The notes under the pieces: model-generated | What the model was told of the DNA's origin: nothing | Databases searched by the model: none | What the model saw: the letters and a program-made list of their open reading frames with translations, nothing else | Program-made: the position numbers and the translations under genes | Assembly (NCBI RefSeq): GCF_013374095.1 | Contig: NZ_AP022672.1 | Coordinates: forward strand, 682,001-746,000 | Source of the DNA: Sphingomonas sp. HMP6 | GTDB lineage: Bacteria > Pseudomonadota > Alphaproteobacteria > Sphingomonadales > Sphingomonadaceae | Direction: 5' to 3' | DNA: 64,000 nucleotides | Shown: one piece after another, positions 1-64,000 of the stretch | How positions within the stretch are numbered: the first letter of the stretch is position 1 | Layout: each line of letters starts with the position of its first letter

Positions 1-140
1 TGCTGGTCGAATGGCCCGAACGCGCGCCCGGCTGGTGGCCCGATGCCCTCGCGCTGACGCTGGAGATGCTGCCCGACGGAAGCCGTCGCTTGACAGCCGC
101 GGTCCCGCCGGGCTGGAAGGACCGATGGCAGCAGATATGA
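1..140 (+). CDS. tsaE: TsaE, tRNA threonylcarbamoyladenosine biosynthesis ATPase (C-terminal end only)
   Basis: This is the last ~46 codons of a gene that begins before the window; the readable frame starts at base 3 and stops with TGA at 138-140. It begins with LVEWPERAPGWWP, which resembles the conserved LVEWPERA segment near the TsaE C-terminus. TsaE is the ATPase that works with TsaB and TsaD in t6A tRNA modification. Its stop overlaps the ATG of the next gene (ATGA), so the two are translationally coupled. In alphaproteobacteria tsaE commonly precedes an amgK-like kinase, which supports the call although the Walker motifs lie outside the window. Confidence 0.8.
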   Translation, partial: LVEWPERAPGWWPDALALTLEMLPDGSRRLTAAVPPGWKDRWQQI

Positions 141-1105
141 CACCACCGGCGGCGGCGGCCGCGTTCCTGGCCGCGAACGGATGGGACGACGCAGACATTG
201 TGCCGGTGGCGGGCGATGCCTCGTTCCGCCGGTATTTCAGGGCGGTGGAGCCAACGCGCAGCGCGATCCTGATGGATGCGCCGCCGCCGCACGAGGACCC
301 GCGACCGTTTCTTAACATGGCGCGCTGGTTGACCGGTAACGGCTTTGCCGCGCCCGAGATTCATGGTGAAGATCTCGACCATGGGCTCGTCCTGTTGCAG
401 GATTTCGGCGACGTCCGGATGCGCGAGACGGTCGATGCCGAACCGTCGCGCGAGCTGGCGCTCTATGCGGCGGCGATCGACATCCTGATTTCGCTTCATA
501 CGCGTGAGGCTGCCGCGCTGGCGCCCTATGGCCGCGCGGTCCTGCACCGCGAGGCCGATCTGCTGACCGAATGGTATTGCCCGGCGATCGGGATCGAGGC
601 CGATCAGGAGGCCTATTCGGCGGCATGGGATGCGGTGTTCGACCATGCGCTGGTCGGCCCGAAAGTCACCGTTCTGCGCGATTACCATGCCGAAAATCTG
701 ATGCTGATCGGCCCCGATACGCTCGGTTTGCTCGATTTTCAGGACGCACTGGCGGGCCATCCGGCCTATGATCTGGTGTCTTTGCTGCAGGACGCACGGC
801 GTGACGTAAGCGAGGATGTCGAGGCAGCGATGCTCGCGCACTACAAGGCTGCAGTTGCTACCGACCCCGGGTTCGATGCCGCCTATCACGTGCTCGGCGC
901 GCAGCGGAACGCCAAGATCGTCGGCATCTTCACCCGGCTGTGGCAGCGCGACGGCAAGCCGCGCTATCCGACGCTGTGCCCGCGCGTTTGGCGCTATCTG
1001 AACCGCGATCTCGAGCATCCCGCGCTCGCACCGGTGAAGGCGTGGTTCGACGCGACGATCCCTCAAGGGCTGCGCGGTGATCCCCTGGCTTTGTCGTCAT
1101 GCTGA
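137..1105 (+). CDS. amgK: AmgK-like N-acetylmuramate/N-acetylglucosamine anomeric kinase
   Basis: This 322-residue protein has the aminoglycoside-phosphotransferase fold: a catalytic loop LRDYHAENLML and, further on, the metal-binding segment LLDFQDALAGHPAYDL. In Pseudomonas and other Gram-negatives AmgK phosphorylates MurNAc (and GlcNAc) at C1 in a recycling route that bypasses de novo UDP-MurNAc synthesis. The next gene, murU, supplies the following step and overlaps by 7 bases. I chose the ATG at 137 because it overlaps the tsaE stop (ATGA); an ATG at 125 in the same frame is the alternative. The function rests on family and on the murU pairing; substrate specificity cannot be read directly. 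Confidence 0.85.
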   Translation: MTPPAAAAAFLAANGWDDADIVPVAGDASFRRYFRAVEPTRSAILMDAPPPHEDPRPFLNMARWLTGNGFAAPEIHGEDLDHGLVLLQDFGDVRMRETVDAEPSRELALYAAAIDILISLHTREAAALAPYGRAVLHREADLLTEWYCPAIGIEADQEAYSAAWDAVFDHALVGPKVTVLRDYHAENLMLIGPDTLGLLDFQDALAGHPAYDLVSLLQDARRDVSEDVEAAMLAHYKAAVATDPGFDAAYHVLGAQRNAKIVGIFTRLWQRDGKPRYPTLCPRVWRYLNRDLEHPALAPVKAWFDATIPQGLRGDPLALSSC

Positions 1106-1863
1106 AACCCAAACGCACGCTCCACATCCGGCCCGATCCGGGTGGGGCGGTGCCGAAGACAGCGATGGTGATGGCCGCCGGCCTCGGCAAACGGATGCGC
1201 CCGCTGACCGCGACGCGTCCCAAGCCTTTGGTCGAGGTCGCGGGCAAACCGCTGATCGATCACGTGTTCGACCGGCTGCGCGCGAGCGGCGTCGAGCGCG
1301 CGGTGGTAAACGTCCATTATCTGGCCGACGCGCTGGAGGCGCATTTGCACAATCGCGTCTCGGGGATCGACGTGGTCGTCTCCGATGAACGCAAGCGGTT
1401 GATGGAAACCGGCGGTGGCATCGTGCAGGCGCGGGATCTTATCGGCGATGCGCCGTTCGTTGTCGTCAACAGCGACAATCTGTGGGTCGATGGCCCGTCC
1501 GATGCGATCCGCATGCTTGCCGCGCGGTGGGATGATGCGACGATGGACGCGCTGCTGCTAATGGTGCCGCTCGCCCGCGCGAACCACCACGGCGGGCAGG
1601 GTGATTTCCGGCTCGCCCCCGACGGGCGGATCATCGGGCGGCGGCAACCGGGCAAGCTGGCGCCGTTCGTCTATACTGGGGTGCAAATCCTTTCCCCACG
1701 CGTCATCGTGGATTGGCCGGAGGGGCCGTTCTCGACGATGCTGTTTTGGGAACGCGCGATTGCAGCCGGGCGCGCTTATGGCCTCGTCCATCAGGGGTTG
1801 TGGTTCGATGTCGGAACCCCCGCCGCGGTCGGCAAGACCGAGGCGATGCTGGCCGATGGCTGA
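1099..1863 (+). CDS. murU: MurU-like N-acetylmuramate alpha-1-phosphate uridylyltransferase
   Basis: The 254-residue product is a sugar-1-phosphate nucleotidyltransferase. Near residues 22-44 it has MVMAAGLGKRMRPLTATRP and then KPLVEVAGKPLIDH, the nucleotide-binding signature, followed by the metal-binding VNSDNLWVDG. MurU converts MurNAc-1-phosphate and UTP to UDP-MurNAc. It overlaps amgK by 7 bases and addB by 8, so the three are read from one transcript. Together with amgK it forms the cell-wall recycling pathway known from Pseudomonas putida. A generic glucose-1-phosphate nucleotidyltransferase is the alternative from sequence alone, but the partner gene makes MurU much more likely. Confidence 0.85.
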   Translation: MLKPKRTLHIRPDPGGAVPKTAMVMAAGLGKRMRPLTATRPKPLVEVAGKPLIDHVFDRLRASGVERAVVNVHYLADALEAHLHNRVSGIDVVVSDERKRLMETGGGIVQARDLIGDAPFVVVNSDNLWVDGPSDAIRMLAARWDDATMDALLLMVPLARANHHGGQGDFRLAPDGRIIGRRQPGKLAPFVYTGVQILSPRVIVDWPEGPFSTMLFWERAIAAGRAYGLVHQGLWFDVGTPAAVGKTEAMLADG

Positions 1864-4804
1864 GCGCGCGGCCCCGCAACTTTTCACGATTCCCTCGCAC
1901 CGCGCCTTTGCCGATGCGTTGGCGGCGGGGCTGATTCGGCAGTTCGGCGGACAGGATCTGGAACTCGCGCGTGGCCTCGTCTTGCTCCCCAACAACCGCG
2001 CCAAACGCGCGTTGACCGATGCCTTCGTCCGCGCGAGCGACGGCGGTCTGTTGCTGCCGCGATTGGTGGCGATCGGCGATCCTGGGATCGACGAGGCGAT
2101 CGGTGCTGCGCTCGATCCGGCGGACGATGCGGATCCGCTGCCGCCTGCGGTCGCGCCGCTCGAACGCCGCATGATCCTCGCGCGGCTGGTCTCGGAGGAG
2201 CGCGCGCGCGGCGGGCAGCCGGTCGATGCGGCGGAAGCGGTGCGGCTGGCGGGCGATCTGGCGCGGACGCTGGATCAGTTGCTGGTCGAGGAAATCGAAC
2301 CCCGCCGATTACGCGAGATCGAACTCAACGAAGCGATGTCGGCGCATTGGCAGCGCGCGCTCGATCTGTTCGGTATCGTGCTCGATCGCTGGCCGGAGGA
2401 ACTGGCACGGATCGGCCGGATCGATGCGGCGGCGCGTCGTGGATTTGTGCTGCGGCGACTTGCGGCACGCTGGAAAACCGCGCCTCCGTCGGGCTTCGTC
2501 TGCGCGGCCGGGATCACCGATAGCGCGCCTGCGGTTGCGCATTTGCTGCGCAGCATTTCTGATTTGCCGCGCGGCATGGTGGTGCTGGCCGATCTGGCGA
2601 CGGGGATGGATTCGGACGAATGGAACGCGCTCGGCCCGTTCGATCCCGACCCTGTAACCGGGCTGGCGCGGCGATCGATCGAGACGCACCCGCAATTCCA
2701 TATCAAGCTGTTGCTGGAGCGGATGAGCGTCAACCGCACAGAGTTCCGCACCTGGCGCGATGGTAGCGATCATGATGCAACCGTCGCGCGCGGCAAGGCG
2801 GTGGCGAATGCGCTCGCCTCGGCGGAATTCACCGCGAAATGGACCACGCTCGGGCCTGAACAGCGTCGAATCGGCGGGATCACTGCCGCTGAACTCGCGA
2901 CGCCGGGGGAGGAAGCGCAGGCGATTGCGCTCGCGCTCCGCGAAGTCGCCGAGACGCCGGTGCGGACGGCGGCGCTGGTCACCCCCGACCGCGGCCTTGC
3001 GCGTCGCGTTGCGGCACATTGCGCGCGCTGGGGCATCGCGGTCGATGATTCCGCCGGGCGCCCGCTGTCGATCCTGCCTTCTGGAACATTGCTCACCGCG
3101 CTCGCCGAGGCGGCCACGCAGCGCTTCGCGCCGCTCGCCTTGCTGACGTTGCTCAAACATCCGCTGGTGCGCTTCGGCGCGGCGCGGGGCGACTGGCTCG
3201 ACGGCGTGCGCGCGCTGGACCGGGTGCTGCGCGGTCCGCGCCCGGCGGCGGGCCTGGTCGGGATCGACGCGCACCTGCGCGACGCGCGACGTGCGCAGAT
3301 GGCGCTGGCGTGGTGGCCGGAAGCGCGCGCGCTGCTCGCGCCGATCGAACAGGCGTTCGACCGCCAGGCGCAACCGCTCACGAGCCTGCTCGCCGCATTG
3401 CGCGAGGCGGCACAGGCGCTGTGCGGCGATGCGCTGTGGTCCGGCCCGGCCGGCCGCGCGGCGGCGGATTTGCTGCGCGAGGCGGAACTGCACGCCGTGC
3501 ACGGCCCGGCGACGATCGATCCGGCCAGCCTCGCGCCGCTGCTCAAGACATTGATGGATGAAATCGCGGTGCGTCCACCGCAGGGCGGGCATCCCCGCCT
3601 TGCGATTTACGGCCTGATCGAGGCGCGCTTGCAGACCGCCGATTTGATGATCCTGGGCGGGTTGAACGAAGGGACATGGCCCGGCCTGCCCGCGCCCGAT
3701 CCGTGGCTCGCACCGCGCATCCGCACCGAGCTGGGCTTGCCGGGGCTCGATCGTGGCGTCGGCATGGCGGCGCACGATCTGGCGCAGGCGCTCGGCGCAC
3801 CGGCTGCAATCATTACGCGCGCGCGGCGCGGCGGCACGCAACCGGCCATCGCCTCGCGCTTCTGGCTGCGCTTGCAGGCACTGGCCGGGGATAAGTTCGA
3901 ACGCGCGTCGGCGCTGGAGGGCTGGGCGCGCGCGCTCGACGATCCCGGTCTGCACGAGCCGGCCCCCAAGCCTGCCCCGGTCCCGCCTGCCGAGCTACGC
4001 CCGAAGAAGATCGCGGTGACCGATGTCGACCGGCTTAAGGCCGACCCCTACGCCTTTTATGCCAAGCGCATCCTCGGGCTGATCCAGCTCGATCCGGTCG
4101 ATGCCGATCCGAGTGCGGCGTGGCGCGGCACCGCAGTGCACGACATTCTCGAACGCTGGGCGCGCGAGGATGCGTGCGCGCTCGACCGGCTGCACGACCG
4201 CGCGCGCGGCATGTTCGATGGCGCGCACCCGATGCAGCGCGCTTTGTGGCGGCCGCGCCTGATGGAGGCGATCGACTGGATCGTCGCGGAAATGGGCCGC
4301 AATGTGGATGCCGGGCGCACGGTGCTGGCGGTCGAGCAGGCGGGGGACATCGCGATTGCCGGGGTCACGCTGACGGGCAAGTTCGACCGGATCGATCGGC
4401 TGCCCGACGGGGCGCTCGCGGTGATCGATTACAAGACCGGCAAGGCCCCCTCGTCGGCGGCGGTGCGCGAGGGGTTCAGTCTGCAGCTCGGGCTGCTCGG
4501 CTTGATCGCCGAACGCGGTGGCTTTGCCGGCATCCAGGGGGCGGCGCGCGGCTTCGAATATTGGTCGCTGACCAAGAATGGCGAGTCGTTCGGTCGCGCC
4601 ACCTCGCCGGTCGATCCGGCGGGCAAGGGCGACAAGGTCTTGCCCGAGAAATTCACCGCGTTGGCGGCGCATCACTTTAGCGAGGCGGCGGCGGACTGGC
4701 TCACCGGCGCGCGTGCGTTCGAGGCGAAACTGCATCCGGATTACGCACCCTATGCCGAGTATGATCAATTGATGCGGCGTGACGAATGGTATGGGCGTGA
4801 CTGA
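1856..4804 (+). CDS. addB: AddB, helicase-nuclease subunit of the AddAB double-strand break repair enzyme
   Basis: AddB (982 residues) pairs with AddA to resect double-strand ends for RecA-dependent repair. The C-terminal RecB-type nuclease motif is visible as ALAVIDYKTGKAPSSA (DYKTG). The N-terminal half begins with LFTIPSHRAFADALA and is a degenerate helicase region, as is normal for alphaproteobacterial AddB. I placed the start at ATG 1856, which overlaps murU by 8 bases; the open frame extends upstream to 1601 but that part only mirrors murU. addA follows after 111 bases that hold a palindromic repeat, an unusually long gap for this operon. Confidence 0.93.
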   Translation: MAERAAPQLFTIPSHRAFADALAAGLIRQFGGQDLELARGLVLLPNNRAKRALTDAFVRASDGGLLLPRLVAIGDPGIDEAIGAALDPADDADPLPPAVAPLERRMILARLVSEERARGGQPVDAAEAVRLAGDLARTLDQLLVEEIEPRRLREIELNEAMSAHWQRALDLFGIVLDRWPEELARIGRIDAAARRGFVLRRLAARWKTAPPSGFVCAAGITDSAPAVAHLLRSISDLPRGMVVLADLATGMDSDEWNALGPFDPDPVTGLARRSIETHPQFHIKLLLERMSVNRTEFRTWRDGSDHDATVARGKAVANALASAEFTAKWTTLGPEQRRIGGITAAELATPGEEAQAIALALREVAETPVRTAALVTPDRGLARRVAAHCARWGIAVDDSAGRPLSILPSGTLLTALAEAATQRFAPLALLTLLKHPLVRFGAARGDWLDGVRALDRVLRGPRPAAGLVGIDAHLRDARRAQMALAWWPEARALLAPIEQAFDRQAQPLTSLLAALREAAQALCGDALWSGPAGRAAADLLREAELHAVHGPATIDPASLAPLLKTLMDEIAVRPPQGGHPRLAIYGLIEARLQTADLMILGGLNEGTWPGLPAPDPWLAPRIRTELGLPGLDRGVGMAAHDLAQALGAPAAIITRARRGGTQPAIASRFWLRLQALAGDKFERASALEGWARALDDPGLHEPAPKPAPVPPAELRPKKIAVTDVDRLKADPYAFYAKRILGLIQLDPVDADPSAAWRGTAVHDILERWAREDACALDRLHDRARGMFDGAHPMQRALWRPRLMEAIDWIVAEMGRNVDAGRTVLAVEQAGDIAIAGVTLTGKFDRIDRLPDGALAVIDYKTGKAPSSAAVREGFSLQLGLLGLIAERGGFAGIQGAARGFEYWSLTKNGESFGRATSPVDPAGKGDKVLPEKFTALAAHHFSEAAADWLTGARAFEAKLHPDYAPYAEYDQLMRRDEWYGRD

Positions 4805-4811
4805 CCATCTT

Positions 4812-4901
4812 CCGTTCGCCCTGAGCCTGTCGAATGGCCCGTGCAGCAAGCGCGGTATCATGTTTGGTACGCAGTGCTTCGACAAGCTCAGCCCGAACGG
4901 G
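4812..4901. repeat. Dispersed palindromic repeat (GACAAGCTCAG family), copy 1
   Basis: Arms CCGTTCGCCCTGAGCCTGTC at 4812 and, inverted, GACAAGCTCAGCCCGAACGG ending at 4900 are nearly complementary, separated by about 43 bases. The element fills the space between addB and addA. Two more copies with the same arms lie at 18815-18918 and 51599-51690. In an RNA it would fold as a long hairpin and could dampen read-through or stabilise mRNA ends; that role is inference. Confidence 0.85.
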
Positions 4902-4915
4902 TGGAGGGCTATGCC

Positions 4916-7900
4916 ATGAGCATCTCAGACACGCGCCGCCCCCTCCCGATCCTGAAGGATGCGCAAGCGCAAGCGAGCGATCCGGGCGGGCACGTCTGGC
5001 TCTCTGCCTCCGCCGGGACCGGCAAGACGCAGGTGCTGACCGCGCGCGTGTATCGGCTGTTGCTGCGCGGGGTCGATCCGGCGGCGATCCTGTGCCTGAC
5101 CTTCACCAAAGCGGGTGCGGCCGAAATGGCGGGTCGGATTGGCGAGCGGCTGGCGGCATGGGTGCGTATGCCGCGCCCCGAGCTGGTTAGCGATCTCGGC
5201 GCGCTCGGCGAGGACCCGACCGACGCGCTGATCGCGCGCGCGCGGACGCTGTTCGCGCGCGTGCTCGATGCACCGGGCGGCGGTATCCGGATCCAGACGA
5301 TCCACGGTTTCTGCCAGAGCCTGTTGTCGGCCTTCCCGGTCGAGGCTGGCCTCGCCCCCGGCTTCCGCCCGATCGAGGCGCGCGAGGAAGCGGTGCTCGC
5401 GCGCGAGGCGCTCGCCGAACTGCTCGTCACCGCCGAGGCGGAGGGCCGCGACTCCACCGTTGCCACCGTCGGCGCGCTGAGCCTCAGGCTGGGCGAGGGC
5501 GAGGCCGAGCGCTTCCTGCTCGCCTGCGCGCGCGCGCCCGCCGCGATGGCCGAACTGCCGATGGGGGAGGGGGTGCAGCCGTTCCTCCGTCGCGCGCTCG
5601 ACTTGCCGACCGGTGAGATCGAGGCGGAGATTGCCGATGCGTGCGGCGATGCGGTGTTCGACGTCGATGCGGTCGCGCGGCTGGCGGCGGCGAACCGCGC
5701 CTGGGGCACGGCCACGGGCGGCAACCATGCCGATATCGCCGAATGTTGGGTCGAGGCTGCGCCAGAAATGCGCGCGCGGATGCTGGGTGATCTGATCGCC
5801 GTGCCCTTCACCGCCAAGCGCGAGCCGCGCAAATACTCGCCCAAATTGCTCGCCGCCGATCCCGACTATGCTGACCTCGCGATCGAGGTAGGGCAGGAGT
5901 GCGCCGATCTGCTCTCCCTGCGCGAGCGCGCGGCGTATGCCGATCTGCTCGCGGCGGGTCTGGCGGTCGGGCGCGATTATGCCGCGACCTATGAGCGCGC
6001 GAAGCGGCGGATCGGCGCGGTCGATTTCGACGATCTGATCCGCGCGACGATCGATCTGCTGGCGCAGCCGGGAATGGGCGATTGGGTGCGCTACAAGCTC
6101 GACCAGGCGACCGAACATGTCCTGATCGACGAGGCGCAGGACACCAACCCCGAACAGTGGCTTATCGTTCGCGCGCTCGCGGAGGAATTCTTCGCGGGCG
6201 AAGGGGCGCATGAGAACAAGCTTCGGACGCTTTTCACAGTGGGCGATTACAAGCAGGCGATCTTCGGCTTTCAGGGCACCCACCCAATCTATTTTAAAGG
6301 CGCGGAGCGGCATTTCGAACAACTTGCGACCAATGCTTGGGAGGCGGACGGAGACGAGCGTTCGCGGACTGGCAAAGAGCGCGCGCGCCGTTGGAACCGG
6401 CTGTCGCTGACGCAATCGTTCCGCTCGACGCGCCCCGTGCTCGAATTCGTCGACGCCGCGATCGAAGCGCTGCCCGAACCGGGGCTGGGCGCGATTGCCG
6501 ACCGCGAAGTGCATGCCAGCGAAGTGCCGGGGCCGGGCACCGTCTCGCTCTGGCCGCTGGTCGTGGCGGGCGGGTCCGAAGAGGATGAGGAAAGCTGGGT
6601 GTCCGATTCCACGCGCGAACTCGCGCGGCAGATCGCGCGGACGATCAAGGGGTGGATCGGCACGCTGATGCTGGAAAGCAAGGGCCGTACGCTCCGGCCC
6701 GAGGATGTGATGATCCTGGTCAAGCGGCGCGGCGAACTCGCCTCGCTGATCGTCGCGCGTCTGTATGCCGAGGGTGTGCCCGTGGCGGGCGTCGACCGGT
6801 TGCGACTGAACGCGCCGCTGTCGGTACAGGATCTGCTCGCTGCGATCCGCTTCGTGCTGCAGCCGGAGGATGATCTATCGCTCGCCTCACTATTGGTCTC
6901 GCCGCTGATCGGGTGGAGCCAGGAGCGGCTGATGGCGGAGGCCCCGCGTGGGTCGATCAGCTTGTGGCGGCATCTCACGCGGCCGGGCGGTCCGAGCGAT
7001 CTCGCCCCGCTGTTTGCCTTGTTGGCCCGCGCCGACATTGCGACGCCGTATCAGTTTCTCGAGGAAATTCTGTCGGGTCCGCTCGGGGGGCGGCGCAAAC
7101 TGGTCCATCGGCTGGGGCAGGAGGCGCGCGATCCGATCGAGGAAGTGCTGAGCGCGGCGCTCGATTTCGAATCGCTCGGCACGCCGTCGCTGCAACGCTT
7201 TCTCGACTGGTTCGATCGCGGCGAGGTCGAGATCAAGCGCGACCCGTCGGCCCCGCTCGATGCGGTGCGGGTGATGACCGCGCATGGTGCGAAGGGCCTG
7301 CAAGCGCCGCTGGTGATCCTGGCCGATGCGGCGGTCGATCCGACGCGTTCGCCCCGCTCGACGCTGAAATGGCGCGCGGGCGACATGGCGGCGGAATTGC
7401 CCGTGATCCGCCCGCGCAAAGGCGAGGCGACCGGGCCGCTGGCCGCGCTGGTGGAGGAAACCGCGGCGAGCGATCTCGAGGAGCATTGGCGGCTGTTCTA
7501 CGTCGCTTCGACTCGCGCGGAGGAGCGGCTGGTGATCGCCGGGTCGGTCGGGCCGAAGGCGCAAGGGATGGCGCCTGAGCTAAGCTGGTATGCCGCCGCC
7601 GATCGCGCGATGCGGGCGCTGGGGGTTGAGGGCGAGGGTGCGCGCGATTTCGCCGGCCGCGCTCCGCAACGGCCGGTAGCGCCAGACCGGAAGAGCGCGC
7701 GGGCCGTGGCCGAGACGGTCGCCTTGCCGAACTGGGCGACGTGCCCCGCGCCGGTTGAGGCGCGGCCGCCGCGCCCGCTCGCACCGTCATCGTTGGGGGA
7801 GGATATGGTCGCGGACGCGCCCCCGACGGAGGTCATGCGCGCCGCCGGCGAGCGCGGTCGCTTGATCCACGCGCTGTTCGAACGGCTCCCGGCAGTCGCG

Positions 7901-8362
7901 CCCGCGCAGCGCGCCGAAGCGGCCGACCGGTGGCTCGCACGGGTCGGGATGGTTGCGGATGCAGCGGCGCGGATCGAGATCGCGGCTTCGGTGCTGGCGG
8001 TGCTCGACGATGCCGCCTTTGCTGCCCTGTTTGGCGGTGATTCGCTGGCCGAGGCACCGATCGCAGCGGTTCTCCCCGACGGGTTCGTCGTGTCGGGCAC
8101 GGTCGATCGCTTGCTCGTCACGCGGGATCTCGTTCGTGTAATCGATTTCAAGACCGGGCGCGGCGTGCCCGCGACCGCGGAGGCCATTCCGCCGTACCAT
8201 GTGCGGCAGATGGCAGCGTATGGCGCAGCGCTCGCGGTTATCTTCCCCGGGCGGCGGATCGAGACGGCGTTGCTCTACACTAGCGGCCCGACGCTGCACG
8301 TGCTCGACGACGCTACACTGCACGCGCACAAGCCTGGCTTTGCCGAGGCGGAGCAAAGCTAG
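4916..8362 (+). CDS. addA: AddA, UvrD-like helicase-nuclease subunit of AddAB
   Basis: This 1,148-residue protein shows the superfamily 1 helicase motifs in order: Walker A ASAGTGKT at residues 31-38, motif [15 protein letters not shown], motif [17 protein letters not shown], motif [14 protein letters not shown] and motif [16 protein letters not shown]-terminal RecB-family nuclease domain ends with VIDFKTGRG. It is the active helicase and one of the two nucleases of AddAB. The start at ATG 4916 gives [10 protein letters not shown]; upstream in-frame sequence is repeat DNA. The addB-addA-trxA order is the usual alphaproteobacterial one. Confidence 0.95.
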
Positions 8363-8426
8363 CGTTCGCGCGCTTGAGTGCGTCAGCCCGACACCCTATT
8401 TCACCGTCAACCACAGGAGATTTATC

Positions 8427-8750
8427 ATGGCCACCAAGCAGATCACCGACGCGAGCTGGGAAGCAGACGTTACCAACGCGACCGGCCCCGTACTGGTCGA
8501 TTTCTGGGCGGAATGGTGCGGCCCGTGCAAGATGATCGGGCCGAGCCTTGAGGAAATCTCCGACGAACTGGGCGAGCAAGTGACGATCGCCAAGCTCAAC
8601 ATCGACGACAATCCCGATGCGCCTGGCAAGTTCGGCGTGCGCGGCATTCCGACGATGATCCTGTTCAAGAACGGCGTTCCTGCGGCGACCAAGGTCGGTG
8701 CCGAACCTAAGGGCAAGTTGAAGGCATGGCTCGAGGGCGAGCTGGGGTGA
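8427..8750 (+). CDS. trxA: Thioredoxin
   Basis: A 107-residue thioredoxin with the active site WCGPC (Cys31 and Cys34) inside [15 protein letters not shown], and the cis-proline segment GIPTMILF. It reduces protein disulphides in the cytoplasm with electrons from thioredoxin reductase. The start at ATG 8427 is fixed by a good ribosome-binding site, AGGAGA, 6 bases upstream; the longer open frame upstream overlaps addA and is not real. The gene follows addA by 64 bases. Confidence 0.96.
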
Positions 8751-8756
8751 TGCTGT

Positions 8757-8789
8757 ATCGCCGCCCGTTCGTCTGGAGCTAGCGGCGAT
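8757..8789 (+). terminator. Candidate hairpin after trxA
   Basis: ATCGCCGC at 8757-8764 pairs with GCGGCGAT at 8782-8789 around a 17-base loop, 7 bases after the trxA stop. A T run (AGTTTTAC) follows only some distance further on, so this is a weak terminator candidate. Confidence 0.35.
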
Positions 8790-8876
8790 CCCTCGACTTG
8801 ATAGTTTTACTTGCCCCGGCTCAAAGATCGGCAATAAGTCGAGCAACTTGCAAAAAACTGCGAGTCGGGGGGGATC

Positions 8877-9539
8877 ATGACGTCTTATATCTTTAGAGCT
8901 GGGTTGGCCGTGTGTGTGGTAGCGTCGCAGGTGCCAGCGTATGTCTCTGCGCAAACCGCAGCTGCGCCGTCTGCTGAAACGATCATAGCACCGATTGCCG
9001 CGCCATCAGCGGCCAATGCGGTCCTGCGTGTCGGCACCGAAGTGCCGCTCAAATTGTCGGAAACGTTGACGACCAAAGGGAAGATGCTACGCGTCGGACA
9101 GCGCTTTCATATGGAAGTTGCCTCCGACATTGTCGTTCAAGGCATCACGGTCGTGCCCGCCGGAAGCCCGGCAATGGGAGAAATTACTGACGTTCGGAAC
9201 AAGGGAATGTGGGGCAAATCCGGCCATCTCTCCGCGCGTATTTTGTATGTTACGGTCAATGGCCGGCAAATCCGCATGAGCGGTGCTTTTGACGACAAGG
9301 GTGTTGCCGGGGGCATTGGTGCAGCAGCAGTTTCGGCAGTCGTGTTCTTGCCTGCCGGATTCTTCATGACGGGTACCAGCGCTCAGGTCCCGCTTGGTGC
9401 AGCGGTGAAAGGGTTCATCGACGAGGACGTGCCGCTTGCGATCGCCTCCGCAGCGATGGCACCGTTGCCGGTCGCGGCACCTGCGGCTCCGGCTGCAGTT
9501 CCCGCGTCTATTCCAGCGTCAGCGGTGGTACCGAAGTAA
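8877..9539 (+). CDS. Exported protein of unknown function, Ala/Pro-rich
   Basis: A 220-residue protein with a probable signal peptide (IFRAGLAVCVVASQVPAYVSA, cleavage near residue 25). The mature part begins with an Ala/Pro linker, continues with a beta-rich central region (LRVGTEVPLKLSETLTTKGK, then a segment around VVPAGSPAMGEI that resembles SLT/TrbI-like barrels), a glycine-rich hydrophobic stretch GVAGGIGAAAVSAVVFLPAG, and ends in an Ala/Pro tail. I do not recognise a named family. It is preceded by GGGGGGG at 8867-8873, which can serve as ribosome-binding site, and stands alone between trxA and argJ. Confidence 0.8.
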   Translation: MTSYIFRAGLAVCVVASQVPAYVSAQTAAAPSAETIIAPIAAPSAANAVLRVGTEVPLKLSETLTTKGKMLRVGQRFHMEVASDIVVQGITVVPAGSPAMGEITDVRNKGMWGKSGHLSARILYVTVNGRQIRMSGAFDDKGVAGGIGAAAVSAVVFLPAGFFMTGTSAQVPLGAAVKGFIDEDVPLAIASAAMAPLPVAAPAAPAAVPASIPASAVVPK

Positions 9540-9589
9540 ATTTGTGTATCCATGACGACCGTCGATTATGGCGACACGTAATCGGCAAT

Positions 9590-9626
9590 ATCTCGATCAA
9601 CTCCGATAGTCGGCGTTGATCGAGAT
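9590..9626. other. Perfect 12-bp inverted repeat across the argJ 3' end
   Basis: ATCTCGATCAAC at 9590-9601 and GTTGATCGAGAT at 9615-9626 are exact complements around a 13-base loop. The right arm is inside argJ (coding for part of its last residues) and the left arm includes the stop. No T run follows on either strand, so it is not a classical terminator; it may protect the mRNA end or be chance. Confidence 0.5.
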
Positions 9627-10823
9627 GTAACCATGGGTGAGGTCGCACGTCCAAACGGTCGCGCGGCCTTCGCCTAGGCCGAGATCAACGCCGATTTCGA
9701 CGTCCTGCCCTTTCAAATGCGCCGCGACCGGGGCCTCGTCATAGCCGGCGACGGCCAGTCCGCCCGATGCGACCTGCGTGTTGCCGAAGCGGATGCTCAG
9801 CAAGTCGCGCTCGGCGGGTTCGCCGGCCTTGCCGACCGCCATCACCACGCGACCCCAATTGGCATCCTCCCCCGCGATCGCCGTTTTCACCAGCGGTGAG
9901 TTGGCGATGCTCATCGCGATCGTGCGCGCGCTCGCGTCGCTGTCGGCGCCGGTCACCGCGATCTCGATGAATTTCGACGCGCCCTCTCCGTCGCGCACCA
10001 CGAGGTGCGCGAGTTGCAGGCACAGGTCCGACAGCGCGGCACGGAACGCATCGGCCCCGTCATCCTCCGATTCGGTGAGCGGTGCATTGCCCGCCGCCCC
10101 GGTCGCAAACGCCAGCACGGTGTCGCTCGTCGAAGTGTCGCTGTCGACGGTAATGCTCGAAAAACTCGACCGATTCGCTTCGGCAAGGGCCGCCTGCAGG
10201 AACATCGGATCGACCGCTGCATCGGTAAAGATAAAGCCGAGCATCGTCGCCATATCCGGCGCGATCATGCCCGATCCCTTGATGATGCCAACCAAAGTCA
10301 CCGTCCGCCCATCGACGATCGCATTGGTCATCGCACCCTTGGCGAAGGTGTCGGTGGTGCCGATCGTGTTGGCGACATCCTCCCACGAACAGGGCGTGGC
10401 GGTGAAGGCGGCGTCGAGCCCGGCCTCGGCCTTGTCGATTGGCAAGGGCACGCCGATCACACCGGTCGACGCGACGAAGATGTCGGACGGCTGGCACCCC
10501 AAATGCCCGGCCGCCCGCGCGGCGATCGCCTCGACCGCCGCGCGGCCACGCTGCCCGGTAAAGGCGTTGGCGTTGCCCGCGTTCACCACGAGTGCACGCG
10601 CGTGCCCCAGCGCGAGCGCGGCGCGGCACCATTCGACCTCGGGAGAGGGGCATTTGCTTTGCGTCGTCACGCCCGCGACGCTGGTGCCGGGGGCGAGCGT
10701 GACGAAGGTCAGGTCGCAGCGGTCCCAGTTCTTATAGTGCGCGCGCGCGACATGAGGCGCTATGCCGGCGATCGGCGGCATCGCGGGGAATGGGCGGGCG
10801 AGCGGTGAGGGTGTGTGCGGCAT
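9597..10823 (-). CDS. argJ: ArgJ, bifunctional glutamate N-acetyltransferase / ornithine acetyltransferase
   Basis: This 408-residue enzyme recycles the acetyl group in arginine biosynthesis, moving it from N-acetylornithine to glutamate. The self-cleavage and catalytic site is visible as VASTGVIGVPLP, with the new N-terminal threonine in STG; other family segments are VVNAGNANAFTG and KGSGMIAPDMATML. The start is ATG 10823 (MPHTPSPL), since the longer frame begins only with TTG. It is a single gene on the minus strand, facing the exported-protein gene. A GAAAGG lies about 13 bases upstream of the ATG, a long but possible spacing. Confidence 0.95.
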   Translation of the reverse strand: MPHTPSPLARPFPAMPPIAGIAPHVARAHYKNWDRCDLTFVTLAPGTSVAGVTTQSKCPSPEVEWCRAALALGHARALVVNAGNANAFTGQRGRAAVEAIAARAAGHLGCQPSDIFVASTGVIGVPLPIDKAEAGLDAAFTATPCSWEDVANTIGTTDTFAKGAMTNAIVDGRTVTLVGIIKGSGMIAPDMATMLGFIFTDAAVDPMFLQAALAEANRSSFSSITVDSDTSTSDTVLAFATGAAGNAPLTESEDDGADAFRAALSDLCLQLAHLVVRDGEGASKFIEIAVTGADSDASARTIAMSIANSPLVKTAIAGEDANWGRVVMAVGKAGEPAERDLLSIRFGNTQVASGGLAVAGYDEAPVAAHLKGQDVEIGVDLGLGEGRATVWTCDLTHGYISINADYRS

Positions 10824-10972
10824 CCGGAAATCCAGACCTTTCGGGTGCAATCAAGTGCCCGGGCGCTCGCACGCGATTTGTGTTTTTGCAAGGTGCGACT
10901 GTCCCGGATTTAGACGTCGCTAACCATAAGAAGCGCTGGCCGAAATCGTAAACAAAGCGTTAACTCATCGCC

Positions 10973-11140
10973 ATGCAACGCACTCTCTCAGCGATGGCGC
11001 CAGCCTCGCGCCACCCTTTTCGTCAAACGCTGGTGCTGACGCGGCTGGATCAGGCGCGGGACCGAGATGACAATGACATCAAGCTGTTCGCACTTGCGTT
11101 TTCGGCCTTCTTCATCTGCTTCTACACCTTTATCGCGTGA
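10973..11140 (+). CDS. Small single-span membrane protein (55 aa), unknown function
   Basis: An open frame from ATG 10973 to TGA 11140 encodes 55 residues. The first ~38 are polar and rich in Arg/Asp (RLDQARDRDDNDIK); the rest, LFALAFSAFFICFYTFIA, is a hydrophobic C-terminal membrane segment. The polar-then-hydrophobic plan and tight packing (24 bases before the convergent transporter gene) suggest a true tail-anchored small protein rather than chance. No clear ribosome-binding site is seen. No function can be assigned. Confidence 0.6.
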   Translation: MQRTLSAMAPASRHPFRQTLVLTRLDQARDRDDNDIKLFALAFSAFFICFYTFIA

Positions 11141-11163
11141 AGCTTACGGTGTGACGTCGGCAG

Positions 11164-12453
11164 TCAGTCGCACGCCTGATGCAGCTTGTAAGCAAGCCAG
11201 GCCGCGACCGGGCTCATCAACGCGACCAACAGCAGCATATTTTCGGGTGTGACACCGGCGATCGACAAAGCCTGTACCGATACCGCACCGATCACCATCG
11301 CTCCGGCATTGACGACATTGTTGGCGGCCACGGTCCGCGCGGTCTGATCCTTGGTCACGGTCGTGGTGAGGAAGGCATAGAGCGGCACCACGAACATGCC
11401 GCCGCTGACGGCGATGCCCATCAGGACCAGGATCACCATAATCGCCCGCGGCAGTTCGATGAAATCGACCAGGTCGTACAGCGTCCCCGCCGGGGCCGCC
11501 GGCCAACCTCGACACAATAAGGAGAAGGCGACGACGAACACCCCCATCACCATCACCGAGGCAGGCCCGTAGCGCGCCGAGGTATGCCCCTTCAGCAAGG
11601 CGTTGATGAGCACCGAGCCAACCGCCACGCCGATCGAAAACAGCGCAATCATCAGTGTCGAGACATGTTTGTCGGCAGTCAGTACGTTCTTAGCCAGCGG
11701 CGGGAAAATGATGATCAGCACCGCGCCCATCGTCCAGAAAAAGCTGATCGCGCAAATCGCCAGGAACAGGCGTCGGATGTGCATCGTCCCCGAGATTAGC
11801 CGCCACGATGCGGTGAACGGGTTGTAGTCGATCTTGAGCTTCGGCCCCTCGCGCGGTGCAGGCGGCACTTGGAAGGCGACCGCCCAGCCAATCAGCGCGA
11901 CGACAAGCACCGCGATCGCGGCGTGTTCCACCGCCATCACTCCGGCGAGCACCGTGCCGAGTAGGATCGCGATATACGTCGCCGCCTCGACCAACCCGGT
12001 ACCGCCAAGCACTTCGTCCTCATGCAGATGTTGTGGCAGGATCGCGTATTTGATCGGACCGAAAAAGGTCGAGTGCACGCCGAGGAACAGCACCGCACCA
12101 AGCATCAGGCCGAGTCCGACTTGCGTGAAGCCGTATAGCGCCAGCATCATGCCCGCAGCACCGAGCAGCATGATGGCGATTTCGGCAGTCTTTACGATGC
12201 GGATGATCCGGGCTTTATCGTGGCTGTCGGCCAATTGCCCCGACAGCGCGGACAGCAGCATGAACGGCAAGATCCCAAGCGCGGTCGCGATTGCGTTGAA
12301 ATTCTGTTCGGTCTCGGCGCTGTTGTAGATGTGATAGGTGGCGAACAGCACCATGCTCGTCTTGAACAGATTGTCGTTGAAGGCTCCCAGAAACTGCGTC
12401 ACGAAAAGTGGCAGAAAACGGCGCTCTTTCAGCAAGCCGAGCGCATTGAGCAT
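11164..12453 (-). CDS. MFS transporter, LplT-like (lysophospholipid transporter family)
   Basis: A 429-residue protein with about 12 hydrophobic membrane segments. The N-terminus has RRFLPLFVTQFLGAFNDNLF and, in the cytoplasmic loop, LADSHDKARIIR; the segment HSTFFGPIKYAILPQHL is typical of the LplT transporters that flip lysophospholipids inward for re-acylation, often fused or linked to Aas. No acyltransferase domain or gene is next to it here. It is divergent from pgsA, a phospholipid-synthesis gene, which fits a membrane-lipid role. The exact substrate is inference. Confidence 0.85.
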   Translation of the reverse strand: MLNALGLLKERRFLPLFVTQFLGAFNDNLFKTSMVLFATYHIYNSAETEQNFNAIATALGILPFMLLSALSGQLADSHDKARIIRIVKTAEIAIMLLGAAGMMLALYGFTQVGLGLMLGAVLFLGVHSTFFGPIKYAILPQHLHEDEVLGGTGLVEAATYIAILLGTVLAGVMAVEHAAIAVLVVALIGWAVAFQVPPAPREGPKLKIDYNPFTASWRLISGTMHIRRLFLAICAISFFWTMGAVLIIIFPPLAKNVLTADKHVSTLMIALFSIGVAVGSVLINALLKGHTSARYGPASVMVMGVFVVAFSLLCRGWPAAPAGTLYDLVDFIELPRAIMVILVLMGIAVSGGMFVVPLYAFLTTTVTKDQTARTVAANNVVNAGAMVIGAVSVQALSIAGVTPENMLLLVALMSPVAAWLAYKLHQACD

Positions 12454-12601
12454 GATGTCGTCGGGGCCTCGAAATGACGGAACAGGCCCTGTCCATAGAC
12501 CAGTGGTGATGGCAGCAGCAACCCGATTGTCGTCTCGGTCGCGTGCATTGCGGTGTTGCTGCGGGGTTTCGCCCGCCGCATCGCGCGGCTAGAGCGGGTC
12601 G

Positions 12602-13168
12602 GTGTTGACCTTACCCAATCTGCTCACCTTATCGCGGATCGTCGCGGTCCCGCTGCTGGCATGGTTCCTGTGGTGGCCGGGCTGGGCCGATGGCTATGCC
12701 GCCGGCTTCGTTTTGTACTGCCTGATGGGGATCACCGATTATTTCGACGGTTACCTGGCGCGCGCCAACGGAACGGTGTCGAAACTGGGTGTGTTTCTCG
12801 ATCCGATCGCTGACAAGATCATGGTGGCGGCGGTGATTCTGCTGCTGGTCGGGACTCGCGACGGCAATCCTGCAGTCATCCAGGGGGTGCATCAGATTGC
12901 CGCGTTGATCATCTTGCTGCGCGAAATCGCGGTCTCGGGATTGCGCGAGTTCATGGCGCAGTTGCAGGTCTCGGTCCCGGTCTCGAAACTGGCGAAGTGG
13001 AAGACGACGCTGCAACTGGTCGCACTTGGCGCTTTGATCTTGGGCGGCGCCGTGCCGTTCTATCCGTGGGTCGCGCAGGTCGGTCTGGTCGCCTTGTGGG
13101 TCGCCGCGGCGCTGACAGTCATCACCGGCTGGGATTACCTCCGCGTCGGCTTGAAACATATGGATTGA
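12602..13168 (+). CDS. pgsA: PgsA, CDP-diacylglycerol-glycerol-3-phosphate 3-phosphatidyltransferase
   Basis: The 188-residue integral membrane enzyme makes phosphatidylglycerol phosphate. The CDP-alcohol phosphatidyltransferase signature DG-x2-AR-x8-G-x3-D-x3-D is present within DYFDGYLARANG followed by GVFLDPIADK. It starts LTLPNLLTLSRI. The start codon is GTG 12602 or the next codon, TTG 12605; no ATG is available and either would add or remove one residue. It is followed, four bases after the stop, by moaD. Confidence 0.93.
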   Translation: MLTLPNLLTLSRIVAVPLLAWFLWWPGWADGYAAGFVLYCLMGITDYFDGYLARANGTVSKLGVFLDPIADKIMVAAVILLLVGTRDGNPAVIQGVHQIAALIILLREIAVSGLREFMAQLQVSVPVSKLAKWKTTLQLVALGALILGGAVPFYPWVAQVGLVALWVAAALTVITGWDYLRVGLKHMD

Positions 13169-13172
13169 GTCC

Positions 13173-13430
13173 GTGGCAATCGAGATAGTGTATTTTGCCT
13201 GGGTCCGCGAGCGGATCGGGCGGGGCAGCGAAATCGTCGATCCGCCGGCCGAGATCGACACGGTCGCGGCCTTGATTGCGTGGTTGTCGGCGGGAAGCGC
13301 CTTGCATGCTGAGGCGTTCGCGGATCGGACCCGGTTGCGGGCGGCGGTCGATCAGGTGTTTGTCGGGCTGGATGCTAAGGTGCTCGGCGCCCGCGAAGTG
13401 GCGATCTTTCCGCCGGTAACGGGCGGATGA
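13173..13430 (+). CDS. moaD: MoaD, molybdopterin synthase small (sulfur carrier) subunit
   Basis: An 85-residue ubiquitin-like protein ending in the required GG (PPVTGG). The C-terminal glycine is thiocarboxylated and donates sulfur to precursor Z in molybdenum cofactor synthesis. Other family features are VYFAWVRERIG at the start and REVAIFPPV near the end. It starts with GTG at 13173 and overlaps moaE by four bases (ATGA). The pgsA-moaD-moaE order is likely one transcript. Confidence 0.93.
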   Translation: MAIEIVYFAWVRERIGRGSEIVDPPAEIDTVAALIAWLSAGSALHAEAFADRTRLRAAVDQVFVGLDAKVLGAREVAIFPPVTGG

Positions 13431-13861
13431 TCACGGTTGAACCAACGCCGATCGACGCGGGTGTCGAATTTGCGGCAATCGCAGTGCGCGGGGCGGGGGG
13501 CGTTGCAACCTTTGTCGGTCTGGTGCGCGCGGATGACGGCGTCGCGACATTGGAACTCGAACATTATCCCGGTGCGACCGAGGCGGCTTTGGCTGCCCTC
13601 GCGGCGGAAGCGGTGGAGCGCTGGGCGCTGATCGACGCACGGATTACGCACCGCGTCGGCGTCATGGTCCCGGGCGACATCGTCGTTTTCGTCGGTACGG
13701 CGGCCGCGCACCGCGCGGCGGCGCTCGAGGCTTGCGCCTTTCTGATCGACCGGCTCAAGACCGATGCCCCGTTCTGGAAGAAGGAGACGCGCGGGGACGC
13801 CGCGACTTGGGTAGAACCGCGCGGCAGCGACGATGCCGCCGCCGCGCGGTGGAGTGCTTAG
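13427..13861 (+). CDS. moaE: MoaE, molybdopterin synthase catalytic subunit
   Basis: A 144-residue MoaE. Recognisable segments are GGVATFVGLVR, LELEHYPGATEAAL, ITHRVGVMVPGDIVVFV and the C-terminal APFWKKETRGDAATWV, whose lysine is the catalytic residue of the family. With MoaD it inserts the dithiolene sulfurs of molybdopterin. It overlaps moaD by ATGA, and its stop (TAG at 13859-13861) overlaps the stop of the convergent fasciclin gene, so the two genes share four bases. Confidence 0.95.
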   Translation: MITVEPTPIDAGVEFAAIAVRGAGGVATFVGLVRADDGVATLELEHYPGATEAALAALAAEAVERWALIDARITHRVGVMVPGDIVVFVGTAAAHRAAALEACAFLIDRLKTDAPFWKKETRGDAATWVEPRGSDDAAAARWSA

Positions 13862-14490
13862 AGCGTCGGCAGCACGACGCCGTTGACGACATGGACAACG
13901 CCGTTCGACTGCTTGACGTCAGGCGTTTCGATGAAGCTCTTGTTGCCGTTGACGTCGGTCAGCTGAACCGCCGTCTCGCTGACATCGAGCGTCAGCGGCT
14001 CACCTTCGACCGTGGTCAGCACGACCTTGCCGCCACTCGCCTTCGCTCTTTCCTTAAGATCGGCGAAGGTGATCGTCCCGGGCACCACGTGATACGTCAG
14101 CACCTTGGCGAGCGTCGCCTTGTTCTCGGGCTTCAACAACCTGTCCACTGTGCCCGGCGCAAGCCGCGTAAAGGCATCGTTGGTTGGCGCGAACACCGTG
14201 AACGGGCCTGGGCCGGACAGCGTGGTCGCCAGGCCCGCTGCCTTAACCGCGGCAACCAGCGTCGAGAGGTTGGGGGCTGCGGCGGCGTTGACCGCGATCG
14301 GCTTTGTAGCGTCCATCGCAACGCCGCCAACGGTCGGATTTGCAGCGGGTGCAGCGGGTGCCGCCGTCGTCGGTGCCGCAGCGGCTGGATCTGCCGCCGT
14401 CGGTGCGGTGGTCTGTGCGGTCGCCGCCGTTGCGATCGACAATGCGCCGGCGAATGCGGCGCTCAAGTACAGCGTGTTCTTGGAAGTCAT
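13858..14490 (-). CDS. Exported fasciclin (FAS1) domain protein
   Basis: A 210-residue protein with a signal peptide (LYLSAAFAGALSIATAATA, cleaved near residue 25), an Ala/Pro/Thr linker of about 40 residues, and one FAS1 domain. The domain shows the two conserved boxes: FTVFAPTNDAFTRL and, at the end, NGVVHVVNGVVLP, with the YHVVPG motif between. FAS1 domains mediate surface adhesion or protein binding. The start ATG 14490 has GGAG six bases upstream. It is convergent with and overlaps moaE by four bases. Confidence 0.92.
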   Translation of the reverse strand: MTSKNTLYLSAAFAGALSIATAATAQTTAPTAADPAAAAPTTAAPAAPAANPTVGGVAMDATKPIAVNAAAAPNLSTLVAAVKAAGLATTLSGPGPFTVFAPTNDAFTRLAPGTVDRLLKPENKATLAKVLTYHVVPGTITFADLKERAKASGGKVVLTTVEGEPLTLDVSETAVQLTDVNGNKSFIETPDVKQSNGVVHVVNGVVLPTL

Positions 14491-14566
14491 GATGTTCTCC
14501 ACTCAATACGGGCGCGTCCAAGTGGGACGTCGCAAGGGAGATACGGGTGAGCGACGATTTGGTTTC

Positions 14567-15466
14567 CTAAGCAGCCTCCGCCAGCGCAGTCGCGAGCAGT
14601 TGGAAGTCCTTTTCGCGCGGCGATCCGCGACGCCAGACAAGTGCTATCCGACGCGAGGGATTGGCGGCGTCGAGCGGCCGCGCGACCAGCCCGGTATGGT
14701 CGAGAATGCCGGCTTTAAGCGCCATTTCGGGCAGCATCGTCAGCCCCAGGCCATTGTCGATCATCTGCACGATCGTGTGCAGCGACGTCCCCATCATCGT
14801 CGCTTCGGCGCGCAATTCGGGGCGGGCACAGGCCGAGAGAGCGTGATCCTTCAGGCAATGCCCGTCCTCGAGCAGCAGCAAGCGCGTTTCGTCGATTTCG
14901 GTCGCGGGCATGGCAAGCGCGACGTTGCCCATCTCGCCGGGCTGTCCTGCGATGAACAATTTGTCGTCGAACAGGAATTGGGACGCCACCTCACCGCACG
15001 CATAGGGCAAGGCGAGCAGCACGCAATCGGCGCGTCCGTGGTGCAGCCTCTCGCATGCGGGTCCGCTCGGCTCCTCGCGCAGGAACAGCTTCAGGTCGGG
15101 GTAATCCCGCCGCAAGCGCGGCAGGATGCGCGGCAGCATGAACGGCGCGATCGTCGGGATGACGCTCATGCGCATCTCGCCCGACAAAGGGCGTCCGGCG
15201 GCGCGCGCCATGTCGCCAAGCTCTTCCGCCTCCCGGAGCACGCCGCGCGCCTTGTCGGCGATTCGGTCTCCAAGCGGCGTAAAGCGCACCACGCGCCGGG
15301 TGCGTTCGACCAGGACTACGCCGATCAGCGTTTCCAGCTCGCGAATTCCCGCCGAAAGCGTGGATTGCGTGACGAAGCACGCCTCAGCCGCCCGTCCGAA
15401 ATGGCCTTGGTCCTGTAAAGCAACCAGATATTGCAGCTGCTTCAGCGTCGGCAGGTACGTCGCCAT
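14567..15466 (-). CDS. oxyR: OxyR, LysR-family peroxide sensor
   Basis: A 299-residue LysR-type regulator with an N-terminal helix-turn-helix (LPTLKQLQYLVALQDQGHFG, then AAEACFVTQSTLSAGIRELE). The redox pair of OxyR is conserved as GHC-x8-C: Cys204 in EDGHCLKDHAL and Cys213 in SAC, the same spacing as Cys199/Cys208 of E. coli. This makes a peroxide-sensing role much firmer than for a generic LysR protein. It is divergent from ahpC, with 144 bases between the two starts that hold the ahpC promoter and a candidate OxyR half-site. Confidence 0.95.
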   Translation of the reverse strand: MATYLPTLKQLQYLVALQDQGHFGRAAEACFVTQSTLSAGIRELETLIGVVLVERTRRVVRFTPLGDRIADKARGVLREAEELGDMARAAGRPLSGEMRMSVIPTIAPFMLPRILPRLRRDYPDLKLFLREEPSGPACERLHHGRADCVLLALPYACGEVASQFLFDDKLFIAGQPGEMGNVALAMPATEIDETRLLLLEDGHCLKDHALSACARPELRAEATMMGTSLHTIVQMIDNGLGLTMLPEMALKAGILDHTGLVARPLDAANPSRRIALVWRRGSPREKDFQLLATALAEAA

Positions 15467-15504
15467 TTATCGCTCCACTCGATCAACAACGAGTAAATAA
15501 CCCA

Positions 15505-15533
15505 TTGGATCGATAATAAACAGACCCTATATG
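15505..15533 (+). promoter_or_regulatory. Candidate ahpC promoter with an OxyR-like half site
   Basis: TTGGAT at 15505-15510 and TATATG at 15528-15533 are 17 bases apart, a good sigma-70 layout upstream of ahpC. Between and over them, ATAA-N7-CTAT at 15516-15530 matches one half of the OxyR consensus (ATAG-N7-CTAT). A second half at the right spacing is not clear, so OxyR binding is a plausible inference from the gene arrangement. Confidence 0.5.
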
Positions 15534-15610
15534 CAGCCTGGCGAAGACGGCGAAGCACGCCGCGTGCGAGGATGTCGAACAAGGCCCCGTTTCATCAGGA
15601 GGCCACGATT

Positions 15611-16153
15611 ATGCTTACCATCGGCGACAAGCTCCCCGACTTCACCGTCCCCGTCCAGCAGGGCACCAACGCGCTTCCAGCCGGTGAGACGCTCAGCCAG
15701 GACGCGTTCCCCGGCAAGTGGAAGGTGCTGTTTTACTGGCCGAAGGATTTCACCTTCGTCTGCCCGACCGAGATCGTCGGTTATGCGAACCTGAAGCAGG
15801 ACTTTGAGGATCGTGATGCCGTTCTGATCGGCGCATCGACCGACACCGCACACGTCCACCTCGCCTGGCGCAAGTCGGACCCGGATCTGGCGGCAGCCGA
15901 TTTCCCGTGGCTGGCGGATAACGGTGCGACGCTCGCATCGGCGCTCGGCATTCTCGACAAGAACGAGCATGTCGCATTCCGCGCGACCTTCATCGTCGAT
16001 CCCGACAACATCATTCAGGCGGTGCAGGTCAACGGCCTGAACGTCGGCCGCAACCCCGCCGAGACGCTGCGCGTGCTCGACGCGCTGCAGACCGATGAGC
16101 TGTGCCCGTGCAACTGGAACAAGGGCGACGACGTCCTCCAGCTCGCGGCGTAA
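15611..16153 (+). CDS. ahpC: AhpC, peroxiredoxin (alkyl hydroperoxide reductase catalytic subunit)
   Basis: A 180-residue 2-Cys peroxiredoxin. The peroxidatic cysteine is Cys51 in FTFVCPTEI; the C-terminus has two cysteines, Cys165 and Cys167, in TDELCPCNWNKG. Three cysteines in this layout recall the mycobacterial AhpC that takes electrons from AhpD, and an ahpD gene does follow. The start ATG 15611 has AGGAGG at 15597-15602. It reduces H2O2 and organic peroxides in the cytoplasm and is probably controlled by the divergent oxyR. Confidence 0.94.
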   Translation: MLTIGDKLPDFTVPVQQGTNALPAGETLSQDAFPGKWKVLFYWPKDFTFVCPTEIVGYANLKQDFEDRDAVLIGASTDTAHVHLAWRKSDPDLAAADFPWLADNGATLASALGILDKNEHVAFRATFIVDPDNIIQAVQVNGLNVGRNPAETLRVLDALQTDELCPCNWNKGDDVLQLAA

Positions 16154-16165
16154 GCAGCGCAAATT

Positions 16166-16270
16166 CCCCTCCCGCTCGCGGGAGGGGTTAGGGGAGGGGC
16201 GTGCCGTAATCGGAGCGCCCCTTTTCTATGTCAGACACTCCCCCAAACCTCTCCCGCTTGCGGGAGGGGC
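16166..16270. repeat. Palindromic CCCCTCCC..GGGAGGGG repeat pair
   Basis: Two hairpins lie between ahpC and ahpD: CCCCTCCCGCTCGCGGGAGG from 16166 and CTCCCGCTTGCGGGAG near 16251, separated by GC-poor sequence. Each is nearly self-complementary. The layout is that of a REP-like dispersed element; it may separate ahpC and ahpD expression. Confidence 0.75.
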
Positions 16271-16287
16271 GTTAGAAAGAGAATTCC

Positions 16288-16809
16288 ATGTCACTCAAGG
16301 ATTTCGCCGGGGCGCTCCCGGATTTCGCCAAGGACATCCGGCTCAACGTCGGGTCGCTGCTCAACGAAGCGCATTTGCCCGACCAGCAGAAGTTCGGCCT
16401 GCTGCTCGCCTGCGCGCACGCCACCGGTTACAAGCCGCTGGTCGACGCCGCCGAGCTCGAATGCGCGCCAAAGCTGTCGCCCGAAGCGGCCAATGCGGCG
16501 CGCGGCGCGGCGGCGCTGATGGCGATGAACAACGTCTATTACCGCTTCACCCATCTGGCCGGGAATGACGAATATCAGCGGATGCCCGCCAAGCTGCGGA
16601 TGAATTTGATCGGGCAGCCCGGCATCGACAAGGTCGATTTCGAACTTTTCAGTCTGGCGGTCAGCGCGATGAACGGCTGCGGCATGTGCATCGACAGCCA
16701 TGAGCAGATCCTGAAAAAGGCCGGTGTTACCGCCGAGGCGATTCAGACTTCGGTGCGGATCGGCGCCGTGATGAAGGCCGTCGCGACGGTCCATTCGGCG
16801 TTGAGCTAA
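16288..16809 (+). CDS. ahpD: AhpD-type alkyl hydroperoxidase / AhpC reductase
   Basis: A 173-residue AhpD with the active site NGCGMCIDSHE: Cys131, Cys134 and His138, as in the CxxC-x3-H proton-relay site of Mycobacterium tuberculosis AhpD. In that organism AhpD passes electrons from lipoyl-SucB/Lpd to AhpC. The gene lies 134 bases after ahpC and the two presumably form one oxidative-stress unit, although the palindromic repeat between them could lower co-expression. Glu in the mid-region (DKVDFELFSL) matches the conserved acidic residue of the relay. Confidence 0.93.
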   Translation: MSLKDFAGALPDFAKDIRLNVGSLLNEAHLPDQQKFGLLLACAHATGYKPLVDAAELECAPKLSPEAANAARGAAALMAMNNVYYRFTHLAGNDEYQRMPAKLRMNLIGQPGIDKVDFELFSLAVSAMNGCGMCIDSHEQILKKAGVTAEAIQTSVRIGAVMKAVATVHSALS

Positions 16810-16817
16810 ACCCGACC

Positions 16818-17597
16818 TTAGGCGAGCGCCGCCCAGATCGAATAGGCGCTCGTCACGGTCAGCAGGGTGCCGACCAAACCCATCAACGGGCGTGGCGGCA
16901 CCCGCTTGGCGATCACCGCGCCAAACGGGGCGGCGAGCAAGCCGCCGATCAGGATCCCCAGCGTCTGCAGCGTGAAGGCGGCAAACCCCAGCGTCGCGAT
17001 GAAGGTCGCGGAGATCGTTGCGGTCAGGAAGAATTCCGACGTGTTCACCGTGCCGATCGTGGTGCGCGGCGGGGACCCCTGCACCAGCAGGTTGGAGGTC
17101 ACCACCGGCCCCCAACCGCCGCCTCCCGCCGCATCGAGGAAGCCGCCTGCGAAGCCGAGCGGTTCGATAATCTTGGGCTCGCGCGGTTCGACCCGGCCGC
17201 GCCAGGCGCGGTACAGCAGATACAGACCGATCGCCGCGAGATAGGTCATCACAAACGGTCGCGCGACCGACCCGTCGATGTTGCTGAGGACATAGGCGCC
17301 GAGAATTCCGCCGAGCACGCCGGGAATCACGAGCCGCCGGAAAAGTCGCCAATCGACGTTGCGATGCAGAATGTGGCTCACGCCCGATGCTGCAGTGGTA
17401 AACGTTTCCACTGCGTGGACGGTGGCCGAGGCAAGGGCAGGGGGCACGCCGAGGAATACCACCAGCAAGGTGCTGTTGATGATTCCGAACGCCATGCCGA
17501 GCGCGCCATCGACCATCTGCGCGGCAAAACCGACCAGAATGAACGGGAGCATCACCGCGAAAATCGCTGCAAAATCGACGGTTGAAAGGTCTGGCAT
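16818..17597 (-). CDS. TSUP-family (TauE/SafE) membrane transporter
   Basis: A 259-residue integral membrane protein with about eight hydrophobic segments and the repeated glycine-rich signatures of the TauE/SafE family (QMVDGALGMAFGIINST in the first half, GFAGGFLDAAGGGGWGP in the second). Members export sulfite, sulfoacetate or other organic anions. It is divergent from cysE, the gene for the committed step of cysteine synthesis, which hints at a sulfur-compound substrate, but that is inference. The start is ATG 17597; the frame is open to a TTG six bases further up. Confidence 0.87.
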   Translation of the reverse strand: MPDLSTVDFAAIFAVMLPFILVGFAAQMVDGALGMAFGIINSTLLVVFLGVPPALASATVHAVETFTTAASGVSHILHRNVDWRLFRRLVIPGVLGGILGAYVLSNIDGSVARPFVMTYLAAIGLYLLYRAWRGRVEPREPKIIEPLGFAGGFLDAAGGGGWGPVVTSNLLVQGSPPRTTIGTVNTSEFFLTATISATFIATLGFAAFTLQTLGILIGGLLAAPFGAVIAKRVPPRPLMGLVGTLLTVTSAYSIWAALA

Positions 17598-17731
17598 GCT
17601 CAATCCTGCACCGCGCCGTCAAAATCCCACAAGGTAGATAGGGTTTAGGCGTCCCAAGTTAACGATGGGACGGTTCTTTAATTCGGTGGGCCGACGCCCT
17701 AGATAGTCGCAGATACAAAGGGGATACCGGC

Positions 17732-18412
17732 ATGATGGGACGATTGATCGCCTATCTCGATTCGATCAAGGCACGCGACCCGGCCCCCCGCTCGCGGCTC
17801 GAAATTCTGACTTACCCCGGCGTATGGGCGTTGGGGTATCACCGCGTCGCACACGCGCTGTTCAAGGCCCGGCTGTTCTTCCTTGCGCGCGCGGTTAATC
17901 ACTTCTCGCGCTTCCTCACCGCGATCGACATTCATCCGGGCGCGACGATCGGTCGTAATTTCTTCATCGACCATGGTTTCGTGGTGATCGGGGAAACGGC
18001 GTTGATCGGCGACAACGTCACCATCTACCAGTGCGTGACGCTGGGCGGGACCAACCCCGACAATGGCGTCGCGGGCAAGCGCCACCCGACTTTGTGCGAC
18101 AATGTCATCATCGGATCCGGCGCGCAGGTGCTCGGGCCGATCACGATGGGCAAGGGGTCGCGCGTCGGTGCCAATGCCGTGGTAACGCGCGACGTGGTCG
18201 AAGGCGCGGTGATGGTCGGCATCCCGGCGCGCGCGACGATGGTCGAGGGCGGCCAGAAGCCGAGCGGCTTCCTGGCGTATGGCACCCCGTGCAGCGAGAT
18301 GTTCGATCCGGCGACACAGAAGGTCGAATTGCTGCGCTGCGAACTGGAGACGATGCGCAAGCGGCTCGACGCGTTGCTCGCGGAGAATGAGGATCAGCGC
18401 GATCGTGCGTGA
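17732..18412 (+). CDS. cysE: Serine O-acetyltransferase (short EpsC/CysE type)
   Basis: A 226-residue left-handed beta-helix acetyltransferase. After a short helical N-terminus come the hexapeptide repeats and the conserved segments DIHPGATIGRNFFIDHG, VVIGETALIGDNVTIYQ and VTLGGT, with the active-site His in DHG. It makes O-acetylserine, the carbon skeleton for cysteine. The C-terminus (GTPCSEMFDPATQKVELL and on) is longer than the shortest homologues and includes a coiled-coil-like tail. DUF2794 follows after 18 bases in the same direction. Confidence 0.93.
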   Translation: MMGRLIAYLDSIKARDPAPRSRLEILTYPGVWALGYHRVAHALFKARLFFLARAVNHFSRFLTAIDIHPGATIGRNFFIDHGFVVIGETALIGDNVTIYQCVTLGGTNPDNGVAGKRHPTLCDNVIIGSGAQVLGPITMGKGSRVGANAVVTRDVVEGAVMVGIPARATMVEGGQKPSGFLAYGTPCSEMFDPATQKVELLRCELETMRKRLDALLAENEDQRDRA

Positions 18413-18430
18413 TCCGGTGTTCGCCGTCTG

Positions 18431-18772
18431 ATGGGGACCGTCACACCTTTTCCCGTTCCGCGAGGGGTCGCGCCGCAAATCGGGTTCGAGCGTCTTGAGC
18501 TGACGCGGATTCTCGACCTCTATGGCCGGATGGTCGCGGCGGGGCTGTGGCGCGATTATGCGATCGAATTCGCACACGATGCCGCAATCTTCGCCGCCTT
18601 CCGCCGCGCTGCAGAACGCCCTGAGTTCCGGATCGAGAAGCGCCCGGCGCTGCGGAACAAGCAGGGGATGTGGGCGCTGATCGGCGAGCAGGGCATGGTG
18701 CTGAAACGAGGCCACGAGCTGGGCCCGGTCCTCGCGCCCGTAGAGCGGCGATTGATGAAAATCGTCGACTAG
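18431..18772 (+). CDS. DUF2794 family protein, unknown function
   Basis: A 113-residue basic protein of the alphaproteobacterial DUF2794 family, recognised from FERLELTRILDLYGRMVAAG, WRDYAIEF and RPEFRIEKRPAL. It has no membrane segment or signal peptide. It follows cysE by 18 bases and is probably co-transcribed with it. The family has no known function. Confidence 0.85.
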   Translation: MGTVTPFPVPRGVAPQIGFERLELTRILDLYGRMVAAGLWRDYAIEFAHDAAIFAAFRRAAERPEFRIEKRPALRNKQGMWALIGEQGMVLKRGHELGPVLAPVERRLMKIVD

Positions 18773-18814
18773 GCGGCGCTGCTGTGACCGGCTCAGGTGC
18801 TTGATACGCCTTAT

Positions 18815-18918
18815 CCCGTTCGCCCTGAGCTTGTCGAAGGGCTGCGCGCCACACATCCCACATTGATCGTGGCGCGCAGGGCTTCGACAGCCCCGGATCA
18901 GGTCCAGGGCCGAACGGG
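18815..18918. repeat. Dispersed palindromic repeat (GACAAGCTCAG family), copy 2
   Basis: The left arm CCCGTTCGCCCTGAGCTTGT continues through CGAAGGGCTGCGCGCCAC; the right side begins GTGGCGCGCAGGGCTTCGAC and ends CGAACGGG. The arms are complementary, apart from an insert (near GGATCAGGTCCA) in the right arm. It lies between DUF2794 and the convergent membrane-protein gene and may act as a bidirectional transcript end. Confidence 0.85.
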
Positions 18919-18938
18919 AAAGCGAATGGATCGCTATA

Positions 18939-19970
18939 TCAGGCCGCCACCATCTGCCCGACGGGCGGCAGGCGATCGCCGATGCTGCCGAGCATCCCGA
19001 CAACGGTCCGCCGCATCGTCGGCCAAAACGCCGAGAGCGTCAGCAGTGCCGACCCGATCACCAGCGCGGTGAATGCCCAGGCAAGTTCGACCGCGCCCGC
19101 ATTCTGGAACAGCGCATACATCGCATAGAGCACGTAGACGAGGCTGGAGACGAGCAACGCGCGCCGGTCGACCGCCAGCGCGACGAAGGCGAAGGCGAGG
19201 TACAGCGCGAGCACGATCAGCGCTGTACCGATGCCGATCTCCCCGCCGAACACGCCGAGCATGTGGAACACCGGATGCGCAATCATCGGTGCGGCGGCGA
19301 GATGAAGCCAGAAGGCGACATCCGAGCGGCGTGTCCGGCGTTCACGGTCGGACATGTCCCAGCGCATCGCCAGCGCGAACACGGCGACGCCGCAGACCAG
19401 TACCAGCGGATAGATCGCGTCCTTGTTGTCCGGGATTGCCGCCATTACCAGCCCGACGACGACCGCGGCTGCTGCTGCTGCGCCTGCAGCAACGGTGATC
19501 GGCACCATGAAGCGCCGCCAGTGCAGCCACGCGGCCGCCGTCGCCACCAGCGCGATGCCCGCACCGATTGCGGCATTGGTCGAATCGGAGAAATCGGGCC
19601 GCAGTTCGACCAAAACACCGATCAAGGTCGCTGCGACGCCACCGACGAAGGCGAGAAGGAGTAAGATGCTCGGCAGCGCCATGCGGCGCGCGCGCGTGAA
19701 ATATTCGGCAAGCGACCAAGCGGCGACCGCGACCAGCGCCCCGGCCAGCGGCGTCGTGATCGACTTGCCGATCCACGCAACTGCGGTCAGCACCAGCGCC
19801 ACCGCGATCGAGACGAAAATGTCGTTGAAGCCCGAGAGCAGCCGAAAATGTTCTTCGTCGACCGCCGGGGCGGCATTGCTCGCGGCGATGTGGTTGCGCA
19901 GCGCAGCGGCGGCCTGGGCACTGATTGCCCCGGCCGTCACCGCGCCGTCGATATCGCTTTCGCTATACAT
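18939..19970 (-). CDS. Multi-pass membrane protein of unknown function
   Basis: A 343-residue protein. Its first ~60 residues are soluble (SESDIDGAVTAGAISAQAAA, then EEHFRLLSGFNDIFV); the remainder holds about 10 hydrophobic spans, including a stretch of alternating Ala/Val/Leu helices. A similarity to DUF2157-type membrane proteins is possible but not certain. The start ATG 19970 has AGGAGG eight bases upstream. A dyad, TGTAATG-N6-CAATACA, lies 40 bases upstream and could be its operator. It is on the same strand as the SDR gene, 75 bases away. Confidence 0.75.
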   Translation of the reverse strand: MYSESDIDGAVTAGAISAQAAAALRNHIAASNAAPAVDEEHFRLLSGFNDIFVSIAVALVLTAVAWIGKSITTPLAGALVAVAAWSLAEYFTRARRMALPSILLLLAFVGGVAATLIGVLVELRPDFSDSTNAAIGAGIALVATAAAWLHWRRFMVPITVAAGAAAAAAVVVGLVMAAIPDNKDAIYPLVLVCGVAVFALAMRWDMSDRERRTRRSDVAFWLHLAAAPMIAHPVFHMLGVFGGEIGIGTALIVLALYLAFAFVALAVDRRALLVSSLVYVLYAMYALFQNAGAVELAWAFTALVIGSALLTLSAFWPTMRRTVVGMLGSIGDRLPPVGQMVAA

Positions 19971-20009
19971 GGTGGTTCCTCCTGTTGATGACAGGAGGAA
20001 TACCATAGG

Positions 20010-20029
20010 TGTAATGGTGTAGCAATACA
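20010..20029 (-). promoter_or_regulatory. Candidate operator dyad upstream of the membrane-protein gene
   Basis: TGTAATG at 20010-20016 and CAATACA at 20023-20029 form an inverted repeat (6 of 7 pairs) with a 6-base spacer, 40 bases before the start codon at 19970. TGTA...TACA dyads of this sort are used by GntR-type repressors, but no such regulator is adjacent. Confidence 0.35.
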
Positions 20030-20045
20030 GTGAGTGAGGACGCCC

Positions 20046-20945
20046 TCAGCCGCCTTGCAGCTTCTTGAGGATGCTCATCGACTGCTCCGACCCGCTCTGC
20101 GGGGTTAGCTCGCCGGTGCGATCGGTGATCTCGGCCCAATGCGCGGCGATTCCCTCGGGCGAGAGCTCGTCTCCGGTCAGCAATTTGCCTTGCGTCAGCG
20201 TGACATAGGCAGCCTGGAACACCCCCGCACCAGCACCGATGATCTGGTTGGTCGGGGCGTCCTCCGAGACGAGATAGAGCGCAGCAGGGGCGACCTTTTC
20301 GGGGGCGAAGGCCGCAAACGCCTCGGCCGGGAACAGATCCTCGGTCATCCGCGTGCCCGCGGTCGGGGCGATCGTGTTGACCTTGATGTTGTTCTTCGCG
20401 CCCTCGATCGCGAGCGTCTTGGTCAGGCCCGCGAGGCCGAGCTTGGCCGCGCCGTAATTCGCCTGGCCGAAATTTCCGTACAGGCCCGTCGAAGATGCGG
20501 TCATCAGGATGCGGCCGTAATTTTGCCCGCGCATCGTGTCCCACACCGCCTTGGTGCAATTGGCCGATCCGTTGAGATGCACGTCGATCACGAGTTTGAA
20601 ATCGGCGGGCTCCATCTTGGCGAAGCTCTTGTCGCGCAGGACACCGGCGTTGTTGATCAGGATGTGAACACCGCCCCACTTGGCCTTCGCTTTGGCGACG
20701 AGCTCTACCATATGCTCATATTCGGTGACGCTGCCGCCGTCCGACATTGCTTCGCCACCCATTGCCTCGATTTCCTCGACGACCTTAAGAGCAGCGTCAG
20801 AATGGCCTGTGCCATCGCGTGCGCCGCCGAGATCGTTGACCACCACCTTGGCCCCGCGCCGCGCGAGTTCGAGCGCATAGGCGCGGCCCAAGCCACCACC
20901 GGCACCGGTGACGATGGCAACCTTGTTGTCGAAACGAATGGACAT
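20046..20945 (-). CDS. Short-chain dehydrogenase/reductase, 3-hydroxyacyl-CoA dehydrogenase-like
   Basis: A 299-residue SDR: nucleotide-binding TGAGGGLGRA near the N-terminus, NNAG, the catalytic serine in TASSTGLYGN and YGAAK. The NDLGG segment and the ~300-residue length resemble the dehydrogenase domain of peroxisomal multifunctional enzyme 2, so the substrate is probably a (3R)-hydroxyacyl-CoA in fatty-acid breakdown. The start ATG 20945 gives MSIRFDNK. A paralogous thiolase lies at 62.5 kb but nothing here ties the two together. Confidence 0.85.
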   Translation of the reverse strand: MSIRFDNKVAIVTGAGGGLGRAYALELARRGAKVVVNDLGGARDGTGHSDAALKVVEEIEAMGGEAMSDGGSVTEYEHMVELVAKAKAKWGGVHILINNAGVLRDKSFAKMEPADFKLVIDVHLNGSANCTKAVWDTMRGQNYGRILMTASSTGLYGNFGQANYGAAKLGLAGLTKTLAIEGAKNNIKVNTIAPTAGTRMTEDLFPAEAFAAFAPEKVAPAALYLVSEDAPTNQIIGAGAGVFQAAYVTLTQGKLLTGDELSPEGIAAHWAEITDRTGELTPQSGSEQSMSILKKLQGG

Positions 20946-21098
20946 GAGCGGACTCCTCAAAAAATCGGTTGAGGCGTCCTAGGCGATTGTACGCGCGGTG
21001 CAAGCCACCGCCATACCGCAGACACGAAAAGCCGACGCGCGGAGTCCGCGAGTCGGCTCGGTATGCTTAAACGTGGGGTGAAAAACTTCCGCGAAATC

Positions 21099-21425
21099 TC
21101 AGCGCTTGCGCGGAGGGCGCGGCGTCGAATGCAGCCGCTCACCACGCGCGTTCGAACGCTCGGTGCATTGATCGACGACGGTCCGCGAACACATCGGATA
21201 GGAGCCCGTAGCGGGCATTGGTGCCGCTGGAGCCGCACCCGACATGTTGGCGTCTGGCGTCGTCATCGGGGTAGCTGGCGGCGTGGGAGCCATCGCTGGA
21301 TCGGCGGGCTGTGCCGGCGGCGCGGGCTGCGTCATTGCGGGGTCTTGCGCGGGCGCGGGCATCGTCTGCGCGAGCGCCGGGGTGGCGACGGCGGCAGTGA
21401 GGGCTGCAAACATCATGAACTTCAT
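21099..21425 (-). CDS. Small exported Ala/Pro-rich protein, unknown function
   Basis: A 108-residue protein: signal peptide MKFMMFAALTAAVATPALA, a Pro/Ala/Met-rich linker, and a C-terminal basic segment (YPMCSRTVVDQCTERSNARG) with two cysteines eight residues apart that could form a disulphide after export. The start ATG 21425 has AGGAG ten bases upstream. No known domain is recognised. It is 82 bases downstream of phoB on the same strand, and may be transcribed from it. Confidence 0.65.
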   Translation of the reverse strand: MKFMMFAALTAAVATPALAQTMPAPAQDPAMTQPAPPAQPADPAMAPTPPATPMTTPDANMSGAAPAAPMPATGSYPMCSRTVVDQCTERSNARGERLHSTPRPPRKR

Positions 21426-21507
21426 GGGGAGTCTCCTGCGAACGGGCAGCATTGTGTGCTGCTCGCCCGCTCAAACGCACATGCCCGCGCATGGCTCCCG
21501 CTTTTCT

Positions 21508-22200
21508 TTACGCTCCCGAATCGAGCGCGTAGCCCGCCGAGCGCACGGTCCGGATGATATCGGGCCGTTCGCCGCGATTGATCGCTTTGCGCAGGCGGCG
21601 GATGTGGACGTCGACCGTGCGGCTTTCGATGTCGCTGTCATGCCCCCATACCGCATCCAGCAAGCGCTCGCGGCTGAACACCCAGCCGGGATGCTCCAGG
21701 AAATGCTTGAGCAAGCGGAATTCGGTCGGGCCGAGCGGGATTACCTCGCCCGAGCGGCGGACCTTATGGCCGACCGTGTCCATCTCGATGTCGGAATAGG
21801 TCAGCTGCTCGCCCGCCAGCGCCGGGCGAACGCGGCGCAGTACCGCGCCGACACGCGCAACCAGTTCGCGCGGGGAGAACGGCTTGGTGACGTAATCGTC
21901 CGCGCCGGTTTCCAGCCCGCGCACGCGATCCTCTTCTTCGCCGCGGGCGGTGAGCATGATGATCGGCACGTTCGCGGTTTCGGGCATCCGGCGCAGCCGG
22001 CGGCAGACCTCGATGCCCGACAGCCCTTCAACCATCCAGTCGAGCAGCACGATGTCGGGCGCATTTTCCTTGGCCAGCAGCAGTGCTTCCTCGCCATCGG
22101 GGGTTTGCGTGATCTCGAAATCCTCGCGCTTGAAATGCCAGATCAGCAGCTCGGCGAGCGCCGCATCGTCTTCCACCAGCAACATTTTGGCTCGTGCCAT
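21508..22200 (-). CDS. phoB: PhoB, phosphate-regulon response regulator
   Basis: A 230-residue OmpR/PhoB-type regulator. The receiver domain carries the acidic pocket VEDD (residues 9-12) and the phospho-accepting Asp54 in VLLDWMVEG; the C-terminal winged helix ends with RTVDVHIRRLRKAI. In phosphate limitation PhoR phosphorylates it and it binds Pho boxes, one of which lies before pstS. It is the last gene of the phoR-pstSCAB-phoU-phoB array, 29 bases after phoU. Confidence 0.95.
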   Translation of the reverse strand: MARAKMLLVEDDAALAELLIWHFKREDFEITQTPDGEEALLLAKENAPDIVLLDWMVEGLSGIEVCRRLRRMPETANVPIIMLTARGEEEDRVRGLETGADDYVTKPFSPRELVARVGAVLRRVRPALAGEQLTYSDIEMDTVGHKVRRSGEVIPLGPTEFRLLKHFLEHPGWVFSRERLLDAVWGHDSDIESRTVDVHIRRLRKAINRGERPDIIRTVRSAGYALDSGA

Positions 22201-22229
22201 GTCGTTCGCTCCTTCAGGTCGTGGGCAGC

Positions 22230-22922
22230 TTAAGTAGTGGGCAGGGCGCCGCGGTCGCGCTCGGCCATGTGCGTGCCGGTCGCCGCGAAATAGATCATTT
22301 CGGCAATGTTGGTCGCGTGGTCGCCGACGCGTTCGAGGTTCTTGGCGACGAACAGCAATTGCGCGACCTGGCCGATCGTCTTGGGGTTTTCCATCATGTG
22401 GGTGACCAGCACGCGGAACAGGCTGTTGTAGAAATCATCGACTTGCCGGTCGCGATCGCACACTTCGACTGCCGCCTCGGCATCGCGCGCGGCAAAGGCG
22501 TCGAGCGCGTCGTGCACCATCTGCACCGCCAACGCCGACATGGCGGGGAGGACCGAGAGCGGCTCGATCTCGCCGTGGCTTTCGATCAGCGGCACGCGCT
22601 TGGCGATGTTCTTGGCGTAATCGCCGATCCGCTCCACCACGCCGGCGATCTTCAGCGCCGCGACGACCTCGCGCAGATCGTCGGCGAGCGGCGCACGCAG
22701 CGCGATGATCCGCACCGCCAGCGCCTCGACCTCCATCTCCAGCGCGTCGATTTTCTTGTCGCCTGCGACGATCGCGCGTGCGCCCTCCAGATCGTGGCGG
22801 CGCAGTGCCTCCATCGCGGCGGCAATGGCGTGTTCGGCCAAGCCGCCCATTTGCGCGATCAGTCCGCGCAACTGCCCGATCTCGTCGTCGAAGGCTTTCA
22901 CTGTATGGTCGTTCAAGGGCAT
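22230..22922 (-). CDS. phoU: PhoU, phosphate signalling regulator
   Basis: A 230-residue PhoU with two PhoU repeats of three helices each, containing the conserved metal-binding patterns (VERIGDYAKNIAKR and LERVGDHATNIAE). PhoU links the Pst transporter to PhoR and represses the Pho regulon when phosphate is plentiful. It follows pstB by six bases and precedes phoB by 29. Confidence 0.96.
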   Translation of the reverse strand: MPLNDHTVKAFDDEIGQLRGLIAQMGGLAEHAIAAAMEALRRHDLEGARAIVAGDKKIDALEMEVEALAVRIIALRAPLADDLREVVAALKIAGVVERIGDYAKNIAKRVPLIESHGEIEPLSVLPAMSALAVQMVHDALDAFAARDAEAAVEVCDRDRQVDDFYNSLFRVLVTHMMENPKTIGQVAQLLFVAKNLERVGDHATNIAEMIYFAATGTHMAERDRGALPTT

Positions 22923-22928
22923 GTCCTA

Positions 22929-23699
22929 TCAGCCGTACCGGCCGGTGATGTAATCTTTGGTCCGCTCCTGGCGGGGATTGGTGAAGATGTCCGAGGTTGC
23001 GCCATATTCGATCAGCGTGCCCAAGTGGAAAAAGGCAGTCCGCTGCGACACCCGCGCCGCCTGCTGCATGTTGTGCGTGACGATGACGATGGCATAGCGG
23101 CCCTTCAACTCGTGGATCAGCTCCTCGATCTTGGCGGTCGCGATCGGGTCGAGCGCCGAGCACGGCTCGTCCATCAGGATCACTTCGGGATCGACCGCGA
23201 TCGCGCGGGCGATGCACAGGCGTTGCTGCTGGCCGCCCGACAGCGCGGTGCCGCTTTCGGTCAGCCGGTCCTTGACCTCATCCCATAGGCCAGCGCGGCG
23301 CAGCGACTTCTCGACGATCTCGGCGAGTTGCGGCTTGTTCGCGGCCAGGCCGTGGATGCGTGGCCCATAGGCGACATTCTCGAAGATCGATTTGGGGAAG
23401 GGATTTGGCTTCTGAAAGACCATGCCGACGCGGGCGCGGAGCTGCACGACGTCCATCTCGGGCGCGTAGATATCCTCGCCGTCGAGCGTGATGTCGCCCT
23501 CGACCCGCGCCGAGGCGACCGTGTCGTTCATGCGGTTGAGCGTGCGCAGGAAGGTCGATTTGCCGCAACCCGACGGGCCGATCAGCGAGGTGACCTGATC
23601 CGCGTCGAAATCGAGCGAGACGTCGTTGATCGCCTGCTTCGCCCCGTACCAGACGTTGACGTGGTGCGCGGCGATCTTGGGTTGGTTCGGAATGGTCAC
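22929..23699 (-). CDS. pstB: PstB, phosphate ABC transporter ATP-binding protein
   Basis: PstB, 256 residues from a GTG start at 23699, which overlaps the pstA stop as GTGA. Walker A is GPSGCGKST (residues 41-49), the ABC signature LSGGQQQRL, and Walker [14 protein letters not shown]. Family marks are HHVNVWYG near the N-terminus and NRMND. It drives phosphate import through PstC-PstA. Upstream in-frame residues to 23825 are pstA in another frame. Confidence 0.96.
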
Positions 23700-24994
23700 C
23701 AGCGAGTCTCGAATTTGTTGCGGAGGTAAATCGCGAAGCCATTCATCGCGAGCAGGAAGACGAGCAGGACGATAATCGCGGCGCTGGTCTTTTCGACGAA
23801 GCCGCGGTCGATCTGATCCGACCATAGGAAGATTTGCACCGGGAGCGCGGTGGCGGGATCGGTAATCTTGCCCGGCGGGGAGGCGATGAAGGCGCGCATC
23901 CCGATCATCAACAGCGGCGCGGTCTCGCCCAGCGCGCGGGCCATTCCGATGATCGTGCCGGTCAGGATGCCGGGCAAAGCCAGCGGCAGGACATGGTGGA
24001 AGACGACCTGGATCGGGCTCGCACCGACGCCAAGCGCCGCATCGCGGATCGAGGGCGGCACCGCCTTGATCGCGTTGCGACCGGCGATCACGATCACCGG
24101 CATCGTCATCAGCGCGAGCGTGAGCCCGCCGACGAGCGGTGCCGAACGCGGCAGGCCGAAAGTGCCGAGGAACACCGCCAGGCCAAGCAAGCCAAAGATG
24201 ATCGAGGGCACGGCGGCGAGATTGTTGATCGAGACTTCGATTAGATCGGTCCAGCGGTTCCGCGGCGCATATTCCTCAAGGTAGAGCGCCGAGAGCACGC
24301 CGATTGGGAAAGCGAGGATCAGCGTCACGAACATGGTGAAGAGTGAGCCCTTGAACGCGCCCCAAATCCCAGCGCGGGTCGGGTCGTTCGAATCGGACGC
24401 GGTAAGGAAGGGTACGTTAACGCTGGTCGAGAGCGCGTTCTTGCTGCGCAACTGCGCGACGATCGCCTCGGCAGCGGGATCGCCCTGGCGCTTGGCCGCG
24501 ACGTCGATCATACCGCCGGCGGGCACCCAGACCGTTGCGCGCGTGCCCAGGATCGCGGGATCGCGCTTCACCGCCGCACGCACGCTCAGCCACGCGCCGT
24601 CGGAGAGCAATTTGCCGCCATCCTTGCCGTAAGCGGCGACGGCGGCGGCGGCGGTCGCTTGCTCGATCCCGGCGCCTGCAAGCGCGAGATCCGCACCCGG
24701 ACCGGTGAGCCGCGCCACGTCGAGCGTCAGGCCGGCGCGCGCGAAATCGATCGGCAGCGCAATCTGGGTCTGCAGGAAACCGCTCGCGCCGTTGACGATC
24801 ATCGTCACCAGCAACACCGCGAGGAAACCGGCCGACATGACGACCGCTGCCAGCCCCATGAAACGGAAGCGCCGCTCGGCACCATAGCGGCGGCGGATAC
24901 GGCGCTGCATCGACGTGGTGCGCCAGTCGGTCGGCGCACGCTCGGCCGGTTCCGCCGCAGTGACGGGGATGCCAGGAACCAGCGTGTCACTCAT
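23696..24994 (-). CDS. pstA: PstA, phosphate ABC transporter permease (with long N-terminal extension)
   Basis: PstA of 432 residues, much longer than E. coli PstA (296). The first ~200 residues form an extra domain (DUF3333-type) with one membrane span followed by a large periplasmic part; the remainder has five to six spans and the permease signature [20 protein letters not shown]. Such extended PstA proteins are common in alphaproteobacteria. It overlaps pstC by eight bases and pstB by four. Confidence 0.95.
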
Positions 24995-26363
24995 AAGCTT
25001 CGCGATACCGTTTCACGACCGTCAGCGCGACGATGTTGAGGAGCAGGGTGATGACGAACAACGTCAGCCCCAGCGCAAAGGCGGCGAGCGTCTTGGGGCT
25101 GTCGAACTCGGCCTCGCCGGTCAGCAGGTCGACGATTTGTTTGGTGACCGTCGTCGCGCTGGCGAAGGGGTTGAGCGTCAGCGTGGCGACGCCACTGGCG
25201 GCCATCACCACGATCATCGTCTCGCCGATCGCGCGGCTGACCGCGAGCAGAACGCCGCCGACGACGCCGGGCAGGGCGGCGGGCAGCAGCACCCGGCGGA
25301 TCGTCTCGGACGCGGTCGCGCCCATCGCGAGGCTGCCGTCACGCATCGCCGCGGGCACGGCAGCGAGAGAATCGTCGGCCATCGAGGACACGAACGGGAT
25401 GATCATCACCCCCATCACCAATCCGGCGGCGAGCGCGCTTTCCGAACTGGCATAGGTGATGCCGATCGACACCGCGAAATCGCGCACCGCAGGCGCCACC
25501 GTCAGCGCGGCGAAATAGCCGTAGACAACAGTGGGAACGCCCGCGAGCACCTCAAGGATCGGTTTCATCCACCGCCGCGCGGTCGGCGTCGCATATTGCG
25601 TCAGATACACCGCGCTCATCAGCCCGAACGGGATCGCTACGATCATCGCGATCACCGCGCCGATGAAGAACGTTCCCCAGAACAGCGGCACCGCGCCGAG
25701 CGTCTTGCCCGGATCGGCGGGATCGATGACTTGCGGGCTCCAATGCGTTCCGAACAGGAAATCGCCAATGGGTACAACGCTGAAAAAACGCCATGATTCG
25801 AACAGCAGCGAGGCGACGATGCCCATCGTGGTCAGGATCGCGATCAGCGATGCGCCGAGCAGGCCAGCCATCACGACATGCTCAATCTGGGTCCGCGCGC
25901 GGAAATCGGGGCGGACCCGTGTGTAGGCGAAGGCACCGCCGGCAAAGGCGAGCAGCAACGCCGCGGCGCTGCCGATCCAGTCGAACCGGCTCTGCGCGAC
26001 GGCATAAGCGGGGGCGAGCTTTTGCGACAGCGGGTTGAACGCGCCGAAGCTGTTCCCCGCCGCCAGGTTGCGCGCTTCGGACAGGATCGCGGCGCGGTCG
26101 AACCCCGGCGGCGGCAGTTGTGCGGCGGCGGGATCGCGCAGCACGCGATCCGTCACCAGCGCAGGCGAAGTCGATGCCCATATGGTCAGGAACAGCGCCG
26201 CAGGGAGCATCGTCCACAAGGCGACATACCCGCCGAAATGCGACGGCAGCGAGCTGAACCGCGCGGTACTGCCGCGGCGGAAGCCGACCGCGCGCATCCG
26301 CGCGGTCAGCCAGCCGATCAGGCCCAGTCCCGCAATGACCAGAAAAAGCGCGAGCACCGACAT
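24987..26363 (-). CDS. pstC: PstC, phosphate ABC transporter permease
   Basis: PstC of 458 residues, longer than the E. coli protein (319), with an N-terminal extension of two spans and a periplasmic segment. The C-terminal half has the permease core including the EAA-like loop AMGATASETIRRVLLPAALP. It begins MSVLALFLVIAG at ATG 26363; the longer frame upstream overlaps pstS. It pairs with PstA. Confidence 0.95.
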   Translation of the reverse strand: MSVLALFLVIAGLGLIGWLTARMRAVGFRRGSTARFSSLPSHFGGYVALWTMLPAALFLTIWASTSPALVTDRVLRDPAAAQLPPPGFDRAAILSEARNLAAGNSFGAFNPLSQKLAPAYAVAQSRFDWIGSAAALLLAFAGGAFAYTRVRPDFRARTQIEHVVMAGLLGASLIAILTTMGIVASLLFESWRFFSVVPIGDFLFGTHWSPQVIDPADPGKTLGAVPLFWGTFFIGAVIAMIVAIPFGLMSAVYLTQYATPTARRWMKPILEVLAGVPTVVYGYFAALTVAPAVRDFAVSIGITYASSESALAAGLVMGVMIIPFVSSMADDSLAAVPAAMRDGSLAMGATASETIRRVLLPAALPGVVGGVLLAVSRAIGETMIVVMAASGVATLTLNPFASATTVTKQIVDLLTGEAEFDSPKTLAAFALGLTLFVITLLLNIVALTVVKRYREAYE

Positions 26364-26365
26364 CG

Positions 26366-27430
26366 CTATTGCAGCTGCGCCGGATCGAGCGGCGTCTCCG
26401 CCTTGACGATTTGCGCGCTCAGCTTGCGCACGTCCTCGGGCGCCGCAATCAGCCCCTTGGCGACGAGCGGGCCGCTCGGGTCCCACGCTTTTGCGTACAG
26501 CCCAAGATACTCGCGCAAGCCCTTGATCGCGGTGAGATGCGCTTTCTTCACATAAAGGAAGAGCGGGCGCGATCCGGGGTACGCCCCGCGCGCGATCGTC
26601 TCATAGGTCGGCTCGACCCCGTTCAGCGGCACGCCGTTCAATTTGTCCTTGTTTTCCTCGAGGTACGAATAGCCGAAGATGCCGATCGCATTGGGGTTGG
26701 ACTGCAGCTTCTGGACGATCAGATTGTCGTTTTCGCCGGCATCGACATACGCACCGTCCTCGCGGATCGCGGTGCAGCGCTTGGCGTAGCCGGCCGGGTT
26801 CTTCTCCTTACTCTCGGCGAAGGACGGATCGATGGCATCGCACCCGCGCGCCAGGATCAGCTCGGCCAGCGCATCGCGCGTGCCGCTGGTTGAGGGTGGG
26901 CCGTAAATTTGGATCGGGATCGCCGGGAGCGCCGGGTTCACGTCTTTCCATGTCTTGGCCGCGTTGGGCTGGCCCATCGGCGTTGCGGCGAGCGCCTTGT
27001 ACAGGTCCACCGCCGTCAGTTGCAGCTTCGGTCCCGATTTCGATTCGGCAAAGGCCACGCCGTCGAGCCCGATGTGAATCTCAAGAATCTCGTTGACGCC
27101 GTTCGCCTTGCACGTCGCATATTCGCTCGCCTTCATCCGGCGCGATGCGTCCTCGATATCGGGATGCGCGGCGCCGATTCCAGCGCAGAACAGCTTCATG
27201 CCGGCACCCGTTCCGGTCGCCTCGATCGCGGGGGATTTCACCCCCGGCGTCGCGTTGACGAGCTGTTCGGCGACGATCGTGCTGAAGGGAAATACCGTCG
27301 AGGATCCAACGACGGTGATGTGATCGCGCGATCCGGCGCCACCGCCATTGGCCTGATCCTGGCATGCGGCAAGCGCGAGCATCGATGCGGCGCATGGAAG
27401 GAGCGACAGTGTTGCAGCGATCCGGTTCAT
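26366..27430 (-). CDS. pstS: PstS, phosphate-binding lipoprotein
   Basis: A 354-residue phosphate-binding protein with a lipobox LAAC (Cys22) after a short signal sequence, so it is membrane-anchored in the periplasm. The phosphate loops are visible as VVGSSTVFPFST, ATGTGAGMKLFC and PPSTSGTRDA. It is the first gene of the pst operon downstream of the Pho box and should be the most strongly induced. pstC begins three bases after its stop. Confidence 0.95.
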   Translation of the reverse strand: MNRIAATLSLLPCAASMLALAACQDQANGGGAGSRDHITVVGSSTVFPFSTIVAEQLVNATPGVKSPAIEATGTGAGMKLFCAGIGAAHPDIEDASRRMKASEYATCKANGVNEILEIHIGLDGVAFAESKSGPKLQLTAVDLYKALAATPMGQPNAAKTWKDVNPALPAIPIQIYGPPSTSGTRDALAELILARGCDAIDPSFAESKEKNPAGYAKRCTAIREDGAYVDAGENDNLIVQKLQSNPNAIGIFGYSYLEENKDKLNGVPLNGVEPTYETIARGAYPGSRPLFLYVKKAHLTAIKGLREYLGLYAKAWDPSGPLVAKGLIAAPEDVRKLSAQIVKAETPLDPAQLQ

Positions 27431-27493
27431 GGAATTTCCCCTACGGGCGTCACCTGCCCCGGAGTCGCGGTAACAGGGCGACGGGCACCCTGT

Positions 27494-27522
27494 GTGACAC
27501 TCGCGTTACCGTTTGATGACAG
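27494..27522 (-). promoter_or_regulatory. Three-unit Pho box before pstS
   Basis: Read on the minus strand, three 7-base units are spaced at exactly 11 bases: CTGTCAT-N4-CGGTAAC-N4-GTGTCAC. The PhoB consensus is repeated CTGTCAT-like units with 4-base spacers, so this is a strong match. Its first unit overlaps the last codons of phoR, and its end is 64 bases before the pstS ATG. PhoB would bind here to induce pstSCAB-phoU-phoB, giving an internal promoter in the phoR-phoB array. Confidence 0.85.
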
Positions 27523-28747
27523 GGTCCGCTTGGGCAGGAATATGCGCGGGGAGCATTACCGTAATCGTCGTGCCCGTGCCCATAATGCTCGCCACGTCGA
27601 GCCGCCCGCGATGCCGCTCGACGATATGCTTGACGATCGCGAGACCGAGCCCGGTCCCCCCGGCGGCGCGGCTGCGGCCGGGGTCGACACGGTAGAATCG
27701 CTCGGTCAGGCGGGGGACGTGCTCGGGCGCGATGCCGTCGCCTTCGTCCGCGACGCTGATCCGCACCATTCCGGCGGGATCGCGCCATAGCTTCACCGCG
27801 ACCGGCGTATTCGGCCGTCCATATTTCATCGCATTGCCGATGAGATTGTGGAGCATCTGGCTCAATTGCGCGCGGTCGCCAATCACCGGCGGGACGCCCG
27901 GATCGATCGTAGCGACGATATCGTTGTTGCGCCGGTCCTGTCCGTCGAACAGTTCGGAGCGGACTTCGCCGATCAAAGCGCCGAGATCGACCGCGCGATC
28001 GGGCAGGCGATATTTTTCTGCTTCGATCCGGCTGAGCGAGATCAGATCCTCAACCAGCCGCTGCATCCGCCGTGCTTCGTCGAACATGATCTTCAGGAAT
28101 CGCGCGCGCACCTCCGGGTCCGCTCCCGCCTTTTCGTCGCCCAGCGTCTCGATATAGCCGAGGATCGAGGCGAGCGGCGTGCGGAGTTCGTGGCTGGCGT
28201 TGGCGACGAAGTCGACGCGCATTCGCTCAGCCGCGTAGTTGCCGGTCTGATCGACCAGTTGCACGATTCGCTGCCCGCCGGCGGCGCGCCCGATGTGCAT
28301 TTCCCAATGCTGATCCATCGTGCCGAGACCGACCAGATTGATCGGCCCCTGCGGCACGCCCGACATCGGACTGGCGAGGCGTTCCGCGGCACCCGGATGG
28401 CGTATCGCGACGCGGACATCCTCCCCCACGATATGCTTGCCCAGCAGCGCCAGTGCGACCGTATTGGCGTTGGTCACGCGACCGTCGGCAATAATCAGTA
28501 CTGGTTCGACGATCGCCTCGATCACTTCCTGGATTGCAGGGGAGGGCGGCGCGGCGGGGACCGGAACGGGGCGCGGTAACTCGATCGGCTGATCGCCGAC
28601 ACCGGTCGCGACCAGCGCCGCGGCGATCCCGCCGACCAAGGTGATCAGCGCCGCCTCGACGCCCGAATCGATCAGGAACACCGCGATCGCCGCGACGAGC
28701 ACGATGCCGATCGCCGAAAGCGTGCGCGAACCGAATCCCTGCAACAT
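27506..28747 (-). CDS. phoR: PhoR, phosphate-regulon sensor histidine kinase
   Basis: A 413-residue histidine kinase with two N-terminal membrane spans (residues ~11-50), a PAS-like region around residues 75-165, a HisKA H-box ASHELRTPL (His186) and an ATPase domain with NLIGNAMKYG, DEGDGI and GTGLGLAIVKHI. It senses phosphate status through Pst-PhoU and phosphorylates PhoB. The start ATG 28747 replaces a TTG 21 bases upstream. The pst genes follow after a 75-base gap that carries the Pho box. Confidence 0.94.
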   Translation of the reverse strand: MLQGFGSRTLSAIGIVLVAAIAVFLIDSGVEAALITLVGGIAAALVATGVGDQPIELPRPVPVPAAPPSPAIQEVIEAIVEPVLIIADGRVTNANTVALALLGKHIVGEDVRVAIRHPGAAERLASPMSGVPQGPINLVGLGTMDQHWEMHIGRAAGGQRIVQLVDQTGNYAAERMRVDFVANASHELRTPLASILGYIETLGDEKAGADPEVRARFLKIMFDEARRMQRLVEDLISLSRIEAEKYRLPDRAVDLGALIGEVRSELFDGQDRRNNDIVATIDPGVPPVIGDRAQLSQMLHNLIGNAMKYGRPNTPVAVKLWRDPAGMVRISVADEGDGIAPEHVPRLTERFYRVDPGRSRAAGGTGLGLAIVKHIVERHRGRLDVASIMGTGTTITVMLPAHIPAQADPVIKR

Positions 28748-28896
28748 GAAACGGCCCTTAAGGTCCAATTCCAGCCATCACAATGGCGGTGCGCTTCTCG
28801 ATCGCGGTTGCCCTGGGGCGGTCCGCTGGCGGAAAGATGCTTAACGCGGATAGCCTTGCTTGCCAGCGATTTGCGAATGTGAAAGGGCTAAACGTG

Positions 28897-29289
28897 ATGA
28901 ACGACGATCTGCCCGAAGCCCCGAATACGACCCGTCGCCGCGCGCTGATGCTCGGTGCCGTCGGGGCGGCGGCGGTCGTGTCGATCCGCCCAGCGTTGGC
29001 CGCGACCACGGCATCGATCTCGACGTGTGAAATCCCCGTTCCCGATCCGGGCCGCGCAGGCAGCTTCATCGCGCCAGACGGGACGACGGTGCCGAGCGGC
29101 ACGCAGGGCGCCTTCGCGCCGCCCAGCCGACCTTTCAAGGGTGAGGAAGTCCGCACGGCGCTTGCCGGTGGGCAATTGCCGGGGACGAGCTACGATCAGA
29201 GCCGCGCCTACACCAATTACATCCGACGCCTGCAATCGGGGACGAGCGGCTTCACCTGCTTTGCGTCGTTGCAAATGCCGCGCGGCTGA
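28897..29289 (+). CDS. Tat-exported two-cysteine protein, first gene of the HprK-like cassette
   Basis: A 130-residue protein beginning MNDDLPEAP. Its N-terminus has a twin-arginine-like signal, TTRRRALMLGAVGAAAVV with a cleavage site after ALA (residues 33-35). The mature part is polar and proline/glycine-rich with only two cysteines, Cys44 and Cys121, and ends SLQMPRG. No known domain is seen. It lies 37 bases before the PqqD-like gene and is read in the same direction, so it is probably part of that operon. A carrier or substrate for the following enzymes is possible but unproven. Confidence 0.7.
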   Translation: MNDDLPEAPNTTRRRALMLGAVGAAAVVSIRPALAATTASISTCEIPVPDPGRAGSFIAPDGTTVPSGTQGAFAPPSRPFKGEEVRTALAGGQLPGTSYDQSRAYTNYIRRLQSGTSGFTCFASLQMPRG

Positions 29290-29326
29290 TCCGGTGGAAG
29301 ATGCGGGCGGGGGGACCGTGTACCGC

Positions 29327-29581
29327 ATGGCACGACCCGAGACGCTGAAGATCGTGCATCTCGATAGTTTTACCGCCGTGTATCACCGCGCATCGGGCAT
29401 CACCCATCTCATCACGGCGCCTGCGCCTGAGATTCTGGCGACGCTGGGGGAGGCCGGCCTTTCCCGATCGGCGCTGCTTGCGCGGCTGGCGGTGGAGTAT
29501 GATCTTGGCGATGCCGATGAAGCGGCGTTGCTCGCCCGGCTTGATGAATTGGTCGCGACCGGCCTTGTGTCGACCGCATGA
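29327..29581 (+). CDS. PqqD-like protein of an HprK-related system
   Basis: An 84-residue protein, MARPETLKIVHLDSFTAVYH..., of the PqqD-like fold: a small winged domain that in RiPP systems binds leader peptides. The pattern YHRASGITHLI and LLARLAVEYDL...LLARLDELVATGLV matches the PqqD relatives found with HprK-like kinases. Its stop overlaps the next gene as ATGA. I chose ATG 29327; GTG at 29294 or 29318 is possible and would add 11 or 3 residues. The fold assignment is by pattern, so moderate. Confidence 0.75.
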   Translation: MARPETLKIVHLDSFTAVYHRASGITHLITAPAPEILATLGEAGLSRSALLARLAVEYDLGDADEAALLARLDELVATGLVSTA

Positions 29582-30438
29582 GGCATCACTTCGCCGTGCG
29601 GATCGGCCCGGTCGGGTTTCGCATCGGGTCTGACTGGCGCGCGCCGATCGCGCAGCTCGAAAGCCTCTATGCGGCCTATCCCAAGCCGTATGATGGCGTG
29701 CCCGATTTCACCGTGCGCCTTTTCGCCGCGCGGCCGTGGCGGCGCTTTGCGCGCGCAGCGGTGATGATCGGCGGCGATTACGTCCTGCCCGAAGCGGCCC
29801 CGTTGCCGCTCGCCCAAGGATTGCTCGCCGCCGAGATGGGCATGAATTTGCAAATGGCGCTGGGGCAGCGGCGATATCTGCTGCTGCATGCAGCGGTGGT
29901 CGAGCGTGACGGGCAGGCGCTGATCCTGACCGGCGTTTCGGGCGCGGGGAAATCGACGCTTGCCGCCCTGCTCAGCCTGCGCGGGTGGCGGCTGATGGGG
30001 GATGAATTCGCGCTGCTCGATCCCGAGACCGGTCTGATCCACGCCTTTCCGCGGCTGATCAGCTTGAAGAATGCGAGCATTGCCACGGTCGCGGCGGAGG
30101 TGCCCGAAGACCGCTTTGGCCCGCTGCTGGAGGGGACGCCCAAAGGCAGTATCCGGCATGTCGTGCCTGATGCGACAGCGGTGGCGGCGATGGACGCACC
30201 GGCGCGTCCCGCGCTGATCCTGTTCCCGAGCTTCGGCTTCGAGGCGGCGGCGCGCGATGTCTCACCGAGCGAAGTGTTCGTGCGGCTGACGCAAGCCTCG
30301 ACCAACTACGTCGCGATCGGCGAGCGCGGGTTCGATGCGCTGACGGCGCTTGTGAACAGCGTGCCGGCGCGCGCGGTTGACTATCCGGATACGGCGAGCG
30401 CCATCGCGCAAGTGGAGGCAGCATGGACCGCGCGCTAG
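29578..30438 (+). CDS. HprK-related kinase
   Basis: A 286-residue protein distantly related to the HPr kinase/phosphorylase C-terminal domain. The P-loop is GVSGAGKST (residues 119-127), followed by RGWRLMGDEFALLDP, which aligns with the metal-binding acidic segment of HprK. The HprK signature for HPr recognition and the usual hexameric N-domain are absent. Relatives of this type sit in lasso-peptide clusters and phosphorylate the peptide. It is translationally coupled to the PqqD-like gene and overlaps the nucleotidyltransferase gene by 16 bases. Confidence 0.85.
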   Translation: MRHHFAVRIGPVGFRIGSDWRAPIAQLESLYAAYPKPYDGVPDFTVRLFAARPWRRFARAAVMIGGDYVLPEAAPLPLAQGLLAAEMGMNLQMALGQRRYLLLHAAVVERDGQALILTGVSGAGKSTLAALLSLRGWRLMGDEFALLDPETGLIHAFPRLISLKNASIATVAAEVPEDRFGPLLEGTPKGSIRHVVPDATAVAAMDAPARPALILFPSFGFEAAARDVSPSEVFVRLTQASTNYVAIGERGFDALTALVNSVPARAVDYPDTASAIAQVEAAWTAR

Positions 30439-31484
30439 ACGGCTGGCTTCTTGCCGCTGCGCTGCGCGCTCCCGAGAGTGTGCGGACGCTCGATGCGGAC
30501 GGCTGGACGGCGCTGCTCGCGATCGCGCGGGCGGAGCAGATGATCGGGACGCTAGCGTGGCGGCTCGACGGCGTCGCGATGCCGCCGGGAGTCGCGCGCA
30601 TCCTCACCGATGCGCGGGCCTCGGCCGAACAGGGGCGCGTCATCGCATTGTGGGAGGCCGAGGCGGCGCGGCGGGCGCTTGCGCCGCTGGGCGTGCCCGT
30701 GGTGTTGCTGAAGGGGACGGCGTTCGTCGCGGCGGATTTGCACGCGGGCCAAGGGCGTTCGATCGGCGATCTCGACATCCTCGTGCCGCGTGAGACGCTC
30801 GGTGCGGTCGAGGCGGCGCTGCTCGGTGCGGGCTGGGAATGGGTCAAGCCCGATCCCTATGACGACGCTTACTACCGGCAATGGATGCACGAACTGCCCC
30901 CGCTGATCCACCGCGACCGCGACCGGATGATCGACGTGCACCATACGATCCTGCCGCGCACCGCGCGGATCACGCCCGATGCGGTGGCTTTGCTGTCAGA
31001 TGCCGTCGAGGTTGCGCCGGGGCTGTGGACGCTGTCGCCAGCCGACATGATCGTCCACGCCGCGGCGCATCTGTTTGCCGACGGGGATCTAGCGGGTGGG
31101 ATGCGCAATCTGTGGGATGTCGATCAGTTCTGCCGCGAATTTGCGTTAAATGATCGGCATTTTTGCCTGAGCGTCTATGAGCGGGCGTGGGAGCATGGAT
31201 TGTTGGCGGCAGTCAAGCGGGCGTTCCGCTTGTGTCATCAGCTCTACGGTACGCCAGTCGTCGGCTACACTACGCCAATAACGATCGATCTTTCTCCGCG
31301 TCTTTCGGACCGCGCCTATCTCCGCCGCGTAACCGCGCGCGACGGGTGGGGCAGGGCGACGCGACCTTTTACGCGCCAGGCCTTCTATATCCGCTCACAT
31401 TGGTTGCGGATGCCGCCGCCGATGCTCGCGCGGCATTTGTGGATCAAGTGGCGCCAGGGTGGCGCCGGGCCAGCGTCAGGCTGA
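30423..31484 (+). CDS. Nucleotidyltransferase-fold protein (NTP_transf_5 type)
   Basis: A 353-residue protein with the nucleotidyltransferase segment VVLLKGTAFVAADLHAGQGR followed by SIGDLDILV, where DLD provides the metal-binding acidic pair. The remainder is helical, with a HELPPLIHRDRD-type segment and MIDVHHTIL. This family accompanies HprK-like kinases and PqqD-like proteins in several peptide-modification clusters. It ends the four-gene cassette and overlaps the convergent gph by nine bases. What it transfers, and to what, cannot be read. Confidence 0.8.
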   Translation: MDRALDGWLLAAALRAPESVRTLDADGWTALLAIARAEQMIGTLAWRLDGVAMPPGVARILTDARASAEQGRVIALWEAEAARRALAPLGVPVVLLKGTAFVAADLHAGQGRSIGDLDILVPRETLGAVEAALLGAGWEWVKPDPYDDAYYRQWMHELPPLIHRDRDRMIDVHHTILPRTARITPDAVALLSDAVEVAPGLWTLSPADMIVHAAAHLFADGDLAGGMRNLWDVDQFCREFALNDRHFCLSVYERAWEHGLLAAVKRAFRLCHQLYGTPVVGYTTPITIDLSPRLSDRAYLRRVTARDGWGRATRPFTRQAFYIRSHWLRMPPPMLARHLWIKWRQGGAGPASG

Positions 31485-32162
31485 CAGCCGCGCGAGCGTT
31501 GGCAGCAGGTCGTCGAACGAATCGATCACCGCATCGGCACCCATCTCTTCGACCGGCTCGAGCAGGAAGCCGAAGCTGACCGCGATGCCGGGGATTTCGG
31601 CATTCTTCGCTGCCATGATATCATAGATCGAGTCGCCGACGAACGCCGCGCGAACCGTACCGACGGCGCCGCCGCTGCGCCGGATCATCTCGTCGATCGG
31701 CGCGCGGTGCGGCTTGGACAAGCCCGGCCCCAGCGTATCGCCGCCGATGATGCAGGTGAACCGCTCGGTCAGGCCGAGATCCGCGAGCAAGCGGAGTGCG
31801 AGCGACTCGAACTTGTTGGTAACGATCGCGGTCCGGACCCCCATTCCATCGAGCTGGTCGAGCGCGGCCAGCGCGCCCGGAAACGGCCGGGTATGCACCG
31901 ACACATGCTCCCCATAATAAGCCAGCATCCGCTTATAGAGCGGGCGGAATTCCTCCGGCGTGCAGCCGCCGGTCGCCTCCAGTCCTTGCGCCAGCATGTG
32001 CTTCGCGCCGCCGCCGACCATCGTCTTGACCTGCTCGACCGTCAGCAACGGGCGACCGGCAAAGGCGAGCGTGTCGTTGACCGCGGCGGTCAGATCACCA
32101 CTGCTGTCGACCAGCGTCCCGTCGAGGTCGAATCCGACGATTTGGAATGAATTCTTCGTCAT
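31476..32162 (-). CDS. gph: Phosphoglycolate phosphatase-like HAD hydrolase
   Basis: A 228-residue HAD phosphatase. Motif I is VGFDLDGTLVDSSGDL with the nucleophilic Asp, motif II is TNKF and motif IV is FVGDSIYDIMAA. The cap domain and size fit Gph, which removes 2-phosphoglycolate from DNA-repair end processing; other sugar-phosphate substrates are possible. The start ATG 32162 begins MTKNSF; the longer frame is glmU in antisense. It is divergent from glmU, with 61 bases between the two starts. Confidence 0.88.
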   Translation of the reverse strand: MTKNSFQIVGFDLDGTLVDSSGDLTAAVNDTLAFAGRPLLTVEQVKTMVGGGAKHMLAQGLEATGGCTPEEFRPLYKRMLAYYGEHVSVHTRPFPGALAALDQLDGMGVRTAIVTNKFESLALRLLADLGLTERFTCIIGGDTLGPGLSKPHRAPIDEMIRRSGGAVGTVRAAFVGDSIYDIMAAKNAEIPGIAVSFGFLLEPVEEMGADAVIDSFDDLLPTLARLSA

Positions 32163-32223
32163 GTGGTTCCGCCTGACAGGGTTGCTATGGAATTGGCAAG
32201 ACTGTCGTGGCAGGGCTGTGCGT

Positions 32224-33576
32224 ATGAGCCGACCTCTCGCCGCCATCATCCTAGCCGCGGGCAAGGGCACCCGCATGAAATCGGATCTGCACAAGGTGCT
32301 GCACCCGATCGCGGGGCGACCGATGTTGTTGCATTTGATCGCAGCCGTCGCCGCGTTGAAGGCCGAGCGCACTGTCGTGGTGACGGGTTCCGGGCGCGCG
32401 CAAGTCGAGGCCGCGGTCTCGCCGCTCGGCATCGCGACCGCGCTGCAGGCCGAGCAGCTCGGCACTGGCCATGCGGTAGCCCAAGCCGAAGCGGCGCTCG
32501 CGGGTTTCGATGGCGATGTCCTGATCCTCTACGGCGACGTGCCGCTGGTCTCCTCGGCGACGATGCAGGCGATGATCGATCGGCTTAACGCGGACGACGC
32601 GCCCGCCATCGTCGTGCTCGGCTTCCGCCCCGCCGATGCCGCCGCTTATGGCCGGATCATCGCGACCGGCGGGATCATCGACAAGATGGTCGAGTATAAG
32701 GATGCGACCGAAGCCGAGCGCGCGGTCGGCTTGTGCAATTCCGGGCTGATGGCGGTGCGCAGCGCCGATCTGTTCCCGCTGCTCGCCCGCGTTGGAAACG
32801 ACAATGCCGCGGGGGAATATTATCTGCCCGATGTGGTGATGCTGGCGGCGGCCGACGGGCGTCGCTCGGCGGTGATTGAAACCGCCGCCGAGGAGGTTGC
32901 CGGGGTTAACAGTCGCGGAGAACTCGCAGGCGTCGAGGCGTCCTGGCAAGCGACGCGCCGCGCGCAGGCGATGGCCGATGGCGCGACGCTGATCGCGCCG
33001 GAGACGGTCTGGTTCGCGCATGATACCGTCATCGGGCGTGACGTGGTGATCGAACCCAACGTCTTCTTCGGCCCCGGCGTCAGCGTCGGTGATGGCGCGA
33101 CGATCCACGGCTTCAGCCATATCCAGGGTGCTACGATCGGCGCGAAGGCTGAGGTCGGCCCGTTCGCGCGGCTGCGCCCCGGTGCCGTGCTGGGCGAGAA
33201 ATCGAAGGTCGGCAATTTCGTTGAAATGAAGAAGGCGACGCTTGGGCCTGGCGCGAAGGCGAGCCACCTGACCTATCTCGGCGATGCTGAGGTGGGCGCG
33301 GACGCGAATATCGGCGCAGGCACGATCACCTGCAATTACGATGGTTTTTTCAAATATAAGACGGTGATCGGTGCGGGTGCTTTCATCGGCTCAAACTCGG
33401 CCCTCGTCGCGCCCGTAACGATTGGCGCGGGCGCGATTGTCGGGGCGGGATCGGTCATCACCGCCGATGTGGAAGCGGACGCGCTGGCGCTGGTCCGACC
33501 GCCGCAAATGGTCAAGTCGGGCTGGGCGGCCCGCTTCCGCACCGCGATGCTTGCGCGGAAAAGGTCTGGCGAATGA
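32224..33576 (+). CDS. glmU: GlmU, bifunctional GlcN-1-P acetyltransferase / GlcNAc-1-P uridylyltransferase
   Basis: A 450-residue GlmU. The N-terminal uridylyltransferase starts ILAAGKGTRMKSDLHKVLHP; the C-terminal hexapeptide beta-helix acetylates GlcN-1-P. Conserved segments are LGTGHAVAQAE, YGDVPLV, NVFFGPGVSVGDGATI and AGTITCNYDG. It makes UDP-GlcNAc for peptidoglycan and LPS. It is followed by a VapBC pair and then by glmS, an enzyme of the same pathway. Confidence 0.97.
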   Translation: MSRPLAAIILAAGKGTRMKSDLHKVLHPIAGRPMLLHLIAAVAALKAERTVVVTGSGRAQVEAAVSPLGIATALQAEQLGTGHAVAQAEAALAGFDGDVLILYGDVPLVSSATMQAMIDRLNADDAPAIVVLGFRPADAAAYGRIIATGGIIDKMVEYKDATEAERAVGLCNSGLMAVRSADLFPLLARVGNDNAAGEYYLPDVVMLAAADGRRSAVIETAAEEVAGVNSRGELAGVEASWQATRRAQAMADGATLIAPETVWFAHDTVIGRDVVIEPNVFFGPGVSVGDGATIHGFSHIQGATIGAKAEVGPFARLRPGAVLGEKSKVGNFVEMKKATLGPGAKASHLTYLGDAEVGADANIGAGTITCNYDGFFKYKTVIGAGAFIGSNSALVAPVTIGAGAIVGAGSVITADVEADALALVRPPQMVKSGWAARFRTAMLARKRSGE

Positions 33577-33603
33577 TATCGAGATATGATATCAGTATAT
33601 CAT
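33573..33603 (+). promoter_or_regulatory. Operator-like ATGATATC repeats before the VapBC pair
   Basis: Directly upstream of the antitoxin gene, ATGATATC occurs at 33573-33580 and 33586-33593, and 33586-33603 forms an imperfect dyad ATGATATCAGTATATCAT. Toxin-antitoxin promoters are typically bound at such repeats by the antitoxin. No Shine-Dalgarno sequence is visible, so the mRNA may be leaderless. Confidence 0.55.
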
Positions 33604-33604
33604 T

Positions 33605-33973
33605 ATGACGCGCATTTTGGCTGATTTGCCCGATGAAGACATTAAGCGGCTCGATCAGATCGCTGCTGATCGCGGCACGTCGCGTGCCGCTGTGCTCCGC
33701 GAGGCAGTTTCGGTCTATAACCCGCAAGGGTCCGCATCTGACAAATTGGACTGGCTTGATGCTGGGTTCGGCGCTTGGAAGGATCGAACCGAGATTGGTG
33801 ACGCGGTCGAATGGCAACGTCGCGAGCGTGCGTCATCGACTCGGCCCTGGGATGACGATTACGAGTCGGTAAAGGCCGAATTTCCGGATCTGTTCGATGC
33901 TGAAGACGACCGGCAGCGTCAGATTTACCTCGATATGGTCGCGGGGAAATATCCCAAACCGCGCGGCGCCTGA
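33605..33973 (+). CDS. VapB-like antitoxin (ribbon-helix-helix)
   Basis: A 122-residue protein: the N-terminal ~40 residues (RILADLPDEDIKRLDQIAAD then RGTSRAAVLREAV) fit a ribbon-helix-helix DNA-binding domain; the remaining acidic region would neutralise the toxin. It is two bases upstream of the PIN-domain gene. It is longer than most VapB proteins (70-90 residues). Operator repeats lie directly upstream. Confidence 0.82.
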   Translation: MTRILADLPDEDIKRLDQIAADRGTSRAAVLREAVSVYNPQGSASDKLDWLDAGFGAWKDRTEIGDAVEWQRRERASSTRPWDDDYESVKAEFPDLFDAEDDRQRQIYLDMVAGKYPKPRGA

Positions 33974-33975
33974 TA

Positions 33976-34356
33976 ATGAACGGTTTTTCGTTCGATACGA
34001 ACATCATCATCGATGCACTGGCGGGCTACGACATGGCCAAGACTGAAATACTCCGTGCTGTGGAGCAGCATCGCCGGGTATGGACCAGCCGGATGGTGTG
34101 GGTCGAGGTCTTGTCGAAGGGTACGCCAACCATGCTTCGCAGCGCCGAGGCGTTTTTGTCGGGATTCAACGTGGATGAGATCGATGCCGAGATAGCCAGC
34201 ACGGCGGCCTCGTTGCGCCGCCAGCGCCCCCGCCTAAAGTCCCCCGATGCCATTATCCTCGCCACCGCGCAATTGCGCGGCCGTATCCTCGTCACGCGCA
34301 ATACCAAGGACTTTCCTGCCGAAATGCCGGGAATCCGTGTTCCTTACACCCTGTAG
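33976..34356 (+). CDS. VapC-type PIN-domain toxin ribonuclease
   Basis: A 126-residue PIN-domain protein. The acidic catalytic residues appear in FSFDTNIIIDALAG (Asp), VWVEVLSKG (Glu), SPDAIILATAQLRG (Asp) and LVTRNTKDF (Asp). Such toxins cleave tRNA or rRNA when not bound by antitoxin. It follows the antitoxin gene by two bases and sits 15 bases before glmS, so that this TA pair splits glmU from glmS. Confidence 0.88.
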   Translation: MNGFSFDTNIIIDALAGYDMAKTEILRAVEQHRRVWTSRMVWVEVLSKGTPTMLRSAEAFLSGFNVDEIDAEIASTAASLRRQRPRLKSPDAIILATAQLRGRILVTRNTKDFPAEMPGIRVPYTL

Positions 34357-34371
34357 CGAAAGAGCCACCCC

Positions 34372-36195
34372 ATGTGCGGTATCGTAGGCATTGTCGGCAA
34401 GGAACCCGTGGCCGAGCGTCTGCTCGACGGGCTCCGGCGGCTTGAATATCGTGGCTACGATTCCGCCGGGATCGCGACCGTGCATGATGGCGAGATCGAG
34501 CGGCGGCGCGCCTCGGGCAAGCTGATCAACCTCGCGCGCGAACTGGCCGCAACGCCGCTCGACGGAACCGTCGGCATCGCACACACCCGCTGGGCGACGC
34601 ATGGCGGGCCGACGACGAACAACGCGCACCCGCACGCCACCGAAGAAGTGGCGCTGGTCCACAACGGCATCATCGAGAATTTCAAGCCGCTGCGCGACGA
34701 GCTGATCGCGCGCGGGCGGGTGTTTACGAGCGAAACCGATACCGAAGTCGTCGCGCATTTGATCAGCGAAAAGGTCGAGGGCGGGATGAGCCCGACCGAT
34801 GCGGTGGCGGAGGTGCTGCCACGCTTGCACGGGGCGTTCGCGCTGGCGATCCTGTTCCGCCAGCATCCCGACTTGCTGATCGGCGCGCGATTGGGGTCGC
34901 CACTGGTAGTCGGTTATGGCGAGGGCGAGACCTACCTCGGCTCCGACGCGCTCGCGCTCGCGCCGCTGACGCAGCGCATCTCGTATCTCGAAGAGGGCGA
35001 CTGGGTCGTCATCACCGGCGACGGCGCGAAGATCTTCGACAAGGACAACATGCCGGTCGAGCGCGCGATCACGATTTCCGGAGTCACCGGCGCGTTGATC
35101 GACAAGGGCAATTTCCGCCACTTCATGCTCAAGGAAATCTACGAGCAGCCGATCGTGGTCGCGCAGACGCTGCGGTCCTACCTCCAGCGGATGGAGGAGA
35201 AGATCACGCTGCCGATCCCGGAGTTCGATCTGTCGAGCATCAAGCGCGTGACGATCGTCGCGTGCGGCACGAGCTTCTATGCCGGCATGGTCGCCAAATA
35301 TTGGTTCGAGCAATTTGCGCGCGTGCCGGTCGATCTCGATGTCGCGTCCGAGTTCCGTTACCGCGCGCCGGTGATGGAGCCGGGCGGGCTGATGATCGTG
35401 ATCAGCCAGTCGGGCGAGACCGCCGACACGCTCGCCGCGCTGCGTCATGCCAAGGCCGAAGGGCAGACCATCGCCGCCGTCGTCAACGTCCCGACCAGCT
35501 CAATGGCGCGCGAGGCGGATTTGCTGCTGCCGACGCATGCCGGGCCGGAGATCGGGGTTGCCTCGACCAAGGCGTTCACCTGTCAGCTGGCGGTGTTGGC
35601 AGCACTTGCCGCCAATCTCGCTAAGGCCAAGGGGCGCATGACGGCGGCGGAGGAAAAGGCGATCGTCCATCACCTCGCCGAGGCCCCGGCAGCGCTCAAC
35701 GGCGCACTTGCCTATGACGAGACGATCCAGGCGATGGCGCACCTGATCGCCGGCGCACGCGACGTGCTGTATCTCGGGCGCGGGACCGATTATCCGCTCG
35801 CGCTGGAAGGTGCGCTGAAGCTCAAGGAAATCAGCTACATCCATGCCGAGGGCTATGCCGCGGGCGAGATGAAGCACGGGCCGATCGCGCTGATCGACGA
35901 AAACGTGCCCGTTATCGTCATCGCACCCTCCGGCCCGTTGTTCGACAAGACCGTCAGCAACATGCAGGAAGTGCAGGCGCGTGGCGGCAAGGTGGTGCTA
36001 ATCTCGGATTATGATGGGGTGCAGGCGGCGGGCGAGAATTGCCTCGCGACGATCACCATGCCCAAGGTCCACCCGCTGATCGCGCCGCTTGTCTATGCCG
36101 TGCCGGTGCAGTTGCTCGCGTACCATGTCGCGGTGATCAAGGGCACCGACGTCGACCAGCCGCGAAATCTGGCGAAGTCGGTCACGGTCGAGTGA
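34372..36195 (+). CDS. glmS: GlmS, glutamine-fructose-6-phosphate aminotransferase
   Basis: A 607-residue GlmS. The N-terminal glutaminase nucleophile is Cys2 (MCGIVGIVG); the C-terminal half has two SIS sugar-isomerase domains with VACGTSFYAGMV, ISQSGETADTLAAL and KLKEISYIHAEGYAAGEMKH. It makes glucosamine-6-phosphate from fructose-6-phosphate and glutamine, the first step toward UDP-GlcNAc. No glmS ribozyme is evident upstream. A ROK kinase starts one base after its stop. Confidence 0.97.
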   Translation: MCGIVGIVGKEPVAERLLDGLRRLEYRGYDSAGIATVHDGEIERRRASGKLINLARELAATPLDGTVGIAHTRWATHGGPTTNNAHPHATEEVALVHNGIIENFKPLRDELIARGRVFTSETDTEVVAHLISEKVEGGMSPTDAVAEVLPRLHGAFALAILFRQHPDLLIGARLGSPLVVGYGEGETYLGSDALALAPLTQRISYLEEGDWVVITGDGAKIFDKDNMPVERAITISGVTGALIDKGNFRHFMLKEIYEQPIVVAQTLRSYLQRMEEKITLPIPEFDLSSIKRVTIVACGTSFYAGMVAKYWFEQFARVPVDLDVASEFRYRAPVMEPGGLMIVISQSGETADTLAALRHAKAEGQTIAAVVNVPTSSMAREADLLLPTHAGPEIGVASTKAFTCQLAVLAALAANLAKAKGRMTAAEEKAIVHHLAEAPAALNGALAYDETIQAMAHLIAGARDVLYLGRGTDYPLALEGALKLKEISYIHAEGYAAGEMKHGPIALIDENVPVIVIAPSGPLFDKTVSNMQEVQARGGKVVLISDYDGVQAAGENCLATITMPKVHPLIAPLVYAVPVQLLAYHVAVIKGTDVDQPRNLAKSVTVE

Positions 36196-36196
36196 A

Positions 36197-37090
36197 GTGG
36201 GACGAGTGACCGACCCACTGGTCGCTGGCGTCGAACTTGGGGGAACAAAGGTCATCTGCGTTCTCGCCAGTGGGCCGGACGATGTGCGCGACCGCGTGAC
36301 CATTCCGACGATTGCGCCCGACGAAACGCTCGGCGCGGTCGAGCAAGTGCTGCGCCGATGGTCGGGCTATGATGCACTCGGTATTGCAAGCTTCGGGCCG
36401 GTCTCGCTCGATTGTAGCGCGCCGAATTACGGTTTTATTACCGCGGCGACCAAGCCGGGCTGGTCGAATACCGATGTTGGCATGCGGCTGGGGCGCGTTG
36501 CGGGTGTGCCGTTCGGGTTCGACAGCGACGTGAATGGCGCGGCCCTTGGCGAAGGTCGTTGGGGCGCTGCGCGCGACGTGGCTGATCATGCCTATGTCAC
36601 CGTGGGGACCGGCGTCGGGGTCGGGCTGGTGCTGGGCGGTGATCCGGTTGCCGGGCTGACGCACCCTGAGCTTGGGCATATCCGGCCGACGCGAGCGCCC
36701 GGCGACGCGTGGCCGGGGTCGTGCACCTTTCACGGCGCCTGCGTCGAGGGTCTGGTTTCCGGGACCGCGATTCGCGCCCGTACCGGAGTCGCGGCGCAGG
36801 ATCTGCCGATCGATGATCCGGCGTGGGACGGGGTGGCGCATACGTTGGCGCAGCTTTGCCACATGCTGGTCCTTACTGGAATTCCGAGACGGATCGTGCT
36901 GGGCGGTGGGGTGATGGTCGGTACGCAGCATCTCTTCCCCGCGATCCGCGCGAAGCTTGTCGACAGCCTCGGCGGCTATGTTTCGGCCATCGGATTGCTG
37001 CCGATCGATGACTATGTCGTGCCTGCTGCGCTGGGGGGAATGGCGGGGCCGCTAGGCGCAGTTGAACTGGGCGTGCGTGCACTCCGATAA
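36197..37090 (+). CDS. ROK-family sugar kinase, fructokinase-like
   Basis: A 297-residue ROK kinase. The N-terminal nucleotide-binding segment is AGVELGGTKVICVLA, DVNGAALGEGRWGAA carries the catalytic Asp, and GTGVGVGLVLGG the phosphate loop. The zinc-binding segment HPELGHIRP with CTFHGACVEGLVSG resembles the Bacillus fructokinase subgroup. A fructokinase would give fructose-6-phosphate, the GlmS substrate, which fits its position one base downstream of glmS. The start is GTG 36197 or GTG 36206. Confidence 0.85.
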   Translation: MGRVTDPLVAGVELGGTKVICVLASGPDDVRDRVTIPTIAPDETLGAVEQVLRRWSGYDALGIASFGPVSLDCSAPNYGFITAATKPGWSNTDVGMRLGRVAGVPFGFDSDVNGAALGEGRWGAARDVADHAYVTVGTGVGVGLVLGGDPVAGLTHPELGHIRPTRAPGDAWPGSCTFHGACVEGLVSGTAIRARTGVAAQDLPIDDPAWDGVAHTLAQLCHMLVLTGIPRRIVLGGGVMVGTQHLFPAIRAKLVDSLGGYVSAIGLLPIDDYVVPAALGGMAGPLGAVELGVRALR

Positions 37091-37176
37091 ACTACGTGTT
37101 TACCCCGCTTTAACCGTATCCGCTTACCCCATTGCAACGGGCCGACGCGCCCAATGATCTTACGGGCGGTGCCGAT

Positions 37177-39078
37177 ATGCGAATACTGATCGTCGACGAC
37201 GAACCGGCCATGCACGATAGCTATCGGCGCAGCTTCGCGCCGGTCTCCGCCGACACCGGCGCGCTCGACGCGATGGCGGCCGAACTGTTCGGTGCCGACG
37301 ACGATGCGGACAATCCAGACGCCGACCCCCAGTTCGTCCTGACCCACGCGATGCAAGGCCTGGACGGCGTCGCAGCGGTGGAAGCGGCGATCCGCAATGG
37401 CGACCCGTACGCGGTCGCCTTCATCGACGTCCGCATGCCACCGGGCATCGACGGCAAGGAAACTGCGGTCCGGATTCGTGCGCTCGATCCCAATATCAAC
37501 CTCGTCATCGTCACCGGTTTTTCCGATTTCTCGCCGATCGAGATTTCCAAGGCGGCAGGCCCAGCCGACAAGATCTTCTACATCGCCAAGCCGTTCGAAG
37601 TGGCCGAGGTCACGCAGATGGCGACCGCACTGGCGCATCGCTGGCAAGGCGACCGCGAATTGGCAACGGCACGCGAAATTCTGGCGGCTCAGGTCGTGCA
37701 ATTGCAGGAGCAGGGCCACGAACTCGCCGCGAACGAAAGCCGCGCGATCCACATGGCGAACCACGATTCGCTGACGGAGGCACCCAACCGGCTGGCGTTC
37801 CGTCGCGCGCTGACCGACCGCGCGCGCAGCACCGCCCAGTTCGCAGTTGCTATGGTCGATCTCGACCGCTTCAAACTGGTCAACGACACGCTCGGCCACC
37901 TCGCTGGCGACGAACTCATCCGCACGATCTGCGGCATCTTGCAGGTGCATATCCCCGCAGGTGGTTTGGTCGCGCGGCTGGGCGGCGACGAGTTCGGCTT
38001 ATTGTTCGATTCCCCCGGCGCGGAAGCTGCCGAGATGGAATGCACGCGCATTTTGAAGGCATGCTCGGGCACATTCAAGGTGCTCGGCAATTCGGTTCAG
38101 GGCGGCGCCTCGATCGGCCTGATCGTCACCGAGCCGGGCGAAAGCCGCGATCCGACCGATCTGATGCGCCGCGCCGATCTCGCGCTCAACGACGCCAAGC
38201 GCGACGGGCGCGGAATCGTCCGCGTGTTCGACGAGGGCATGGACGAGAATATCCGCCTGCGCCGCGCAATCGAAGGCGGCTTGTCACAGGCAATCGCCAA
38301 GGGCGAACTTAGCCTGGTCTATCAGCCGATCGTCGCGCGCGAAGAGCTCGAAGTCGTCGGGTTCGAGGCGTTGCTGCGCTGGAACACCGAGGATCACGGG
38401 CCGATCAGCCCGGCGGTGTTCATCCCGATTGCCGAGGAATCGAACCTGATTCACGAACTTGGCGACTGGGTGCTGGCCGAATCGCTCAAGGTGCTGGCGG
38501 AATGGCCGAGCCAATATGTCTCGGTCAATTTCAGCCCGCGCCAGTTCCGCCGTCACAATTTCGTCGGCCGTCTGGTTGAAAGCGTGCAGCGCGCCGGCGT
38601 CGCGCCGCAGCGGGTGCAGATCGAGATCACCGAAACCGCGATCTTCGACGATGCCGATCGGGCTGCCGACACGCTCTATAAATTGCGCCAAATGGGCTTC
38701 CGCATCGCGCTCGACGATTTCGGCACGGGCTATTCTTCGCTCTACAACATTCGAAAATTCGCACTCGATTGCCTGAAGATCGACCGCAGCTTCATCGACG
38801 GCATGGGCCGTGAACGCGAATCGGCCGCGATCGTCCATTCGATCATTCATCTCGGTCGCGCGCTGGGGCTTGGCGTGGTCGCCGAGGGCGTCGAGACCGA
38901 GGCGCAATTGCAAGCCCTGCGTGTCGCGGGATGTAGCCACATGCAGGGCTATCTCCTGTCGCGCCCGGTCGCGCAGGATGTAGCACGCGGCATCGCCGAA
39001 GCCCGTTTCATTGTTGATCCCACCGCGGTCTACGATACCGCTGAGGATGTCGAAGCGGGTCACGGGACGCACGGCTGA
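37177..39078 (+). CDS. Response regulator with REC, GGDEF and EAL domains (c-di-GMP turnover)
   Basis: A 633-residue protein. The REC domain has ILIVDDEP and its phosphorylatable Asp84 in AFIDVRMPPG, with an extra ~30-residue insertion before it. Then comes a short coiled coil, a GGDEF domain (ARLGGDEFG) and a full EAL domain: EALLRW, VNFSPRQF, EITETAIF, DDFGTGYSSL, KIDRSFI, AEGVETE and QGYLLSRP. The inhibitory RxxD site of GGDEF domains is not evident. It could therefore make or break c-di-GMP; EAL looks catalytically intact. It overlaps the following kinase by one base (TGATG). Confidence 0.93.
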   Translation: MRILIVDDEPAMHDSYRRSFAPVSADTGALDAMAAELFGADDDADNPDADPQFVLTHAMQGLDGVAAVEAAIRNGDPYAVAFIDVRMPPGIDGKETAVRIRALDPNINLVIVTGFSDFSPIEISKAAGPADKIFYIAKPFEVAEVTQMATALAHRWQGDRELATAREILAAQVVQLQEQGHELAANESRAIHMANHDSLTEAPNRLAFRRALTDRARSTAQFAVAMVDLDRFKLVNDTLGHLAGDELIRTICGILQVHIPAGGLVARLGGDEFGLLFDSPGAEAAEMECTRILKACSGTFKVLGNSVQGGASIGLIVTEPGESRDPTDLMRRADLALNDAKRDGRGIVRVFDEGMDENIRLRRAIEGGLSQAIAKGELSLVYQPIVAREELEVVGFEALLRWNTEDHGPISPAVFIPIAEESNLIHELGDWVLAESLKVLAEWPSQYVSVNFSPRQFRRHNFVGRLVESVQRAGVAPQRVQIEITETAIFDDADRAADTLYKLRQMGFRIALDDFGTGYSSLYNIRKFALDCLKIDRSFIDGMGRERESAAIVHSIIHLGRALGLGVVAEGVETEAQLQALRVAGCSHMQGYLLSRPVAQDVARGIAEARFIVDPTAVYDTAEDVEAGHGTHG

Positions 39079-40958
39079 TGGCACCGCTCCGTTCCGTGCA
39101 AAGCGGGGTCAGGGGCAGGGTCGGGCGGTTGCGCAATCCCAGCTCGCTCGGCGCGAAGCTCGTCCTTATCCTGACCGCGGTCGGCCTCGTCGGATCGATC
39201 GCGTTGACGGCCTTGCTCGCCGCGCTGATCATCCCGAGTTTCAATCAGTTAGAGACCAAATCGATCGACGCGCATGTCGAGCGGACCCGCGCCGCGCTCA
39301 GCGATTTCGCGTCGAAGGTTGAGGGGGCTGTACGCGATTATGGCGACTGGACGTCAAGCTATGAGTATATGGCCCGTCCCAATCGCGAGTTCGAACGCGA
39401 GAGTTTCTCGCCGCTCGCCATGGCGAATCTCAACGTCGATGGCATGGCCTATATCGGCAATGACGGACGGATCGCGATCGTGCGCTGGCGCGATGCCGTG
39501 CGCAACGTGGATCGACCCGATCAGCGCGCGGCCTTTGCCGCGGCGCTCACGCAGACCGATTTTCGGCGGTTCCTGGGCGCGAAGAGTTCGGGCAGCTATT
39601 ATCTGCGGCTTGGACGCGAGCTGGCGGCGATCGGCGTGGCCAAGGTGCGCCGCAGCGATGGCACCGGCGCGCCGCGCGGCTATGTGCTGATGGCGCGGCG
39701 GATTACGTCGAAGGCACTGTCGGACGTGCTGCAACTGCCCGCGACGCTCGACCTGGATGTCGCGCCGGATGCCAATATGATTACCGCCGCGCGCGCGACC
39801 ATGCGGATCGCGGTGCCGATCCGCGGCAGTGACGGCCGTGCCGTGGCGAGTGCCGCCTTCACCGTGCCGCGCGACATTTCGGTGCTCGGCCAGCGCATGC
39901 TTTGGCTGGCAGTCGCCGGATCTACGCTGTTGCTCCTCGTCGTGCTGGCGATGCTGCGGCGGATGATCACGACGCTGGTGCTGCGCCCGCTGGCGCGCGT
40001 CGAAAGCCATATGCAGGTGGTGCGCACTTCGGGGTCGCTTGGCCTGCTGCCGGATGAAGTGCGCAAGGACGAGATCGGCTCGCTCGGCAACAGTTTCAAC
40101 GCGATGCTGCAACAATTGAAGGACTTGCGCGAACGGCTGGAAGTGCAGAGCTTTGCGCTGGGCAAGAGCGAGAGCGCGGTCGCGGTGATGCACAATGTTC
40201 GCAATGCGCTCAATCCGATCAGCACGATCCTGTCGCAGGGCATCGCGCAAGCGCCGCCGATCGACCGCTCCGTGCTCGACCGGGCCATGGCCGAGCTGGC
40301 AACCGACGATGTGCCGGGGCCACGCCGTGCAAAGCTGATCGCTTTCGTGACCGCCGCCCTCGACGCCGAGAAGCGGGACCGTGACGCGCGCCGTCAGGAA
40401 TTGCAGATCGGACGCGAGGCGATGAGTCATGTGCTGGAAATCATCGGCGCGCAGCAAAGCGCCGCGCACGAACGCCCCGCGCTCGAGCCGTGCGACGTGA
40501 CCGAGATCATCGCCAAGAATGCCACGATCGCGCGCTATTCGGGCGCTGTGTCGATCGCCTTCAGCTTCCCGGCGCATCCGTGCCGGGTACTGGCTAGCCG
40601 CATCATCCTGAGCCAGGTGATCGGCAACCTCTTTTCGAACGCGGCCGATGCGATCGCCGCGACGGGCACGGCGAGCGGCTGCATCACCGTGACGATCGAG
40701 CACGTCGGCGATACCGCGCGAATCGCAATCCGCGATGATGGCGAGGGCTTTGCCGCCGACCAGACGCCAACCCTGTTCCAGCGCGGCTTTTCCACGCGAC
40801 AGCACAAATCGGGCGGGCTCGGGCTGCACTGGTGCGCCAATTCGATGAACGCGATGGGCGGGGGCCTGAAGCTGGAGAGTGCCGGGCCGGGCCGGGGTGC
40901 GGTCGCGGTGCTGACGCTGGAGCTGGCGGAAGCGGCGGGGCTGGAGCGCGCAGCCTGA
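39078..40958 (+). CDS. Membrane sensor histidine kinase with CHASE4-like domain
   Basis: A 626-residue sensor kinase. It has an N-terminal membrane span (LVLILTAVGLVGSIALTALL), a periplasmic CHASE4-like sensor (DWTSSYEYM near residue 95), a second span around residue 280, a HAMP-like region, an H-box VMHNVRNALNPI that is atypical (no HExRTPL), and an ATPase domain with NLFSNAADAI, DDGEGF and GGLGLHWCANSM. The neighbouring REC-GGDEF-EAL protein, overlapping by one base, is the likely partner. The signal is unknown. Confidence 0.9.
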   Translation: MAPLRSVQSGVRGRVGRLRNPSSLGAKLVLILTAVGLVGSIALTALLAALIIPSFNQLETKSIDAHVERTRAALSDFASKVEGAVRDYGDWTSSYEYMARPNREFERESFSPLAMANLNVDGMAYIGNDGRIAIVRWRDAVRNVDRPDQRAAFAAALTQTDFRRFLGAKSSGSYYLRLGRELAAIGVAKVRRSDGTGAPRGYVLMARRITSKALSDVLQLPATLDLDVAPDANMITAARATMRIAVPIRGSDGRAVASAAFTVPRDISVLGQRMLWLAVAGSTLLLLVVLAMLRRMITTLVLRPLARVESHMQVVRTSGSLGLLPDEVRKDEIGSLGNSFNAMLQQLKDLRERLEVQSFALGKSESAVAVMHNVRNALNPISTILSQGIAQAPPIDRSVLDRAMAELATDDVPGPRRAKLIAFVTAALDAEKRDRDARRQELQIGREAMSHVLEIIGAQQSAAHERPALEPCDVTEIIAKNATIARYSGAVSIAFSFPAHPCRVLASRIILSQVIGNLFSNAADAIAATGTASGCITVTIEHVGDTARIAIRDDGEGFAADQTPTLFQRGFSTRQHKSGGLGLHWCANSMNAMGGGLKLESAGPGRGAVAVLTLELAEAAGLERAA

Positions 40959-41279
40959 GGGGTGCGGGCGGCTCCGTAAAGTCGCAAACGTCACACCAAG
41001 CGGGGGTACGGGCCGGCGGCGCATGGCATCGCGCGAACGGTCCGGGACCGCGGAAGTTTAGGCGAAGTTTAGGGATAAACGGCTTTCGCCCTGGCGCGGG
41101 ATCGCCCTTACGTGTGGCGCGCCGTCGGACAAGGCGCGATCCATGAAGCCAACACGTTCAAAGAGCCCGGCCAGTATGGCATGGCCGCGCGGTTGTAGGA
41201 CAGTCGATTTCCGCTTTCGCCCCAATTGCAGACATTAAGCTATCATGTCAGTTTAACGCTTTCGAGGCGATCTGGCTAA
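40959..41279. other. 321-base gap between the sensor kinase and a hypothetical gene
   Basis: I see no convincing gene or RNA here. The left part contains CCGTAAAGTCGCA, similar to a direct repeat at 57.9 kb, and the right end is markedly less GC-rich than the surrounding DNA, matching the gene that follows. Confidence 0.5.
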
Positions 41280-41834
41280 ATGCGCTTACCGATACGGAAC
41301 AAGGGCGACCGACCCCTCACGATCTTCATCGAAATGCAATGCGATGTGTTTGAGATTCCCGTGGGCGGCGAGGCAATCGTTCGCCTCGCAGACGGTCTCC
41401 CTCATTCAGTTGATTTTCAAGATGGTTGGGTGACCATCTGGGATGAAGGTATCAACGCGTCGGTCGAGGTAATTAAAAACAGCGACAAGCGCGTCGATGA
41501 AGCACTCTCCCTAGCTCGCACGTGGCTTCACAGATTTGGCGCAGGCGATGAGGCGTTGCTGGTCGACACGGCGATCGAACGATTGGAACCGATCGTCGGA
41601 TATTTTGGCGCGCGGGATCAGGTTTTTCGTGCCTTTTACAGTGGTTTCTTGAATGATGCCGACTGGTCTTCAAACGATGCAAATCTTGTCGCCAGCCACC
41701 GCGCGGGCATGGCCGCTGGTCGGTTCAACGAAATTGCCCGCAAAACGAAAATGTTTCCGGATTTGAGCGCCGCGCCATTCGACACAGATACCGCTCGCTC
41801 GGCTTTTGAACGAGCATTGAGCGATGGCAGCTAA
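41280..41834 (+). CDS. Hypothetical protein, base composition unlike neighbours
   Basis: A 184-residue soluble protein with no recognisable domain. It begins MRLPIRNKGDRPLTIFIEMQ and its first half looks beta-rich; the C-terminal part is helical. It contains more A+T and a flatter codon choice than neighbouring genes, which hints at recent acquisition. It stands alone, between the kinase gene and a convergent metalloprotease-like gene. It could be an immunity or defence-linked protein, but nothing in it proves that. Confidence 0.6.
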   Translation: MRLPIRNKGDRPLTIFIEMQCDVFEIPVGGEAIVRLADGLPHSVDFQDGWVTIWDEGINASVEVIKNSDKRVDEALSLARTWLHRFGAGDEALLVDTAIERLEPIVGYFGARDQVFRAFYSGFLNDADWSSNDANLVASHRAGMAAGRFNEIARKTKMFPDLSAAPFDTDTARSAFERALSDGS

Positions 41835-41884
41835 CACGAATTTCAGCCATTCCCGCTTGCGGCGCAAGGCAGCTTTCCATCACG

Positions 41885-42334
41885 CTAGAAGGGCAAAATC
41901 CCCTCGAGCGTCGCCAGCGGCATCGCGCCGCGGATGAAGCCGCCGTGGCGTAGCACGAAGGTATGCCGCACGATCTCGGCCTGCTGTTCGATACCGTAGC
42001 GCTTGAGCGGCAGTCCGGCGCGAATTGCGTAATCGTAGCGGCAGAAGGGATGGCGTCTTAGCGGCAGGTAAATCCCGTTTTGGCTTTGCCAGATATGCGT
42101 CAATTCGTGGATCAGCAGGCCCTGATCATCGAGGTTTCCACACGCAAAATCATCGCGATAGCGCGTGCCCTTGGGGTGGAAATGAATGCACCCGGTCGGC
42201 GCCATCACGGTCTCGCGTGGTTGGAAAAAGGCCCATTTGCGCTGTTCGATCCGCACCGGCGCATAATCGATCGCGTCGCCGAACACGCTGCGGGCCATGG
42301 CGATTTCGGCCGAGGTCAGCGGCCGTGCGCTCAT
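41885..42334 (-). CDS. HExxH metalloprotease-like protein (annotated in relatives as vgr-related)
   Basis: A 149-residue protein with a zinc-binding HELTHIWQ motif (His76, Glu77, His80), in line with small metalloprotease-like proteins annotated as vgr-related in sphingomonads. It has several basic and aromatic residues and no signal peptide. It overlaps the preceding copper-chaperone gene by ATGA, so the two are read together. No VgrG or type VI genes are nearby, so a role in that system is unsupported. Confidence 0.75.
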   Translation of the reverse strand: MSARPLTSAEIAMARSVFGDAIDYAPVRIEQRKWAFFQPRETVMAPTGCIHFHPKGTRYRDDFACGNLDDQGLLIHELTHIWQSQNGIYLPLRRHPFCRYDYAIRAGLPLKRYGIEQQAEIVRHTFVLRHGGFIRGAMPLATLEGILPF

Positions 42335-42771
42335 TCCTTGGGCGCGGGCGCACCCGCCGCGATCGTCGGCACGCCGAGGTCGATCCGCTGATTGTTCGAG
42401 AAGGTGAAGGTCAGCTTGACCGCGCGCCCGGGCTTGATCCCGGGGTTCATATCGAACAGCATCAAATGCTTGCCGCCGGGTGCGAAGACATTGGTGGAAC
42501 CGGCACGAACCGGAAAATCTCCGATCGGCGTCATCTTCGCCATGTTGCCCGAGCTCATCGATTCATGCAGCTCGCTCTTTACCGATACCGCGGTGCTGAC
42601 CGACAGCAGCGTCACGTCTGAGGTGCCGCCGTGGATGGTGAAATAGGCCACTGCCGGGCGGCTCGGCACCGCATTCAGGCGGATATAGCCCTTGTCGACC
42701 GACAGCGCGGGCGGCGGCTGGGTGCACGCGGCGAGGGGAAGCAGGGCGACACTGAGGAACCGACGGAACAA
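42331..42771 (-). CDS. PCu(A)C-type copper chaperone lipoprotein
   Basis: A 146-residue lipoprotein: lipobox LAAC (Cys16) and a cupredoxin-like domain with the copper ligands His-Met-x-His-Met set: HESM (near residue 69), MAKM and KHLMLFDM. Such proteins carry Cu(I) to cytochrome oxidase in the periplasm. It shares ATGA with the following metalloprotease-like gene. Its start faces the dnaK promoter region. Confidence 0.88.
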
Positions 42772-42823
42772 CGACTTTCTCCCATGTTGGGAACAACACG
42801 CGCTTCTGTACGTGCGGTGAAAT

Positions 42824-42851
42824 CTTGCGACAAGCGAAAGCCCCCCTATAT
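42824..42851 (+). promoter_or_regulatory. RpoH (sigma-32) promoter of dnaK
   Basis: CTTG at 42824-42827 and CCTATAT at 42845-42851 are 17 bases apart, matching the alphaproteobacterial RpoH consensus CTTG-N17/18-CYTATNT. The probable start point is about 75 bases before the dnaK ATG, and the copper chaperone gene diverges from the same region. Heat-shock control of dnaKJ is therefore expected. Confidence 0.75.
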
Positions 42852-42933
42852 CCGCCGGGTGAGTGTCGCGTCGCTTGATCTGAGGGCGCGGCGGAATGGC
42901 AATTTTTTGACAGACGGGGGCCCCAGAGGACCA

Positions 42934-44832
42934 ATGGCAAAAGTAATCGGAATCGATCTCGGCACGACCAATAGCTGCGTATCCGTGATGGAAGGCGGCA
43001 AGCCCAAGGTCATCGAAAACGCCGAGGGCGCGCGCACCACGCCGTCGATCGTCGCGTTTGCCAAGGATGGCGAGCGGCTGGTCGGCCAGCCGGCCAAGCG
43101 CCAGGCGGTCACCAACCCCGAGAACACGATCTTCGCCGTGAAGCGACTGATCGGCCGCCGCTTCGACGATCCCATCACCAAGAAGGACACCGAGCTGGTT
43201 CCTTACACCATCGTCAAGGGCCAGAACGGCGATGCGTGGGTGAAGGCAGGCGACAAGGATTACAGCCCGTCGCAGATTTCGGCGTTCACGCTGCAGAAGA
43301 TGAAGGAAACCGCTGAGGCGTATCTCGGCGAGACGGTCACGCAGGCGGTTATCACCGTTCCGGCCTACTTCAACGACGCGCAGCGCCAGGCGACCAAGGA
43401 CGCCGGGCAGATCGCGGGTCTCGAAGTGCTGCGCATCATCAATGAGCCGACCGCAGCGGCGCTGGCCTATGGCCTCGACAAGGACACCAACAAGACGATC
43501 GCGGTCTATGACCTTGGCGGCGGCACCTTCGACATCTCGATCCTCGAGATCGGCGACGGCGTGTTCGAAGTGAAGGCGACCAATGGTGACACGTTCCTGG
43601 GCGGCGAGGATTTCGACAACAAGCTGCTCAATTTCCTGTCGGACGACTTCAAGAAGGCTGAAGGGATCGACCTTACCAAGGACAAATTGGCGCTCCAGCG
43701 TCTGAAGGAAGCGGCCGAGAAGGCGAAGATCGAGCTGTCATCGGCAGCGACGACCGAAGTCAATCTGCCCTTCATCACGGCGGACGCGACCGGTCCGAAG
43801 CATCTCGTCAAGCAGATCACCCGTTCGGACCTCGAACGGCTGGTTGACGATTTGATCCAGCGTACGCTCGAGCCGTGCCGCAAGGCGCTCGCCGATGCGG
43901 GCGTCAAGGCAGCCGACATCACCGAAGTGGTGCTCGTCGGCGGTATGACGCGTATGCCCAAGGTCCGCCAGGTCGTGAAGGACTTCTTCGGCAAGGAGCC
44001 GCATTCGGGCGTCAATCCCGACGAAGTCGTGGCGATGGGTGCCGCAATCCAGGCGGGCGTGCTGCAGGGTGACGTCAAGGACGTGCTGTTGCTCGACGTG
44101 ACGCCATTGTCGCTCGGCATCGAGACGCTGGGTGGCGTGTTCACCCGCATGATTGATCGCAACACCACGATCCCGACCAAGAAGTCGCAGACCTATTCGA
44201 CCGCGGACGACAACCAGCAGGCGGTCACCATCCGGGTGTTCCAGGGCGAGCGCGAAATGGCGGCGGATAACAAGATGCTCGGCCAGTTCGATCTGGTCGG
44301 CATTCCGCCTGCACCGCGCGGCGTGCCGCAAATCGAGGTCACGTTCGACATCGATGCCAATGGTCTGGTCAACGTGTCGGCCAAGGACAAGGGCACCGGC
44401 AAGGAGCAGCAGATCCGCATCCAGGCCTCGGGTGGCCTGTCGGACCGCGACATCGAGCAGATGGTGCGTGACGCCGAGCAGTTCGCCGAGGAGGACAAGA
44501 AGCGTCGTGCTGCGGCCGAAGCGCGCAACACGCTCGACGGGCTGGTCCACACGACCGAGCGTCAGTTGGCCGACAATGGTGACAAGGTCGATGCAGGCCT
44601 GAAGGGCGAGATCGAGGCAGCGATTGCCGCGGCGAAGACCGTTCTCGAAGGTGACGATGCTGAGGCGATGAAGGCCGAGAGCGAGAAGTTCCAGCAGGTC
44701 GCGATGAAGCTCGGTCAGGCGATCTACGAGAAGCAGGCCCAGGCCGAGGCATCGCCAGCGGGCGAGGCAGACGCGCCGAAGGAAGACGTCGTCGACGCGG
44801 AATTCTCCGAAGTCGATGATACCAAAGCGTAA
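42934..44832 (+). CDS. dnaK: DnaK, Hsp70 chaperone
   Basis: The 632-residue Hsp70 begins [17 protein letters not shown], the ATPase phosphate-1 motif. Other signatures are [27 protein letters not shown] and [15 protein letters not shown], and the tail ends in an acidic stretch. It folds proteins with DnaJ and GrpE. I start at ATG 42934; the upstream open frame to 42631 is the antisense of the copper chaperone. It is followed after 68 bases by dnaJ. Confidence 0.98.
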
Positions 44833-44848
44833 AAACTGATGCGCACCT

Positions 44849-44883
44849 CCCGTCATCCGTGCTCTATGTGCGTGGATGACGGG
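44849..44883 (+). other. Perfect 10-bp hairpin between dnaK and dnaJ
   Basis: CCCGTCATCC at 44849-44858 and GGATGACGGG at 44874-44883 are exact complements around a 15-base loop. The right arm ends 17 bases before the dnaJ ATG. There is no T run, so it is not a classical terminator; it may set the ratio of DnaK to DnaJ by attenuation or RNA stability. Confidence 0.65.
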
Positions 44884-44900
44884 CAGGGCGGGGGCCAAGC

Positions 44901-46013
44901 ATGACGACCGAAGTTGATTTCTACGAATTGCTGGAATGCGAGCGCGATGCCGATGATGGTACGCTCAAATCCTCTTATCGGCGCTTGGCGATGCGCTATC
45001 ACCCGGACAAGAATCCCGGGTGCAGCGATTCCGAGGCGCGCTTCAAGTCGATCAGCGAGGCCTATGATTGCCTGAAGGATCCGCAAAAGCGTGCGGCCTA
45101 TGATCGCTATGGCCATGCCGCGTTCAAGCAGCAGGGCGGTGGCGGCGGCGCGCAGGATTTCAGCGCCTTCTCCGATATTTTCGAGAATATCTTTGGCGAG
45201 TTCATGGGTGGGCAGCGTGGCGGTGCCAGTGGCCCGCGTCGTGGCGCGGACTTGCGCTACGACATGGAGATCACGCTCGAAGACGCTTTCCACGGCAAAG
45301 CGACCGAGATTACGATCGACGTCACTGGCGCGTGCGATGTCTGTAACGGCAGCGGCGCAACCAAAGGCACTTCGGCCAAAACCTGCGCGACATGCCACGG
45401 CCATGGTAAGGTGCGGGCGCAACAGGGCTTCTTCGTGGTTGAGCGGACATGCCCATCGTGCCACGGCGCCGGTCAGACGATCGCTGATCCCTGCGGTAAT
45501 TGCCGCGGCGAGGGTCGCATCGAAAAAACCAAGACGCGCACCGTCAACATTCCCCCCGGTGTCGATGAGGGGACGCGCGTCCGCCTGACCGGCGAGGGTG
45601 AGGCCGGCATGCGCGGCGCGCCCGCGGGTGATCTCTACATCTTCCTGCATGTCGCGCGGCACCCGCTGTTCGAGCGCGAGGGGAATACCCTGTTCGCGCG
45701 CGCGCCGATCAGCTTCACGACCGCGTCGCTTGGCGGGGAGATCCATATTCCAGGGCCGGACGGCGTGCGCCATCCGATCAAGATTCCGGCGGGCACGCAA
45801 AGCGGGCGCGAACTGCGTCAGCGGGGTGCAGGTATGCCCGTGCTGCAAGGGCGCGGGCGCGGCGACCTTGTGATCCGTATCGAAGTCGAAACACCGAGCA
45901 ACCTCACCGGTCGTCAGCGCGAATTGCTTGAGGAATTCCGCGCGACCGAGACGGGCAAGGAATGCCCACAGAGCACGGGTTTCTTTCAGAAAATGAAGAG
46001 CGCCTGGGGCTGA
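44901..46013 (+). CDS. dnaJ: DnaJ, Hsp40 co-chaperone
   Basis: A 370-residue DnaJ: J-domain with YHPDKNPG (HPD), Gly-rich linker, four zinc repeats ([32 protein letters not shown]) and a C-terminal substrate-binding domain. It stimulates DnaK ATPase. It begins 68 bases after dnaK with a G-rich ribosome-binding stretch, GGGCGGGGG, immediately upstream. Confidence 0.97.
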
Positions 46014-46067
46014 CCCGGCGCGGGCAGATGGCTCGCCCCTGATGTTAGACTCCCGACCCCAGCCGGG

Positions 46068-46091
46068 CCGCCCCGACAGAAGCAGGGGCGG
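46068..46091 (+). terminator. Candidate terminator after dnaJ
   Basis: CCGCCCC at 46068-46074 pairs with GGGGCGG at 46085-46091 around a 10-base loop, followed by TTTGGG. The stem is strong but the T run is short, so this is a likely but imperfect terminator of dnaKJ. Confidence 0.5.
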
Positions 46092-46105
46092 TTTGGGCTG
46101 ATGGG

Positions 46106-46189
46106 TCAGAGGATCAGGGTGACCTCTACCAACAGCGCGACACCGGCCGCGGCGATCAGGCCGCTGGCCAGCTTTTCGATAATGCGCAT
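46106..46189 (-). CDS. Candidate 27-residue membrane peptide
   Basis: A short frame from ATG 46189 to TGA 46106 encodes MRIIEKLASGLIAAAGVALL and then VEVTLIL, basically one hydrophobic span after three charged residues. GGAGA is seven bases upstream of the ATG, a good ribosome-binding site. Upstream the RNA could form TGCCGG/CCGGCA (46205-46222). It lies between dnaJ and a membrane-enzyme gene, in a gap of 344 bases. It could be a genuine small protein or chance. Confidence 0.4.
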   Translation of the reverse strand: MRIIEKLASGLIAAAGVALLVEVTLIL

Positions 46190-46357
46190 CGTTGGGTCTC
46201 CGTTTGCCGGTTCGTTCCGGCACCGACACATCTGGAGATTATTACACTTTTGCGCAACTTTGTTACGCGCTTTCGCACATGCAGCAAATGCAATCGTGAC
46301 CGTTCGAGGCGCGAATCCAAACCTCCAAATGGAGTCTTTGGTGTTCGAAGTTCGCTT

Positions 46358-47874
46358 TTAGCGCGGCAAATGCAGCGTTAGTGGACCGACCCGCTCGCGT
46401 CGCGGATAGGCTGTGTCGATCGCGTCGGCGATGACGGGCGTGAAGCGCTGATCGTAGATCAGATCGCCGCGGTCGCCATGCGTCACGAAGAACCCGAAAT
46501 CGCCACGCCGGACGTGCGCCGCGAGCCTTGCCTGGTCGTACACGCCCGCGCTGCCCAATTCGGCGATCATCGCCGGTTCCCAGACCACCGCTTGCCCGGC
46601 GCGGCGGAGCAGCACCATGTCGTCGCTCACCACCGGCTTCGTACTTGCCCGCACGCGCGCGACCAGCGCCTGCATCGCTGCGCGGTTTTGGGTGCTGGCG
46701 GGATCAGGCGCGATCGGTGGATCTAGCATCTGGATCGGCAGGCCCAGCCCGATCAGCAGCAGTAGTACCCCGCTGGGGGCAGATGAATGCGCGGTGGCGG
46801 CGCGAATCACCGGCACGATCGCAAGGCCGGTCAGGATCGCGAGTCCGGCGAACCAATCGATCAGATAATTGTCGTTGGCGCCGGATTTCAGGATCATTGG
46901 CAGCATCAGCGTCTTGATCACCACCATGAACAGGACGATTGCGCTCGCCGCCAGTCCGCTTTCGGTCGCCATCCGCTCGCGCCACTGCCGCCAGCGGCGT
47001 GGATCGAGTCGGCGCCACGTCACGGCGAACCCGATGCCGCCGAGTGCGATCGGCACGATGTTCGCCAGCAGCACGAGCAGCGCCTTAGTCGCATGGTCCC
47101 ACGCGATCCGGTTGAGATTGTAGAAAATGATGTTGGTGAGGAACGCGGACGCTTGCGTGGCCTGGATCAGGCCGAGCGCGATCAGCGACGACACGATCGC
47201 ACTGCCGAGCAGCAGCCATGCGGCGCGCGGGCGGGCAACCAGCAGGATCAGGAAGGCGGCGGCGGGGGCGGGCAGGCTGGTCTGGCGGGTGTAAAGCGCG
47301 ATCGTGAACAGCACGCCCGCGCCGATCGCGAGGCCCGGCCGCTCCACCGCGCGCACGACCAGCACCAGCCCGGCCATCGTGAAGGCCAGCGCCAGCATGT
47401 CGATCTGCATCAGCAGCGCCGAGGTGAGCCACAGCGGGAGGGTGGCGAAACTCAGCGCGGTGATTGCCCCGGCGACGAGCCGCACGCGCCGGTCTTCACC
47501 CCGCCCAATTGCGCTGCCGGTCACCACGCCTGCCAGAATCGCCGCAATGATCGTCGAAAGGAGCGATACGAGCCGCCCGGCGAAGAGCTGATCAAGCCCT
47601 AGCGCTGATGCCGTCGCCGCCGTCACCAGATGATAGACCGGCGGATAATTGAACACGAACGCCGGGAATTCCTGCAGCGGCGCATAGCCCGTGCCGTCGA
47701 TGATGCGCAGCATCTGCTGCCACACCACGCCCTCGCCATAATCGCGCCCGAACGGATCGGCGAACGCATCCGCCGCGTGCAGGCCGAGCCGCGCCGCCCC
47801 CCAGGCAAAAGCGAGCGCGGCCACCGCCAAGGCGGCGCGCGCGATCAGCATCTGCGAGGCGGCGCGCGGTTGGT

Positions 47875-47878
<4 letters not shown>
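46358..47878 (-). CDS. Multi-pass membrane glycosyltransferase-like protein (GT-C type)
   Basis: A protein of about 506 residues with 10 or more hydrophobic spans. The first loop has RDYGEG, an acidic motif typical of GT-C enzymes (ArnT/PMT/DUF2029 relatives), and EFPAFVFNYPPVYHLV follows. GT-C proteins use lipid-linked sugar donors to modify proteins, LPS or arabinan; the acceptor here is unknown. The start is uncertain: GTG 47878 overlaps the purB stop as GTGA, whereas ATG 47851 is nine codons later; neither has a strong ribosome-binding site. Confidence 0.75.
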
Positions 47879-49185
<1,307 letters not shown>

Positions 49186-49401
49186 TGGGTTTCCTTGGGT
49201 CGGCAGGGACGGGCCATCGCGGAATCGGCTCCAAACCACGACAGGCTGCGCGTTAGCAGGGACGGGGCGCGCCTTCAAATCGGCCGAATCGGGAGCGTTT
49301 CGACTGCATGGCGGTTGAACATCTTGCGGTACGATCGGTGGTTGCATGAAACGCACTGGTCGGCCCGACCAAGAGTTTTAATCGAACGATGGAGACATCC
49401 G

Positions 49402-49869
49402 ATGTTGAAATACGCATTTCTTGCAAGCGCCATGGCTTTTTCTGCGCCTGCTCTCGCGCAGATCGCCCCGGCGCAGGACATGTCGCAGCAAACGCCCCCG
49501 ACGGCGCCGTCGACGACTGACCCAGCAATGGTGTCGCAACCCGCGCCGCAGACAGCGGCTCCGGCCGAATCGATGGCCGTCCCGGCGCAGGATGCGGTCG
49601 CCGCAACCCAGCCGGCCGCAGCGACGCAGGTGGCCGATGTCGTGACGAAGGAATTCCCGAATTACGACAAGAATGGCGACGGGAATCTGAGCGCCAAGGA
49701 ATTCGGCACGTGGATGGTCGCGCTGAAGACTGCGAGCGATCCATCGACCAAGGCCACGACACCCGCCACGAAGTCGTGGCTGAACCAGGCATTCGCGCAG
49801 GCCGATACCGACAAGAACAAAAAGGTGTCGCAAACCGAGCTTACGGGTTTCCTGTCGCAAAAGGGCTAA
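49402..49869 (+). CDS. Exported EF-hand protein
   Basis: A 155-residue protein with a signal peptide (LKYAFLASAMAFSAPALAQ), a Pro/Ala/Thr/Met linker of ~55 residues, and two EF-hand loops: DKNGDGNLSAKE (residues 89-100), canonical, and DTDKNKKVSQTE (135-146), less perfect. It is likely a periplasmic calcium-binding protein. GGAGA is 7 bases upstream of ATG 49402. Its stop TAA lies inside the CTAA duplicated by the IS1380-type insertion, which separates it from its own terminator. Confidence 0.85.
   Translation: MLKYAFLASAMAFSAPALAQIAPAQDMSQQTPPTAPSTTDPAMVSQPAPQTAAPAESMAVPAQDAVAATQPAAATQVADVVTKEFPNYDKNGDGNLSAKEFGTWMVALKTASDPSTKATTPATKSWLNQAFAQADTDKNKKVSQTELTGFLSQKG
49866..49869. repeat. Target-site duplication CTAA, left copy
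   Basis: CTAA at 49866-49869 directly flanks the element start, and CTAA at 51507-51510 flanks its end. The left copy overlaps the stop codon of the EF-hand gene. A four-base duplication is usual for IS1380-family insertions. Confidence 0.8.
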
Positions 49870-49891
49870 CCCGGATTATTCATCGGGAGCG
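49870..49891 (+). repeat. Left inverted repeat of the IS1380-type element
   Basis: Twenty-two bases starting CCCGGATTATTC; pairs with 51485-51506 at 16 of 22 positions. Confidence 0.8.
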
Positions 49892-49903
49892 ATAATCGGT
49901 GGT

Positions 49904-49991
49904 GGCGATCGTGGTCTAAGTCTTTGGTTTGGAGTAGAGAAAGGGTGCTTACGCCATCCCTCTGCTCCAGACAGAAAGTGCCACGACCGCC
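49904..49991 (+). promoter_or_regulatory. Inverted repeat before the transposase start
   Basis: GGCGATCGTGG at 49904-49914 and CCACGACCGCC at 49981-49991 are complementary at 10 of 11 bases, and the right arm touches the transposase ATG. In mRNA reading in from outside, the fold could hide the start; in the element's own shorter transcript it might not form. This is a known strategy of some IS elements but here only inference. Confidence 0.45.
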
Positions 49992-51344
49992 ATGGCCGAC
50001 GATAGTGGGTTCTCCTTCACCTTCCCAGCCATTCGTGGTCGAAAAATCACCGCCGCGTTCGACGGCGGTCGGCTGACGTCGGACGGCGGCGTGCTACTGC
50101 TCGCACAGGCCGAGCGGCGGTTGGGGATCGCGGATCGGCTCGCCGCCTGCATCGCTGATCCGCGCGATCAGGGTCGGGTGATCCACCGGGTCGCCGACAT
50201 CTTGCGCGCCCGCATGCTCGCGATCTCGTGTGGGTATGAAGACGCCAATGATCTCGACGCCCTGCGGCATGATCCAGGGTTCAAGCTGGCGCTCGGCAAA
50301 CTGCCGGGTGATCCGTTCGGGCTGGCCAGCCAGCCGACGATGAGCCGGTGGGAAAACGCGCCGACTACGCGCGAGTTGATCCGTCTGACCGGTACGCTGG
50401 TCGACCTTTATTGCGCGAGCTACCCCGTGCCACCTGCGGCGGTGACGCTCGACATCGATGATACCGTCGACGTCGTACACGGCGCGCAGCAGCTCTCTTT
50501 CTGGAACGGCCACTACGGCGAGCGCTGCTTCCTGCCGATCCATGTCTACGACACCGCTACCGGGCGGCCGGTTGCGATGCTGCTGCGCACCGGCAAAACG
50601 CCGTCGGGCAAGGAAGTCGCCGGCCATGTTCGCCGGCTCGTGCGACGTATCCGTCGCCACTGGCCCGATACCCGGATCACGCTGCGCGGCGATGGTCATT
50701 ACGGTCGGCCAGAGCCGATGGCCTGGTGCGAGGCGAACGGAATCGACTACATCTTCGGGCTGCCCGGCAACCGCACGCTCCACGCCGATCCCGTCATCGT
50801 TCGGGAAGGCGATGCCTGCGCGACCGACCGGGCATTGCAGGGACTGGTCGAACTAAGGCGTTACGCAGAGACGCGCTACGCTGCGAAAACCTGGGGGAAT
50901 ACCGAACGTCGCGTCGTTGCTCGCATCGAGGCGAGCAGCCTCGGCCTCGACATCCGCCTCGTTGTCACCTCGCTTGCCGAGGGCAGCGCTGAACGGATCT
51001 ATGACACGCTTTACTGCGCCCGCGGCCAGGCGGAAAACTTGATCAAGCTGCATAAAACGCAGCTGAAGAGCGACCGAACCTCCTGCTGCTCGGCCAACGC
51101 CAATCAGATGCGGCTCATCCTTCACACCGCCGCCTACTGGCTGATGTGGGCCGTGCGGCACGCTATGCCCGCAACCGCCACGCTCCGCACCGCCGAGTTC
51201 GCGACCATCCGCCTGCGGCTGCTCAAGGTCGCCGCGCGCGTCGTCGAAACCACCAGCCGCATCCGCATCGCCTTCGCAAGCGCCTGTCCCGATGCCGCGC
51301 TGTTCCGATCCATCGCGCTCAACTTGCGCACCACGGGACCATGA
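49992..51344 (+). CDS. IS1380-family transposase
   Basis: A 450-residue DDE transposase. The catalytic residues fit LDIDDTVDVVHG (first Asp), LRGDGHY (second Asp) and RGQAENLIKLHK (Glu), which is the IS1380 arrangement. The N-terminus has AFDGGRLTSDGGVLLL, a family mark. There is no frameshift or stop. The GC content is like the chromosome, so the element is adapted to this genome or group. Confidence 0.92.
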   Translation: MADDSGFSFTFPAIRGRKITAAFDGGRLTSDGGVLLLAQAERRLGIADRLAACIADPRDQGRVIHRVADILRARMLAISCGYEDANDLDALRHDPGFKLALGKLPGDPFGLASQPTMSRWENAPTTRELIRLTGTLVDLYCASYPVPPAAVTLDIDDTVDVVHGAQQLSFWNGHYGERCFLPIHVYDTATGRPVAMLLRTGKTPSGKEVAGHVRRLVRRIRRHWPDTRITLRGDGHYGRPEPMAWCEANGIDYIFGLPGNRTLHADPVIVREGDACATDRALQGLVELRRYAETRYAAKTWGNTERRVVARIEASSLGLDIRLVVTSLAEGSAERIYDTLYCARGQAENLIKLHKTQLKSDRTSCCSANANQMRLILHTAAYWLMWAVRHAMPATATLRTAEFATIRLRLLKVAARVVETTSRIRIAFASACPDAALFRSIALNLRTTGP

Positions 51345-51484
51345 TCGATGCGGCAGTGGCCGCCAAACGAACCCCGCCCATCAACTCCGCCCCAAACTGT
51401 GAACCCGCGATGAGACAGGCGCTTGGGACCCATGCGCCCTGCCTGCGGCTACACGACGCCTGCGCTGACCCATCGGCTGAGAAA

Positions 51485-51506
51485 CGCTGCCGGTGAATAG
51501 ATCAGG
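51485..51506 (-). repeat. Right inverted repeat of the IS1380-type element
   Basis: Read inward it begins CCTGATCTATTC; pairs with 49870-49891 at 16 of 22 positions and is followed by CTAA. Confidence 0.8.
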
Positions 51507-51510
51507 CTAA
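51507..51510. repeat. Target-site duplication CTAA, right copy
   Basis: Matches CTAA at 49866-49869; joining the flanks restores the EF-hand stop followed by ACGCCTGATT and the terminator. Confidence 0.8.
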
Positions 51511-51528
51511 ACGCCTGATTTACGAAGG

Positions 51529-51558
51529 CCGCCGCCCCAAGCCGGGGCGGCGGTTTTT
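51529..51558 (+). terminator. Strong Rho-independent terminator, displaced from the EF-hand gene
   Basis: CCGCCGCCCC (51529-51538) pairs with GGGGCGGCGG (51544-51553) around AAGCC, followed by TTTTT. It was presumably about 20 bases after the EF-hand stop before the IS1380 insertion. It can now terminate transcription leaving the transposase gene. Confidence 0.85.
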
Positions 51559-51598
51559 GCGCGTCTGGAGCAGTGTGCGCTTAACGGGGTGCAGCGAT

Positions 51599-51690
51599 CC
51601 CGTATGCCCGGAGCTTGTCGAAGGGCTGCTTGACACACTTCCCGAAGCAGTTGTTGCAGGCAGGGTTTCGACAGGCTCAGCCCGAACGGG
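51599..51690. repeat. Dispersed palindromic repeat (GACAAGCTCAG family), copy 3
   Basis: Arms CCCGTATGCCCGGAGCTTGT on the left and GACAGGCTCAGCCCGAACGG on the right, within a ~90-base element. Compared with copies 1 and 2, the arms differ by several substitutions. It lies between the terminator and radC, which read toward each other. Confidence 0.85.
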
Positions 51691-51744
51691 GTTGGGCTAG
51701 GTCAGTACGCTCGAAACGAGCGGGTCACTTGACCGGAGGCAAGG

Positions 51745-52428
51745 CTATAGCAAGCCCATCGCCCGCAAGCTCGAATGTCCGCTTGCGCCGATGATGATAT
51801 GATCGTGCAGCGCGATGCCGAGCCGCTTGCCGGCCTCGGCGACCTTTCGAGTCAAGTCGATGTCCGCGCGGCTCGGTGCCGGGTCGCCGCTGGGGTGATT
51901 GTGCACCAGGATGATCGCCGCCGAGCCCAGATCAATCGCGCGGCGGATCACTTCGCGCACGTACACTGCGGCTTCATCGATCGACCCGTCGCTCATCACC
52001 TCATCGCGGATCAGGACGTTGCGCGTATTGAGGTGGAGGACGCGGACACGCTCGGTCGTTCGATGCGCCATGTCGACGTGAAGATAATCGATCAGCGCTT
52101 GCCAGCTTGCTAGCACCGGCTTTGCGCTTGCCTCTGCGCGAAGCAGGCGCAACGCGGCGACCTGCACGATCTTGATTGCGGCGGCGCTCGTTTCGCCCAT
52201 CCCGGAAACGCGCATCAATGCTTCGGCATCGGCAGTGAACAGCCCGCCGATGCCGCCGAACTCCGCCAGCAGCGCCTTGGCGAGCGGTTTGGTGTCGCGC
52301 CGTGGGATCGCAAGCGCCAGCAGATACTCGATCAATTCGTGATCGAGCAGACCCTCGCCACCCTGTTCGAGCAACCGCTGGCGAAGCCGCCCGCGATGTC
52401 CGGCATGATCGGGGGCAGGGTTGCTCAT
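51745..52428 (-). CDS. radC: RadC, JAB1/MPN-domain protein
   Basis: A 227-residue RadC-family protein. The N-terminal part carries a helix-hairpin-helix (VSGMGETSAAAIKIVQ) and the C-terminal JAB1/MPN domain has LVHNHPSGDPAPSRADIDLT, the metal-binding HxHPSGD motif. Once thought a repair protein, its true function is unsettled. The start ATG 52428 gives MSNPAP; an upstream TTG at 52437 would add three residues. Confidence 0.93.
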   Translation of the reverse strand: MSNPAPDHAGHRGRLRQRLLEQGGEGLLDHELIEYLLALAIPRRDTKPLAKALLAEFGGIGGLFTADAEALMRVSGMGETSAAAIKIVQVAALRLLRAEASAKPVLASWQALIDYLHVDMAHRTTERVRVLHLNTRNVLIRDEVMSDGSIDEAAVYVREVIRRAIDLGSAAIILVHNHPSGDPAPSRADIDLTRKVAEAGKRLGIALHDHIIIGASGHSSLRAMGLL

Positions 52429-52634
52429 CGGTTCCAAGGACTATCTCCCCGCGTGCCGATGCGCAACGGATCGCATGGGAACGCGCAGGGCGCGCGCACA
52501 AGAGTTGACACCCCCCGGTCACCTTCCTAAACGGCCCGTGAAACGGCGGCCTGGTTCAGGCCATCGTTGTTCCCCGATGTCCATCGTCGCGGTGCCAACA
52601 GCATCGCGGCGTTTTCTTATCAGGATAGCCGCCC

Positions 52635-52919
52635 TTGGCCGACGACCGCCAGACTGACGATTTGGACGCCCGCATTGCTTCGGCAAAAGCGGCCGGACAG
52701 TCGCGCGGTGGCGTGTCGGTGCCGCAAGCCAAGGGCTATGGGCAGGGTTCGAAGGTTCTCGCTCTGCTGCTCGGCGCCTTGTTTGGCGGTGGTGTGATGG
52801 GCTGGGCGATTGATCAGTGGCTGGGTACGTCCCCCTGGGGACTGCTGATCGTCCTGACGCTCGCGATTGTCGGGGCGTTCCTCAATATCATGAAGATCTC
52901 TAAGGAGCGTGCTGAGTGA
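52635..52919 (+). CDS. atpI: AtpI, ATP synthase-associated protein I
   Basis: A 94-residue membrane protein with two hydrophobic spans (LALLLGALFGGGVMGWAID and LLIVLTLAIVGAFLNIM). AtpI helps assemble the c-ring. It begins with TTG at 52635 and overlaps atpB as GTGA. The role follows from its position at the head of the Fo operon as well as the fold. Confidence 0.88.
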   Translation: MADDRQTDDLDARIASAKAAGQSRGGVSVPQAKGYGQGSKVLALLLGALFGGGVMGWAIDQWLGTSPWGLLIVLTLAIVGAFLNIMKISKERAE

Positions 52920-53698
52920 GCGCCGGCAAAATCGATCCGATGGAACAGTTTATGGTGGAGCCCGTCCTGGGCCGCCATATCGAGCTGTTCGGCTATGACG
53001 TGTCCTTCACCAACTCGGCGCTGTTCATGGTCGTCGTGTTCGTGTTGCTCGCGGTGTTCATCTCGGGCGGTTTGAAGCGCCAGCTCGTGCCAGGCCGCTG
53101 GCAGGTTGCCGCGGAAGACGCGGTCAGCTTCATCGACAATATGGTGTCGGTGAACATCGGCAGCGGCGGCAAGAAATTCGCGCCGTACATCTTCTCGCTC
53201 TTCTACTTCATCCTGTTCGCCAATCTGGTGGGTGTCCTGCCGCTGTCGATCGTGCCGGGGCTGCACACCTTTGCGGTGACGAGCCATATCACGGTGACCG
53301 CGGTGCTGGCGTTCCTGTCGTTTGCGATCGTGCTCGGCGTCGGCTTCTGGAAGCATGGGCTGAAGTTCTTCACGCTGTTCGTGCCGCACGGTGCTCCGCT
53401 GTGGCTGATGCCGGTGATCATTCCGGTCGAGTTCGTGTCGTTCATGGTGCGTCCTTTCTCGCTCGCGCTGCGACTGTTCGTCGCGATGACGGCGGGCCAC
53501 ATCCTGCTCGAAGTGTTCGGCAGCTTCGTGGTGCAGGGCTTCAGCGCAGGCGGCGGCCTCGGGTCGGTCGTCGGCGTGCTCAGCTTCATCATGATCGTCG
53601 GGGTCAGCGCGCTCGAGCTGCTGGTCTGCGCGATCCAGGCCTATGTGTTCGCCTTGCTCACGTCGCTGTACCTTCACGACGCGGTGCATCTGCACTAG
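52916..53698 (+). CDS. atpB: ATP synthase Fo subunit a
   Basis: A 260-residue AtpB with the proton-path segment VRPFSLALRLFVAMTAGH; the essential arginine is in ALRLF. The start is GTG 52916, coupled to atpI by four bases. It forms the proton channel with the c-ring. Confidence 0.96.
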   Translation: MSAGKIDPMEQFMVEPVLGRHIELFGYDVSFTNSALFMVVVFVLLAVFISGGLKRQLVPGRWQVAAEDAVSFIDNMVSVNIGSGGKKFAPYIFSLFYFILFANLVGVLPLSIVPGLHTFAVTSHITVTAVLAFLSFAIVLGVGFWKHGLKFFTLFVPHGAPLWLMPVIIPVEFVSFMVRPFSLALRLFVAMTAGHILLEVFGSFVVQGFSAGGGLGSVVGVLSFIMIVGVSALELLVCAIQAYVFALLTSLYLHDAVHLH

Positions 53699-53740
53699 AG
53701 TTTTCAACAACCAATCTACCGTATTTCTAGGGAGTTAATC

Positions 53741-53971
53741 ATGACTGATCTTGGTGCAATGTACATCGGTGCCGGCCTGGCAGCGATCGGTGTCGGTCTC
53801 GCCGCACTCGGCGTGGGCAACGTGTTCGGCTCGTTCCTTGAAGGCGCACTGCGCAACCCCGGCGCGGCAGACGGCCAGCAGGGTCGCCTGTTCATCGGCT
53901 TCGCCGCATCGGAGCTGTTGGGCCTGATCGCGTTCGTCGTCGCGATCCTCATCCTCTTCGTCGTCAAGTAA
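53741..53971 (+). CDS. atpE: ATP synthase Fo subunit c
   Basis: A 76-residue hairpin protein: two hydrophobic helices joined by RNPGAADGQQGR. The proton-carrying acid is Glu58 in IGFAASELLGLIAF. The ribosome-binding site GGGAG lies 7 bases before ATG 53741, fitting the high expression needed for a multi-copy ring. Confidence 0.97.
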   Translation: MTDLGAMYIGAGLAAIGVGLAALGVGNVFGSFLEGALRNPGAADGQQGRLFIGFAASELLGLIAFVVAILILFVVK

Positions 53972-53986
53972 GAGCGAGCGCGCCCC

Positions 53987-54481
53987 ATGCCGCAGCTATC
54001 CCAAATCGGCGAGATCTACGCATCGCAGCTGTTCTGGCTCGCGATCGTCTTCGCGCTGATCTATTTCGGGATCGGCAAGGCGATGGTTCCTAAGATCGAG
54101 AAGACGGTCGAAGACCGCAACGCTCGTATCCAGGGGGACATCGCCGCGGCAGAGGGCGCGCGCGCGACCGCGCTCGCGTCCGAGCGTGACTATCAAGCCG
54201 GGCTCGAGTCCGCGCGCAGCAAGGCGACGGTCGCGATCGGTGCAGCCAAGCTGCGGGCGACCGCGAGCACCGAGGCCAGTCTGAAGACGAGCGATGCCGC
54301 GATGGCGGAGCAACTTGCCACTGCGACCGGCAAGATCGAAACCTCGAAGACCGCCGCACTGGCGGAAATCGAGACCGCGACCACCGATGCGGTCGAGCAG
54401 ATCGTCGCCAAGCTTTCGGGCGTGGCGGTCGACCGCGCGACTATCGAAATGCGCGTTAAGGCGGAACTGGCACATGGCTAA
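53987..54481 (+). CDS. ATP synthase Fo subunit b' (peripheral stalk)
   Basis: A 164-residue protein with an N-terminal membrane helix (LFWLAIVFALIYFGIG) and a long coiled coil rich in Ala, Glu and Lys. It is one of two b-type stalk proteins; the b/b' pair is characteristic of alphaproteobacteria and cyanobacteria. It overlaps the b gene by eight bases. Confidence 0.9.
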   Translation: MPQLSQIGEIYASQLFWLAIVFALIYFGIGKAMVPKIEKTVEDRNARIQGDIAAAEGARATALASERDYQAGLESARSKATVAIGAAKLRATASTEASLKTSDAAMAEQLATATGKIETSKTAALAEIETATTDAVEQIVAKLSGVAVDRATIEMRVKAELAHG

Positions 54482-55040
54482 TCCTGCGGTCGAATCGACC
54501 ACGCTCAACACCGTTGCGCATACCGGCGTGGCCGAGCTGCATCACGAACCCTCCTTCCTGGGCATAACCGCACCGGGCTTCGTAGCTCTGTCGATGCTGG
54601 TCGTGATCGGCATCATGATCTGGCAGAAGGTGCCCAAGATGATCGCCGGCGCGCTCGATGCGCGGATCGCGACCATTCGCAACCAACTCGACGAAGCCTC
54701 CAAGCTCCGTGCCGAGGCCGAGGCACAACTCGCCGAAGCCAAGGCACGCAATGCGGCAAGCGCTGGTGATGCCGCCGCGATCGTCGCGCAGGCTGAGGCT
54801 GAAGCCGCAGCGATGCTGGCCAAGGCGGAAGCCGATCTGACCGATCTCATCGCGCGTCGCCAGACGATGGCCGAGGACAAGATCGCCGCCGCCGAGCGCG
54901 GTGCGATCGCCGAGGTCCGCGCGCTGGCAGCCGACGCAGCGGCACGTGCCGCCGCCGCGATCATCGCCGAACGCCACGGCGCCGACGCCGACAAGGCGCT
55001 GGTCGACCGTACCATTTCCGGGCTTGGCCGCTTCAACTGA
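54474..55040 (+). CDS. atpF: ATP synthase Fo subunit b (peripheral stalk)
   Basis: A 188-residue subunit: ~25 residues of leader, a membrane helix (APGFVALSMLVVIGIMIW) and a long Ala-rich coiled coil. It holds F1 to Fo. It starts at ATG 54474, inside b'. The F1 genes are not in this window; in alphaproteobacteria Fo and F1 operons are usually separate. Confidence 0.93.
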   Translation: MANPAVESTTLNTVAHTGVAELHHEPSFLGITAPGFVALSMLVVIGIMIWQKVPKMIAGALDARIATIRNQLDEASKLRAEAEAQLAEAKARNAASAGDAAAIVAQAEAEAAAMLAKAEADLTDLIARRQTMAEDKIAAAERGAIAEVRALAADAAARAAAAIIAERHGADADKALVDRTISGLGRFN

Positions 55041-55050
55041 AGCGTGCCGG

Positions 55051-55078
55051 CCCGCCGTCCGGCGGGTCCATTTCGTTT
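55051..55078 (+). terminator. Terminator after the Fo operon
   Basis: CCCGCC (55051-55056) pairs with GGCGGG (55061-55066) around GTCC, then a T-rich stretch TTTCGTTTT follows. Position 11 bases after the atpF stop fits an operon terminator. Confidence 0.6.
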
Positions 55079-55147
55079 TGCCACTGATTTCGCTACACAG
55101 CGATCAGCGGCGATTCGCGCCGCTTTCTTTTCGAAAGAGGCTCCCCC

Positions 55148-55483
55148 ATGAAGTCTGTCCTTTTTGCTGCGATCGTCGCGCTGACCGCCGCCCCGCTTGC
55201 CGCCCAGACTGCGCCCGCACCCGCCGCCCCGGCGGTTGCTGTGCCTGCCGCGCCCGCCGCTGAAGGCACCGCTAAGTTCACGCTCGACACGCCGATCGAA
55301 ACGATCGCGTCCGATCCTGCCGCCAAGGCGGTGCTCGACGCCGATCTGGCGAACATCACTGCGCATCCGATGTACGATCAGTTCAAGGGCATGTCGCTCA
55401 ACCAAGTCGCGCCGATGTCGCAAGGCGCGCTGAGCGATGCGGCGCTGGCCAAGGTCAAGGCTGATCTGGCCGCGATCAAGTAA
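55148..55483 (+). CDS. Small exported Ala/Pro-rich protein, unknown function
   Basis: A 111-residue protein: signal peptide KSVLFAAIVALTAAPLAAQ, an Ala/Pro linker, and a C-terminal helical region beginning FTLDTPIETIASDPAAKAVL with four-helix-like spacing. No known domain. It has GAAAGAGG upstream of ATG 55148. The C-terminal part recalls other small sphingomonad exported proteins with tandem helices. Confidence 0.75.
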   Translation: MKSVLFAAIVALTAAPLAAQTAPAPAAPAVAVPAAPAAEGTAKFTLDTPIETIASDPAAKAVLDADLANITAHPMYDQFKGMSLNQVAPMSQGALSDAALAKVKADLAAIK

Positions 55484-55490
55484 GGGATCG

Positions 55491-55521
55491 CGCCGGGCAG
55501 GGCATCACGTCTTGCCCGGCG
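55491..55521. terminator. Hairpin between convergent genes
   Basis: CGCCGGGCA (55491-55499) and TGCCCGGCG (55513-55521) are exact complements. It lies between the small exported protein and the convergent monooxygenase-like gene, whose last codons it overlaps. It may serve both, though no T run is clear. Confidence 0.5.
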
Positions 55522-55849
55522 TCACCCACCGCCCGCGGTCACGCCAGAGCGCGGGAAGCTCCTTCCAGGTCGGTGACGTATCGGCCTCATACCCCATGAC
55601 CGCGCCGGTCGCGATGCCGTGGAACGCCCGCATCGCCTGCAGATGCGCGCCGCTGCGCAGATAGGCGAGCATCGCCGCGCGGTCTTGCCACACTGTCAGC
55701 GTATGGTGGATGCCGTCGATCAGCCGCGCATCGACTGAAAGGATGCCGGGCGCCTTGCGGGCCTGCGCCATCGAGCGCAGCGCATGCCACCAGAAGCGCG
55801 GTGCGGAGAGCGGGCCTTTTAGCTTCAGGCCAGTGATCGAGATATACAT
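55505..55849 (-). CDS. ABM-like dimeric alpha/beta-barrel protein
   Basis: A 114-residue protein, MYISITGLKLKG..., with the layout of antibiotic-biosynthesis-monooxygenase/DUF3291-like proteins: a beta strand, then HALRSMAQARKAPGILSVDA, HTLTVWQDRAAMLAYLRS and an AFHGIATGAVMGYE segment. It may bind haem or quinone substrates, but none is evident. It starts at ATG 55849 and diverges from uvrC by 85 bases. Confidence 0.7.
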   Translation of the reverse strand: MYISITGLKLKGPLSAPRFWWHALRSMAQARKAPGILSVDARLIDGIHHTLTVWQDRAAMLAYLRSGAHLQAMRAFHGIATGAVMGYEADTSPTWKELPALWRDRGRWVTPGKT

Positions 55850-55934
55850 GACGGCGCTGTTAGCACCGCGCCGTCGTCGAACCCAGCGATGAAGGCCGTG
55901 GCATCTGCCCGCGGGAATGCCTAGATCGTCGGCT

Positions 55935-57860
55935 ATGTCCCGTCCCGATGCTCCCGATCGTTTCAATGAAGAGAAATCGACCTTTGCCGTGCGCGGGGCG
56001 GGGGATGCGCCCGATCTGGAGGCGGGGATCGCGGCGATCCGCAACGTGCTCGCGACGCTGCCCGCGCGGCCCGGTGTGTACCGGATGCAGGATGCGCGCG
56101 GCGACGTGCTGTATGTCGGCAAGGCCAAGGCGCTCAAGAACCGCGTCACCAATTACACGCAGGTCGAGCGGCTGACCAAGCGGCTGCAGCGGATGGTCGC
56201 GCAGACCCGCAGCATGACGATCGTCACGACCAATAATGAGGCGGAGGCGCTGCTGCTCGAAGCGCAGCTGATCAAGCGCTATCGCCCGGCGTATAACGTG
56301 CTGTTGCGCGACGATAAGAGCTTTCCCTTCATCCTGCTCCGCGCCGATCACGACTTTCCGCGGATCCAGAAGCATCGCGGGGCGCGGCGGGCGAAGGGGA
56401 ATTATTATGGGCCGTTCGCCAGTGCGGGCAGCGTCAACAACACGCTCAACGCGCTGCAGAAGCTGTTCCTGTTGCGGAGCTGCACCGATGGCTTCTTCAA
56501 GAATCGCGATCGGCCGTGCCTGCTGTACCAGATCAAGCGATGCTCGGCGCCGTGCGTCGGGCGGATCGACACGGAAGGCTATGCCGATCTGGTGAGCGAC
56601 GCGAAGGACTTCCTCGCGGGCAAATCTACGCAAGTGCAGGCCAAGCTCGGCGGGCAGATGGAGGTCGCCGCGGCGGCGATGGATTTCGAGCTCGCCGCGA
56701 TCCTGCGCGACCGGCTGCGCGCGCTGACTTTCATTCAGGGCAGCCAGGCGATCAATGCTGAGGGGATGGGCGATGTCGACATCTTCGCGATGGCCAACAA
56801 GAACGGTGTGATCGGCATCCAGGCCTTCTTCATTCGTGGCGGGCAGAATTGGGGGCATCGCAGCTTCTTCCCGGCGCACACCGCCGATGTGCCCGAGGAT
56901 GAGATCCTGACCGGCTTCCTCGCGCAATTTTACGAGGAAGTGCCGCCGCCCAAGACGATCTTCCTCGACCGCGATCTGGACGAGGGCGAATTGCTCGGCG
57001 AGGCGCTGGGGGCGGGGGTCGGCTTCAAGGTGACGCTGTCGATGCCGCAGCGCGGCACGCGGCGGCGGCTGCTCGACCAAGCCAAGCGGAATGCCGAGGA
57101 AGCGCTCGACCGGCGGCTGGCGGAGAGCACGACGCAAGCCAAATTGCTGCGCGAAGTGGCGGAATTGTTCGACCTGGCCGAGCCGCCCGATCGGATCGAA
57201 GTCTATGACAACAGCCATATCCAGGGGACCAATGCGGTCGGCGCGATGGTCGTCGCGGGGCCGGAGGGATTCCGCAAGGGCCAGTATCGCAAGTTCAACA
57301 TCAAGAACCCCGAGACAAAACCGGGCGACGATTTCGGGATGATGCGCGAAGTGTTCCAGCGGCGCTTCGCGCGGGCACAGAGCGAGGATCCGGATCGCGA
57401 TGCGGGTGATTGGCCCGATCTGGTGCTGATCGACGGCGGGCGCGGGCAGTTGAACGCGGTCAAGACGGTGCTCGAGGAGATGGGGATCGAGGACGTGTGC
57501 CTGGTCGGCATCGCCAAGGGCCCGATGCACGGCCGCGACGGGCGCGAAGTGTTCCACCTGCTCGACGGGCGCGAGTTCCAGCTCCCGGTCAACGCGCCGG
57601 TGCTGTTCTACCTCCAGCGGCTGCGCGACGAAGTGCATCGCTTCGCGATCGGCGCGCACCGGGCGAAACGGGCGAAGGCGATTGGCGCGTCACCTTTGGA
57701 TGACGTGCCGGGGATTGGGCCTGCGCGGAAGAAGGCGCTGCTGATGCACTTCGGCACGGCGCGGGCGGTGCGGGGGGCGAGTCTGGAGGACCTGCAGAAG
57801 GCACCGGGGGTGAGCGCGGCGGTGGCGCAGCAGCTTTACGACTTTTTCCATGCGCGGTGA
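55935..57860 (+). CDS. uvrC: UvrC, excinuclease ABC subunit C
   Basis: A 641-residue UvrC. The N-terminal GIY-YIG nuclease is at GVYRMQDARGDVLYVGKAKA, a UVR motif and the RNase H-like nuclease follow (YDNSHIQGTNAVGAMVV, LVLIDGGRGQ), and helix-hairpin-helix motifs end the protein (DVPGIGPARKKALL). It makes both incisions in nucleotide-excision repair. I chose ATG 55935 (MSRPDAP); ATG 55917 would add six residues. Confidence 0.96.
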   Translation: MSRPDAPDRFNEEKSTFAVRGAGDAPDLEAGIAAIRNVLATLPARPGVYRMQDARGDVLYVGKAKALKNRVTNYTQVERLTKRLQRMVAQTRSMTIVTTNNEAEALLLEAQLIKRYRPAYNVLLRDDKSFPFILLRADHDFPRIQKHRGARRAKGNYYGPFASAGSVNNTLNALQKLFLLRSCTDGFFKNRDRPCLLYQIKRCSAPCVGRIDTEGYADLVSDAKDFLAGKSTQVQAKLGGQMEVAAAAMDFELAAILRDRLRALTFIQGSQAINAEGMGDVDIFAMANKNGVIGIQAFFIRGGQNWGHRSFFPAHTADVPEDEILTGFLAQFYEEVPPPKTIFLDRDLDEGELLGEALGAGVGFKVTLSMPQRGTRRRLLDQAKRNAEEALDRRLAESTTQAKLLREVAELFDLAEPPDRIEVYDNSHIQGTNAVGAMVVAGPEGFRKGQYRKFNIKNPETKPGDDFGMMREVFQRRFARAQSEDPDRDAGDWPDLVLIDGGRGQLNAVKTVLEEMGIEDVCLVGIAKGPMHGRDGREVFHLLDGREFQLPVNAPVLFYLQRLRDEVHRFAIGAHRAKRAKAIGASPLDDVPGIGPARKKALLMHFGTARAVRGASLEDLQKAPGVSAAVAQQLYDFFHAR

Positions 57861-57908
57861 GGGGGTTGGGGGGTGATCTTCCGACGGCATTGTCGGGGCG
57901 GGTGGGCT

Positions 57909-57993
57909 TAAAGTCACACTTGAGTCGCACCATCGAGCGTTGATGCAGTCCGCGTAAAGTCGCACGAGCCGCACCATCGGGCATCAATGCGGT
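57909..57993. repeat. Diverged ~40-base tandem direct repeat
   Basis: Unit 1 starts TAAAGTCACACTTGAGTCGC at 57909 and unit 2 TAAAGTCGCACGAGCCGCAC at 57955, both continuing through CACCATCG and GATGC/CAATGC. They share about three quarters of their bases. A similar GTAAAGTCGCA occurs at about 40976. The role is unknown. Confidence 0.6.
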
Positions 57994-58102
57994 GCCGGGA
58001 GTGCGGACCTTGGAGGGGCGGGCGGGATCGACGGTTTGAAAGAACGGATTGAGCATATCATGGCTTTGGTTTGGTAGGACAGCGGGGCGATATCTAAGCT
58101 GG

Positions 58103-58151
58103 CTTGCACGCGTACTTGCACGGTGCGACCCGATTATGATATATCGGTGAT
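58103..58151 (+). promoter_or_regulatory. Candidate VapBC operator with CTTGCACG repeats and GATATATC
   Basis: CTTGCACG occurs twice, at 58103-58110 and 58115-58122, one turn (12 bases) apart. GATATATC, a perfect 8-base palindrome, lies at 58138-58145, then GTGATATG runs into the antitoxin ATG at 58152. The ATGATAT stretch echoes the first VapBC operator. There is no ribosome-binding site. Confidence 0.5.
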
Positions 58152-58424
58152 ATGGCCACAACGACTGCCCGCCGCCGCCAGCAACCAATCACGATCCGCT
58201 CCACGAAGGCGGCAGAGCGGCTTGCGCTGTTGACGCGTGATGGGCGCAGTCAGGCGCAGGTGATCGAGGAAGCGCTGGAGCGGATGCCCTTGCCACCGGT
58301 TGAGGATCGGGAGGCGATCATATCCCGGATACGCGCGCTCGTGGCTTCGATCCCGAAGCGCTCTCATTCCGTTATGGCTGAGATCGATGACGAGATGTAC
58401 GATGAAAATGGGCTGCCGCGTTGA
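58152..58424 (+). CDS. VapB-like antitoxin (second pair)
   Basis: A 90-residue protein with a basic, DNA-binding-like N-terminus (RRRQQPITIRSTKAAERLAL then LTRDGRSQAQVIEEALERM, as in PSK/Rv0623-type VapB) and an acidic C-terminus. It overlaps the PIN toxin gene by four bases (TTGA). The operator candidates lie directly before the ATG. Confidence 0.8.
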   Translation: MATTTARRRQQPITIRSTKAAERLALLTRDGRSQAQVIEEALERMPLPPVEDREAIISRIRALVASIPKRSHSVMAEIDDEMYDENGLPR

Positions 58425-58834
58425 TCATCGACACGTCTGCGTTGATCGCGATCCTTGACGAAGAGGATGGTCACGCGGCGCTCATGGCGGCGTTGTTCAG
58501 CGAACCGTCGTTGATCTTGCCGGCTCCGATCCGGCTAGAGTTTTCAACGGTCTCGCGAAACCGGCGCTTCACATTCGGCGATCGCGCCGAAACGTTTCTG
58601 GAGGATTTGACCAAGGCGGGCATGGAAACGCTCGCTTGGAATGCCCGCCACGCGGCCATCGCCGCCGAGGCGCAGATTCGTTACGGCAAGGGAAACGGGC
58701 GCGGCGGCGTGCTGAACTTGCTCGACCTGATGGTCTATGCCGTTGCCAAGGAACGCGGCGAGGCGCTGCTGTTTGCGGGGCGAGATTTTACGACGACTGA
58801 TGTGGTTGTTCATCCGGCGAGTCGAACCGACTAA
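58421..58834 (+). CDS. VapC-type PIN-domain toxin (second pair)
   Basis: A 137-residue PIN-domain protein from a TTG start at 58421: MIIDTSALIAILDEEDGH, with acidic catalytic residues in IIDTS, RLEFSTV, LLDLMVYA and FAGRDFTTTD. It is of the VapC30-type, presumably cleaving tRNA. Together with the antitoxin it forms a type II pair next to the AT-richer RusA-like gene. Confidence 0.88.
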   Translation: MIIDTSALIAILDEEDGHAALMAALFSEPSLILPAPIRLEFSTVSRNRRFTFGDRAETFLEDLTKAGMETLAWNARHAAIAAEAQIRYGKGNGRGGVLNLLDLMVYAVAKERGEALLFAGRDFTTTDVVVHPASRTD

Positions 58835-58890
58835 TTTGCGCCGAAAAAGCATCTTTTCGCTAGCCCACATGAGTGCCATTTGGAAAAGCA

Positions 58891-59526
58891 ATGCAATTTA
58901 GACTTACTTATCAGGGCTTGGTTTTAGCTGAAAGCAACAAGGGCGGTGTTCAATCCGCTCGAGCTACGCATAAACAGGACATCAGAAGAGTTTTTCACCA
59001 GCAGCTTCGCCGTTTCTGGGAGATTAGTCCATATCTATCGAGTTGGGGAAAACCACTTACAACGGGTGTGATGCCAAGACCGGGCTCTAAGATATTTGGT
59101 CGTCCGGATGATATAAATTCAATACCGTTTCTCGCCAATAAGCATGCACTTGGTGCGTATAATTTCGTGCCGCTAATTACGCGAAATTTGGAGGTGGGAG
59201 TTCACCTCGACGTACTCTTTTTGCGCGATGACCGAGTAGGCAGCGTACTTCGCGCAGGTGACATTGATAATCGCCTCAAGACCTTGCTAGATGGGCTATC
59301 AATGCCCCAGTCAGAGGCACAGTTGGGATCAAAAATCTCACCGGGACCTGATGAGAAACCTTTCTTCTGTCTTCTAGAAGATGACTCGCTTGTCGTTAAA
59401 GTGAGCGTTGAAACGGACACCCTGCTGCAACCCATCCCGGATATTGGCACTAATGCCGCACGGGTGATAGTGACGGTACGCACATCGCCTTTCCGCGTTA
59501 CCGACGCCAACTTGGGCTTTGCTTGA
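58891..59526 (+). CDS. RusA-like Holliday-junction resolvase relative, AT-richer than its surroundings
   Basis: A 211-residue protein. Near the centre, RAGDIDNRLKTLLDGLSMP (Asp124, Asp126, Lys130, Asp134), then CLLEDDSLVVKVSVET (Asp164/165), fits the RusA catalytic pattern DxDNxxKxxxDxL...DD. The N-terminal ~110 residues are longer than in RusA (120 residues in total) and unmatched to a known domain. RusA is usually phage-borne, but no phage genes are near. The gene has lower GC and mixed codon use, suggesting transfer. The start ATG 58891 has GGAAAAG upstream; GTG 58873 is possible. Confidence 0.65.
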   Translation: MQFRLTYQGLVLAESNKGGVQSARATHKQDIRRVFHQQLRRFWEISPYLSSWGKPLTTGVMPRPGSKIFGRPDDINSIPFLANKHALGAYNFVPLITRNLEVGVHLDVLFLRDDRVGSVLRAGDIDNRLKTLLDGLSMPQSEAQLGSKISPGPDEKPFFCLLEDDSLVVKVSVETDTLLQPIPDIGTNAARVIVTVRTSPFRVTDANLGFA

Positions 59527-59567
59527 GCTGTCTTGCCGATGTACTGACCGCACCACTTAGGACCGAA

Positions 59568-59649
59568 CTAAGCCCAGCCCTCCAGCACCTGATCCGGAGG
59601 CCTGAGCCCGTCGGCCCACATGCGGATGTTGGCGATGACCTTGCCGCCC
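59568..59649 (-). pseudogene. Fragment duplicating the 3' end of the hydroxyacid dehydrogenase gene
   Basis: The ~80 bases match 60231-60312, the last codons and stop of the dehydrogenase gene, ending EGWA-stop in the same frame; both read ...RMWADG-x-RPPDQVLEGWA. About 80% of the bases match. No start or further body is present, so it is the remnant of a duplicated gene or of a recombination event. The 187-residue membrane protein lies between the two copies. Confidence 0.7.
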
Positions 59650-59659
59650 TCCCACAGCC

Positions 59660-60223
59660 CTACAACAAATACATCACCAGATACCGCCCCACGAGCGCGA
59701 GCATCACGGCCCGGCTCCAGCGCTCGCCGCGCACGGTCATTGCGGCGATCATCAGCGCGATCAGGATTCCGGTGAGGATCAGCGGGAAGGGTCGGACCAA
59801 CCGTGCCGCCAAGTCCGGGATGCTGGCATACCAGCCGAGTTGGACTGCCAACAGCGCGAGCATCACCCCGATCACGATCCGCCGGACGCGGAAGAAATGC
59901 GCATCGAAATCGGTTTGATCGTCGGCCTCGCGCGGGAAGAGGAGGTGGGCCGCAAGATAATAGGCGCTCGCGAAACCGGTCAACGCCAGCAACCACAGCG
60001 GGGTCACGGAAACCAGGTCTCGTCCGGTCCATGCAGCGCGCCAGAATGACAGCAGATCAAGGATCACGAACAGGCCGAGCAGTGGCGTGAGCCAGCCGAT
60101 GCGGTGGTGATTGCCGGGACGGATCAGCGCTTCGATCGCGCGCGCGAAGCCCGCGAGGACCTCGGTGAGCGTCAGCCCGAGCAGCAGGCCGAACAGCGCG
60201 AAGACGAATTCGAAATCCGACAT
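59660..60223 (-). CDS. Membrane protein of unknown function (187 aa)
   Basis: A 187-residue protein with about five hydrophobic spans: FVFALFGLLLGLTLTEVLAG, LTPLLGLFVILDLLSFW, LWLLALTGFASAYYLAAHLL, IVIGVMLALLAVQLGWY, and LILTGILIALMIAAMTV. No family is recognised. It begins seven bases after the dehydrogenase stop on the same strand and may be co-transcribed. It lies between the gene and its duplicated fragment. Confidence 0.7.
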   Translation of the reverse strand: MSDFEFVFALFGLLLGLTLTEVLAGFARAIEALIRPGNHHRIGWLTPLLGLFVILDLLSFWRAAWTGRDLVSVTPLWLLALTGFASAYYLAAHLLFPREADDQTDFDAHFFRVRRIVIGVMLALLAVQLGWYASIPDLAARLVRPFPLILTGILIALMIAAMTVRGERWSRAVMLALVGRYLVMYLL

Positions 60224-60230
60224 GCCGGGC

Positions 60231-61229
60231 TTAAGCCCACCCCTCCAGCACTTGATCCGGCGGGCGGTGGCCGTCGGCCCACATGCGGATGTTGGCGATA
60301 ACTTTGTCGCCGGTCGCCAGGCGGCCTTCGTAGGTGGCGCTGCCCATGTGCGGGGTCATCACGACGTTGGGGAGCGCGAGCAGGCGCGGGTCGATTTGGG
60401 GTTCGTGCTTCCACACATCCAAGCCCGCTCCGGCGAGTGCGCCCGCCTCCAGCGCGGCGACGAGCGCGTCTTCGTCGACGATGCCGCCGCGTGAGGTGTT
60501 GATGAGGTGGACGTGGCGGCGGAGCAAGGCGATGCGGCGGGCGTCGATCATACCTTCGCTGTCGGCGTTGCGCGGGGTGTGGAGCGTCAGGATGTCGATG
60601 CTGGCGAGCATCTCGTCGAGATTCTCGTGCCAGGTCGCGGCGAGCTGCGCTTCGAGCACGGCGGGGAGGCGGTGGCGGTTGTGGTAATGGATCGACAGGC
60701 CGAAGGCGCGTGCGCGGAGTGCCACCGCCTGGCCGATCCGCCCCATGCCGATGATGCCGAGCGCCTTTCCGCCGATGCGGTGGCCGAGCATCCCGCCGGG
60801 GCTCCAGCCCTTCCATTCGCCCGAGCGGACGAGCTTCTCGCCCTCCGCTAGGCGGCGGGGGACCGAGAGGATCAGCGCCATCGTCATGTCGGCGGTATCC
60901 TCGGTCAGGACGCCGGGCGTGTTGGTGACGATGATGCCGCGCGCACGCGCCGCCTTCAGCGCGATATGGTTCACGCCCGCGCCGAAATTGGCGATGAGTT
61001 TGAGGTCGGGGCCGGCATTCGCGATGAGATCGGCATCGATCTCGTCGGTTACGGTGGGGACGAGTACGTCGCATGTCGCCATCGCGACGGCGAGCTGATC
61101 GCGCGACAAGCCGGTCGGCCCGCGATGGATCGTCGCGTCGAACAATTGCTCCATCCGGCTCATCACCGCATCGGGCAATTCGCGAGTCACGACGATCTTC
61201 GGGTTCGGGACGCGTCTCATTTCGGGCAT
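60231..61229 (-). CDS. D-2-hydroxyacid dehydrogenase, glyoxylate/hydroxypyruvate reductase-like
   Basis: A 332-residue NAD(P)-dependent dehydrogenase. The nucleotide-binding motif is GIIGMGRIGQAVALRARAFG, and the catalytic Arg-Glu-His set is visible in INTSRGGIVDED, AGLDVWKHEPQ and MTPHMGSATYEG. The family (GyaR/GhrB-type) reduces glyoxylate or hydroxypyruvate. The start ATG 61229 is chosen (MPEMRRVPNP); ATG 61220 is possible. The last ~80 bases are duplicated at 59568. Confidence 0.92.
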   Translation of the reverse strand: MPEMRRVPNPKIVVTRELPDAVMSRMEQLFDATIHRGPTGLSRDQLAVAMATCDVLVPTVTDEIDADLIANAGPDLKLIANFGAGVNHIALKAARARGIIVTNTPGVLTEDTADMTMALILSVPRRLAEGEKLVRSGEWKGWSPGGMLGHRIGGKALGIIGMGRIGQAVALRARAFGLSIHYHNRHRLPAVLEAQLAATWHENLDEMLASIDILTLHTPRNADSEGMIDARRIALLRRHVHLINTSRGGIVDEDALVAALEAGALAGAGLDVWKHEPQIDPRLLALPNVVMTPHMGSATYEGRLATGDKVIANIRMWADGHRPPDQVLEGWA

Positions 61230-61326
61230 GGCACAGGCTTGGCGGAGGCGTTTGCCTGCGTCAACGGGTGTTGAAGCGGGGGTATGAAGCACGGTAGACA
61301 GACGGGGAATTTCCAAGGGGCGAAGC

Positions 61327-61818
61327 ATGCGTATCGGGGGCCGGATCATCCTGGCAGTAACGGCAGTGGCGTTGGCCGCGCCGTCGATCGCCGCGTTGGT
61401 TACCAAGAAGACGCCGTATTTCGGCTCGATTTCGGCGGGCAAGGCGCGGATGCGCACTGGGCCGGGGCGGGGGTATCCGGCAAGCTGGCTGTATCAGCGC
61501 GCCGATCTGCCGGTAAAGGTGCTCGATATTTACGGGTCCGGCGCGTGGTACAAGGTCGAGGATCCAGGCGGCACACAAGGGTGGATGATGGGGACTTTGG
61601 TCAGCGAGACCCGCACCGCTTTGGTGATGGGTACGGTCGCCGAGCTGCGCGATTCGCCGCGCGAGGGCGGGCGGGTGCGGTGGCGCGCCGCGCCGGGCGT
61701 GGTGGGCCGCTTGAGCAAATGCGCGCGCGGCTGGTGCCATTTCGATGTGCGCGGGCGCGGCGGTTATGTCGAGGCGGTGCGGCTGTGGGGTGTCGAACCG
61801 GGCGAAGTGCTCAATTGA
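61327..61818 (+). CDS. Exported SH3-like domain protein
   Basis: A 163-residue protein with a signal peptide (IILAVTAVALAAPSIAAL), followed by a bacterial SH3_4-type fold: RMRTGPGRGYPASWLYQRAD, VKVLDIYGSGAWYKVEDPGG and WMMGTLVSETRTALVM. Such proteins may bind peptidoglycan or other peptides in the periplasm. It is coupled to the following acetyltransferase by TTGA. Confidence 0.85.
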   Translation: MRIGGRIILAVTAVALAAPSIAALVTKKTPYFGSISAGKARMRTGPGRGYPASWLYQRADLPVKVLDIYGSGAWYKVEDPGGTQGWMMGTLVSETRTALVMGTVAELRDSPREGGRVRWRAAPGVVGRLSKCARGWCHFDVRGRGGYVEAVRLWGVEPGEVLN

Positions 61819-62294
61819 GTGCGCTTGGCGACGGCCGGCGGATCGTTCGGGACGATCTGACGCATCCGGATGTGGTCGCGTTGGTTGAATTGCATTTGCG
61901 CGCCGCATTCGAGAATTCGCCGCCGGGCGCGGTGTTCGCGCTCGATCTGAGCGGGTTGCGCGCGGCTGATGTGACGTTGTGGACTTTGTGGGAGGGCGCG
62001 GCGCTGCTCGGGATGGGGGCGTTGAAGCAGCTCGATCCGGGGCATGGCGAGTTGAAATCGATGCGGACTGCGCCCGCGCATGTGCGGCGGGGCGTTGCGC
62101 GGGCGATGCTGGACCATCTGATCGCCGAGGCGCGCGGGCGGGGGTATCGGCGGGTGAGTCTGGAGACCGGGTCTAACGCGCCGTTTGCGCCTGCGCGGGC
62201 GTTGTATGCGGGGGCGGGGTTTGTGGCGTGTGGGCCGTTTGCGGGGTACGTCGATACCGCGTTTAGTCGGTACTATCGGTTGGATTTACCTTAA
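61815..62294 (+). CDS. GNAT-family N-acetyltransferase
   Basis: A 159-residue GNAT protein starting at TTG 61815, which overlaps the upstream stop as TTGA. The acetyl-CoA site is VRRGVARAMLDHLIAEARGR, and the C-terminus has LETGSNAPFAPARALYAGAG and FVACGPFAGY, as in YjdJ/PhnO-like proteins. The substrate is unknown. It is followed by a long palindromic repeat. Confidence 0.85.
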   Translation: MSALGDGRRIVRDDLTHPDVVALVELHLRAAFENSPPGAVFALDLSGLRAADVTLWTLWEGAALLGMGALKQLDPGHGELKSMRTAPAHVRRGVARAMLDHLIAEARGRGYRRVSLETGSNAPFAPARALYAGAGFVACGPFAGYVDTAFSRYYRLDLP

Positions 62295-62295
62295 A

Positions 62296-62442
62296 TCCTC
62301 CCCGGGACGGGGAGGGGGACCATTCGGCATCTTCTGCCGAATGGTGGAGGGGTAGCCATGAGCGCTGCGCTTCGTAACTACCCCTCCACCACCAGCCTGA
62401 AGAAGGCTGGCGGTCCCCCTCCCCCAGCGAGCTGGGGGAGGA
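62296..62442. repeat. 148-base palindromic repeat with GGGGGAGG ends
   Basis: It starts TCCTCCCCGGGACGGGGAGG and ends CCCCCAGCGAGCTGGGGGAG, with CATTCGGCATCTTCTGCCGA and ACTACCCCTCCACC between. Several nested hairpins can form (CCATTCGGCA/TGCCGAATGG around TCTTC). It ends the GNAT gene and precedes the convergent thiolase. It is a distinct family from the GACAAGCTCAG repeats. Confidence 0.8.
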
Positions 62443-62448
62443 ATTAAG

Positions 62449-63636
62449 TCAGTTCATCAATTCCACTGCGACCGCGGTCGCTTCGCCGCCGCCGATGCAG
62501 AGCGAGGCGAGGCCGCGCTTTTGGTCGTGGGTTTGTAGGGCAGACAGCAGCGTTGCGAGGATGCGGGCGCCGCTCGCGCCGATCGGGTGGCCGAGCGCGC
62601 AGGCACCGCCGTTCACGTTGATCCTGTCATGCGCGATGTCGAGATCGCGCATTGCGATCATCGCGACGACCGCGAAGGCTTCGTTGACCTCGAACAGATC
62701 GACATCCTTGGCCGACCAGCCTGCACGCTCGAGCGCCTTGCGCATCGCGAAGACGGGCGCGGTGGTGAAGAGCGATGGGGCGTGCGCGTGCGCCGCTTGC
62801 GCCACGATCCGCGCGATGGGGGTGAGACCGAGCTTTTCGGCGACGCTCGCGCGCGTCATCACCAACGCGGCGGCACCGTCCGAGATGGACGAGGCGTTGG
62901 CGGCGGTGATCGTGCCGTCCTTCGAGAAAGCGGGTTTCAGCGTCGGGATCTTGGCGACGTCGCCCTTTGCGGGTTGCTCGTCGAGGCTGACGGTGGTCGG
63001 GCCTTTGCGGCCGGCCACTTCGACCGCGACGATCTCGCGGTCGAATGCACCGGAGGTCTGCGCGCGTTGCGCGCGGTGGAGCGATTCGATCGCGTAATCG
63101 TCCATCTGGCCGCGGGTGAATTGATAGACGGCGGCGGTGTCCTCGGCGAAATTGCCCATCAATTTGCCGGGTTCATAGGCATCTTCGAGCCCGTCGAGAT
63201 ACATGTGATCCTTCAACACATCATGCCCGATCCGCGCGCCGCCGCGGTGGCGCAGCGAGAGGTAGGGCGCGTTGGTCATGCTCTCCATCCCGCCCGCGAT
63301 CAGCAAATCGGCCGAACCGGCAGCGAGCGCATCGGCGGCGAGCATCGTCGCCATCATGCCCGATCCGCACATCTTGTTGACGGTCGTCGCCTCGATATGC
63401 TGGCCGAGGCCGGCCTTGAGTGCGGCCTGACGCGCCGGGGCCTGGCCAAGGCCGGCGGCGAGCACGCAGCCCATATAGATCCGTTCGATCGCATCGCTCG
63501 ACAGGCCCGCGCGCGCGACCGCGCCGCCAACCGCAGCTGCGCCCAACTCGGTCGCGGTCGCGCCGGTCAGCGCGCCTTGGAACGACCCCATCGGGGTGCG
63601 GGCATACGAAACGATGACGACGGGATCGGTGGACAT
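62449..63636 (-). CDS. Acetyl-CoA C-acetyltransferase (thiolase)
   Basis: A 395-residue thiolase with both catalytic cysteines: Cys90 in NKMCGSGM, and the C-terminal CIGGGEATAVAVE; the His motif is GGACALGHPIGASGAR. It condenses two acetyl-CoA or cleaves acetoacetyl-CoA, in PHB synthesis or beta-oxidation. The PhaA/AtoB subtype cannot be decided. The window also has an SDR of the beta-oxidation type, far away. Confidence 0.95.
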   Translation of the reverse strand: MSTDPVVIVSYARTPMGSFQGALTGATATELGAAAVGGAVARAGLSSDAIERIYMGCVLAAGLGQAPARQAALKAGLGQHIEATTVNKMCGSGMMATMLAADALAAGSADLLIAGGMESMTNAPYLSLRHRGGARIGHDVLKDHMYLDGLEDAYEPGKLMGNFAEDTAAVYQFTRGQMDDYAIESLHRAQRAQTSGAFDREIVAVEVAGRKGPTTVSLDEQPAKGDVAKIPTLKPAFSKDGTITAANASSISDGAAALVMTRASVAEKLGLTPIARIVAQAAHAHAPSLFTTAPVFAMRKALERAGWSAKDVDLFEVNEAFAVVAMIAMRDLDIAHDRINVNGGACALGHPIGASGARILATLLSALQTHDQKRGLASLCIGGGEATAVAVELMN

Positions 63637-63722
63637 TGTGGGCCTTTCGCGGCGGATGTGCCCGCGATCTAGGACAGCCGATCCCGGATTACAAACCCGC
63701 GCGCAACGCTTAAGGCGCTGTG

Positions 63723-64000
63723 ATGCCCGACCTTGCGACAGCGACGATCCTTTGGCCGGTGCTGCTCGGCGGGCTGGGCGCGGTGGCGGGCAGTTTTCTG
63801 GCGACGCTGGTGATCCGCTGGCCGCACGAGCATTCCGTGCTCCACGGGCGGTCGCAGTGCGATGCGTGTCATGCGCCGCTGGGTGCGCGCGATCTGGTGC
63901 CGCTGTTGAGTGCTGCCGTGACGCGCGGGCTGTGCCGGGTGTGCGGCGCGCGGATCGACCCGCGCCACTGGCAGATCGAGCTTGGCTGTGTGTTCGTCGG
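63723..64000 (+). CDS. Prepilin peptidase (N-terminal part; runs off the window)
   Basis: The first ~92 residues are in view. They show a hydrophobic start (ILWPVLLGGLGAVAGSFLATLVIRWP), then HSVLHGRSQCDACHAPLGARD and RGLCRVCGARIDPRHWQIEL, the Cys-x2-Cys pairs of the DiS_P_DiS zinc domain that distinguishes PilD/GspO leader peptidases. It would process type IV pilin or type II secretion prepilins. The rest, including the aspartyl protease sites, lies beyond the window. Confidence 0.9.
   Translation, partial: MPDLATATILWPVLLGGLGAVAGSFLATLVIRWPHEHSVLHGRSQCDACHAPLGARDLVPLLSAAVTRGLCRVCGARIDPRHWQIELGCVFV

Follow-up and report, generated by a model that had tools for sequence, protein, structure and literature searches.

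A Tat-type exported protein as the probable target of the HPr-rel-A kinase and nucleotidyltransferase set in Sphingomonas

A PqqD-like protein, an HprK-related kinase and a nucleotidyltransferase are encoded together in Sphingomonas sp. HMP6, directly behind a gene for a small exported protein, and the locus raises the question of what such a set acts on. In the window (the whole stretch of DNA that was analysed, 64,000 nucleotides) all four frames lie on the + strand in the order Tat-type protein, PqqD-like protein, kinase, nucleotidyltransferase. An earlier reading made from the letters alone (the sequence-only reading) had described four genes of one direction with two overlaps; frames and coordinates confirm this, with four bases (ATGA) shared by the PqqD-like and kinase genes and 16 bases shared by the kinase and nucleotidyltransferase genes. 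The Tat-type gene does not overlap the PqqD-like gene, the gap being 28 or 37 bases depending on whether the latter begins at its GTG or at an alternative ATG (giving 29327-29581); the Tat-type frame itself could start earlier, at 28783. The features are as follows.

28897..29289, + strand: Tat-type exported protein, 130 aa, proposed precursor/substrate (homologue in 78/80 loci)
28936..29001, + strand: twin-arginine signal region R14 to A35, RRRALMLGAVGAAAVVSIRPALA, proposed leader for the PqqD-like protein (alignment A1)
29254..29268, + strand: [ST]-C-x-x-S box, T120-C121-F122-A123-S124, with Ser124 as proposed modification site (alignments A1 and A3)
29318..29581, + strand: PqqD-like protein, HPr-rel-A system PqqD family peptide chaperone, GTG start (TIGR04353)
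29578..30438, + strand: HprK-related kinase A (TIGR04352)
29887..30006, + strand: kinase catalytic stretch with H104, Walker A and D142-E143 (residue conservation)
29932-29958, + strand: Walker A GVSGAGKST, kinase residues 119-127 (sequence)
30423..31484, + strand: NTP_transf_5 nucleotidyltransferase (PF14907)
30753..30776, + strand: nucleotidyltransferase active-site stretch G111-D118, GRSIGDLD (residue conservation)

The family assignments first proposed for the last three genes are borne out by curated models. The PqqD-like protein scored 57.8 bits with TIGR04353 (cut-off 35) and the kinase 237.4 bits with TIGR04352 (cut-off 200) in the NCBIfam search; the nucleotidyltransferase scored 160.1 bits with PF14907 (cut-off 31.2) in the Pfam search. 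With both adjoining proteins above their curated cut-offs, the PqqD-like protein and the kinase are, by sequence score, members of the NCBIfam "HPr-rel-A system", to which the cassette adds the PF14907 enzyme. The terms "orphan" and "undescribed" used in the sequence-only reading thus had to be dropped for the trio, because NCBIfam already names the system. Until now it has been a named set for which literature searches yielded no substrate, function or publication; the NCBIfam entries examined name no substrate, and no model over cut-off covers the Tat-type partner or its box. What is new here is the first gene.

The kinase carries the P-loop noted earlier, and its ATP-binding residues are in place: H104, K125, D142 and E143 are kept in 100% of 141 aligned sequences, the second acidic residue being Glu in the cassette kinase versus Asp in HPr kinase. 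HPr kinases are its nearest solved structures (E 0.0034). In the nucleotidyltransferase, D116 and D118 are present in 99% of 127 sequences, and the top fold neighbours of its structure model (pLDDT 89.8) are nucleotidyltransferases, at E no better than 0.035. Sequence searches for solved relatives gave nothing convincing for this enzyme (three matches, E 0.72-0.78) or for the PqqD-like protein (one match, E 4.1).

By the twin-arginine consensus, the first gene encodes a Tat-type protein; sequence and alignments contain the twin arginines, the hydrophobic stretch and an A-x-A before the mature part, and R14, R15, L17, G20 and S29-A35 are invariant in alignment A1. No curated NCBIfam Tat-signal model matched the window protein over cut-off, and among ten other Tat proteins a single one (L186) matched such a model, at 14.8 bits, below the cut-off of 16.7; nor did any Pfam or NCBIfam family reach its cut-off with these eleven proteins. 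Of 7999 proteins scored in the database search, 4115 are relatives at E ≤ 0.001, and the source names listed for the best 120 are "hypothetical" or "uncharacterized" with one exception (P0016). Its label, "gluconate 2-dehydrogenase subunit", comes from one source with an incomplete name and was not adopted for the Tat proteins, because the window protein matched no such Pfam family. The structure model is weak (pLDDT 66.9, residues 1-39 below 50) and matched no PDB fold at E ≤ 0.001.

The signal region of these proteins is constant and the mature part variable. The match that links the profiles of Sphingomonas-type and other Tat proteins spans only some 40 columns at the N terminus (hhalign probability 74.9). 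Conservation returns near the C terminus. The only cysteines of the window protein are C44 and C121, in agreement with the earlier count of two, and T120, C121 and S124 are invariant in alignments A1 and A3. The [ST]-C-x-x-S box is found in 79/79 Sphingomonas-type Tat proteins (drawn from the best 80 of at least 235 confirmed relatives) and in 37 of 52 others, being missing from the remaining 15; control ORFs have it in 6/468 cases. It is also present in 20/20 further proteins, a set hand-chosen to spread over families (19 of the 57 kinase-positive genomes beyond the reach of A1, plus G745) and read by eye under a looser rule with no control. Two loci encode two tandem Tat proteins; by analogy, such copies, together with a constant leader and a variable remainder, resemble precursor families.

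The Tat gene stays with the trio. A Tat homologue accompanies the other genes in 78 of 80 Sphingomonas-type loci (the best 80 of at least 235 confirmed relatives), in line with the original view that the four genes belong together, and one of the two genomes without an adjoining copy carries the gene elsewhere. Far from being absent at most loci that keep the trio, a Tat-type protein also occurs in 60 of the 61 genomes, drawn from across the phylum, whose kinase exceeds the TIGR04352 cut-off, 11 of the 60 being called from position and motif only; loci were fetched for 51 of the 61, and for the remaining ten the call comes from profile searches only. In a set of 60 phylum loci (the 51 from TIGR04352 genomes plus nine from a PqqD search with 13 genomes over cut-off) an automated rule placed a Tat-like frame upstream in 48, versus 3/57, 2/56 and 3/52 at control positions; four more added by eye make 52.

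Profile A2, for which 23 of the 52 Tat proteins were used, matches 38 of 398 genomes, every one of them among the 61 that bear the kinase. The A2 source genomes themselves lie among the 61, and the count was therefore repeated without them: 15 of 375 genomes matched, 15/15 with the kinase. Within the family to which the window belongs, the genomes with the kinase and those with the Tat gene (E ≤ 2e-7) are an identical set of 49, with the proviso that A1 takes in proteins from the tested genomes G000, G640 and G656 as well as named-locus proteins possibly of the same species as other genomes counted. In ten of the 49 the Tat gene is distant from the trio or on a different contig; in G573 it lies 163 kb off, with the PqqD gene still beside the kinase. 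Kinship among genomes inflates all of these co-occurrence figures.

Gene linkage, genome-wide co-occurrence, the conserved leader and C-terminal box, and the conserved catalytic residues are observed, and the small exported protein that nearly always accompanies the trio is probably what the set modifies. We put a probability of roughly 60% on the reading that this HPr-rel-A system has a precursor of its own, the Tat-type protein encoded first, which the trio modifies and the Tat pathway exports. Once the Tat protein is made, the PqqD-like protein would bind its conserved N-terminal signal/leader. The kinase would then, in the manner of PadeK, PsmK and LppK, add one or more phosphates to a conserved serine; Ser124 in the box is the likeliest site, with a serine near the mature N terminus as the alternative. 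To this phosphate the NTP_transf_5 enzyme could attach a nucleotide or a sugar, the role proposed for PsmN. After export and removal of the signal, the two conserved cysteines could pair outside. Several observations weigh against this reading: the 15 Tat proteins that lack the box, the short N-terminal link between the two groups of profiles, the failure of curated Tat-signal models to match over cut-off, the Glu in the kinase, the distant Tat gene of G573, the weak Tat structure model with no matching fold, the small number of XrtA-type neighbours in Sphingomonadales, and the lack of a visible effect of LppN in its own study. With the Tat protein as probable target, the missing substrate becomes testable; given an exported partner that belongs to the set and carries a conserved box of five residues, the question comes down to one protein and one mass spectrum.

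The closest parallel is with the linear polyphosphorylated peptides (LPP) of Bacillota, which have a discrete RRE, an HprK-like kinase and an NTP transferase, precursors with a constant N terminus and variable remainder, several phosphates on a single Ser, and loci inside polysaccharide gene clusters (PMC13381572). The cassette resembles them in combining an RRE (predicted from the PqqD-like family name) with the two enzyme types, in its candidate precursor and, in many lineages, in its polysaccharide-locus setting. It differs in having a twin-arginine signal. The LPP leader motif YxxPxVLxHQxIxFETxxS is absent from the window Tat protein and from the 79-protein Tat alignment, and of the SipW-like peptidase and MsbA-like exporter of LPP clusters neither was recognised among the frames on reading by eye. 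LppN had no visible effect in its study (PMC13381572). In the paeninodin and pseudomycoidin lasso clusters, the Ser of a gene-encoded peptide is where an HprK-like kinase and a nucleotidyltransferase act, and kinase-bearing lasso clusters include a PqqD-like B1 protein (PMC9266682); the cassette shares these three protein types and lacks an adjoining cyclase, B2 protease and short precursor. Precursors with a built-in secretion signal and an RRE encoded alongside are described for DUF2063/DUF2282 peptides (PMC12710340); this matches the arrangement proposed here, except that those peptides use a Sec-type signal and other enzymes.

The Tat protein could instead be an unmodified periplasmic partner, such as a receptor or carrier of the product, with a polysaccharide or small metabolite as the substrate. 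We regard this as unlikely, even though co-occurrence cannot separate a partner from a substrate, NTP_transf_5 enzymes resemble small-molecule enzymes such as ANT(2'')-Ia and exopolysaccharide genes are neighbours: the PqqD-type family are peptide binders, the leader and the box are kept while the rest of the Tat sequence drifts, and the same enzyme set elsewhere phosphorylates peptides.

It is much less probable that the set is left over from, or assists, a pathway for lasso or other short peptides whose precursor is unlinked. The enzyme types are the same, and a distinct lasso-like cluster, about 275 kb from the cassette, comprises a PqqD protein, a kinase, a PF14907 enzyme and a 48-aa precursor-like frame. 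That cluster, however, has a complete set of its own; its kinase is not significantly similar to that of the cassette (E 0.49), the nucleotidyltransferases share only 23% identity, and the constant companion of the trio is the Tat protein. Read by eye, the frames around the cassette contain no lasso cyclase or B2 protease, as the sequence-only reading had stated, and a lasso or split-lasso identity was rejected. Of the two substrates which that reading had offered, the exported protein stands as the best candidate; the set can be explained without an unlinked short peptide.

Slightly less credible still is a signalling module in which the kinase acts on a protein of the cytoplasm, for instance an HPr-like carrier, with the Tat protein serving as sensor: in full-length Sphingomonas loci phoR adjoins the set in 65/69 and pstS in 59/69, but Pho box matches in the window are at chance level (3 versus 2.97 expected, none at the Tat gene), for which phosphate regulation of the cassette was rejected, other lineages place the set mostly in exopolysaccharide loci, and the PqqD-type protein points toward peptide work.

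If the Tat protein is the substrate, a phospho(glyco)protein of the cell surface or matrix is the probable product, because the set sits in exopolysaccharide loci in many lineages. If the reading is true, modification by a kinase plus a nucleotidyltransferase is not confined to lasso peptides and the peptides of Bacillota but reaches Tat-exported proteins throughout Proteobacteria, in a pathway tied to exopolysaccharide loci; a brief literature search included, we know of no earlier case of a Tat signal serving as a recognition leader. More tentatively, and with the odds somewhat against it, HPr-rel-A as a whole may be a proteobacterial exported-protein modification pathway. The Tat signal would then also serve as the leader that the PqqD-like protein recognises; in the cytoplasm, phosphorylation of the [ST]CxxS box would be followed by its nucleotidylation or glycosylation, and Tat would carry the phosphoglycoprotein out to work in, or anchor, an XrtA-type exopolysaccharide matrix. 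XrtA-type exopolysaccharide genes adjoin 39 of 55 loci outside Sphingomonadales and just 4 of 25 within, as counted by homology (E ≤ 1e-25) to seven query proteins picked from loci where such genes were already recognised. Ten of the neighbour proteins were checked against NCBIfam, and all ten are of XrtA/PEP-CTERM type.

The frames found in the cassette (28897..31484, forward strand) agree with the positions claimed for all four genes in the sequence-only reading. In NCBIfam the second gene is over the curated cut-off for 'HPr-rel-A system PqqD family peptide chaperone' (TIGR04353) and the third for 'HprK-related kinase A' (TIGR04352); Pfam assigns the fourth to NTP_transf_5 (PF14907), an 'uncharacterised nucleotidyltransferase'. 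The trio is therefore already known by name. The cassette is by profile a member of the HPr-rel-A system. It is not a lasso cluster: no cyclase or B2 protease was recognised by eye among the surrounding frames. Full-text literature searches returned no publication on the HPr-rel-A system, on HprK-related kinase A or their TIGR entries, or on PF14907. The first gene, for a Tat-type protein, has no family over cut-off in NCBIfam or Pfam. This Tat-type partner and its conserved box are the new element.

Our survey demonstrates that the Tat gene is linked to, and co-occurs with, the enzyme genes, and in Sphingomonas it is part of the system. A kinase scan of GTDB contigs was made and the best 80 of 235 relatives were taken as loci; among these, PqqD is present in 80/80, a Tat homologue in 78/80 and the nucleotidyltransferase in 78/80, the sequence of the other two stopping inside or just past the kinase. 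In 77/78 loci a gap of 272-625 bases separates the end of the upstream Tat gene from the kinase; in one (L059) it is about 4 kb. L079 has no Tat gene at the locus and carries a homologue elsewhere in its genome; for L096, on a contig filed under Nostoc, no Tat homologue was found. Compared with the window over the best segment, the Tat proteins are 56-98% identical (median 71), the PqqD proteins 36-92% (60), the kinases 67-97% (73) and the nucleotidyltransferases 61-79% (65), so the Tat protein is conserved better than PqqD. The set sits between phoR/pstS on one side and gph/glmU on the other (phoR in 65/69, pstS in 59/69, gph in 54/69 and glmU in 59/69 full-length loci). Two loci of Sphingomonas type come from assemblies titled Bacillus sp. 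2B10 (L078) and Nostoc sp. CHAB 5844 (L096), which are probably mislabelled or contaminated. Immediately 5′ of the Tat gene, at 28877-28894, we noted a conserved stretch with a consensus of about TTTACGATTGCGAAAG, read from an alignment of every second Sphingomonas locus of the set (40 loci).

The same 246 genomes of the window's order were searched with A1, the Sphingomonas-type Tat profile, and with TIGR04352. In the window's family, kinase and Tat protein (E <= 2e-7) occur in the same 49 genomes; A1 has two more matches, its weakest (G851, 5e-4; G960, 3e-4), in genomes without the kinase. One genome of a different family (G745) has both. In ten of the 49 the Tat gene and the kinase are on different contigs or separated by >160 kb (see the table), and the Tat gene is still retained. 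A phoR-like gene (46-52% identity to that of the window) adjoins the Tat gene in all six distant sites read; this is the usual Sphingomonas site, so it was the enzymes that moved and the Tat gene that stayed. In G626 the moved enzymes do not include PqqD; in G573 PqqD is next to the kinase, with the Tat gene 163 kb off. The order's remaining 57 genomes with the kinase belong to families beyond the reach of A1; an upstream Tat-type frame was seen in 20/20 loci read (19 of those 57 genomes and G745). Two of the loci, L207 (3465-4873) and L221 (4240-5829), encode a tandem pair of Tat-type proteins ahead of a single enzyme set, with the CxxS box in both copies.

Table. Genomes (G) and loci (L) by status of the Tat gene or protein
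Distant Tat gene: G573, G626, G802, G819, G841, G889, G924, G937, G958, G962
Matched by A1 only: G000 (the window's genome), G012, G573, G582, G588, G600, G640, G656, G682, G698, G726
Position and motif only: G396, G399, G625, G628, G650, G658, G671, G690, G692, G697, G721
Second Tat class: L145, L147, L148, L162, L175, L184, L186, L188, L190, L191, L202, L203

Across the phylum, too, the Tat gene is part of the system. TIGR04352 is over cut-off in 61 of 398 proteobacterial genomes, and 60 loci were assembled (regions from 51 of the 61 genomes and nine from a PqqD search). A fixed rule for a Tat-like frame (twin arginine, hydrophobic run, A-x-A and length, <=900 bases upstream of the kinase) was positive in 48/60 loci vs 3/57, 2/56 and 3/52 at control positions; by-eye additions (L151, L171, L184, L191) bring the count to 52/60. 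Six of the eight remaining loci also lack PqqD in place. The Tat and PqqD genes are adjacent to each other in G401, G441, G491, G501 and G626, divergently beside the kinase in G501 and elsewhere in the other four; in G452 the Tat gene is on a different contig, with no PqqD detected next to it. The displaced Tat proteins of these six genomes all have the C-terminal box. The last two of the eight are G573, with its distant Tat gene, and G007 (a 4.5-kb contig), in which no Tat gene was found by eye or with A2, the profile built from 23 of the 52 Tat proteins elsewhere.

Ignoring relatedness, a Tat protein or Tat-like frame was found in 60 of the 61 genomes: 38 via A2, 11 via A1 and 11 via position and motif only, the frame being recognised by eye in G396 and G671. 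The one genome without it, G549, is 57% complete and was judged by profile searches only. Among the 337 genomes that lack a kinase over cut-off, A2 matched none at E <= 1e-5. As A2 was built from 23 genomes of the 61, we also counted without them: 15/375 genomes matched, all among the 38 remaining kinase genomes (hypergeometric 7e-17, relatedness ignored).

The 79 aligned Sphingomonas-type Tat proteins are nearly constant in the signal region and at the end (SGFTCFASLQMPRG); both A1 and a further alignment, A3, have C44, T120, C121 and S124 as invariant positions. The N-terminal consensus over the 52 proteins elsewhere is about RRxLLKGxxxxxPxVxTLxSGxAxA, often with Ser and Cys thereafter. Invariant in A2 are R39, R40 and K44, which we take to agree with the Tat consensus, and P51, T55, C71, C90, G137, G151, C171, W172 and S174; outside these positions the sequence is variable. 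The box, [ST]-C-x-x-S (T120-C121-F122-A123-S124 in the window), occurs within the last 35 residues in 79/79 Sphingomonas-type proteins and 37/52 elsewhere vs 6/468 control ORFs of 150-300 aa. By eye it is present in 20/20 order loci, in L213 forty residues before the end. Among the 15 proteins without the box, six have C-x-x-S right behind the signal instead. The two profiles align (hhalign 74.9) over about 40 N-terminal columns only, so we claim no common descent for the whole protein. By eye we also noted a second class lacking the C-terminal box (see the table), several members having GYW or SPGWW and an AAxLNA-like stretch; the four scanned (L148, L186, L191, L202) had no Pfam or NCBIfam family.

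Judged by conserved residues, the kinase and the nucleotidyltransferase look active: H104, K125, D142 and E143 are kept in 100% of 141 kinase sequences, and D116 and D118 in 99% of 127 nucleotidyltransferase sequences. Among solved structures the kinase is closest to HPr kinases (E 0.0034), where Asp aligns with E143. Lasso kinases have a His-Lys-Asp-Asp set, according to a review (PMC9266682), so the last residue is different here. The top fold neighbours of the nucleotidyltransferase model (pLDDT 89.8) are nucleotidyltransferases, the first being ANT(2'')-Ia (probability 1.00 but E 0.035).

The same review describes phosphorylation of a C-terminal Ser of lasso precursors by PadeK, ThcoK and SyanK, and likewise by PsmK, with PsmN required for the one or two hexoses that the phosphorylated residue carries; it leaves room for PsmN acting as a nucleotide transferase, with the sugar added by a host enzyme (PMC9266682). 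Clusters for linear polyphosphorylated peptides (LPP) of Bacillota, first encountered in capsule loci, are described in another paper as having a discrete RRE, an HprK-like kinase, an NTP transferase, a SipW-like peptidase and an MsbA-like transporter; LppK attaches several phosphates to core residue Ser3, and no effect of LppN was visible in the host used for the test (PMC13381572). Its main text does not mention Proteobacteria, Pseudomonadota, PqqD, the Tat pathway, Sphingomon, Gram-negative or twin-arginine. Common to the cassette and LPP are the three enzyme types and a partner with a constant N-terminus; the cassette lacks the LPP leader motif and, by eye, the peptidase and exporter, in whose place it has a twin-arginine signal. 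By analogy, the cassette most likely acts like LPP. Given the same enzyme types, the constant N-terminus and the twin-arginine signal, we propose the Tat protein as the precursor. It would be bound by PqqD and phosphorylated at a conserved Ser; the nucleotidyltransferase may then elaborate the phosphorylated protein, which would be exported by Tat.

The retrieved region contains at least one XrtA/PEP-CTERM exopolysaccharide gene homologue in 39/55 loci outside Sphingomonadales vs 4/25 inside (ten proteins checked as of this type, the rest counted by homology). Further observations in the window and its genome were as follows.

L251:4561-10643 (G000:C1, about 431.6-437.6 kb), separate lasso-like cluster: Asn synthetase, PqqD, sulfotransferase, kinase-like, transglutaminase-core (B2-like) and PF14907 genes
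L251:8714-8860 (-), 48-aa frame with W-x-x-P-x-I, last residue Ser
L252:565-13279 (G000:C1, about 569.6-582.3 kb), Asn synthetase-like gene, PqqD protein and two weak HPr-kinase-like proteins
Window 33605-34356, glmU-glmS interval, two small frames resembling, by eye, a ribbon-helix-helix antitoxin and a PIN-domain toxin
Window 49992-51344 and L252:16662-17000, identical N-terminal protein sequence at both, probably a transposase gene present twice
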